The notes below the pieces were generated by a model, which saw nothing but the letters and a program-made list of their open reading frames with translations, did not search any database and had not been told where the DNA came from. From Nioella sediminis (lineage in GTDB: Bacteria > Pseudomonadota > Alphaproteobacteria > Rhodobacterales > Rhodobacteraceae): a stretch of 34,468 bases of DNA. A program made the translations under genes and the position numbers. The stretch's first letter is position 1; each line of letters opens with the position of its first letter. This document shows, in pieces, positions 1 through 34,468 of this stretch. The DNA is taken from the NCBI RefSeq assembly GCF_001879695.1, contig NZ_MNBL01000050.1:1-34468 (forward strand). Reading direction: 5' to 3'.

Positions 1-1094
1 ACATGGCGTTTGGCCGCGACAAGGGCCTTTCGGCTGCCATGCTCGATCGGCTGATGCTGGACGAGGCGCGGATCGAGGGCATCGTTAACGGCCTGCGGTC
101 TGTGGCCGATCAGGCCGACCCCGTGGGCGCGGTTATCGCGGAATGGGACATGCCCTCGGGCCTGCATATCCAACGCGTGCGCACGCCGCTTGGCGTCATC
201 GGGGTGATCTACGAAAGCCGCCCGAATGTGACGGCGGATGCGGGCGCGCTGTGCCTCAAGTCGGGCAATGCGGTGATCCTGCGCGGAGGGTCGGAAAGCT
301 TCCACAGCTCCGGCCTGCTGACCGATTGCCTGAAGGATGGTCTGCGCGCGGCGGGTCTGCCCGAGGATGCGGTGCAACTGGTCCCGACGCGGGACCGGGC
401 CGCCGTCAAGGAACTGCTGACCATGACCGACACTGTCGACGTGATCGTGCCGCGCGGGGGCAAGGGGCTCGTGGGACTTGTGCAGCGCGAGGCGCGGGTG
501 CCGGTCTTTGCCCATCTCGAAGGCATCTGCCACGTCTATATCGACAAATCCGCCGACCCGGTGAAGGCGCTCGATGTGGTGCTAAATGCCAAGACCCGCC
601 GCACCGGTATCTGCGGCGCGGCGGAATGCCTGCTGATCCATCGCGATGTTCTGGACACGATCGGGCAGGGCGTGGTGCGCGCGCTTCTGAACGCCGGTGT
701 CGAGGTGCGGGGGGACGAATCCCTGCAATCCATCGAAGGCGTGACGGCGGCGAGCGACGAGGATTACGGCAAGGAATTCCTCGACATGATCATCGCGGCG
801 AAGGTTGTGGACGACATCGACGCGGCCATCGCCCATATCCGGCGCTACGGGTCGAGCCATACGGAAAGCATCCTGACAGAGGATGACGATGCGGCCGCGC
901 GCTTCTTCCAGCGGCTCGACAGCGCGATCCTGATGCGCAATGCCTCGACCCAGTTCGCCGATGGCGGCGAGTTCGGCATGGGCGGAGAGATCGGGATTGC
1001 CACCGGCAAGATGCATGCGCGCGGGCCGGTCGGGGCAGAGCAGCTGACCTCGTTCAAATACCTTGTCACGGGCGATGGCGCGACACGCCCGTAA
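1..1094 (+). CDS. proA: Gamma-glutamyl phosphate reductase, 5'-truncated by window edge
   Basis: This enzyme reduces gamma-glutamyl phosphate to glutamate-5-semialdehyde with NADPH, the second step of proline synthesis in the cytosol. About 363 residues are visible and the family is usually about 420, so the first 50-60 residues lie upstream of the window. The ATG at position 3 is very probably an internal methionine. Visible family signatures are [10 protein letters not shown] in the nucleotide-binding part, VPRGGKGL, and the catalytic cysteine in TGICGAAE (codon 612-614). The C-terminal [17 protein letters not shown] is also typical. The gene ends with TAA at 1092-1094. proB would be expected upstream, outside the window. 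The identification is secure; only the start is unknown. Confidence 0.96.
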
Positions 1095-1187
1095 GGTTTA
1101 CTGACCTATTTCTCGTGAACATCATCAAGCCCGGCCACAATCGTCGGGCTTGACCTTTCTGGTTGACTGAATTTAGGTCAGCCTTAC
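1091..1187. repeat. Imperfect long inverted repeat enclosing a small hairpin
   Basis: GTAAGG, a 4-base bulge (TTTA), then CTGACCTA at 1091-1108 is complementary to TAGGTCAG (1174-1181) followed closely by CCTTAC (1182-1187). Between the arms lies a second perfect stem, AAGCCCG (1127-1133) with CGGGCTT (1145-1151) and an 11-base loop. The proA stop codon lies inside the left arm. No U-tract follows the inner stem, so it is a poor intrinsic terminator. The arrangement just upstream of a sulfur amino acid gene could be a leader structure, but it did not match the SAM-II or SAM/SAH riboswitch patterns as I remember them. Confidence 0.4.
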
Positions 1188-1211
1188 TTCCAGTCCATGA
1201 AAGGCCAGCCC

Positions 1212-2408
1212 ATGACCGACGGATCCAACCTGCCCAAGACGCTCGTGCGCCGCATGCCGCTTGAGCCCGGCGTCAGCCGCCCGGTGGTGACGCCGATCCA
1301 GCCCTCGGTGGTCTATTCCTCGGAAAGCCCCGACCAGTTGGAAGGCCAGTACGAGGGCAAGGAACATGGCTATACCTACAGCCGTGAGGGCCATCCGAAT
1401 GCCGATCTGCTGGCCGCCAAGATCGACATGCTGGAAGGCGGGCAGGGGGGCATCATCTGCGCCTCGGGCATGGCGGCTGTCGGCACCGCGCTGATGGGGC
1501 TGCTCAACCAGGGCGACCACGTGATCGGGGGCGATCAGCTTTATGGGCGGTCGCTGCGGATGATGACGCAGGATCTGCCGCGCTTTGGCATTGCCACGAC
1601 GCTGGTCGATACCGGCCATGTTGCGGCCGTCGCCGCCGCGATCCGACCGGAAACCAAGATGATCCTCGTCGAAGTCATGGCCAATCCCACGCTTGCCATC
1701 GCGGATATGGAGGGCATCGCCGCGCTCTGCCGTGACAAGGGCATTCTTCTGGCGGTCGACAACACCTTCACCACGCCGACGGCCTATCGTCCTTACGACC
1801 ACGGCGCCGATATCGTCATCCATTCGGTGACCAAACTGCTGGCCGGGCACGCGGATGTGACGCTTGGCTATGTCTCCGCCCGCGATCCCGAGATCAATGA
1901 GAAGTTGAAGGTCTTCTGGATCACCATGGGCGCGACGCCTTCGCCGCACGATTGCTGGCTGGCGGAACGGGGCCTCTACACGTTCGATCTGCGCTATGCG
2001 AAGTCGCAGGACAATGCCGCGCTGCTGGCCGACTACCTGTCCACCCTGCCGGGGGTGAAGCGGGTCGTCTACCCGGGCCGGGCCGATCACCCCGACCACG
2101 CCCGCGCCGCGCATCTGCTGCGGGGCCAGTTCGGCAACATGGTCAGCTTCGAGATCGAGGGCGGGCGCGCTGCCGCCAATGCCATGATCCGCGCCATGCC
2201 CGACATGGCCTTTGCGCCCACGCTTGGCGATGTGGGCACCACGGTCAGCCATTCGGCGACTTCGTCCCACCGGCTGGTGCCTGTCGCGGAGCGCGAAGCC
2301 ATCGGAATCACGGAGGGCTTTTTCCGGGTATCCGTCGGGATCGAGGATATCGAGATTCTGAAAGCCGATTTCGCGGCGGGATGTGCGGCGGCGGCGGCGG
2401 TTGGCTGA
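1212..2408 (+). CDS. Trans-sulfuration family PLP-dependent enzyme (cystathionine gamma-synthase-like)
   Basis: A 398-residue cytosolic enzyme of the Cys/Met metabolism PLP family, which handles cystathionine, homocysteine or methionine chemistry through PLP-bound intermediates. The phosphate-contact YTYSREG motif is near residues 54-60, the PLP-stacking region ASGMAA near 84-89, the pyridine-nitrogen aspartate in AVDNTFTTP (D183), and the Schiff-base lysine in SVTKLLAGHADV (K208). I chose the ATG at 1212 because AAAGG lies 7 bases upstream. An in-frame ATG at 1197 would add five residues but overlaps that ribosome site. The exact reaction (metB, metC, metZ or methionine gamma-lyase) cannot be told from sequence alone, so no symbol is given. 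The preceding 117 bases hold the inverted repeat described separately. Confidence 0.88.
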   Translation: MTDGSNLPKTLVRRMPLEPGVSRPVVTPIQPSVVYSSESPDQLEGQYEGKEHGYTYSREGHPNADLLAAKIDMLEGGQGGIICASGMAAVGTALMGLLNQGDHVIGGDQLYGRSLRMMTQDLPRFGIATTLVDTGHVAAVAAAIRPETKMILVEVMANPTLAIADMEGIAALCRDKGILLAVDNTFTTPTAYRPYDHGADIVIHSVTKLLAGHADVTLGYVSARDPEINEKLKVFWITMGATPSPHDCWLAERGLYTFDLRYAKSQDNAALLADYLSTLPGVKRVVYPGRADHPDHARAAHLLRGQFGNMVSFEIEGGRAAANAMIRAMPDMAFAPTLGDVGTTVSHSATSSHRLVPVAEREAIGITEGFFRVSVGIEDIEILKADFAAGCAAAAAVG

Positions 2409-2478
2409 CTCCGCGCCTGTTGTCGAATCGGGTCGGCAAGCGCTAGGCGGGCCTTGATTCCTTCGGAAGGTTCTCAAC

Positions 2479-3522
2479 ATGGCCCGAAACACGCTGTCCG
2501 CAGCCCTGAACGCCGTGCCCGACCCGATGCTGTTCATCGGCTCTGGCGGCATGATCGAGCTGAGCAATCCGGCTGGCGAAGCTCTGTTCGGCGTGTGGAT
2601 CAGGGGGCGCAGCTATGTCACCGCCCTGCGCCAGCCCGCCTTGCTTGGAGAAATCGACCTTGTTCTGCGCGGCAACCGTCCGTCAGAGACCCGCTACATC
2701 AAGTCCGACCAGACCGGGGAAACCCAGTTTCGGGTGATGATCTCTCCGATTGCGGAAACGGATGCGGGGCAGGCCGGGGTGATTTTGCATTTCACCGACA
2801 TCACCCATCTGCGTGAGGCCGAAGAGATGCGCCGCGATTTCGTGGCCAATGTAAGCCATGAACTCCGCTCGCCATTGACGGCTGTTCTGGGATTCGTCGA
2901 AACCCTGCGTGGCCCGGCCCGAAATGACGCCGAGGCCCGTGACCGGTTCCTTGAGATCATGGAGCAGCAGGCCCTGCGGATGAACCGTCTGGTGGGGGAT
3001 TTGCTGTCGCTGTCTCGGGTTGAGGCGGAGGAACGGGTGCGTCCCTCGGATGAGGTGGACCTGCGCGATGTGATTTCGGGCGTGCTGACCACGCTGCGCC
3101 CGCAGGCCGAGGATCAGGGCAGCGCGTTGGAGCTGGTGTCCGAGCCGGGTGACTACCGAATCCGGGGCGACCGGGACCAGCTGACGCAGGTTTTCACCAA
3201 CCTTGCCGAGAATGCGCTGAAATACGGGGGCAAGGGGCGCCCGGTCACGGTACGGATGGAAACCGGCGAGGGCAGAGGGTCCATGCGCGGCCCGGTGGTG
3301 CGCGCCGAGGTGATCGACCGGGGCGATGGCATCGACCCGCTGCACCTGCCGCGCCTGACGGAACGGTTCTACCGCATCGATTCACATCGCAGCCGGGAAA
3401 TGGGAGGCACCGGACTGGGGCTGGCCATCGTCAAGCATATCGTGAACCGCCATCGCGGGCGGTTGCGCATAAGCTCTGAGAAGGGCAAGGGCAGTACATT
3501 TACCGTGGTGCTGCCCCGGTAG
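2479..3522 (+). CDS. phoR: Phosphate regulon sensor histidine kinase PhoR, soluble form
   Basis: A 347-residue kinase that would phosphorylate PhoB during phosphate limitation. It has a PAS-like sensor region (about 1-110, ending in HFTDITHLREAEEM), a HisKA domain with H127 in FVANVSHELRSPLT, and an HATPase_c domain with N box FTNLAENALKYGG, G1 DRGDGI and G2 GGTGLGLAIVKHI. No transmembrane segment is visible, unlike enterobacterial PhoR, so sensing must rely on contact with PhoU/Pst or another cytosolic cue. The ribosome site GGAAGG (2465-2470) sits inside an inverted repeat (TTGA..CCTT-CGG-AAGG..TCAA, 2454-2477), which might affect translation. The gene is separated from its partner phoB by acr3 and pst-phoU. 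Its stop abuts the acr3 stop with no spacer. Confidence 0.92.
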   Translation: MARNTLSAALNAVPDPMLFIGSGGMIELSNPAGEALFGVWIRGRSYVTALRQPALLGEIDLVLRGNRPSETRYIKSDQTGETQFRVMISPIAETDAGQAGVILHFTDITHLREAEEMRRDFVANVSHELRSPLTAVLGFVETLRGPARNDAEARDRFLEIMEQQALRMNRLVGDLLSLSRVEAEERVRPSDEVDLRDVISGVLTTLRPQAEDQGSALELVSEPGDYRIRGDRDQLTQVFTNLAENALKYGGKGRPVTVRMETGEGRGSMRGPVVRAEVIDRGDGIDPLHLPRLTERFYRIDSHRSREMGGTGLGLAIVKHIVNRHRGRLRISSEKGKGSTFTVVLPR

Positions 3523-4530
3523 TCATCCGAACCGGTTGCGCGTGCGGTTTGCAAAGGCGACCAGCGACAGCATGACCGGCACCTCCACCAGAACGCCCAC
3601 CACCGTGGCCAGCGCGGCACCTGATTGCAGGCCGAAGAGGCTGATGGCCACCGCGACCGCCAGTTCGAAGAAATTCGACGTGCCGATCATGGCGCAGGGG
3701 GCGGCAACCCGGTGCGGGACTTTCATGACATATGCCGCGCCATAAGCCAGCGCGAAGATGCCATAGCTTTGCAACAGGATCGGCACCGCGATCAGCGCGA
3801 TGATCAGCGGCCGGTCCAGGATCGTCTGCCCCTGAAGCGCGAAGAGGATGACGACGGTAACGATCAGCCCCAGAACCGACCAGGGTTTCACCTGCTCCTT
3901 GAAAAGTTCAATCGCAGCGGGAGAGCCAAGCCGCGCGCGGGTGATCAGCCCGGCGACCAGCGGCAGCACCACATAAAGCACCACCGACAAAAGCAGCGTC
4001 TGCCACGGCACGGCAATGTCGGTGACCCCAAGCAGGAAGGCCACAATCGGGGCGAAGGCGAAGACCATGATCACGTCATTCACGCTGACCTGCACCAGCG
4101 TGTAGGTTTCATCGCCCTTGGTCAGCTGCGACCAGACGAAGACCATGGCGGTGCAGGGCGCGGCGCCAAGCAGGATGAGGCCCGCGATGTACTGGCTGGC
4201 ATCCTCGGGGCTGATCCAGGGCGCGAAGATGGTTTCAAAGAACAGCACGGCAAGGGCCGCCATGGTGAAGGGTTTGATCAGCCAGTTCACGGCAAGGGTG
4301 ATGATCAGCCCCGTAGGCTGGCGCGCGACGCCCTTCAGCGAGGACGGATCGACGCCCACCATCATCGGATAGACCATCGCCCAGATCAGCACCGCAACCA
4401 CGAGGTTGACCGAGGCAACCTCCGCCACCGAGACCGCAAAGACCAGCGATGGCGCGACAAGCCCCAGAAAAATTCCGCCCACCATGGCCAAAGCGACCCA
4501 GACGGTCAGATAGCGTTCGAAATTACCCAT
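3523..4530 (-). CDS. acr3: Arsenite efflux transporter, Acr3 family
   Basis: A 335-residue integral membrane protein of the Acr3/BASS fold with about ten hydrophobic helices, expected to export arsenite from the cytosol. The two residues known to matter in Acr3 proteins are present: the cysteine in [14 protein letters not shown] (C126) and the glutamate in [11 protein letters not shown] (E289). I chose the ATG at 4530 because GGAAGG precedes it on the minus strand by about 8 bases. A longer reading frame to 4620 adds 30 low-complexity basic residues and is rejected. No arsR, arsC or arsH is adjacent. It is convergent with phoR (stop codons directly abutting) and divergent from pstS. Arsenate enters through phosphate uptake, so the position inside the phosphate block is functionally suggestive. 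Confidence 0.92.
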
Positions 4531-4765
4531 GGGACTGACCTTCCGCTTCTGTTGCGGGCGGTTCTGACGATGATGGCGGTGCTTTGCAAGAGAATCGATT
4601 CTGCCCTTGGCTGGAATCACGCGGGGCAGGGTGGCCCTAAGGGTCAGGCCGCTTCAGAAAAACAGGCCAATATTGAATGTAACAACATTTTTTTTCGCGG
4701 CATGGAAGGACAAGGCCTTGAATCCATTCATTTATGCCTGCCCGGAAAATCCTGCTCCACCCGCA
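4531..4765. promoter_or_regulatory. Divergent acr3/pstS intergenic region, upstream part
   Basis: This is the acr3-proximal part of a 350-base gap and holds no gene. Visible elements are the palindrome CAATATTG (4668-4675), an A/T hairpin AATGT-AACA-ACATT running into eight T residues (ending about 4695), and the inverted repeat TGAAT-CC-ATTCA (4719-4730). Any of these could be a binding site for an arsenic-responsive or other repressor of acr3, but no known consensus was matched. Confidence 0.35.
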
Positions 4766-4794
4766 CTGTCATAAAACCGTTACGCATCTGTCAC
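4766..4794 (+). promoter_or_regulatory. Pho box (PhoB binding site), three 7-base repeats
   Basis: Three 7-base repeats occur with an exact 11-base period: CTGTCAT (4766-4772), CCGTTAC (4777-4783) and CTGTCAC (4788-4794), separated by AAAA and GCAT. The classical Pho box is two CTGTCAT-type repeats with a 4-base A/T-rich spacer. The outer repeats match it at 7 and 6 positions and the middle one is weaker. The box ends 86 bases before the pstS start, so phosphorylated PhoB should activate pstS and the downstream operon from here. No second Pho box was found upstream of phoR. Confidence 0.9.
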
Positions 4795-4880
4795 AAAAGC
4801 ATAGCGCGCCACCGATAGATGGCCCCCTGAGAGCGCGACAGACCGCGTTCCGACAGGAAAACCAAACGGAGAAATCCACC

Positions 4881-5924
4881 ATGTCTTTCGCAAAGCTGAC
4901 CGTGTCCGCACTCGCGCTGGCCGCCGTGTCTGCCACCGCCGCCGCTGCCCAGGGCCGCGACAACGTCCAGATCGCCGGGTCCTCGACCGTTCTGCCCTAC
5001 GCCACCATCGTGGCCGAGGCCTTCGGCGAAAACTTCGACTTCCCGACCCCGGTCGTTGAATCGGGTGGTTCCTCCACCGGTCTGCGCCGCTTCTGCGAAG
5101 GAGTTGGCGAGAACACCACCGATATCGCAAACTCCTCGCGCTCGATCCGCCCCTCCGAGATCGAAACCTGTGCCGCCAACGGCGTGACCGATATCATCGA
5201 AGTTCGCATCGGCTATGACGGCATCGTTTTCGCCTCTGACATCAACGGCAACTCCTTCGAGTTCACCCCCGCCGACTGGTACCTGGCGCTGGCCGCTGAA
5301 CTGCCCGTCGAAGGTGCCATGGTTGCCAACCCGAACACCAACTGGAACGAAGTCCGTGCAGAGCTTCCCGACCAGGACATCGCGGCCTTCATCCCCGGCA
5401 CCCGCCACGGCACCCGCGAAGTCTTCGACGAAAACGTGATCCTTCAGGGCTGCGAAGACAGCGGCGCCATGGAAGCGATCATGGAAATCAACGGCGGCGA
5501 TGAAGATGCAGCCGAAGAGGCCTGCATGGCGATCCGCGGCGACGGCGTGTCGGTCGATATCGATGGCGACTACACCGAGACCCTGGCCCGTATCTCTGCC
5601 AACCCCGAAGGCATCGGCGTGTTCGGTCTGAGCTTCTACCAGAACAACACTGCGGTTCTGCAGGTTGCCACCATGAATGGTGTGGTTCCCTCGACCGAAT
5701 CCATCGCCTCCGGCGAATACCCGGTGTCGCGCCCGCTGTTCTTCTACATCAAGGCAGCACATCTCGACGTGATCCCCGGCCTGCAGGAATACGCGGATTT
5801 CTTCATCTCTGACGACATTGCAGGCCCCTGGGGTCCGCTGGCCGCCTACGGCCTGGTGTCCGACCCGGAACTGGCCGAGACTCAGCGCATCGTGCGCGAG
5901 CGCGTGACCATGGGCGACATGTAA
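4881..5924 (+). CDS. pstS: Periplasmic phosphate-binding protein PstS
   Basis: A 347-residue secreted protein that captures phosphate for the PstCAB permease. The N-terminus MSFAKLTVSALALAAVSATAAAAQG is a typical signal peptide with cleavage near AAA-QG. The phosphate-binding loop IAGSSTVLPY follows, then ESGGSSTGLRRFCEG and IANSSRSI, all characteristic of the PBP/PstS family. I chose the ATG at 4881 because ACGGAG lies 9 bases upstream and a signal peptide follows at once. A longer frame from 4734 would run through the Pho box. It is followed by a perfect intrinsic terminator before pstC, which would let pstS be made in excess over the permease. Control is by the Pho box upstream. Confidence 0.95.
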   Translation: MSFAKLTVSALALAAVSATAAAAQGRDNVQIAGSSTVLPYATIVAEAFGENFDFPTPVVESGGSSTGLRRFCEGVGENTTDIANSSRSIRPSEIETCAANGVTDIIEVRIGYDGIVFASDINGNSFEFTPADWYLALAAELPVEGAMVANPNTNWNEVRAELPDQDIAAFIPGTRHGTREVFDENVILQGCEDSGAMEAIMEINGGDEDAAEEACMAIRGDGVSVDIDGDYTETLARISANPEGIGVFGLSFYQNNTAVLQVATMNGVVPSTESIASGEYPVSRPLFFYIKAAHLDVIPGLQEYADFFISDDIAGPWGPLAAYGLVSDPELAETQRIVRERVTMGDM

Positions 5925-5940
5925 TCGCCTGACCCATCGG

Positions 5941-5974
5941 CGGGGCGGCCTGATCCATAAGGCCGCCCCGTTTT
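5941..5974 (+). terminator. Intrinsic terminator/attenuator between pstS and pstC
   Basis: A perfect 10-base stem CGGGGCGGCC (5941-5950) and GGCCGCCCCG (5961-5970) with a 10-base loop, followed by TTTTCT. It starts 16 bases after the pstS stop. Partial read-through would set a high PstS to PstCAB ratio. Confidence 0.85.
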
Positions 5975-6002
5975 CTGACTGAACGGATCTGAAAGACCCG
6001 AT

Positions 6003-7463
6003 ATGCCCCTGATCTGGATCATCCTGGCCGTTCTGGCGCTTGGCGCCGCAGGCTATGTTCTGGGCCGCAAGCGCGCGGTCAGCAGTGCGGGGGGCGATAT
6101 TCGCATCCTGCATTCCCTGCCCAACTACTACGGCATGAACGTCTTTCTGACTGCTGTCGTGCCCGCGCTTCTGGTGCTGGTGGTCTGGCTTCTGGTGCAA
6201 CCCGCTGTCATCCAGCGGCAGGTGACGCAACTGATCCCGGACAATGACATCATGGAATCGGGCGAGCTCAGCCTGATCATGTCCGATGTCCGGCGCGTGG
6301 CCGATGGCCTGGACCGCGCGTTAGAGCAGGGGGCGTTGAGCCGCGAAGAAGCGCGGATGATCCGCAGCGAATTCACCAATATCCGCGAGACACTTGCCAG
6401 TATCGGCGTGGCCCTTGGGGACGATGTGAATGCCGATGTTCTGGCCGCCGCACAGCGCTACCGGACCCTTCAAACCACCGGCAATACCCTGATGACGGCA
6501 GCGGTTCTGATCCTTGCCGCGCTCGGCCTTGGCTATGCCTACAGCCGCACCCACAAGGATTTCCGCGCCCGCAACACGGTGGAACGCGCGGTCCTGTCGA
6601 TCCTGATCCTGGCCTCGACCATCGCCATCCTGACCACGGTCGGCATCGTGCTGTCGATGGTGCTGGAGACGCGGGATTTCTTCCACCTCTACCCGGCGCG
6701 TGAATTCTTCTTCGGGACCGAATGGATTCCGTCTTTCGAGGGCGGCTCTCACCTTGGCCTGTTGCCGCTGCTCTGGGGCACGCTCTACATCACTTTCATC
6801 GCACTTTTGGTGGCGGTGCCGGTGGGGCTCTTCTCGGCCATCTACCTGGCAGAATATGCAGGCCGCAGGATGCGCGGCATTGCCAAGCCGATGATCGAAG
6901 TGCTCGCGGGCATTCCAACCATCGTCTACGGTCTTTTCGCGCTGATCACCGTGGGCCCGATGCTGCGCGACTATTTCGCCGAGCCGCTCGGGTTCGGCAC
7001 CTCGTCTTCCTCTGTCATGACAGCCGGTATCGTCATGGGGATAATGCTGATCCCCTTCGTGTCGTCGCTGTCTGACGATATCATCAACGCGGTGCCGCAA
7101 AGCTTGCGTGACGGCAGCTACGGGCTTGGCGCGACCCAGTCGGAAACCGTGAAACAGGTGATCCTGCCTGCCGCGCTGCCCGGCATTGTCGGCGCGATCC
7201 TGCTGGCCGCCAGCCGTGCCATCGGCGAAACCATGATCGTGGTGATGGGGGCAGGGGCGGCGGCGACGCTCAGCCTCAACCCGTTCGAGGCGATGACCAC
7301 CGTAACCGTGAAAATCGTGGGCCAGCTGACGGGCGACACCGACTTCTCCAGCCCCGAGGCGCTGGTCGCCTTCGCCCTTGGCCTGACGCTCTTCGCCATC
7401 ACGCTCGGGCTCAATATCCTCGCCCTCTTTATCGTGCGCAAATACCGGGAACAGTACGAATGA
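6003..7463 (+). CDS. pstC: Phosphate ABC transporter permease PstC (long form)
   Basis: A 486-residue inner-membrane permease subunit of the PstSCAB importer. It is much longer than the roughly 320-residue enterobacterial PstC. The extra N-terminal half has two or three hydrophobic segments (about 1-20, 45-65, 160-180) around a hydrophilic stretch (about 75-155). The conserved permease domain follows, including LLWGTLYITFIALLVAVPVG and the EAA-type loop (LGATQSETVKQVILPAALPGIVGA), which contacts PstB. Long PstC forms are usual in alphaproteobacteria. The gene follows the post-pstS terminator and its stop overlaps the pstA start (ATGA at 7460-7463), which implies translational coupling. The function is secure; the role of the extension is unknown. 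Confidence 0.93.
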   Translation: MPLIWIILAVLALGAAGYVLGRKRAVSSAGGDIRILHSLPNYYGMNVFLTAVVPALLVLVVWLLVQPAVIQRQVTQLIPDNDIMESGELSLIMSDVRRVADGLDRALEQGALSREEARMIRSEFTNIRETLASIGVALGDDVNADVLAAAQRYRTLQTTGNTLMTAAVLILAALGLGYAYSRTHKDFRARNTVERAVLSILILASTIAILTTVGIVLSMVLETRDFFHLYPAREFFFGTEWIPSFEGGSHLGLLPLLWGTLYITFIALLVAVPVGLFSAIYLAEYAGRRMRGIAKPMIEVLAGIPTIVYGLFALITVGPMLRDYFAEPLGFGTSSSSVMTAGIVMGIMLIPFVSSLSDDIINAVPQSLRDGSYGLGATQSETVKQVILPAALPGIVGAILLAASRAIGETMIVVMGAGAAATLSLNPFEAMTTVTVKIVGQLTGDTDFSSPEALVAFALGLTLFAITLGLNILALFIVRKYREQYE

Positions 7464-8800
7464 CCGACGCTTCCACCCCCGTGCCGCCGAAAAGCTCGCT
7501 CTACGCGACGTCGGACCGCGTCAAGCGCCGCAATCGCAGCGAAACCCGGTTCCGCGCCTACGGCTTTGCCGCGATCACGGTCGGGGTACTGGCCCTGATC
7601 CTGCTGGTGATCTCGATTGTCAGCAACGGTGCCAGCGCCTTTCGCCAGACCTACATCACGATCCCCGTGGAACTGACCGAAGCGCGGCTTGACCCGGCGG
7701 GCAACCGCGATCCGGCGGAAATGGCCCGTGTCACGACCTTCGGTTACGCGCCGCTGCTGGCGCAGGCGCTGCAACAGCATCTGCAAGGGCAGGGGATCTC
7801 GATGGAGGGTGTCACGCCCCGCGACCTGATGGCGATGATCAGCCAGGAAGCGCCCGCGCAGGTGCGTGCCCTCGTGCTCGCCAATCCCGAGATCGTGGGT
7901 CAGACCGTGACGATGGAAATGCTGGCCGGGGGCCGGATCGACGGGTATTTCAAAGGCCGCGTGACGCTGGAAAGCGCCGAACGCGACAGCAATGTCAGCC
8001 CCGCGCAACTACTGCTGGCCGAGCGTATGGCCGAGGCTGGACTGATCGAAACCCGCTTCAACTGGGCTTTCATCACCGGGCCGGATGCTTCTGACCAGCG
8101 CCCCGAGGCCGCCGGGCTTGGCATCGCGATCCTTGGCTCTTTCTACATGATGATCGTTGTGCTGGTGCTGGCGCTGCCGATTGGCGTGGCGGCCTCAATC
8201 TACCTGGAGGAATTCGCACCGCAGAACCGGTTCACCGATGCGATCGAGGTCAATATCTCGAACCTTGCCGCGGTGCCGTCGATCGTGTTCGGCATCCTGG
8301 GCCTGGCGATCTTCATCAACTTCGCGGGCCTGCCGCAATCGGCCCCCATCGTGGGTGGTCTGGTGCTGACGCTGATGACCCTGCCTACGATCATCATCGC
8401 AACGCGGGCGAGCCTTCGGGCCGTGCCGCCCTCGATCCGCGATGCCGCACTTGGCCTTGGGGCATCGAAGATGCAGTCGGTGTTCCATCACGTCTTGCCG
8501 CTGGCCGCGCCGGGCATTCTGACTGGCACCATTATCGGGCTGGCGCAGGCACTTGGGGAAACCGCGCCGCTTCTCTTGATCGGTATGGTGGCCTTCGTCC
8601 GCGAATTCCCGGATGCGCCGCCGGAAGGCTTCTTCGACCCGACATCGGCGCTGCCGGTGCAGGTCTATAACTGGACACAGCGTTCGGACCCGGCTTTTGT
8701 GGAACGGGCCTCGGGGGCGACAATCGTGCTGCTTGTGTTCCTGCTTTTCATGAATGCGATGGCGGTGATCCTGCGCCGCCGCTTTGAACGCCGCTGGTAG
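7460..8800 (+). CDS. pstA: Phosphate ABC transporter permease PstA with DUF3333-type N-terminal region
   Basis: A 446-residue second permease subunit. After a cytosolic N-terminus rich in basic residues there is one membrane helix (about 35-56), then a long non-membrane region (about 57-220) that fits the DUF3333 extension of alphaproteobacterial PstA. The five- or six-helix permease core follows ([21 protein letters not shown] onward). The EAA loop is [24 protein letters not shown]. The extension probably faces the periplasm, where it could meet PstS; that is inference. The start overlaps the pstC stop by four bases and pstB follows within 8 bases, so the genes are co-translated. Confidence 0.93.
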
Positions 8801-8807
8801 GCCGGGG

Positions 8808-9614
8808 ATGGATGACATGAACGATATGAGATTGGTGGAGCGTGCCGTGGACGATAAAGAGCTGAAGATTGCGGCCGACGGGGTAGACGTGTTCTATGGG
8901 GACACGCATGCCATCAAGGCCGTGGATGTGAACATCCTCGACAAGACCGTAACGGCCTTCATCGGGCCCTCCGGCTGCGGGAAATCGACCTTCCTGCGCT
9001 GCCTGAACCGGATGAATGACACCATTGATGTCTGTCGCGTGACCGGGAATATCCTGCTCGATGGCGAAGATATCTATCACCCCAAGGTCGACCCGGTGCA
9101 GCTGCGCGCCAAGGTGGGGATGGTGTTCCAGAAACCCAACCCGTTTCCGAAGTCGATCTATGACAATGTCTCTTACGGTCCGCGCATCCACGGGCTTGCA
9201 AGGAACAAGTCGGAACTCGATGAAATCGTTGAAAAATCCCTGCGCCGCGCGGCACTGTGGGACGAGGTCAAGGACCGTCTGACCGCCCCCGGAACCGGCC
9301 TGTCCGGCGGCCAGCAGCAGCGCCTGTGCATCGCGCGGGCCGTGGCCACCAGCCCCGAGGTTCTGCTGATGGACGAACCCTGTTCGGCGCTCGACCCGAT
9401 TGCAACCGCGCAGGTCGAGGAACTGATCGACGAATTGCGCGAACGGTTCTCGGTGGTGATCGTGACCCACTCGATGCAGCAGGCGGCGCGCGTCAGCCAG
9501 AAAACCGCGTTCTTCCATCTTGGGGAACTGGTAGAATTTGGCGACACGAGCCAGATCTTCACCAACCCCAAAGACCCGCGCACCGAATCCTATATCACCG
9601 GACGTATCGGTTGA
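8808..9614 (+). CDS. pstB: Phosphate ABC transporter ATPase PstB
   Basis: A 268-residue cytosolic ATPase that energises PstCA. The Walker A motif is GPSGCGKST (residues 53-61), the ABC signature is [16 protein letters not shown], and Walker B is [13 protein letters not shown], followed by the switch histidine in [10 protein letters not shown]. The CSALDP variant is typical of PstB. I chose the ATG at 8808, just after the pstA stop. In-frame ATGs at 8817 and 8826 are possible alternatives and a TTG at 8784 would overlap pstA. It is the fourth gene of the pst operon, 17 bases before phoU. Confidence 0.95.
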
Positions 9615-9631
9615 GGAAAGAGCTGTAAGTC

Positions 9632-10351
9632 ATGGAAAACAAATCACATATCGTTGCGTCCTTTGATCGCGACCTGGAGGCGATCCAGGCCCTGATCATG
9701 AAGATGGGCGGGTTGGTCGAAGAGGCCATCGTCGATGCTACCACGGCGCTGGAAACCCGCGACGAGGAGCTGGCCCTGAAGGTTCGCAAAGGTGATCGGG
9801 CCATCGACGAGATGGAAGAGCGCCTGAACGAAGAAGCCGCGCTGGTGCTTGCCCTGCGCCAGCCGACGGCGGGCGATCTTCGCACGGTTCTGACCGTGTT
9901 CCGTCTGGCCGCCAGCCTTGAACGGATTGGCGACTACGCCAAGAACATGGCCAAGCGGGCAGGGGTCATCATGCAGATGCAGCAGATCGACGGCGCCGGC
10001 GCCGGTCTGCGCCGCATGGCCCGGCAGGTGGAACTGATGCTGAAAGACGCGCTCGACGCCTATATTCAGCGCGACCCGGACCTGGCCGCCGATGTGCGCG
10101 AGCGGGATCTGGAAGTGGACCAGATGTATTCGGCTTTGTTCCGCGAATACCTGACCTTCATGATGGAGGATCCGCGCAACATCACCGCCTGCATGCACCT
10201 GCATTTCATGGCCAAGAACATCGAACGGATGGGCGACCACGTGACCACCATCGCCGAGCAGGTGATCTACCTTGTGACCGGTGAATACCCGGATGATGAG
10301 CGGGAGAAGGGCGACCGATCCTCGCATGATCTGGGTGTCGAGGAGGAGTGA
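9632..10351 (+). CDS. phoU: Phosphate signalling complex protein PhoU
   Basis: A 239-residue all-helical cytosolic protein made of two PhoU repeats (about 15-105 and 120-215). Both carry the metal-binding pattern seen in the family: LERIGDYAKNMAKRA in the first and NIERMGDHVTTIAEQVIY in the second. PhoU links the Pst transporter to PhoR and keeps the regulon off when phosphate is plentiful. Because the local PhoR lacks membrane segments, PhoU is a likely route for its input. The last residues are charged and variable. The gene starts 17 bases after pstB and ends 3 bases before phoB. Confidence 0.95.
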   Translation: MENKSHIVASFDRDLEAIQALIMKMGGLVEEAIVDATTALETRDEELALKVRKGDRAIDEMEERLNEEAALVLALRQPTAGDLRTVLTVFRLAASLERIGDYAKNMAKRAGVIMQMQQIDGAGAGLRRMARQVELMLKDALDAYIQRDPDLAADVRERDLEVDQMYSALFREYLTFMMEDPRNITACMHLHFMAKNIERMGDHVTTIAEQVIYLVTGEYPDDEREKGDRSSHDLGVEEE

Positions 10352-10354
10352 GCG

Positions 10355-11044
10355 ATGGCTGGCGAGCCCCTTGTTCTGATTGTCGAGGATGAGCCTGCAC
10401 AACGCGAAGTGCTGGCCTATAACATCCGCGCCGAGGGCTATGCCGTCATGGCCGCGGGGGCAGGGGACGAGGCACTGGTCATGGTACGTGAAACCCCGCC
10501 AGACGTGATCGTGTTGGACTGGATGCTGCCCAATGTCTCTGGCATCGAAGTGTGCAGGCAACTCAAGGCCGCAGATGAGACCCGCAAGATCCCGGTGATC
10601 ATGCTGTCTGCCCGGTCGGAAGAGGTGGACCGGGTGCGCGGTCTGGAAACCGGGGCGGATGACTATGTGGTCAAGCCTTATTCCGTGGCTGAACTACTGG
10701 CCCGGCTGCGCACGCAGCTGCGCCGGACGCGACCGGCCTCCGTGGGCGAACATCTGACCTTCGAGGATATCCTGCTGGATATGGAAGAACACCGCGTTTA
10801 CCGCGCGGGCCAGCAGGTTTCGCTTGGCCCGACGGAGTTCCGGCTTCTGACGGCTTTCATGGAACGGCCGGGCCGCGTCTGGAGCCGCGAGCAGTTGCTC
10901 GACCGTGTCTGGGGCCGTGACATCTATGTCGATAGCCGGACGGTCGATGTCCATGTGGGCCGTTTGCGCAAAGCCCTGAAAGCTGCGCATGGCGAGGGGG
11001 ACCCGATACGGACGGTTCGCGGCGCAGGTTACGCACTTGGCTAA
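10355..11044 (+). CDS. phoB: Phosphate regulon response regulator PhoB
   Basis: A 229-residue OmpR/PhoB-class regulator. The receiver domain (1-120) has the acidic pair E11/D12, the phospho-acceptor D55 in VIVLDWMLPNVSG, S85 and K107 in YVVKPYS. The winged-helix DNA-binding domain (about 130-229) contains LGPTEFRLLTAFMERPGRVWSR and the recognition helix region VDVHVGRLRKAL. It would bind the Pho box upstream of pstS and so drive its own operon. Its kinase PhoR is encoded 7 kb upstream instead of next to it. The stop is followed by an 8-base hairpin and a palindrome. Confidence 0.95.
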   Translation: MAGEPLVLIVEDEPAQREVLAYNIRAEGYAVMAAGAGDEALVMVRETPPDVIVLDWMLPNVSGIEVCRQLKAADETRKIPVIMLSARSEEVDRVRGLETGADDYVVKPYSVAELLARLRTQLRRTRPASVGEHLTFEDILLDMEEHRVYRAGQQVSLGPTEFRLLTAFMERPGRVWSREQLLDRVWGRDIYVDSRTVDVHVGRLRKALKAAHGEGDPIRTVRGAGYALG

Positions 11045-11077
11045 GTGATTGTTTCTTCGGCTTCATCCTGGCAAGAT

Positions 11078-11110
11078 CTGGCCAACCAAATTGGCCAGTA
11101 ATCATGATTA
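11078..11110. repeat. Hairpin followed by a 12-base perfect palindrome after phoB
   Basis: CTGGCCAA (11078-11085) pairs with TTGGCCAG (11091-11098) over a 5-base loop, 33 bases after the phoB stop. It runs directly into TAATCATGATTA (11099-11110), a perfect palindrome. No U-run follows the hairpin, so it is not a classical terminator, but its place suggests it ends or stabilises the pst-phoB transcript. The palindrome could be an operator for what lies downstream. Confidence 0.5.
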
Positions 11111-11312
11111 TGTTAATATTTCGACAACCCGGCAACCCGTTGCGTGAACCAGTACCTTCGATTAATCAACACCTTACGACGCATTGTTGAAAACCTAGTT
11201 GATACTTGCGCACCGTCCTTGAGCCACCAAGATCACTGGCCCCCGGATACCACTCCGGATAAGCCCAAGCGCAATATCTCTGCAACATCCTGATTTTGCG
11301 TAAAATTGTGCC
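11111..11312. other. AT-richer intergenic stretch without a convincing gene
   Basis: This part of the 409-base phoB-luxR gap is visibly richer in A/T than its surroundings. It holds a direct repeat CCGGATA (11243-11249 and 11255-11261). Short frames on both strands use codons such as CGA, TTA and CTA that the neighbouring genes avoid, and I recognise none of them. Confidence 0.3.
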
Positions 11313-11342
11313 TCGACAGTTTGGATGCGCCGCGCATATCTT
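11313..11342 (+). promoter_or_regulatory. Candidate sigma-70-type promoter for the leader ORF and luxR
   Basis: TCGACA (11313-11318) and TATCTT (11337-11342) are separated by 18 bases and match the -35 and -10 consensus at five and four of six positions. Transcription would start near 11349, just ahead of a GGGGA ribosome site. The inverted repeat ATGCG-CCG-CGCAT (11325-11337) lies in the spacer and could be an operator. Confidence 0.45.
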
Positions 11343-11364
11343 GAAAGAGATTTCGGGGACAACG

Positions 11365-11457
11365 ATGCCAAGCAAGACTTTACGCTTTCCATTGCAGGAC
11401 ATGGCGGGACCATGCAAAAGACAAAAGCGCCGTTGTCGCTATGGTGAACCGGCATGA
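11365..11457 (+). CDS. Candidate 30-residue leader ORF overlapping the luxR start
   Basis: The ATG at 11365 has GGGGA (11355-11359) five bases upstream and lies about 16 bases after the predicted transcript start. The frame has 30 codons and ends at TGA 11455-11457, which overlaps the luxR ATG as ATGA. The peptide starts MPSKTLRFPL and ends in a basic, cysteine-containing tail (CKRQKRRCRYGEPA). luxR has no obvious ribosome site of its own, so translation of this ORF may be needed to start luxR. I recognise no family. It may be a regulatory leader whose peptide sequence does not matter, or chance. Some codons (TTA, AGA) are unlike those of neighbouring genes. Confidence 0.4.
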   Translation: MPSKTLRFPLQDMAGPCKRQKRRCRYGEPA

Positions 11458-12215
11458 AGCGCCTGCAGCCCTATCTGAAGGCGCGCTCTGTCGAGGAGTT
11501 GTGGGAATACCACACCGAGCAGATGGGTGCCTATGGCTTCGATCGCCTCATCTACGCCTATACATGCTTCCAGTCCGCAAAGTCGCTTAGCAACCCCGAA
11601 GACGCGCTGATCCTGACGAACTACCCTTCTGACTATATCGAAGCCTATATCGGCCACGGCCTGTACAGGGCTGCTCCGATGATGAAATGGGCGTCCCGCA
11701 ATGTCGGGTCCATTAGTTGGCGGCATATGTGGGATAAATTCGACGACAGCCCGAACGGCCCTGAACGGCGGGAACTGATGGCGTTGAACAAGAGGTTCGG
11801 AATTTCCGCAGGCTATACAATGTCCTTCCCGATGGCGATCAAGCGATCGGCTGCCGGGATCGGGCTGGTGGCCCGCAGCGGCCTGAGCCAGCAAGACGTG
11901 GATGCGCTGTGGCAGGACAAGGGTGAAGAACTGGAGATCATCAACCAGGTGGCCCATCTGGCGATCACCCAGCTTCCCGCAACCGGTCAGAGCCGTGTCC
12001 TGACACCGCGCCAGTCCGAGGTGCTGGAACTGGTGGCCGATGGCAAATCTGTGCGTGACATTGCCTTGTTGCTTGGCCGCAAGGCCGCGACGGTGGACAA
12101 GCATCTGCGCGGCGCGCGGGAGTCTCTTGGCGTTGAAACAACGGCACAGGCAGTGCGCAAAGCCTCGGTCCTGAACCAGATTTTCATCGTCGATCCGGGT
12201 GCTCAGACAAGCTGA
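11454..12215 (+). CDS. LuxR-family autoinducer-binding-type regulator (solo)
   Basis: A 253-residue regulator with an N-terminal Autoind_bind-like domain (about 15-170) and a C-terminal LuxR helix-turn-helix (about 183-240; LTPRQSEVLELVADGKS then the recognition region KAATVDKHL). No luxI-type synthase is present in the window, so locally it is a solo. Aligning by eye to LuxR/TraR, the invariant tryptophan of the ligand pocket appears as tyrosine (Y61) and the aspartate that contacts the lactone amide appears as alanine (A74 in LYRAAPMMKW). The proline after it, the second tyrosine and W89 are kept. That hints at a ligand other than a standard acyl-homoserine lactone. An in-frame stop at 11445-11447 rules out a longer start. 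Confidence 0.85.
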   Translation: MKRLQPYLKARSVEELWEYHTEQMGAYGFDRLIYAYTCFQSAKSLSNPEDALILTNYPSDYIEAYIGHGLYRAAPMMKWASRNVGSISWRHMWDKFDDSPNGPERRELMALNKRFGISAGYTMSFPMAIKRSAAGIGLVARSGLSQQDVDALWQDKGEELEIINQVAHLAITQLPATGQSRVLTPRQSEVLELVADGKSVRDIALLLGRKAATVDKHLRGARESLGVETTAQAVRKASVLNQIFIVDPGAQTS

Positions 12216-12450
12216 TCGGCGGTATTTGGCCAAAAGGTAAAGGATTCCCTACTTTTCCGGGGCCTGACTTTGCGTCAAGTTAACCCTGTTCCGTGAGTGA
12301 TGGCTGAGATTTCTTCGGTCAGGAGCATCGGACCGTCAGGAACATTTCCGGCCTGGCGGTCCAGTTCACCCCAAGACCCGGCGGCCATAACCCCGACGTC
12401 CTGGGCCGCGCCTGCCCATCCCCATTCCGGCATGCGTGGTGACAAAAAGA
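12216..12450. other. Intergenic region between luxR and the tsf terminator
   Basis: About 235 bases after luxR contain no supported gene. The first 50 bases are A/T-richer; the rest is GC-rich and without clear promoters. It ends in the bidirectional terminator at 12451. Confidence 0.4.
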
Positions 12451-12491
12451 AAGCGGTGCTGCCTATTGTCCCTGGCAGCACCGCTTTTTTT
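12445..12491. terminator. Bidirectional intrinsic terminator (luxR on plus, tsf on minus)
   Basis: A perfect 13-base stem AAGCGGTGCTGCC (12451-12463) and GGCAGCACCGCTT (12474-12486) with a 10-base loop. A T-run follows on the plus strand and an A-run precedes it, so it can end transcripts from both sides. It lies 63 bases after the tsf stop, consistent with ending rpsB-tsf. Confidence 0.9.
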
Positions 12492-12548
12492 CTTTCTGGG
12501 TAGGTGGCAGGGGCGCCTCCCAACACCCCTGCCCCTCTTCCAAGGGCC

Positions 12549-13424
12549 TTAGCCCTGGGCAGCCTTCGCAACCTCGGCTGCGAAGTCTTCTTCTTTCTTC
12601 TCGATGCCTTCGCCCACTTCGATGCGGACGAAACCGGTGACGGTTGCGCCAGCCTCGGCCGCGGCGGCACCGACGGTGAGATCGGGGTTGATGACGAACG
12701 CCTGGTTCAGAAGGGTCGACTCGGCCACGAATTTCTTCATGCGGCCTTCGATCATCTTCTCGATCACCTGCTCGGGCTTGCCGGATTCACGGGCGATGTC
12801 GATCTGGATCTGGCGTTCTTTTTCAACAACGGCCGGGTCCATGTCGTCTTCGTTCAGGGCTGCGGGATTGACAGCAGCGATATGCATCGCGACCTGCTTG
12901 CCAAGCGCCTCATCGCCACCGGTCATCGCGACCAGAACGCCGATCTTGCCCATGCCGGGCGCGGCTGCGTTGTGGACATAGGTCACAACGGTGTCGCCTT
13001 CCAGGCGTGCCATGCGGCGCAGGGTCATGTTCTCGCCGATGGTGGCGATCTTGTCGGTCAGCGTGTCGGCAACGGTCTTGCCACCCAGATCGGCGGCGGC
13101 CAGTGCCTCGATATCCGCGACACCGGTCGCGGCATTGGCGATGTCGCCCACCATTTTCTGGAACTCGGCGTTCTTGCCGACGAAGTCGGTTTCCGAGTTC
13201 ACTTCGACGGCGACGCCAACACCACCGTCAACAGCGACGGCCACCAGGCCCTCGGCGGCGATGCGGCCGGATTTCTTGGCGGCTTTCGCCAGACCCTTGG
13301 TGCGCAGCCAATCAACGGCGGCGTCGAAATCGCCATTGGTTTCGACAAGTGCCTTCTTGGCGTCCATCATGCCTGCGGCGGTGGCTTCGCGCAGCTCTTT
13401 GACCATTGCAGCGGTAATTGCCAT
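12549..13424 (-). CDS. tsf: Translation elongation factor Ts
   Basis: A 291-residue nucleotide exchange factor that releases GDP from EF-Tu. The N-terminal UBA-like module [26 protein letters not shown] is followed by the conserved [10 protein letters not shown] loop (about 78-87), which contacts EF-Tu. Two coiled core subdomains follow, ending in [22 protein letters not shown]. The length is normal for alphaproteobacteria. The ribosome site AAAGGAG stands 8 bases before the ATG on the minus strand. It is the second gene after rpsB, with a hairpin in the 74-base gap, and is ended by the bidirectional terminator. Confidence 0.97.
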
Positions 13425-13453
13425 CGGTCTGCTCCTTTATTCGGGATATGGGG

Positions 13454-13476
13454 TGGACCGGCCCATAGCCGGTCCA
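13454..13476 (-). other. Stem-loop in the rpsB-tsf gap
   Basis: TGGACCGGC (13454-13462) and GCCGGTCCA (13468-13476) form a perfect 9-base stem with a 5-base loop. No U-tract follows on the minus strand, so it is more likely a processing or stability element that separates rpsB from tsf than a terminator. Confidence 0.6.
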
Positions 13477-13498
13477 TGTATCAGATGCGTGACGGCGA

Positions 13499-14284
13499 TC
13501 AGCCTTCAGCGGCTTCCTCGGCGGGGGCATCGGCGGCGATGGCCTCTTCGATGTTGCCCTCTTCCAGTGCGCCCAGGTCAACGCCTGCGCCTTCCATCTG
13601 GGCGGTCATGCCGTCCAGGGCCGCGCGGGAGACCAGATCGCAATAGAGCGAGATGGCGCGCGCCGCGTCGTCATTGCCGGGGATGATGTAATCCACGCCA
13701 TCGGGCGAGCAGTTGGTGTCGACCACGGCCACGACCGGGATGCCCAGTTTCTTGGCTTCCGCGATGGCTAGGTCTTCTTTCTTGACGTCGATGACGAAGA
13801 TCAGGTCGGGCAGGCCGCCCATTTCACGGATGCCGCCGAGCGAAGCCTGAAGCTTCGCCTGGTCGCGTTCCATGCCAAGACGTTCTTTCTTGGTCAGACC
13901 TTCCAGACCGTTTTCCATCGCCTCGTCGATCTGCTTCAGACGAGAGATCGAGTTCGACACGGTTTTCCAGTTGGTCAGCGTGCCGCCAAGCCAGCGGTGG
14001 TTCATGTAGTACTGCGCGCAACGCTCTGCCGCTTCGGCGACGGGCTTTTGTGCCTGACGCTTGGTGCCGACGAACAGGATGCTGCCGCCCTTGGCAACGG
14101 TTTCGCGCACGACCTGCAGCGCCTGGTCCAGCATCGGGACGGTCTGGGTCAGGTCGAGAATGTGGATGCCGTTACGCTCGCCATAGATGAACTCGCCCAT
14201 GCGGGGGTTCCAGCGTTGCGTCTGGTGGCCGAAGTGAACGCCAGCTTCAAGCAGCTGACGCATGGTGAAATCAGGAAGCGCCAT
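13499..14284 (-). CDS. rpsB: 30S ribosomal protein S2
   Basis: A 261-residue small-subunit protein. Family signatures are clear: [20 protein letters not shown] near the N-terminus, [26 protein letters not shown], and [20 protein letters not shown] with [27 protein letters not shown]. The C-terminal tail is rich in glutamate and alanine, as often seen in alphaproteobacteria. The start has AAAGGA upstream on the minus strand. A structured leader precedes it (see the entry at 14285-14395). It heads the rpsB-tsf operon. Confidence 0.97.
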
Positions 14285-14395
14285 GTCCTAGTATCCTTTT
14301 CCGGTTTGCGCCTTGGCAGAGGTTTAGGGACTGAACCCAACCGGTGGACCGTTCAGGGATGTCTCCCCCGAGGGCCCGCCTCTGCCTGTGAAGTA
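14285..14395 (-). promoter_or_regulatory. Structured 5' leader of rpsB, candidate autoregulatory RNA
   Basis: In minus-strand order, GGCAGAGG (14386-14379) pairs with CCTCTGCC (14322-14315) as a perfect 8-base closing stem. Inside it CTGAAC (14356-14351) pairs with GTTCAG (14336-14331), and CGG-TCCA-CCG can close the tip. The leader ends at the ribosome site of rpsB. S2 is known to repress its own operon in other bacteria through the leader. Whether this one works that way is inference. Confidence 0.5.
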
Positions 14396-14401
14396 AGCGC
14401 G

Positions 14402-14430
14402 CCATTAAGGCAGAGCCGGGGGGAATGCAA
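14402..14430 (-). promoter_or_regulatory. Candidate rpsB promoter
   Basis: On the minus strand TTGCAT (14430-14425) and TAATGG (14407-14402) are 17 bases apart. The -35 is good and the -10 is poor against the E. coli consensus. Transcription would start near 14395, immediately before the closing stem of the leader, which supports the assignment. Confidence 0.35.
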
Positions 14431-14474
14431 CCCCCCTGCCCCATCAGACCGCGAAATCGGGGCAAGAAGGCGCG

Positions 14475-15263
14475 TCAGGCGTCTTCGGTGCGGCGATCCG
14501 GGTCCGCTTCGGGTGCATGGGGCCTGTCCAGCAGAGTGGCAGCCGTGCCTTCTACCTCCACAGCCTCGGCCTCGTCCGGAACCCGGTCACCATCCTTGTC
14601 GCCGGTGCTCGGGTAAACCAGCCCTGCCGAGATCACCAGTTTCGCGGCGTCCTCGACCGACATCTTCAGGATCTGCACATCTTCCTTGGGCACGAACAGC
14701 AGAAAGCCCGAGGTCGGGTTCGGCGTGGTCGGCAGGAAGACCGAGATCATGTGCTTTTCATGGCTGTCCGCAATCTCGCCCTTCGCATCGGTCGAGATGA
14801 AGGCGATCGCCCAGATGCCCTTGCGCGGATATTCCACCAGGCAGGCCTTGTCGAAAGACCCCTTGGATTGCGCCAGCACGGTTTCGGTGATCTGCTTCAG
14901 ACCCGAATAGAGCGACCGCACACCGGGAATCGACAGGACCACGCTTTCCGAGGTGCGGATCAGCGACCGCCCGATCAGCCCCTTCGCGATCCAGCCCACG
15001 ATGATCGTGAACAGAAGGAACATGCCCACACCGATGCCGCGAATATCGACGTCGATGTTGAAATATTCCCGGATCAGGATGGCGGGATTATAGGCATTGG
15101 GCAGGAACGGCAGCACCCAGGAATCGATCCAGCCAATGATCGACCAGATCAGCCAGGCTGTCAGGCCAATGGGCGCGATCACCACGAGGCCGGTCAGAAA
15201 ACTGGCCTGTAGCGAGGATATCCAGCCGCGCCGTGGCGGCGGTGGCGGTTCGGGCAATTCCAT
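14475..15263 (-). CDS. DUF502 family membrane protein
   Basis: A 262-residue protein of the DUF502 family, whose function is not known. A short proline-rich N-terminus precedes two membrane helices (about residues 18-48 and 78-98). A soluble domain follows with the family signatures PGVRSLYSGLKQI and FLPTTPNPTSGFLLFVPKEDV. The last 45 residues are acidic and low in complexity (GDKDGDRVPDEAEAVEVEG), with a calcium-loop-like run of aspartates whose meaning is unclear. It lies 74 bases downstream of psuG on the same strand and upstream of rpsB. Linkage to either is not evident. Confidence 0.85.
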   Translation of the reverse strand: MELPEPPPPPRRGWISSLQASFLTGLVVIAPIGLTAWLIWSIIGWIDSWVLPFLPNAYNPAILIREYFNIDVDIRGIGVGMFLLFTIIVGWIAKGLIGRSLIRTSESVVLSIPGVRSLYSGLKQITETVLAQSKGSFDKACLVEYPRKGIWAIAFISTDAKGEIADSHEKHMISVFLPTTPNPTSGFLLFVPKEDVQILKMSVEDAAKLVISAGLVYPSTGDKDGDRVPDEAEAVEVEGTAATLLDRPHAPEADPDRRTEDA

Positions 15264-15285
15264 TCTTGCCGGTCGTCCCTGTTAA

Positions 15286-15333
15286 ACTCTCTTCCCTGTT
15301 ACTAAGGGCGCGTTTCACGCCAAACAAGAGAGT
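15286..15333 (-). other. Stem enclosing smaller hairpins between psuG and the DUF502 gene
   Basis: ACTCTCTT (15286-15293) and AAGAGAGT (15326-15333) form a perfect 8-base outer stem. Inside, CCCT (15294-15297) pairs with AGGG (15305-15308), or GGCG (15307-15310) pairs with CGCC (15318-15321). On the minus strand it follows the psuG stop by 4 bases and is followed by TTT, so it may be a weak terminator for psuK-psuG. Confidence 0.45.
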
Positions 15334-15337
15334 GTCT

Positions 15338-16255
15338 TCAATCCTGCGCGACCATGGCGCAGGCAATTGCCGATGCAAGGCGGGCATTGTTCAGAACAAG
15401 GGCGATATTGGCCGTCAGAGACCGTCCTTCGGTCAGTTCGAATAGCCGCTGCAACAGGAAGGGTGTCACCGATTTGCCGCTGATCCCATGTGCATCGGCC
15501 TCAGCCTGGGCCTGCGCGATGATGGGGGCGAGGGTTTCGGCGGCGATCTCGTCGGATTCGGGAATCGGGTTCGCCACCAGTTGCCCCCCCGGCAAACCAA
15601 GCCGCCCGCGCATCATCGCAGAGGCGGCGATGTCCTCGGCCCTGTTCATCCTCAGCGGGGCGCTCAGGCCGGACTTGCGCGACCAGAAGGCCGGGAAATC
15701 GTCCTGTCCGAAGGCAATGACAGGCACGCCTTGCGTTTCCAGAACCTCCAGCGTCTTGGGGATGTCGAGTATGGCCTTGGCGCCAGCGGCCACGACCGTC
15801 ACGGGGGTTTGCGCCAGTTCCATCAGGTCGGCAGAGATATCGAAACTGTCCTCCGCCCCCTTGTGAACGCCCCCAATTCCACCCGTGGCAAAGACGCCTA
15901 TTCCCGCCAGATGTGCCGCGATCATCGTTGCGGCCACGGTGGTCGCCCCGGTCCGGCCCGTGGCCAGAGCCACCGCAAGATCGGCGCGGCTGAGCTTCAT
16001 CACGTTTTTGGCCTGCGCCAGCGCCTCCAGCTCCGTACTCGTCAGGCCCACATGCAAGCGTCCCTCAAGGATCGCAATCGTGGCAGGCAACGCCCCGGCG
16101 GCGCGCACCTCGTCCTCGACCTGGCGGGCGGTCTCCAGGTTCTGCGGGTAGGGCATGCCATGGGTGATGATGGTGCTTTCCAGCGCCACGATCGGGGCAT
16201 TGGTGGCGCGGGCCTCGGCCACTTCGGGCGAGAGGGTCAGATAATCAGGTGTCAT
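15338..16255 (-). CDS. psuG: Pseudouridine-5'-phosphate glycosidase
   Basis: A 305-residue enzyme that splits the C-C glycosidic bond of pseudouridine 5'-phosphate to uracil and ribose 5-phosphate. The family (also called IndA-like) is shown by PIVALESTIITHGMPYPQN near residue 21-39, LSRADLAVALATGRTGATTVAATM, FATGGIGGVHKGAEDSFDISADL and the C-terminal GKSVTPFLLQRLFELTEGRSL. The length matches the roughly 300-residue family. It starts three bases after the stop of the kinase gene, so the two form a kinase-glycosidase operon that recycles pseudouridine from RNA turnover. Confidence 0.92.
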   Translation of the reverse strand: MTPDYLTLSPEVAEARATNAPIVALESTIITHGMPYPQNLETARQVEDEVRAAGALPATIAILEGRLHVGLTSTELEALAQAKNVMKLSRADLAVALATGRTGATTVAATMIAAHLAGIGVFATGGIGGVHKGAEDSFDISADLMELAQTPVTVVAAGAKAILDIPKTLEVLETQGVPVIAFGQDDFPAFWSRKSGLSAPLRMNRAEDIAASAMMRGRLGLPGGQLVANPIPESDEIAAETLAPIIAQAQAEADAHGISGKSVTPFLLQRLFELTEGRSLTANIALVLNNARLASAIACAMVAQD

Positions 16256-16258
16256 GGG

Positions 16259-17140
16259 CTATCCGGCAACATATGTGGCGGCGGTCGTCAGCGCGTGGGC
16301 CAGTGCGACCTCGGGCGTGTCACCGCGGATTTCAGCGGCGATATGGGCCGCCATGAACGTGTCCCCGGCCCCGGTGATCCGGCGCGGGGTGATCTGCGGG
16401 GGCGCGAGCGAGAGGGTTCGATCAGGCGTCGCATCCACGGCCAGCCTGCCGCCATCGGTGACCAGCACCCGGCGCGCACCGGCGGCCAACAGCGCCTCGG
16501 CCCCGGTTTCGGCGCACCCGGTCGGGGCGCCTGAAATCAGCCCGGCCTCCTCGGCATTCACATAGATCGTGGCACCGGGATGGGACAGGAAGGGCCGCAG
16601 CCTTTCGGCCTTCCCGGGCGAGGCCGGGGCAAGCCGCAGATCAGCATGGGCGAACAGCGGGCTCTGCGCAATCCGGGTCAAAAGCTCAACCGTCAGGTTC
16701 CCGTCAATCGCCATCGGCCCCACCCATGGATCCTCGGCAGAGGCCAACCCGCCGTTTTCCAACGGCTCCAGAATCCGCGCGCCTGCGGTTTCCAGCGAAT
16801 GCGCATCGGCAAGTGCCGCCAGCAGCGTCCCCTGCGCTTCGATGGCCATGTATTGATCGGTCGGCAGATCGTGATCGACCAGCACATGGTCCACCTCGAT
16901 CCCCATACGCGCGCATTCCACCAGCAGCGCGGTGCCCGCCGCATCGTCGCCGACAACGCTCAGCAGCGAGGGCCGCAGCCCCTGCCCCACAAGCGTCATG
17001 GCAATATTCAGCGCCACCCCGCCAGGCAGGCGGGTGATGCGGCCGGGTTTGTCGTTCCCGGCCGCCATTGGCAGATCGGTGCGTCCGATGATGTCCCACA
17101 GGACGGACCCGATGCACAGGATGTCAGGGCGTTCTCTCAT
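16259..17140 (-). CDS. psuK: PfkB-family kinase, probable pseudouridine kinase
   Basis: A 293-residue ribokinase-fold enzyme. The N-terminus ILCIGSVLWDIIGRT and the GGVALNIAMTLVGQG region match the sugar-binding part of PfkB kinases. The C-terminal signature ITGAGDTFMAAHIA holds the catalytic aspartate and anion hole. Family membership is secure; the substrate is inferred from the adjacent psuG, since pseudouridine kinase supplies that enzyme's substrate. ATG 17140 is the first start in the frame with a weak GAGAG upstream. The gene precedes psuG by three bases. Confidence 0.85.
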   Translation of the reverse strand: MRERPDILCIGSVLWDIIGRTDLPMAAGNDKPGRITRLPGGVALNIAMTLVGQGLRPSLLSVVGDDAAGTALLVECARMGIEVDHVLVDHDLPTDQYMAIEAQGTLLAALADAHSLETAGARILEPLENGGLASAEDPWVGPMAIDGNLTVELLTRIAQSPLFAHADLRLAPASPGKAERLRPFLSHPGATIYVNAEEAGLISGAPTGCAETGAEALLAAGARRVLVTDGGRLAVDATPDRTLSLAPPQITPRRITGAGDTFMAAHIAAEIRGDTPEVALAHALTTAATYVAG

Positions 17141-17181
17141 GCGCGCTCTCTAGGCGGGCCAGCCCGCGCCGTCCATGCCTT

Positions 17182-17230
17182 TCATCTTGGCAAAAATACC
17201 TCGGGGGGTCCGGGGGGCAGCGCCCCCCGG
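17182..17230 (-). repeat. Dispersed element copy A: TTGGCAAAAATACCTC core plus GC hairpin
   Basis: The plus strand reads TCATCTTGGCAAAAATACC then TCGGGGGG, followed by the hairpin CCGGGGGGC-AGC-GCCCCCCGG (17210-17230). In minus-strand order the hairpin comes first and the run TATTTTTGCC follows. This copy lies 36 bases after the stop of the solute-binding protein gene and is oriented as a terminator for it. The same core occurs at 21312-21366 on the plus strand, and a diverged form at 20187-20217. Confidence 0.7.
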
Positions 17231-17265
17231 CGGATCGGCGTGGGCCAAAGCCGCGGCGAAACCGC

Positions 17266-19077
17266 TCATTCTTCCTCGTACCACCAGACATCGGGCTGGA
17301 ACCCCAACCAGTCGCCATAGATGGGCAGAGTTTCGGGAAAATGCAGCTCGCGCACATGGGCGATGCGGCTGACCGGAGAATACCAGATCGGGATGACATA
17401 ACGGCCAGAGGTCAGCACCCGGTCGAGCGCCCGCACGGCGGCACGATAGTCATCCTGGCTCTCTGCCGTCAGCATCTCGCCCACCATCGCCTCGATGGCC
17501 GGGTTGCAGACCCCCATCAGGTTGCGGCTGCCCTCCACATCGACCATGTCGCAGCCCCAATAGAGATACTGCTCATTGCCGGGCGACAACGACACGCCGC
17601 GCGCGAACCAGGTCATGTCGAAATCATAGGCGTCCGTGCGTTCCCGATACTGGGCGCTGTCGATGGTCGTCACCGTTGGCGTGATCCCGAGGCGAGACAG
17701 CGATTCCACGTAGATATTGATGATCGCCTGATTCTCGGCCGATCCCTGGCTCAGCACGATCTCGAAGGTGAAAGGCTGCCCGTCGGCCCCGGTCATGACG
17801 CCCTCCTGCACGGAATAGCCCGCCTCCTCCATCAGCCCCATGGCGGCACGGATGCCCGCCCGGTTGGCCTCGCGCCCATCCGAGACCGGGAACTCATAGC
17901 CCTCCAGCGCACCGGGCAGCAGGTCGCCCGCGAAAGGCTCCAGCAGTTCCAGCACCCGGCCCGTCGCCGCACCCGGCTCCATCCCGAGGATCGAGTTGGA
18001 GAAATACGACGTGATACGCGGCGCCAGCCCGCCATTCTGGGTCTGGTTTATGAATTCGTAGTTGAAGGCCTGGATCATCGCCTCGCGCACGCGCCAATCC
18101 TCGAACTGCGGCGAACGGGTGTTCATCACGAAGCCCCACATCCCCGTGGGCCGTTCATGCGGCACCTCCGACAGCACGACCTCACCCGATTGGACCCTAG
18201 GAAAATCGTAGTTGGTTTCCCAGTCGGCCGCATTGGTTTCGCGGATCGTGGTGATCTCGCCGGCTACGAAGGCCTCCCACATGGCGGTGCCGTCGCCGAA
18301 GAATTCCAGCCGGATCTCGTCGATCACATTGGTGCCCCGACGGAACGGCAGGTCAGCGCCCCAGTAATCGGGGTTGCGACGCAGCGACACGAAGCGCCCG
18401 GCCTCGAAATCGTCGATGACATATGGCGCGCTTGAGATCGGGATCGCGTCGATCCCGCTTTCGGTGAAATCACGCCCCTCCCATTGTGCCGCCTGAAGGA
18501 TTGGCCGCATCCCCATGATCAGCGCCAGTTCCCGGTCCGGTTCGCTGAAGCTGATCCGAACGCCGCGCTCTCCCACGGCCTCGATGCTGCTCACCCGGTT
18601 CCACGCGTTCAGGTATCGCGGATGCCCCTCGGTGCCGAGCGTCTCATAGGACCAGATCACATCTTCCACGGTCACCGGGCTGCCGTCCGAGAACCGGGCC
18701 TCGGGACGCAGTTGAAACTCGACCCAGGCCCCGCCTTCGCCGACCTCAACCGATTCGGCCAAAAGGCCGTAGAGCGTGAACGGTTCGTCCCATGATCGGC
18801 CCATAAGCGACTCATAAGCCAGGAACCGCAACTGCCACGGGGTCGATCCTGCGCGGATATGCGGGTTGAGGCTGTCGAAGCTGCCGACCTCTCCGGTCAC
18901 GATTCGCCCGCCTGTGGGGGCATCGGGGTTGGCATAGGGCAGATGCGCAAAATCTGGGGGCAAAGCGGGGTCGCCATACATAGCGATGCCATAGGACGGC
19001 TCTGCCGCGGCCCCGCCTGACAGAATCGCCATGACCCCGAAAACCGATGCAATCTGTCTGAAACAATTCCTGCTCAT
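17266..19077 (-). CDS. Extracellular solute-binding protein, family 5 (YejA-like peptide type)
   Basis: A protein of about 603 residues that would bind peptides or similar solutes in the periplasm for an ABC importer. A signal peptide is visible (SRNCFRQIASVFGVMAILSGGAAA, mature from EPSYGIAMYG). The mature start, with LPPDFAHLPYANPDAPTGGRI and GSFDSLNPHI, is typical of the YejA/microcin C type of SBP_bac_5. Further signatures are LRPEARFSDGSPVTVEDVIWSYE and the fold's C-terminal YWGCDMVDVEGSRN region. I chose ATG 19077. ATG 19116 is an alternative with AGGGAAGAG upstream and a longer N-region. No permease or ATPase gene is adjacent, so its transporter partners are elsewhere or missing. It diverges from the small-RNA candidate. 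Confidence 0.85.
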   Translation of the reverse strand: MSRNCFRQIASVFGVMAILSGGAAAEPSYGIAMYGDPALPPDFAHLPYANPDAPTGGRIVTGEVGSFDSLNPHIRAGSTPWQLRFLAYESLMGRSWDEPFTLYGLLAESVEVGEGGAWVEFQLRPEARFSDGSPVTVEDVIWSYETLGTEGHPRYLNAWNRVSSIEAVGERGVRISFSEPDRELALIMGMRPILQAAQWEGRDFTESGIDAIPISSAPYVIDDFEAGRFVSLRRNPDYWGADLPFRRGTNVIDEIRLEFFGDGTAMWEAFVAGEITTIRETNAADWETNYDFPRVQSGEVVLSEVPHERPTGMWGFVMNTRSPQFEDWRVREAMIQAFNYEFINQTQNGGLAPRITSYFSNSILGMEPGAATGRVLELLEPFAGDLLPGALEGYEFPVSDGREANRAGIRAAMGLMEEAGYSVQEGVMTGADGQPFTFEIVLSQGSAENQAIINIYVESLSRLGITPTVTTIDSAQYRERTDAYDFDMTWFARGVSLSPGNEQYLYWGCDMVDVEGSRNLMGVCNPAIEAMVGEMLTAESQDDYRAAVRALDRVLTSGRYVIPIWYSPVSRIAHVRELHFPETLPIYGDWLGFQPDVWWYEEE

Positions 19078-19155
19078 CTGTAAACAATCCCCTCGATGCC
19101 TTGTTTGCTTATCCATGACGCTACTCTTCCCTGAATTGCGTTTCAAACTTTTCGG

Positions 19156-19185
19156 TTGGACTCTGAGCAAGTGATTGCTTATAAA
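19156..19185 (+). promoter_or_regulatory. Sigma-70-type promoter of the small-RNA candidate
   Basis: TTGGAC (19156-19161) and TATAAA (19180-19185) are separated by 18 bases and each match the consensus at five of six positions or nearly so. This is one of the best promoters in the window. Transcription would begin near 19192. Confidence 0.7.
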
Positions 19186-19191
19186 GGATGC

Positions 19192-19268
19192 ACTGCTCGA
19201 TAGGTTTCTTGCCTGTATGAAACCTGCCTCAATAACTTAACGCCGGCTTCGTGCCGGCGTTTTTTTTT
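19192..19268 (+). ncRNA. Candidate small RNA of about 77 nt with two hairpins
   Basis: Downstream of a strong promoter lies a short transcript with no reading frame. Hairpin 1 is AGGTTTC (19202-19208) with GAAACCT (19219-19225), a perfect 7-base stem with loop TTGCCTGTAT. A single-stranded linker GCCTCAATAACTT follows. Hairpin 2 is the intrinsic terminator AACGCCGGC-TTCGT-GCCGGCGTT (19239-19261) with T-run to 19268. The nearest upstream plus-strand gene ends at 12215, beyond another terminator and 7 kb of opposite-strand genes, so the terminator has no other client. The layout is that of a trans-acting sRNA, possibly Hfq-bound given the U-tail. I do not recognise it as 6S, 4.5S, tmRNA or another standard RNA. 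Confidence 0.7.
19239..19268 (+). terminator. Intrinsic terminator with no upstream coding gene
   Basis: A perfect 9-base stem with a TTCGT loop is followed by eight consecutive T residues (19261-19268). It forms the 3' end of the small-RNA candidate and insulates bdhA, which starts 85 bases later. Confidence 0.92.
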
Positions 19269-19301
19269 GGTCCGGCTGCGCGGCTTTTGCCTCTGTCCAT
19301 A

Positions 19302-19313
19302 CTGCAAGTGCAG
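19302..19313 (+). promoter_or_regulatory. Inverted repeat CTGC-N4-GCAG upstream of bdhA, possible PhaR operator
   Basis: CTGCAAGTGCAG is a symmetric site 41 bases before the bdhA start and overlaps a CATACT sequence (19298-19303) that could be the -10. PhaR regulators of polyhydroxybutyrate genes in Paracoccus and Rhodobacter are reported to bind TGC-rich inverted sites of this type. Given the 3-hydroxybutyrate gene downstream, PhaR control is plausible but unproven. Confidence 0.4.
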
Positions 19314-19353
19314 CATTACGGTGCTGACAAATCGTAAAGGACAGGAGCCTCCG

Positions 19354-20139
19354 ATGGCCATTACCACTTCGCTTGCCGGAAAAACCGCCGTGATCACCGG
19401 ATCCAACTCAGGAATCGGTTTGGGAATCGCCCGTGAACTGGCCCGCGCCGGGGCGGATGTCGTGCTGAACTCCTTCACGGACCGCGACGAAGATCATGCC
19501 ATCGCGGCAGAGATCGCCGCGGAACACGGCGTCACGGCCCGCTATATCAAGGCGGACATGTCCAAGGGGGATGAGTGCCGCGCGCTGATCGAACAGGCCG
19601 GGGCCTGCGATATCCTGATCAACAATGCGGGCATCCAGCATGTCGAAGCCATCGACAAGTTCCCGGTCGAGAAATGGGATGCGATCATCGCGATCAATCT
19701 CAGCTCCGCCTTCCACACCACCGCTGCCGCCCTGCCGATGATGCGCGCCGCCGGTTGGGGACGGGTGATCAATATCGCCTCGGCCCATGGCCTGACCGCG
19801 AGCCCCTTTAAGTCCGCCTATATCGCCGCGAAGCACGGCATTGTCGGCCTGACCAAGACCACGGCGCTGGAAACGGCGGAGGAGCCGATCACGGCCAACG
19901 CAATCTGCCCCGGCTACGTGCTGACCCCGCTCGTTGAGGCGCAGATCCCCGACCAGATGAAGGCCCATAACATGGACCGCGACACGGTGGTGCGCGAGGT
20001 CATGCTGCTGCGCCAGCCGTCCCGCGAGTTTGCCACCGTCGAACAGATGGGCGGCACGGCGGCCTTCCTCTGCTCCGACGCGGCCGCCCAGATCACCGGC
20101 ACCACGATCAGCGTCGATGGCGGCTGGACGGCCCTCTGA
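19354..20139 (+). CDS. bdhA: D-3-hydroxybutyrate dehydrogenase (SDR family)
   Basis: A 261-residue short-chain dehydrogenase that interconverts D-3-hydroxybutyrate and acetoacetate with NAD, as in polyhydroxybutyrate turnover. The cofactor motif GSNSGIG is at residues 16-22, NNAG at 90-93, and the catalytic set is N115, S143, Y156 and K160 (SAHGLTASPFKSAYIAAKHG). The ASPFKSAY-AAKHG run and AICPGYVLTPLVEAQIPDQ are characteristic of 3-hydroxybutyrate dehydrogenases rather than generic SDRs. The ATG at 19354 follows CAGGAG by 6 bases. The longer frame from 19267 would start inside the terminator and is rejected. The patatin gene 111 bases downstream may share the pathway. Confidence 0.9.
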   Translation: MAITTSLAGKTAVITGSNSGIGLGIARELARAGADVVLNSFTDRDEDHAIAAEIAAEHGVTARYIKADMSKGDECRALIEQAGACDILINNAGIQHVEAIDKFPVEKWDAIIAINLSSAFHTTAAALPMMRAAGWGRVINIASAHGLTASPFKSAYIAAKHGIVGLTKTTALETAEEPITANAICPGYVLTPLVEAQIPDQMKAHNMDRDTVVREVMLLRQPSREFATVEQMGGTAAFLCSDAAAQITGTTISVDGGWTAL

Positions 20140-20217
20140 GTCCCCCGCGTTAGCCCCACATTAAGGTTAACGCGCCCCCCTGCCCCTTCTTCTTGGTGAA
20201 AATACTCCCGCCGGAGG
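20140..20217 (-). repeat. bdhA-patatin gap with inverted repeat and diverged element copy C
   Basis: CGCGTTA (20146-20152) and TAACGCG (20168-20174) form a 7-base inverted repeat just after bdhA. It is followed at 20187-20217 by CTTCTTCTTGGTGAAAATAC then TCCCGCCGGAGGCG. This second block resembles the CTTGGCAAAAATACCTC core of copies A and B, with a short CTCC-CGCC-GGAG hairpin beside it. In its hairpin-then-T orientation it reads on the minus strand, where no gene ends, so a terminator role does not fit here. Confidence 0.5.
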
Positions 20218-20250
20218 CGTCCCGACAATGCCACAGGTCAAACCCCGGAT

Positions 20251-21282
20251 ATGACACCCAAACGCATCAACCTCGCCCTGCAAGGTGGCGGCGCTCATGG
20301 GGCCTTCACCTGGGGTGTCCTCGACCGGCTGCTGCAGGAGCCCGGCATCGAGATCGCCGCCATCTCCGGCACCTCGGCTGGCGCGCTGAATGGTGCGGCG
20401 GTCAAGGCGGGGCTCAGCCAGGGCAGTCGCGATCTGGCGCGCGAGAACCTCGCCTGGCTGTGGGAGCAGATGGGGGCGATCACGGATGAGCGATTCAGTG
20501 CCTGGCTCGGGGCCATTTCCCCGCTGGCCATCAGTCACTGGATCGAGACCTCGCTGCCCTTCGCAATCGGTGACGCGGTCAGTCGCATGGTCAGCCCCTA
20601 TAATTACGGGCCGTTCTTCGGCAATCCGCTGTCCCCGATCGTCGATAAGTTCCACTACGAGAACATCTGTTGTGCGGAGGGGCCGGTGTTCTTCGTCTGT
20701 GCCACCAATGTGCGGACCGGCAAGATCCGGGTCTTCGGCGGCGATGAGATCGGCACCAGGCCGCTTCTGGCCTCCGCCTGCCTGCCGACACTGTTCAAGG
20801 CGGTGGAGATCGAGGATCGCGAAACCGGCCAGAGCGAGGCCTATTGGGACGGGGGCTATACCGGAAATCCTGCCCTTTTCCCGCTCTTTGAACCGCATCT
20901 TCCGGACGACATCCTGATCGTAAATATCAACCCGCTGATCCGCCACCGGGTTCCAACAACCGCGCGGGAGATTCAGAACCGGGTGAACGAGGTCAGCTTC
21001 AATGCCTCGCTTCTGAGCGAACTGCGCGCCATTCGTTTCGTACAGCGACTGCTGGCGGATGGGTCGCTCGCCCCAGGCAGCATGAAACACGTGCTGGTTC
21101 ACATGATATCGGACGACGCGCTGATGCGGCAGCTTTCGGTGGCCACAAAGGTCGTGCCGGTTCCGCAGGTGCTGCACCAGCTGTTCGAGGCCGGGTTTGC
21201 GGCCTGCGATGCCTTTCTCGCCGAGCATGGGGACCGCATCGGGCAGGAGAGCAGCGCCGATCTTGCGGCGATGTTCGACTGA
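20251..21282 (+). CDS. Patatin-like phospholipase/esterase
   Basis: A 343-residue hydrolase with the complete patatin set: oxyanion loop GGGAHG (residues 12-17), nucleophile elbow GTSAG (S42) and catalytic aspartate in DGGYTGNP (D200). No signal peptide or membrane segment is seen, so it is likely cytosolic. Patatin proteins hydrolyse acyl esters of lipids. Next to bdhA, it might act on storage polyester or its surface lipids, which is inference. The ATG at 20251 has only a weak ribosome site. It is followed by element copy B, oriented as its terminator, and is convergent with the XRE regulator. Confidence 0.85.
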   Translation: MTPKRINLALQGGGAHGAFTWGVLDRLLQEPGIEIAAISGTSAGALNGAAVKAGLSQGSRDLARENLAWLWEQMGAITDERFSAWLGAISPLAISHWIETSLPFAIGDAVSRMVSPYNYGPFFGNPLSPIVDKFHYENICCAEGPVFFVCATNVRTGKIRVFGGDEIGTRPLLASACLPTLFKAVEIEDRETGQSEAYWDGGYTGNPALFPLFEPHLPDDILIVNINPLIRHRVPTTAREIQNRVNEVSFNASLLSELRAIRFVQRLLADGSLAPGSMKHVLVHMISDDALMRQLSVATKVVPVPQVLHQLFEAGFAACDAFLAEHGDRIGQESSADLAAMFD

Positions 21283-21311
21283 CTACCAACCCGATGCGCG
21301 GCTTGTCAGGG

Positions 21312-21366
21312 CGGGAGCGAGGGGCCAGCCCCTCGCGCTCCCCGAGGTATTTTTGCCAAGCTGAAA
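21312..21366 (+). repeat. Dispersed element copy B: GC hairpin plus TATTTTTGCCAAG core
   Basis: GGGAGCGAGGGG (21313-21324) and CCCCTCGC with TCCC (21329-21342) form a GC hairpin, followed by CGAGGTATTTTTGCCAAG (about 21343-21360) and CTGAAA. Read on the opposite strand it matches copy A across TTCAKCTTGGCAAAAATACC and the following CTCGGGG. It lies 30 bases after the patatin stop in terminator orientation. Confidence 0.7.
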
Positions 21367-21405
21367 GGGGCGCCGACAACTTTAGTCAAATGAGAGGGAA
21401 AAGGG

Positions 21406-22029
21406 TTATCCCAAGCAGGTCACCCAGAGGATCGTCGCATCCTCGGCGCTGACCGAGATCACGTTATGCCCCATGGTGGCGTCGTAATAGGCGCTGTCAC
21501 CGCGGCGCATGTTCACCGGGGCGTAGAATTCCGTGATCAGCTGGATCTCTCCGGTCAACACGTAAAGGAATTCTTCGCCTTCATGGCGCACCCACCCGTC
21601 AAACTCCTCGAAGCTGCGGGCGCGGATGCGGGCGCGGTAGGGCAGCATGGCCTTCTGGGTCAGCTGCGGGGCCAGCATCTCGTGTTCGTAAGTGGCGGTC
21701 GGGTGCGGCTCACCGGCGCCGGTCTGGGTCACGGCAAGGCGGCCGTTGACCTTGGGGTTCACCGTGGGCGTAAAGAGCTGCGGCACCGAGATATCCAGCC
21801 CGTCCGCCAGTTTCTTCAGCGCGTCATAGGTGGGCGACATCTGGCCGTTTTCGATCTTGGACAGTGTCGAGCGCGCCAACCCGGCCTTCTGGGCCGCCTG
21901 TTCCAGAGTCCATTCCCGCTGCTTGCGCAGCTCGCGCACACGAATGGCGAGGTCCACCGGTTGCGGGCGATCCTGCGTGCCGCTTTCGCGGGCAAGGCGG
22001 ATCAGGCTGGGTTCGTCAGAAAAATCCAT
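21406..22029 (-). CDS. XRE-family regulator with C-terminal cupin domain
   Basis: A 207-residue transcription factor. The N-terminal XRE helix-turn-helix (about 27-80) is VRELRKQREWTLEQAAQKAG then LARSTLSKIENGQMSPTYDALKKLADGL. The C-terminal cupin_2 domain (about 125-205) includes HEGEEFLYVLTGEIQL and RRGDSAYYDATMGHNV, which would bind a small ligand. HTH-cupin regulators commonly control nearby catabolic or detoxification genes. I chose ATG 22029; the frame extends to a TTG at 22065. It is divergent from the acyl-CoA synthetase operon across 65 bases, so it probably regulates that operon. Confidence 0.88.
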   Translation of the reverse strand: MDFSDEPSLIRLARESGTQDRPQPVDLAIRVRELRKQREWTLEQAAQKAGLARSTLSKIENGQMSPTYDALKKLADGLDISVPQLFTPTVNPKVNGRLAVTQTGAGEPHPTATYEHEMLAPQLTQKAMLPYRARIRARSFEEFDGWVRHEGEEFLYVLTGEIQLITEFYAPVNMRRGDSAYYDATMGHNVISVSAEDATILWVTCLG

Positions 22030-22094
22030 GCCTGCGCATGTAGCCCGCGGCACCGGGTCTTGCAACTGTCCCGCGTGGGGCCTACGCCGGTTTC

Positions 22095-23576
22095 ATGCCT
22101 CTGCCCGATCCCTGCCCTGCCCCGTTCAACCTTGCGGCCCATGTGCTGGCCCAGGCCCCGCGCCTGCCGGAAAAGATCGGGCTGGCGGTGCTGTCACCCA
22201 CCCGGTCCGATCGCTGGAGCTTTGCGCGGCTGGAGGACCGGGTGTTGCGCACCGCCAGCGGATTGCTGGCGCAGGGGTTGAAACCCGGTGACCGGGTGTT
22301 GCTCAGGCTCGGCAACCGGCCCGATTTCCCGGTGGCCTATCTGGCGGCCATCGCCGTGGGGCTGGTGCCGGTTCCGACCTCTGCCCAACTGACCGGGCCG
22401 GAAATCAGCCGCCTTGCGCCCGAGATCGCCCCGAAGCTGATCCTCGCCCATGACGGCATCGCCCTGCCCGATCCGCTGCCCTGCCCGGTGGTGTCGGATC
22501 TGGAGCCCCTGGCTGACCATGACCGCGCCACTTATCAGATGGGTGATCCCGACCGTCTGGCCTATCTGGTCTACACCTCCGGCACATCCGGCAGGCCCCG
22601 CGCCGTCGCCCATGCGCATCGGGCCATCTGGGCGCGGCGGATGATGCATCAGGGCTGGTATGGGCTGCGCGAAAGCGACCGGCTGCTGCATGCGGGCGCG
22701 TTCAACTGGACCTTCACGCTCGGCACCGGGTTGCTGGACCCGTGGTCGGTGGGGGCGACCGCGCTGATCCCGGCGGAAGGCACCGATCCCGGCGCGCTGC
22801 CCCTGCTGCTCAAACGCCATGACGCGACTATCTTCGCCGCCGCCCCCGGTGTCTATCGCCGGATGCTGCGCAGCCCCGTGCCGCCAATGCCGAAACTGCG
22901 CCATGGGCTGAGCGCCGGGGAGAAGTTGCCCGAGCCGATCCGCGCGGCATGGGCCAGCACGACCGGCACCACGATCCATGAGGCGCTCGGCATGTCGGAA
23001 TGCTCCACCTTCATTTCCGGCTGTCCCGAAAGGCCCGCGCCGCCGCATACGCTCGGCTTTGCGCAGGAAGGTCGGCAGATCGCGATCCTCGATCCTGACG
23101 GGCACCCGCTGCCCAAGGGAGAGACCGGTCAGCTTGCCATCCATCGCAGCGATCCCGGCCTGATGCTGGGATATCTTGGCGATAACGGCTTCGACCTGCC
23201 CCTGAGAGGCGATTGGTTCGTCACCGGCGATATGGTGCATGAGGACGCGGACGGGTCGCTCATCTACCACGGCCGGTCCGATGACATGCTGAACGCGGGC
23301 GGTTTCCGCGTCTCCCCGCAGGAGATCGAGCGCGCCTTTGCGCCCCTGGTCGAGGATTGCGCTGCCATTTCGGTGGAAATCCGAGAGGAGACACATATCA
23401 TCTGTCTGGCGCATGTGAGCGATCTGGCCGATCCCGAGCTGCGCCGGCACGCGGAAAACTGTCTTGCCCGTTACAAGCAACCTCGGCTTTATGTCCGCCT
23501 CGACGCGCTGCCCCGTGGCGGGAACGGTAAACTCAACCGAAAGGCGCTGGCCGCCACAATCAGGGACACCCAATGA
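22095..23576 (+). CDS. AMP-dependent acyl/aryl-CoA synthetase
   Basis: A 493-residue ANL-superfamily enzyme that would activate a carboxylic acid to its CoA thioester through an acyl-AMP intermediate. The P-loop YTSGTSGRPRA is at 160-170, the A5-type motif is HEALGMSECSTF, and A7-A8 is GDWFVTGDMVHEDADGSLIYHGR then DDMLNAGGFRVSPQEIE. The catalytic C-terminal lysine is in GNGKLNRKAL. The layout resembles benzoate- or medium-chain acyl-CoA ligases; the substrate cannot be named. It is the first gene of a four-gene operon and its stop overlaps the next start (ATGA 23573-23576). Confidence 0.88.
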   Translation: MPLPDPCPAPFNLAAHVLAQAPRLPEKIGLAVLSPTRSDRWSFARLEDRVLRTASGLLAQGLKPGDRVLLRLGNRPDFPVAYLAAIAVGLVPVPTSAQLTGPEISRLAPEIAPKLILAHDGIALPDPLPCPVVSDLEPLADHDRATYQMGDPDRLAYLVYTSGTSGRPRAVAHAHRAIWARRMMHQGWYGLRESDRLLHAGAFNWTFTLGTGLLDPWSVGATALIPAEGTDPGALPLLLKRHDATIFAAAPGVYRRMLRSPVPPMPKLRHGLSAGEKLPEPIRAAWASTTGTTIHEALGMSECSTFISGCPERPAPPHTLGFAQEGRQIAILDPDGHPLPKGETGQLAIHRSDPGLMLGYLGDNGFDLPLRGDWFVTGDMVHEDADGSLIYHGRSDDMLNAGGFRVSPQEIERAFAPLVEDCAAISVEIREETHIICLAHVSDLADPELRRHAENCLARYKQPRLYVRLDALPRGGNGKLNRKALAATIRDTQ

Positions 23577-24217
23577 TCAAGCTCGACATCCTTTCCGATC
23601 CGATCTGCCCTTGGTGCTATATTGGCAAGGCCTATCTGGATCGCGCGCTGGAGGCGGCAGGCGACCATCCCTTCGCCATCGAATGGCACCCGTTCCAGCT
23701 GAACCCCGAGATGCCAGCGGACGGTATGGACCGGCGCGCCTATCTGGAGGCCAAATTCGGCGGCAAGGAGGGCGCGGTGCAGGCCTATGCGCCGGTTGTG
23801 GAACACTCGGAAATGGCGGGGCTGAAGATCAATTTCGAGGGGATTGAGCACACGCCCAATACGCTCAACGCGCACCGCCTGATCCATTGGGCAGGGATCG
23901 AGCAGCGCCAGACGCCGGTCGTGTCGGCGCTGTTCAAGGCCTATTTCGTGGATGGGCGCGATATCGGTGATGCCGCGACACTGGCCGAGATTGCCGGGGA
24001 ATGCGGTCTGGATGCCGCCATGATCGCAACCCTTCTGGCGGGCGACGCCGATGCTGACGATATCCGCGCCCGCGATGCCCATGCGCGCGAACGGGGCGTG
24101 ACGGGTGTACCTACCTTCGTTGTCGCCAACCAGCACGTGCTGACCGGCGCGCAGCCGCCCGAGCTGTGGGCCAAGGTGATCGAGGATATTCGGGGCCTGA
24201 TGAAAGAGGCTGAATGA
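23573..24217 (+). CDS. DsbA-family oxidoreductase, FrnE-like
   Basis: A 214-residue thioredoxin-fold protein of the FrnE/2-hydroxychromene isomerase-like DsbA group. The active site CPWC is at residues 12-15 (SDPICPWCYIGK) and the cis-proline loop is GVTGVPTFVV near 177-186. There is no signal peptide, so it acts in the cytosol, unlike classical DsbA. FrnE-like proteins were named from a polyketide pathway and some have disulfide isomerase activity. It overlaps both neighbours by ATGA (23573-23576 and 24214-24217). Confidence 0.88.
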   Translation: MIKLDILSDPICPWCYIGKAYLDRALEAAGDHPFAIEWHPFQLNPEMPADGMDRRAYLEAKFGGKEGAVQAYAPVVEHSEMAGLKINFEGIEHTPNTLNAHRLIHWAGIEQRQTPVVSALFKAYFVDGRDIGDAATLAEIAGECGLDAAMIATLLAGDADADDIRARDAHARERGVTGVPTFVVANQHVLTGAQPPELWAKVIEDIRGLMKEAE

Positions 24218-24771
24218 GCGCGGGGCTGATCCTCGGTCTGACTGCAACCGGGATCTGGGCGGTGATCCTTGTCCTGTCCGACCGTGCTCCCGGCCAAGGC
24301 CCGTGGCCTCCACGGAACGGCAACCTGATAACGGCGATATGGGCCTGGGGGCTGACCACGCTGATCTATGTGGGGCTGGTGCAGACATGGGGGCAGACCC
24401 CGGTGCTGCCCGGCTGGCTGCGTCTTGGCCTTGGCCTGCCTCTGGCCGTCATGGGCAGTCTGCTTCACACCTGGGCCACGGCCGCGCTCGGGCTGAAGGG
24501 CACCAGCGGATGGGATGTGGGGATTGCCACCAAAGGCCCCTACGCGCTCTGTCGTCATCCGCAATATCTGGGGCAGATCGTCAGCATTGCGGGGCTGGCG
24601 CTGATCATCGGCTCGCCAGAGGCGCTGAACCTCGGGCTTGCCGCATCGCTCATGCTGGGATACGGATCAGGGGTCGAGGACCGCGCCATTCAATCGCGCT
24701 ACCCAGACCTCTTCGCGGCTCATTCCGCTAAAACACCGTTCCTTTTGCCGAGATTTTCGAGCCGCTCATGA
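24214..24771 (+). CDS. Isoprenylcysteine carboxyl methyltransferase-like membrane protein
   Basis: A 185-residue protein with about four or five membrane helices (near 4-22, 40-58, 68-92, 120-140). The C-terminal motif GPYALCRHPQYLGQI (about 109-123) is the SAM-binding signature shared by ICMT and phospholipid methyltransferase-like families. It probably methylates a membrane-associated small molecule or lipid; the substrate is unknown. It overlaps the FrnE-like and MFS genes by ATGA on both sides, so it is made together with them. Confidence 0.8.
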   Translation: MSAGLILGLTATGIWAVILVLSDRAPGQGPWPPRNGNLITAIWAWGLTTLIYVGLVQTWGQTPVLPGWLRLGLGLPLAVMGSLLHTWATAALGLKGTSGWDVGIATKGPYALCRHPQYLGQIVSIAGLALIIGSPEALNLGLAASLMLGYGSGVEDRAIQSRYPDLFAAHSAKTPFLLPRFSSRS

Positions 24772-25979
24772 CCGATTCCACCTCCCGCCGCCTGTCCCAG
24801 GGCGAGTTCATTGCCCTGATGGGCATGATGTTCGCAACTATCGCCTTTTCCATCGACTCGATGCTGCCCGCCCTGCCCGAGATCGCGGAAGAGCTGACGC
24901 CCGACGCCGCCAACCTCGCGCAGCTTGTTCTGACCTCCTTTGTCTTCGGGATGGGGGCGGGCACGCTGGTCACCGGGCCGCTCTCGGACGCGTTCGGCCG
25001 TAAGGCGATCATCTATTGGGGCGCGGGGCTTTATGTGATTGGCGCCGTCATGGCCTATTATGCGCCGACGCTGGAACTGGTGCTGGCCGCCCGCGCCATT
25101 CAGGGGCTTGGGGCGGCAGGCCCGCGCATCGCCTCGATGGCGCTAGTGCGCGACCTTTATTCGGGCCGCCAGATGGCGCGGATCATGTCCTTTGCGATGC
25201 TCGTCTTCATGATCTTCCCTGCCGTCGCGCCCATGATCGGCGCGGGCATTATCGCGCTGGCGGGTTGGCGGTCGATCTTCCTGGCTTTCGTTCTGTTCTC
25301 GGCGATCTCCACCGCCTGGATCGGTATTCGTCAGCCCGAAACCCTGCCGCTCGAGAAGCGCAGGCCCCTTCAGGCCGCCATGCTGTGGGCAGGGATGAAA
25401 GAGGTTCTGAGCCACCATCAGGTGATGCTCTCGACCCTGATCCAGATCATGATCTTTGGCATCCTCTTCGCCACGATCAGTTCCGTGCAGCAGGTCTTTG
25501 ACATCACCTATGACCGGGGCGGAAACTTCCACTTCTGGTTCGCGGGAATCGCGGTTTTCGCGGCCCTGCCGCCGCTGGTGAATGCCTCGCTGGTGGTCAA
25601 GCTTGGCATGCGGCCCCTGATCCGGCGGGCATTGATGGGGCAGATCGTAGTTTCGGCTGTGGCCGGGCTTGTGTTCCTTTCCGTAGGAACGGAGGCACCC
25701 TGGACCTTCTGGGTCTTCCTCGTCTGGACCGCAGGACAGTTCGCTGCCACTGGCTTTACCATCGGCAACCTGAACGCCCTGGCGCTAGAGCCCATGGGCC
25801 ATATCGCGGGCATGACCTCTTCGGTCATGGGGGCCGTGGCAACCGTGGGGGGCGCGGTGATCGGGGCCGTGATCGGGCAGCTTTTCAACGGCACGCCCAC
25901 GCCGCTGGTTCTGTCGGTTCTGCTGGTCGCCGGTGCGAGTTTCGTGATCGCGACCCGCCTGCCGCGTGAGGGGCGTTAA
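24768..25979 (+). CDS. MFS drug-resistance-type transporter (Bcr/CflA-like)
   Basis: A 403-residue, twelve-helix major facilitator. The family motif A is GPLSDAFGRKAIIYWG (about 65-80), and the N-terminal SQGEFIALMGMMFATIAFSIDSMLPALPEIAEEL fits the Bcr/CflA drug-export group. It would export a small molecule across the inner membrane. As the last gene of the four-gene operon it may export the product, or a toxic substrate, of the synthetase-FrnE-methyltransferase set. Its TAA stop (25977-25979) overlaps the mfd stop on the other strand. Confidence 0.87.
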   Translation: MTDSTSRRLSQGEFIALMGMMFATIAFSIDSMLPALPEIAEELTPDAANLAQLVLTSFVFGMGAGTLVTGPLSDAFGRKAIIYWGAGLYVIGAVMAYYAPTLELVLAARAIQGLGAAGPRIASMALVRDLYSGRQMARIMSFAMLVFMIFPAVAPMIGAGIIALAGWRSIFLAFVLFSAISTAWIGIRQPETLPLEKRRPLQAAMLWAGMKEVLSHHQVMLSTLIQIMIFGILFATISSVQQVFDITYDRGGNFHFWFAGIAVFAALPPLVNASLVVKLGMRPLIRRALMGQIVVSAVAGLVFLSVGTEAPWTFWVFLVWTAGQFAATGFTIGNLNALALEPMGHIAGMTSSVMGAVATVGGAVIGAVIGQLFNGTPTPLVLSVLLVAGASFVIATRLPREGR

Positions 25980-28900
25980 CCCTTCTTTGCCGCAATCACC
26001 TTCTCGGCCAGATCGCGGGCAATGGCGAACGCTCCCTTGATCTTGTCGCTGTCCTTGGACCAGTCACGCCGGACCACGATCTTGGTGTCCCGCACCTTGG
26101 CCAGCCCATTTTGCGCCTGAACGAATTCCACCAGCCCGGCGGGGTTGGCGAACTTGTCATTATGGAACTGGATCGTCGCGCCCTTCGGCCCGCCATCGAG
26201 CTTGGCAATCCCCGCCCGCTTGCACATCGCCTTGATGCGCACGACCAGCAGCAGCGTGTTGACCTCTTTAGGCAGCTTGCCGAACCGGTCGATCAGTTCA
26301 GCCGCAAAACCCTCCAGCTCCACCTTGGTGTGCAGTTGCGACAAGCGTCGGTACAGCCCAAGCCGCACATCCAGATCGGGCACATAGTCGGCGGGGATCA
26401 GGACAGGAACGCCCAGATTGATCTGTGGCGCCCAGGTGCCATCGTCATCGGTCAGCGCCTCCATATTGCCCGACCGGATCTTGGCAATCGCCTCCTCCAG
26501 CATGGACTGATAAAGCTCGAAGCCCACCTCTTTCACATGGCCCGACTGTTCTTCACCTACGATATTGCCTGCCCCGCGAATATCGAGGTCCTGGCTGGCG
26601 ATGGTGAAGCCCGCGCCGAGGCTGTCGAGACTGCCCAGAACCCGCAGCCGTTTCTCCGCCGCAGGCGTCAGCTTGGCGCGCGGTTTCGTGGTCAGATACG
26701 CATAGGCACGGGTCTTGGCGCGGCCCACCCTGCCCCGGATCTGGTAGAGCTGCGCGAGCCCGTACATATCGGCCCGGTGGATCACCATCGTGTTTGCGGT
26801 CGGGATGTCGATGCCGGATTCAATGATCGTGGTGGCCAGCAGCACGTCATATTTGCCGTCGTAGAAGGCATTCATCCGGTCATCAAGCTCGCCTGCCGCC
26901 ATCTGCCCATGGGCCACGACAAAGCTGACCTCAGGCACCTGTGTGCGCAGGAACTCCTCGATTTCGGGCAGATCCTCGATGCGCGGAACCACGTAGAAGC
27001 TCTGCCCACCACGGTAATGTTCGCGCAGAAGCGCCTCGCGGATCGTGACCGCGTCGAATTCGGACACATAGGTGCGGATCGCCAGCCGGTCGACGGGCGG
27101 CGTGCCGATGAGGCTGAGGTCGCGCACACCGGAAAGCGACATCTGCAATGTGCGCGGAATGGGCGTGGCCGACAGCGTCAGCACATGCACCTCGGACCGC
27201 ATTTCCTTCAGCCGCTCCTTGTGGCCGACGCCAAAGCGCTGTTCCTCGTCGATGATCAGAAGGCCGAGGTTCTGGAACCGGATGTTCTTGGCCAACAACG
27301 CATGGGTGCCGATACAGATATCGACGCTGCCATCCGTCAGTCCCTTTCGGGTGTCTGTCGCCTGCTTTGCGGGAACAAAGCGAGACAACTGTCTGACATT
27401 GATGGGAAATCCCCTGAACCGGTCGGCGAACGTCTTGGCGTGCTGGCGGGCCAGCAGGGTTGTCGGCGCGATCAGAGCGACCTGCATGCCGGAGGCCGCC
27501 GCGACGAAGGCCGCGCGCATCGCGACCTCGGTCTTGCCGAAGCCCACATCGCCCACAACCAGCCGGTCCATCGGCCGCCCGCGTTCCAGATCCTCGATAA
27601 CATCGCCGATGGCCGATAGCTGATCGTCGGTTTCCTCATAGGGAAAGCGGGCGCAGAACGCCTCCCACATATCGCCGGGCGGCTCCATCACAGGGGCATG
27701 GCGCAGTTCTCGTTCCGCGGCGATACGAATAAGCTTGTCGGCGATCTGGCGGATGCGTTCCTTGAGCTTGGCCTTCTTGGCCTGCCAAGCCCCGCCGCCA
27801 AGCTTGTCGAGCAGCCCTTCCTCATGCCCATAGCGGCTGAGAAGTTCTATGTTTTCAACGGGAAGGAATAGCCTGTCGCCGCCTGCATATTCCAGCGCAA
27901 TGCATTCATGGGGGGCACCCATGGCGGTGACGGTTTCGAGCCCCTTGTAACGCCCGACCCCATGGTCGACATGGACGATCAGATCGCCGGGGGACAGGCT
28001 TTGCGCCTCGGTCAGGTAGTTTTCCGCCCGCTTGGTCTTGCGCTTGGGCCGGATCAGCCGGTCGCCCAACACATCCTGTTCGGAAATCACCGTCAGCCCG
28101 TCGCCGGTGAAGCCCTGTTCCAGCGGCCAGACCGCAAGATTGACGCCCCCCTTCTTCAACCCGGCCAACCCGTTGGAGATCTCCGTCAGATCGGTGATGC
28201 CCTGATCCTCCAGTAAGCCGCGCAACCGTTCCCGCGCGCCCGCTGACCAGGAGGCCATGACAATCGCATTTCGCTTGGATTCCGTGCGAATGTGATCGGC
28301 CAAAGCCCCAAAAAGGCTGATATTTTCCTGCTGCCGTTCCGGCGCGAAACTGCGCCCGATCCGCCCACCTGCATCCACCACACCGGGGCCGGAAGCCTGT
28401 GGCAGAGGCGAGAACTGGATCACGCGATGGCCTGCGATGGCCTTTTCCCAGGCCGCGTCATTGAGATAGAGCAATTCCGGCGGACAGGGTTTGTAGACCG
28501 TGTCCATCCGGCCCTTCTGCGTCATTGCAGTCTTGCGCGTATCATATTGATCTTCAATGGTTTCCCACCGGGCCAACCGTTGCGGCGTTGTCTGATCGTC
28601 CAGCGTGATCGTGGCATCGGGCAGATAGTCGAACAGGGTTTCCAGCCGGTCATGGAAAAAGGGCAGCCAATGTTCCACACCCTGATGCTTGCGGCCCGCG
28701 CTGACGGCTTCGTAAAGCGGATCCTCGCCGCCACCTGCGCCGAACTCCACCCGGTAATTCTGCCGGAACCGCGCTATGGAGGGGTCATCCAGAATGACCT
28801 CTGATACCGGCGCGAATTCAACGCGGGTCAATTTTTCGGTCGTGCGCTGCGTGGCCGGATCGAACCGGCGGGCTCCGTCCAGCACGTCACCGAAAAGGTC

Positions 28901-29425
28901 GAGCCGCACAGGGCTGTCCTCCCCCGGCGGCCAGACGTCGATAATCCCGCCTCGGATCGCGTAATCTCCGGGTTCCATGACCGTCGGAGATTGGGAAAAG
29001 CCCATACGAACCAGAAAGTTACGAAGGTCTTCTTCATTCAGGCGATAGTCAACTTCCGCCACGAATGCCGAGCGTTTCAGCAAGGCGCGCGGCGGCACGT
29101 ATTGCGTCGCGGAGCTGAGCGTCGTCAGAACGATGAACCGGCCGTCCAGCCCTGCTGCCAATGTTGCCAAAGTCGCCATCCGTGTGGCCGAGATGTCTGC
29201 ATTGGGCGATACCCGGTCGAAAGGCAGGCAGTCCCAACCCGGAAAGCGCAAAACCGGCACGGAGGGATCGAAGAAGTCCAGCGCCGTGGCCATGGCCGCC
29301 AGGCGCTTGTCATCGCGCGCCACATGCAGGACAGGACCATCCCCGGTGGACAATTCCCGCAGCAGCCGGGTTGCGTCGAATCCCTCTGGAACACCGCCCA
29401 TGAGGACATGGTTTCTGTTATCCAT
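25976..29425 (-). CDS. mfd: Transcription-repair coupling factor Mfd
   Basis: A 1149-residue DNA translocase that removes stalled RNA polymerase at lesions and recruits UvrAB. In order, it has a UvrB-like N-terminal part (GWDCLPFDRVSPN, GDYAIRGGIIDVWPPG), the RNA polymerase-interacting domain (LSPGDLIVHVDHGVGRYKGLE), and a RecG-type helicase core. The core has Walker A GDVGFGKTEVA, the DEEQ box IIDEEQRFGVGHKE, LSATPIPRTLQMSL and QIRGRVGRAKTRAYAY. The TRCF domain (LGVPVLIPADYVPDLDVRL) comes last. I chose ATG 29425 (DNRNHVLMGG...) with AGGA upstream; a longer frame to 29482 lacks support. It lies 20 bases after the small membrane protein gene on the same strand. Confidence 0.95.
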   Translation of the reverse strand: MDNRNHVLMGGVPEGFDATRLLRELSTGDGPVLHVARDDKRLAAMATALDFFDPSVPVLRFPGWDCLPFDRVSPNADISATRMATLATLAAGLDGRFIVLTTLSSATQYVPPRALLKRSAFVAEVDYRLNEEDLRNFLVRMGFSQSPTVMEPGDYAIRGGIIDVWPPGEDSPVRLDLFGDVLDGARRFDPATQRTTEKLTRVEFAPVSEVILDDPSIARFRQNYRVEFGAGGGEDPLYEAVSAGRKHQGVEHWLPFFHDRLETLFDYLPDATITLDDQTTPQRLARWETIEDQYDTRKTAMTQKGRMDTVYKPCPPELLYLNDAAWEKAIAGHRVIQFSPLPQASGPGVVDAGGRIGRSFAPERQQENISLFGALADHIRTESKRNAIVMASWSAGARERLRGLLEDQGITDLTEISNGLAGLKKGGVNLAVWPLEQGFTGDGLTVISEQDVLGDRLIRPKRKTKRAENYLTEAQSLSPGDLIVHVDHGVGRYKGLETVTAMGAPHECIALEYAGGDRLFLPVENIELLSRYGHEEGLLDKLGGGAWQAKKAKLKERIRQIADKLIRIAAERELRHAPVMEPPGDMWEAFCARFPYEETDDQLSAIGDVIEDLERGRPMDRLVVGDVGFGKTEVAMRAAFVAAASGMQVALIAPTTLLARQHAKTFADRFRGFPINVRQLSRFVPAKQATDTRKGLTDGSVDICIGTHALLAKNIRFQNLGLLIIDEEQRFGVGHKERLKEMRSEVHVLTLSATPIPRTLQMSLSGVRDLSLIGTPPVDRLAIRTYVSEFDAVTIREALLREHYRGGQSFYVVPRIEDLPEIEEFLRTQVPEVSFVVAHGQMAAGELDDRMNAFYDGKYDVLLATTIIESGIDIPTANTMVIHRADMYGLAQLYQIRGRVGRAKTRAYAYLTTKPRAKLTPAAEKRLRVLGSLDSLGAGFTIASQDLDIRGAGNIVGEEQSGHVKEVGFELYQSMLEEAIAKIRSGNMEALTDDDGTWAPQINLGVPVLIPADYVPDLDVRLGLYRRLSQLHTKVELEGFAAELIDRFGKLPKEVNTLLLVVRIKAMCKRAGIAKLDGGPKGATIQFHNDKFANPAGLVEFVQAQNGLAKVRDTKIVVRRDWSKDSDKIKGAFAIARDLAEKVIAAKKG

Positions 29426-29445
29426 GAAGGGCTTGTCCTGCGAAG

Positions 29446-29967
29446 TTAAAGTCCAAGTGCGCCGTAGTGCAAATTGGTCCACATGCCCCAGAAGGCCGTG
29501 ATGAAGATCGACACCATGCCGATCATCTGCACCATCATCCGATGCGTGCGCAAGCGCCGGCCCAGATCCTCGAACCCGGTGTCGCGCAACTTGTGGGCCG
29601 TGCGCACGTTCAGGGCAGCAACACCTGTCATCGGCGCCATCAGCAGGAAGACAGCCTGGCAGAACTCCACCCCATAGCCCCAGCCCAGAACCGCAAGCCC
29701 GGTGATCAGGAAAGCAAGAAAACCGATGGCGAAAACGCCCGACAGTTCCACCATCGCGAGGATACGGTTCACATTGACCTCGGCCAGCACCCGCATGTCA
29801 TGGATCGACCGTTCATGCCCACGCCGCGCGCGGGTGACCATGTCGAAGGGCACGCCCACGATCCAGTGGCTGGCGGTAGACCACAGGGCCGCCAGAGCGA
29901 TCCAGTACCACAGGTTCGAAAACGACCTGAGGTCGATCACTTCCGTTGCAAGTTCGAGAAAGTCCAA
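29446..29967 (-). CDS. Small multi-pass membrane protein upstream of mfd
   Basis: About 173 residues with four hydrophobic stretches: NLWYWIALAALWSTASHWIVG, GVFAIGFLAFLITGLAVLGWG, then QAVFLLMAPMTGVAAL and MVSIFITAFWGMWTNL. The opening EVIDLRSFSNLWYWIALA resembles a Rhodobacteraceae protein that I recall being annotated as a component of the SufBCD complex; that name rests on weak evidence and no suf genes are nearby. The start is uncertain. A TTG at 29967 gives the best fit to the conserved part, with a GTG at 29982 as alternative; no ATG exists there. The frame extends to 30168 only through non-protein-like sequence. It probably forms an operon with mfd and diverges from hemB. Confidence 0.65.
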   Translation of the reverse strand: MDFLELATEVIDLRSFSNLWYWIALAALWSTASHWIVGVPFDMVTRARRGHERSIHDMRVLAEVNVNRILAMVELSGVFAIGFLAFLITGLAVLGWGYGVEFCQAVFLLMAPMTGVAALNVRTAHKLRDTGFEDLGRRLRTHRMMVQMIGMVSIFITAFWGMWTNLHYGALGL

Positions 29968-30095
29968 GGCCGCTCTGCCCACCAGATCACAATTTCGGGG
30001 CACATTAGTCGCGCGTCGCGCGGGTTTCCAGCCCTTGAGAAAACTGCGCGAACATGCCACCCCATTTTGCAACACATGATGGCGAGGACGACCCC

Positions 30096-31094
30096 ATGCG
30101 CAACAATCAGGCCCCCTTCCCCAAGACCCGGTTCCGCCGCACCCGTGCCAGCGCATCGGTGCGGGCATTGGTGCGCGAAAACAGCCTATCGGTTGACGAT
30201 CTGATCTGGCCGGTGTTCGTGCGCGAGGGCGACAGCATCGAGGAACCGGTGTCGTCCATGCCCGGCGTCCACCGCTTTTCCATCAACTGCCTCGTGAAAG
30301 CGGCGCAGGAGGCCTATGACCTCGGCATTCCCGCGATCTGCATCTTTCCCTATACCGACCCGTCGCTGAAAACCGAGCTATGTGAAATCGCCTGGGATCC
30401 GGACAATATCTCGAACCGGGCGATCCGCGCGATCAAGGAAGCGGTGCCGGATCTGGCGATCATGACCGATATCGCACTCGACCCCTACAACGCCAACGGC
30501 CACGACGGGATTGTGCGGGATGGGATCATCGTCAATGACGAAACGGTTGAGGCGCTTGTGAAAATGGCGCTGGCACAGGCCCGCGCCGGGGCCGATATTC
30601 TGGGGCCGTCAGACATGATGGATGGACGGATCGGCGCGATGCGCGATGCGCTGGAATCCGAGGGCTTCGGCAATGTCTCGATCATGTCCTATGCCGCCAA
30701 GTTCGCCAGTGCCTTTTATGGCCCGTTCCGCGATGCCGTGGGCGCCTCAGGCGCGCTGAAGGGCGACAAGAAGACCTACCAGATCGCCCCCGCCAACCGG
30801 AACGAAGCGCTGCGCTGCGTGGAACGCGACCTGACCGAAGGCGCTGATATGGTGATGGTCAAGCCCGGCCTGCCCTATCTCGACCTCTGCCGGGATGTGA
30901 AGGACGCCTTCGGCGCACCCACCTTCGCCTATCAGGTGTCCGGTGAATACGCGATGATCGAGGCGGCGGCGGCCAATGGCTGGATCGACGGTGACCGGGT
31001 CATGATGGAAAGCCTGATGAGCTTCCGCCGTGCCGGGTGTGACGGGGTGCTGACCTATTTCGCGCCGCGCGTGGCGCGCATCTTGAACGGCTGA
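30096..31094 (+). CDS. hemB: Delta-aminolevulinic acid dehydratase (porphobilinogen synthase)
   Basis: A 332-residue enzyme that condenses two 5-aminolevulinate molecules to porphobilinogen in heme and chlorophyll synthesis. The Schiff-base lysines are K202 (SYAAKFASAFYGPFRDA) and K256 (MVMVKPGLPYLDL). The metal-site segment DIALDPYNANGHDG (125-138) has aspartates instead of the zinc-binding cysteine triad, so this is the non-zinc type known from Rhodobacter and related bacteria. The ATG at 30096 follows GAGGA by 7 bases; the upstream frame from 30054 is rejected. A terminator follows 6 bases after the stop. Confidence 0.96.
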   Translation: MRNNQAPFPKTRFRRTRASASVRALVRENSLSVDDLIWPVFVREGDSIEEPVSSMPGVHRFSINCLVKAAQEAYDLGIPAICIFPYTDPSLKTELCEIAWDPDNISNRAIRAIKEAVPDLAIMTDIALDPYNANGHDGIVRDGIIVNDETVEALVKMALAQARAGADILGPSDMMDGRIGAMRDALESEGFGNVSIMSYAAKFASAFYGPFRDAVGASGALKGDKKTYQIAPANRNEALRCVERDLTEGADMVMVKPGLPYLDLCRDVKDAFGAPTFAYQVSGEYAMIEAAAANGWIDGDRVMMESLMSFRRAGCDGVLTYFAPRVARILNG

Positions 31095-31097
31095 CAT

Positions 31098-31137
31098 GAA
31101 AAACCGCCCCTCCGGATCATCGGCGGGGCGGTTTCTG
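31098..31137. terminator. Bidirectional terminator after hemB and the 52-residue ORF
   Basis: AAACCGCCCC (31101-31110) and GGGGCGGTTT (31125-31134) form a perfect 10-base stem; CCG and CGG extend it inside the loop. On the plus strand TTTC follows; on the minus strand five T residues follow. It serves hemB and, from the other side, the small gene at 31178-31336. Confidence 0.8.
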
Positions 31138-31177
31138 CCATGGCAGGCGTGGTCGAGGGAACGCCCACGCCGCCGGA

Positions 31178-31336
31178 TCAGACCGGCATGTCGTTGAACA
31201 GGTCGTCGTCTTCTTCCTCCACAGCCGGATCGGGTTTCCAGCGCGGCGCAGGCCGCGGATTGTCGACGCGGGCAGCCGCCGGATCAACCTTGGACTGGCC
31301 CTTCTCTTCGGGCTCTTTCGGGTTCGGTTTGGTCAT
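31178..31336 (-). CDS. Small acidic hypothetical protein, 52 residues
   Basis: The ATG at 31336 has a strong GGAGG ribosome site 8 bases upstream (minus strand). The frame of 52 residues begins MTKPNPKEPEEKGQSKV, has a middle NPRPAPRWKPDP, and ends EEEDDDLFNDMPV before TGA. It is highly charged, has no membrane segment or cysteine, and is likely disordered. I vaguely recall Roseobacter-group hypothetical proteins ending in LFNDMPV, but I know no function. Codon choice (CCG, GAC, GTC, CTG) fits the genome. It lies 110 bases downstream of the DksA-like gene on the same strand, behind a GNRA-capped hairpin, and is followed by a bidirectional terminator. Confidence 0.7.
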   Translation of the reverse strand: MTKPNPKEPEEKGQSKVDPAAARVDNPRPAPRWKPDPAVEEEDDDLFNDMPV

Positions 31337-31374
31337 CAGGCGGTCCTCCATAATGGTTTTAGGGCGCTATCTTT

Positions 31375-31398
31375 GGGCCGGACCGAAAGGCCCGGCCC
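31375..31398 (-). other. GAAA-tetraloop hairpin between dksA-like and small gene
   Basis: GGGCCGG (31375-31381) pairs with CCGGCCC (31392-31398), with one mismatch and an inner CC-GAAA-GG cap. No U-run follows on either strand. It may be a stability or processing structure, or a weak terminator, for the DksA-like transcript. Confidence 0.5.
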
Positions 31399-31446
31399 CG
31401 CAGGATCAGCCGCAAGTCCCCACCCGGGGCCGATCCTGGTATCTGG

Positions 31447-31764
31447 TCAACTGGCGCATTTGCGGCAGAAAGGCGTGCAGGGCAGCACCTCCAGCCGATC
31501 CTCCGAAATCTGATCGCCGCATTTTACGCAATACCCGTACTCGCCCGCATCCATGCGTTCGAGCGCGGCCTTGATCATGCGAATCTCGTGCTGTCCGGAC
31601 ACGCCCATCCCTTCGAGCACCTCGTCGCCTTCACGCTCAACCGCCGCCTCTTCCCAGTCACGGGTGTTGTGGCTTTCCAGCTCGTCCTCGATTTCATGGA
31701 GCTTCACGTCCAAGGCATCGAGGCGCTTCATCATGCTTTCGCGGCGTTTTGCGAGGTCGATCAT
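31447..31764 (-). CDS. DksA/TraR-family C4 zinc-finger protein
   Basis: A 105-residue protein that may bind the RNA polymerase secondary channel. An N-terminal coiled coil (about 1-70) carries the tip sequence TRDWEEAAVEREGDEV. Its D36-x-x-E39-x-A41 pattern resembles the DxxDxA tip of E. coli DksA, with Glu for the second Asp. The zinc finger is C79-x2-C82 and C100-x2-C103 (YCVKCGDQISEDRLEVLPCTPFCRKC, written here in part as CVKC and CRKC). It is shorter than E. coli DksA (151 residues), like TraR-type and alphaproteobacterial paralogues, so a distinct role from housekeeping DksA is possible. Confidence 0.88.
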   Translation of the reverse strand: MIDLAKRRESMMKRLDALDVKLHEIEDELESHNTRDWEEAAVEREGDEVLEGMGVSGQHEIRMIKAALERMDAGEYGYCVKCGDQISEDRLEVLPCTPFCRKCAS

Positions 31765-31958
31765 CTCCCGGTCCTCCTCGGAGCTGTTCTGTCATTCCAC
31801 CATGTTCCGGCGTCTGGACAGGAGCTTATCGCGCAGCGCCCCCCCTCACTTTGACCGAGATCAACGGATCGGGCGAATTCACGGCGCTTTCGGCTTTTCA
31901 TTCGCCCCGCCGCACGGCAGGTTGGGTCATATCATGGACCAGATGGAAGAGACCGAAG

Positions 31959-32390
31959 ATGGACCTGCGCCCGCTTTCCGATGATCACTCTGTTGCCGGT
32001 CAGCTCGATCCGGCGGACATGGCCGCACTTGCGGCGCAAGGCATGACCACGGTGATCTGCAATCGCCCCGATACGGAAGTGCCGCCAAGCCATCAGGCCG
32101 CTGCCATGCAACAGGCCGCCGAGGCCGCGGGGCTCGACTTCATCTTCAACCCGGTGAACGGGGCGGCGATGACCATGGACAATGTCGAAGAGCAGGCCGA
32201 GGCCCTCGACAGCGCGCAAGGTCCGGTCGTGGCCTATTGCGCGTCGGGTATGCGATCGGCGGTCATGTGGGCCTTTGCACAGGCGGGACGGATGCCTACC
32301 GACGACATCATCGCCGCAGGCGAGGCCGCGGGCTATCAACTGGCGGGTATGCGCGGCCAGATCGACGCCTTGGCCGCCCGCGCGGGCTGA
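31959..32390 (+). CDS. TIGR01244/DUF442 family protein with rhodanese-like active loop
   Basis: A 143-residue cytosolic protein of the DUF442 (beta-lactamase hydrolase-like N-domain) family. The early part MTTVICNRPDTEVPPSHQ and the active loop VAYCASGMRS (C94, R99) are typical. The Cys-x4-Arg spacing is that of rhodanese-type sulfurtransferases rather than of CX5R phosphatases, though the fold is phosphatase-like. In other bacteria the domain can be fused to a sulfur dioxygenase-type hydrolase; here it stands alone. I chose ATG 31959 because the family similarity begins there; the frame upstream to 31749 overlaps dksA on the other strand. Confidence 0.82.
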   Translation: MDLRPLSDDHSVAGQLDPADMAALAAQGMTTVICNRPDTEVPPSHQAAAMQQAAEAAGLDFIFNPVNGAAMTMDNVEEQAEALDSAQGPVVAYCASGMRSAVMWAFAQAGRMPTDDIIAAGEAAGYQLAGMRGQIDALAARAG

Positions 32391-32403
32391 GACCCCTGCC
32401 CGC

Positions 32404-32432
32404 TTGAGATCATCCCGCGCCCTGTCTATGTG
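32404..32432 (+). promoter_or_regulatory. Candidate promoter of the acyltransferase gene
   Basis: TTGAGA (32404-32409) and TATGTG (32427-32432) are 17 bases apart. It begins 14 bases after the preceding stop codon and 53 bases before the ATG of the acyltransferase. A small hairpin GGCCC-GTGAAT-GGGCC (32444-32459) lies in the leader. Confidence 0.45.
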
Positions 32433-32484
32433 TGGTCGCCGGTGGCCCGTGAATGGGCCGTCCTGCTAGGAATTGCTGCCCTCC

Positions 32485-33396
32485 ATGGCTGTAGAAGACA
32501 AGCAAAGCCGCACCCTGGGTGACTGGATCGTGGACCGCATCGCGCGGGCCGTGATTGCCATGTTGTTGCTGCTGCCGCACCGGGTGCGTGTTGCCACCAT
32601 GGGCTGGATCGCCCGCAATCTCGTCGGGCCGCTGACCGGTTACACCCGGCGCGCCCGGAAGAACCTCGCCTATATCTGGCCCGACATGTCCGAGCGTGAG
32701 CGTCGCCGGATCGCCCGATCCGTTCTGGACAATGCGGGCCGGGTGATCATCGAGAACTACGCCACCGCAGATCAGCTGGCCCGTGCCGCCACCTGGACCA
32801 CGCATGGACCGGGGCTGGACCCGGCGCAAAAGGCCCTTGCAGACGGTCGACCCATCTTGTTCGTGTCCGGCCATTTCGGAAATTACCAGGCCGCCCGCGC
32901 CGCGATGAACGTGCGGGGCTACAATCTTGGCGGGCTCTACCGGCCGCTCAACAACGGCTATTTCAACGATCACTATGTCCGCACGGTCGAGGCGGTCGGT
33001 GGACCCGCCTTTGCCCGTGGGCGCCGGGGGCTGGCCAATTTCATGCGCCATGTGAAAGAGGGCGGGCATGGGGCGCTGCTGATCGACCAGTATTTTGCCG
33101 ATGGAGTCGTGGTCGATTTCCTTGGAAAACCTGCCCCGACGGCGCAGTCGGTCGGCGATATTGCGTTGAAGTTCAACGCCCTGGTCATCCCGATCTATGC
33201 ACGTCGCCTTGAGAACGGCATAGATTTCGACGTGCTGCTAGAGGCACCCGTGCCGCATAGCGATGCCAAAACCATGACGCAGGCCCTGATGGACAGCCTC
33301 GGCGCCCAGGTCCGCGAACGGCCCGGTCAGTGGTTCTGGGTGCATCGCCGCTGGAAGCCGGACCGTCAGGCCGCCCGCGCCGCTGCGGGGCTGTGA
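32485..33396 (+). CDS. LpxL/HtrB-like lysophospholipid or lipid A acyltransferase
   Basis: A 303-residue protein of the LpxL/HtrB acyltransferase family with one N-terminal membrane segment (about 20-31) and a cytosolic catalytic domain. It would add an acyl chain to lipid A or to a phospholipid or ornithine lipid; the context does not say which. Recognisable blocks are TRRARKNLAYIWPDMSERER, SGHFGNYQAARAA, GLYRPLNNGYFND, FARGRRGLANFMRHVKEGGH and the C-terminal PGQWFWVHRRWKP. The family active site is His-x4-(Asp/Glu). Here H130 is followed by Q135 (CAG at 32887-32889), so the acidic residue is missing. ATG 32485 is chosen; a TTG at 32473 is in frame. Confidence 0.83.
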   Translation: MAVEDKQSRTLGDWIVDRIARAVIAMLLLLPHRVRVATMGWIARNLVGPLTGYTRRARKNLAYIWPDMSERERRRIARSVLDNAGRVIIENYATADQLARAATWTTHGPGLDPAQKALADGRPILFVSGHFGNYQAARAAMNVRGYNLGGLYRPLNNGYFNDHYVRTVEAVGGPAFARGRRGLANFMRHVKEGGHGALLIDQYFADGVVVDFLGKPAPTAQSVGDIALKFNALVIPIYARRLENGIDFDVLLEAPVPHSDAKTMTQALMDSLGAQVRERPGQWFWVHRRWKPDRQAARAAAGL

Positions 33397-33398
33397 TC

Positions 33399-33480
33399 GG
33401 CGAAAACCTGCGCTTTCCGGCGCTATTGGCGTGACACACGGCGAAAACATGCGTATTTTGCGCATCAAGGGCGAAAAAGC
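33399..33480 (+). promoter_or_regulatory. Promoter and direct repeats upstream of the SYLF lipoprotein gene
   Basis: GTGACA (33431-33436) and TATTTT (33454-33459) are 17 bases apart and match consensus at five and four positions. GGCGAAAAC(C/A)TGCG occurs twice as a direct repeat (33399-33412 and 33440-33453), the second copy filling the spacer. A third GGCGAAAAA is at 33470. The inverted pair ATGCG/CGCAT (33449-33453, 33461-33465) flanks the -10. The repeats could be binding sites for a regulator. Confidence 0.5.
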
Positions 33481-33516
33481 CCAATATCCTGAGGACAGAC
33501 ACAGGCGGTAGAGAAA

Positions 33517-34074
33517 ATGAGCACCCTCAACAGACGCAGTTTGATCATGGGCGCGGCCAGCGTGCCGCTTCTTTCGGCTTGCGGCAACGGGCTTGGCAGC
33601 GATGCCAGCGCCCGGATCGATGCCCGCGTCGACAGCGCCATCGACTTCATGTACGCCAATATCCCCGGCACCCGGAACCTGATGAGCGACGCCGAAGGCG
33701 TGCTGATCATCCCCCTGATCACCGAAGCCGGGTTCGGCATCGGTGGCGGGTACGGTCGCGGGGCGCTGCGGATCAACGGCGCAACGGTCGATTACTTCTC
33801 GTCCGCTTCCGCAACTTTCGGCCTGCAGATCGGCGCACAGCAATATGCCCATGCCCTGTTCTTCATGACCGAGGAAGCGTTGCGCGATTTCCGCTATTCC
33901 TCCGGTTGGGCCGTGGGCGGCGATGTGCGCTACGCGGTCAGCACATCTGGCGGCAATATCGGCACCGATACCAATGCGCTGCTCAGCCCGGTCGTGGCCA
34001 TCGTCTTCGGCCAGGCGGGCCTGATTGCGGGCGCGACTCTGGAAGGTCAGCGCTACACCCGCATCATTCCCTGA
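33517..34074 (+). CDS. YSC84/SYLF-domain lipoprotein
   Basis: A 185-residue protein with a lipoprotein signal peptide: a basic N-terminus MSTLNRRSLIMG, hydrophobic AASVPLLS and a lipobox ending at C22 (LLSAC). The mature part is a SYLF (Ysc84) domain with FMYANIPGTRNLMSDAEGVLIIPL, GFGIGGGYGRGAL and GWAVGGDVRYAVS. SYLF domains bind lipids in eukaryotes; in bacteria the role is unknown, though anchoring here would be at the periplasmic face. It has its own promoter with direct repeats and a hairpin terminator. Confidence 0.87.
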   Translation: MSTLNRRSLIMGAASVPLLSACGNGLGSDASARIDARVDSAIDFMYANIPGTRNLMSDAEGVLIIPLITEAGFGIGGGYGRGALRINGATVDYFSSASATFGLQIGAQQYAHALFFMTEEALRDFRYSSGWAVGGDVRYAVSTSGGNIGTDTNALLSPVVAIVFGQAGLIAGATLEGQRYTRIIP

Positions 34075-34099
34075 TGGAAACAGAGTTTTGATCGGTTGG

Positions 34100-34127
34100 G
34101 GCGGCCCTTGTGGCCGCCTCTTTCGTT
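34100..34127 (+). terminator. Weak intrinsic terminator after the SYLF gene
   Basis: GGCGGCC (34100-34106) and GGCCGCC (34112-34118) form a perfect 7-base stem with loop CTTGT, followed by TCTTTCGTT. The U-run is broken, so termination may be incomplete. Confidence 0.6.
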
Positions 34128-34192
34128 GCATTCGCCGCGCATGGCGCTAGGGTGCGGACGCTTGACGCCCCGCCCCAAGAGACGAGACCCGA

Positions 34193-34468
34193 ATGGCCCC
34201 CTTCCTGCGCTGGATGATCCGGATCGTGACCGCTGCCCTCGTGCTGGCGGTCCTGACCCTGTTCGTGGGTTGGTGGATCTTTTCGCGCTCGATCCCCGAC
34301 TATGACGCCCAATGGCGGGTGTCCGGGCTGAACGCGCCGGTCTCGATCGTGCGCACGAACGCCAATGTGCCCCATATCTTCGGGGAAACGGATCACGACG
34401 TGTTCTACGGGCTCGGCTTTGCCCATGCCCAGGACCGGCTGTGGCAGATGCTGATGACCCGCCGCACC
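34193..34468 (+). CDS. Penicillin acylase family protein, N-terminal part (cut by window edge)
   Basis: Only the first 92 codons are present. An N-terminal membrane or signal segment (IRIVTAALVLAVLTLFVGWWIF) is followed by VSGLNAPVSIVRTNANVPHIF and FYGLGFAHAQDRLWQM, the opening signature of the penicillin amidase (S45) family. These enzymes are secreted, self-cleaving Ntn hydrolases that act on amides, in some cases acyl-homoserine lactones. The catalytic serine, roughly 150-250 residues further on, lies outside the window, so activity cannot be judged. ATG 34193 has a weak GAGACGAGA upstream. Confidence 0.85.
   Translation, partial: MAPFLRWMIRIVTAALVLAVLTLFVGWWIFSRSIPDYDAQWRVSGLNAPVSIVRTNANVPHIFGETDHDVFYGLGFAHAQDRLWQMLMTRRT

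Follow-up and report, generated by a model that had tools for sequence, protein, structure and literature searches.

A gene for a small regulatory RNA of about 75 nt very probably lies at positions 19191–19268 of the window, the 34,468-nt stretch of Nioella sediminis DNA analyzed here. Judged by sequence comparison, this sRNA is a core RNA of the Rhodobacteraceae. By computation, its invariant 5′ domain complements two sites in the leader of the mraZ/dcw (division and cell wall) mRNA; the sites come in antiparallel order, and the distance between them is conserved. We consider it rather likely that the RNA is a trans-acting core sRNA which acts as a clamp on both UpsM and the dcw leader and so changes their processing by RNase E. 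An earlier note on this DNA had proposed an unannotated small RNA here, and the results presented support an independent small-RNA gene, which has no Rfam match at gathering thresholds.

Anatomy of the sRNA Locus

The sRNA promoter (19156–19185, plus strand) consisted of TTGGAC at 19156–19161, an 18-nt spacer and TATAAA at 19180–19185. The earlier note had located these elements correctly, but its term "near-consensus" was generous, as TTGGAC agrees with only three of the six positions of TTGACA, and the promoter was absent from the list produced by a strict promoter scan. Among 143 distinct loci (of 150 rows) carrying the exact core, TTG was conserved at 92–100%, TATA at 99% and an upstream TCAAACTTTTA box at 85–100%, while most of the spacer varied, a pattern that makes the promoter credible. 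From the position of the -10 element and the beginning of the invariant block, the transcript is predicted to start near 19191–19192, giving a length of about 72–77 nt.

The 5′ tail (19192–19201) contains CTGCTCG at 19193–19199 and is followed by hairpin 1 (19202–19225), with arms AGGTTTC (19202–19208) and GAAACCT (19219–19225) around the 10-nt loop TTGCCTGTAT (19209–19218). Loop, 3′ arm and the next bases make up the stretch GCCTGTATGAAACCTGC (19211–19227). A single-stranded linker, GCCTCAATAACTT (19226–19238), leads to the intrinsic terminator (19239–19268), which has a 9-bp stem, AACGCCGGC/GCCGGCGTT, and a 5-nt loop within 19239–19261 and a T run extending as far as 19268; the stem was also found independently by a terminator scan. 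The perfect 7-base hairpin with its 10-base loop, the linker and the 9-base terminator thus all lay where they had been described. The region 19190–19269 folded at -27.1 kcal/mol (z -4.35), and none of 200 shuffles was equally stable, the minimum free energy structure of the fold started at 19190 being an alternative to hairpin 1. In the 48-nt 5′ domain beginning at 19191, hairpin 1 formed with a probability of 0.95. A two-state fold of this domain was rejected, hairpin 1 being dominant (-8.6 vs. -4.7 kcal/mol). A short coding frame opening with ATG at position 19218 was likewise discarded, as its start or frame was lost among diverged copies inspected by eye. As far as overlapping ORFs could be told apart, the ORF lists were compatible with minus-strand genes from 14.5 to 19.1 kb and with an end of the plus-strand genes near 11 kb, as would be expected if the plus strand is free of coding genes for 7 kb upstream.

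Distribution and Conservation

BLAST detected the sRNA in all six genomes of the genus and in 289 of 295 genomes drawn from the Rhodobacteraceae; completeness does not exceed 85% in four of the six family genomes without a match. When a covariance model was run with strict filters against 385 genomes of Alphaproteobacteria, it matched in five, all Rhodobacteraceae. An exact 47-mer of the sRNA occurred in at least 116 stretches, and from the names of the 80 matches listed we take these to be Rhodobacteraceae or wider alphaproteobacterial bins, with one exception. A record titled Nocardioides marinus (L111) has the exact 47-mer and is probably a mislabelled or contaminated assembly. The sRNA was also present at 88–90% identity in Paracoccus plasmid records of 1.5–2.2 Mb (NZ_CP038206.1, NZ_CP035287.1, CP038202.1, and NZ_CP038196.1). 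A minority of family genomes had two to three matches (three in G135), and paralogues may exist. A phage origin was rejected, as no match was found in phages or viral contigs.

Conservation was analyzed in an alignment of 42 chosen sequences. The loci fetched from the family were 29 of its weaker matches plus a single good match. The first 40 positions were all at least 90% conserved and 25 were invariant; GCCTCA was conserved in the linker, the remainder of which was variable. Hairpin 1 was paired in 99.7% of cells of the alignment and showed no covariation, because it hardly varies. Since structure alone would permit changes, the sequence letters themselves seem to be constrained. The terminator stem was replaced yet re-formed in all 42 sequences, at -13.6 to -21.9 kcal/mol. 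Loss of the promoter and hairpin 1 with retention of the terminator had been named as evidence against such a gene; the opposite was seen, diverged copies keeping the hairpin and the 5′ domain while the terminator changes.

The sRNA had no match in Rfam at gathering scores, the sub-threshold neighbors being BjrC1505, suhB, and SorX. Since Rfam lacks it, annotation based on Rfam misses the gene. No description of the RNA was found in the open-licence literature covered, and a list of 79 sRNAs of Rhodobacter sphaeroides (PMC8625941) may contain it. Short printed fragments of its sequence, one each, occurred in four papers that, by title, concern other subjects.

Complementarity to the mraZ/dcw Leader

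The target search across the genome consisted of a BLAST of the sRNA against its own genome, in which the best match after the sRNA gene itself was an antisense stretch of 19/20 positions upstream of the MraZ gene, i.e., in the dcw leader; with an E value of 0.78 this match is weak by itself. Leaders were then compared from 71 of the 95 genomes with a MraZ match (the 30 best, the R. sphaeroides-like genome and 40 of the other 64). Site 1 (GCAGGTTTCATACAGGC), the complement of 19211–19227, was found with at most two mismatches of 17 in 52 of the 71 leaders, vs. none of 71 shuffled leaders; here and in the two energy comparisons below, the shuffles preserved base composition but not dinucleotides. 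Its core, TTCATACAGGC, was exact in 56 leaders and within one mismatch in a total of 65, and was unpaired with a probability of 0.65 compared to a leader average of 0.43. Site 2 (CGAGCAG), which the 5′ tail complements, followed site 1 in 55 of the 71 leaders at a distance of 31–46 nt, with a mode of 37 nt. The 3′ part of the RNA meets the upstream site and the 5′ tail the downstream one, as antiparallel pairing requires. For the whole 5′ domain against the leader, the median duplex energy was -44.6 kcal/mol and z was below -3 in 63 of 71. When opening costs were included, pairing at site 1 in the 65 leaders with the core ranged from -21.2 to -2.1 kcal/mol; its median was -15.6 kcal/mol, vs. 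+7.2 kcal/mol for shuffled leaders. The loop, which the earlier note had put forward as a target-pairing region, is thus computed to complement a conserved block of the mraZ/dcw leader.

Six of the 71 leaders lacked the core, and in the genomes of two of these (G034 and G064) the sRNA seeds are changed too. In G034, 10 nt of the leader match the altered tail of that genome's sRNA, a match of a kind also seen in 3.1% of shuffles, and the overall pairing (z -1.64) is not significant; the variant sRNA of G064 pairs with its leader no better than the standard RNA. At most, compensatory change between sRNA and leader is suggested by these sequences. The leader is strongly conserved past site 2 (GACATCCCCCCAGGTG and beyond; e.g., L237, L255, and L269), which the sRNA does not explain. 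Site 2 is therefore weaker evidence than site 1 and may be kept for other reasons.

An own promoter, an intrinsic terminator with a U run and a conserved pairing region are features of Hfq-dependent trans-acting sRNAs, and all three are found here. Because of the U-run terminator, the RNA is probably bound by Hfq.

Position of the Sites Relative to UpsM

In R. sphaeroides, the dcw 5′ leader gives rise to the sRNA UpsM (RSs0682). According to PMC8307010, UpsM is highly abundant, and in exponential phase it occupies most of the Hfq that carries RNA. UpsM is the proposed partner or target of the window sRNA and not the same RNA. According to PMC6238624, an RNase E cut at 694,720 makes a 130-nt product from the 206-nt UpsM. 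The R. sphaeroides-like genome analyzed (G056) was taken for strain 2.4.1, because it reproduced the published coordinates of SorX and SorY to within 1 and 3 nt, respectively. In it the window sRNA maps to 1,444.0 kb, flanked by bdhA and the solute-binding-protein gene, while site 1 falls at 694,688–705 (one mismatch) and site 2 at 694,741–749. Provided that this genome is indeed R. sphaeroides, the two sites lie inside UpsM and flank the RNase E cut. A duplex-energy scan for partners of UpsM was swamped by G+C-rich stretches.

Neighboring Genes

Two genes served as context only: a family 5 solute-binding protein gene on the minus strand (17266–19077; PF00496) and bdhA, encoding 3-hydroxybutyrate dehydrogenase, on the plus strand (19354–20139; TIGR01963). 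Among 179 loci, in which some records were counted twice and some were cut by contig ends, the divergent solute-binding-protein gene adjoined the sRNA in 173 and bdhA lay downstream in 143, some of the others ending early at contig ends; neither neighbor was detected in four, within the 1.5 kb at hand. In several loci with more than 2.5 kb of downstream sequence (e.g., L112, L124, L125, L126, L129, and L131), bdhA was absent within 2.5 kb at ≥55% identity. Behind the solute-binding-protein gene, the window carries PfkB-family kinase and Indigoidine_A-family genes (15338–17140, minus strand), relatives of which also occur near bdhA at the R. sphaeroides-like locus; presumably they belong to pseudouridine metabolism.

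The solute-binding-protein gene has its own divergent promoter, TTGAAA-N17-TAGCGT (19118–19146, minus strand). The pattern TTGAAA-N17-TAnnnT, with its -35 element inside the upstream box, was found in 127 of 171 upstream regions compared to 0.7% in shuffles; the remaining 44 comprised 25 without the box, 16 without the -10 and three with another spacer. In the window, the two -35 elements stand back to back, 9 nt apart (19118–19161), and competition of the two promoters for polymerase, or a regulator common to both, is possible.

Complementarity between the sRNA and bdhA start regions was not above chance (142 regions, mean z -0.39), and the same was true of 146 predicted solute-binding-protein leaders (mean z 0.11). 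The solute-binding-protein leader was rejected as a target: a first mean z of -3.07 (171 regions) was an artefact, because the 80-nt region used had extended over sequence antisense to the sRNA gene. The role in nutrition or storage polymer (PHB) metabolism that had been read from the position of the gene was therefore not upheld, with several loci lacking bdhA within 2.5 kb downstream and neither neighbor's start complementary above chance.

Comparison With Known RNAs and Alternative Explanations

StsR (RSs0827) is the known RNA nearest in partner to the window sRNA. According to PMC8307010 and PMC11354728, binding of StsR to UpsM and to the dcw 5′ UTR leads to cleavage of UpsM by RNase E and to less dcw mRNA. 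StsR is under RpoHI/RpoHII control and represses rpoE, with which it pairs 10 nt downstream of the start codon; rpoE was not found in the stretches taken from the R. sphaeroides-like genome. That the window sRNA is the ortholog of StsR is nevertheless improbable. Both are small terminator-ended RNAs with UpsM and the dcw leader as partner, for the window sRNA by computation, and the strong complementarity is what an "sRNA targeting sRNA" would be expected to have. Moreover, StsR is 72 nt long (PMC8307010), as the window sRNA would be if counted from ACTGC to the fourth U of the run. Position speaks against orthology: since RSs numbers follow position, interpolation between RSs0682 (cut at 694,720) and RSs1624 (published start at 1,724,505) places RSs0827 near 853 kb, whereas the window sRNA lies at 1,444.0 kb, near number 1368. 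RSs1368 is presumably the name near that position. This scale would also fit the positions of CcsR1 (692.4 kb) and SorY (1,632.6 kb) if their numbers are RSs0680a and RSs1543; SorX is presumably RSs2461 and PcrZ RSs2430. The promoter is also not clearly of the RpoH type. RpoHI requires a T at -9 according to PMC3441632, and with TTG placed at -36 relative to the predicted start the sRNA promoter would have none. A terminator-tailed intergenic stretch at about 858.05–858.14 kb of the R. sphaeroides-like genome (G056:C4; L279, ~18050–18139) contains TTCACTGTCCC, which complements GGGACAGTGAA at the UpsM 5′ end. This 11-nt complement may be due to chance, and it is possible that the stretch is the StsR gene, a further point against orthology; in favor of orthology, a promoter and terminator scan of 780–920 kb recognized no RpoH-like promoter there and did not recover this candidate. 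Taken together, the window sRNA is probably distinct from StsR. A sponge relationship, in which the abundant UpsM titrates the window sRNA and the main targets are other mRNAs, is unlikely. The reported abundance of UpsM and its share of Hfq (PMC8307010) would suit it, as would the conserved linker GCCUC, which lies outside the site-1 pairing, but the own-genome BLAST gave no better antisense match, and a clamp that brackets the processing site would be needless for a plain sponge.

The remaining explanations concern the neighboring gene and the sub-threshold Rfam families. A cis-acting leader or attenuator of bdhA would account for the gene on the same strand downstream in those 143 of 179 loci, yet the RNA is not upstream of bdhA wherever it occurs: the loci without bdhA within 2.5 kb keep an intact RNA. 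As this explanation also leaves the 40-nt invariance and the dcw complementarity unaccounted for, we regard it as very unlikely. Kinship with mmgR/suhB, a PHB granule regulator, or with SorX is scarcely credible. Like the window sRNA, suhB/mmgR is an alphaproteobacterial sRNA with a 5′ hairpin, linker and terminator, SorX is of similar length and layout, and both gave sub-threshold matches (E 0.0092 for suhB and 0.0043 for SorX). However, the covariance scores were 23.8 bits against a cut-off of 41 for suhB (RF00519) and 22.3 bits against 46.6 for SorX (RF02784), and both RNAs have loci of their own. Genomes G009, G013, G020, G022, and G059 have suhB RNAs over the cut-off and carry the window sRNA at another place, and the R. 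sphaeroides-like genome has SorX, which was published as made from a 3′ UTR, at 2,598 kb and the window sRNA at 1,444 kb. suhB/mmgR RNAs above the Rfam cut-off were seen in eight of 61 family genomes (L221–L228).

UdsE (RSs2778) was considered and rejected. In PMC8625941 it is an R. sphaeroides sRNA with its own start site, placed in a 5′ UTR, and its 3′ end is given as "unknown" and not as a terminator. Against UdsE, the gene aqpZ (RSP_2782) lies 13 kb away; moreover, RSs numbers follow position and not RSP gene numbers, and the number of UdsE points far from 1,444 kb.

Proposed Mechanism and Implications

On the reading that we favor, a trans-acting clamp on UpsM and the dcw leader, the sRNA would be transcribed from a housekeeping-type promoter in competition with the back-to-back solute-binding-protein promoter. 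The loop of hairpin 1 would make the first contact, upon which the hairpin would open, so that loop and 3′ arm could pair with site 1 over about 17 nt. The 5′ tail, CUGCUCG, would pair with site 2 over 7 nt, about 37 nt of the leader being looped out. Such a clamp may hold the region of the RNase E cut single-stranded and alter the processing of UpsM and the dcw leader, most likely toward more cleavage and less dcw mRNA, the less likely alternative being protection of UpsM from cleavage. The RNA would then probably be like StsR in action and, by its position, a different RNA.

In R. sphaeroides, part of the control over cell division is exerted by the RNAs UpsM and StsR. More tentatively, and at slightly less than even odds, the gene may be viewed as an uncharacterised core sRNA of the Rhodobacteraceae whose roughly 40 invariant nt grip the dcw leader and UpsM as a two-handed clamp and hold open the RNase E site, making it a second division regulator beside StsR. 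As the promoter back to back with its own serves a peptide-type binding protein, there may be a tie between division and uptake. If this is true, the sRNA would be a general part of the RNA control over division in the Rhodobacteraceae and may help to control bacterial growth, and the reasons for the great length and frequent processing of the dcw leader would become directly testable in laboratory strains.
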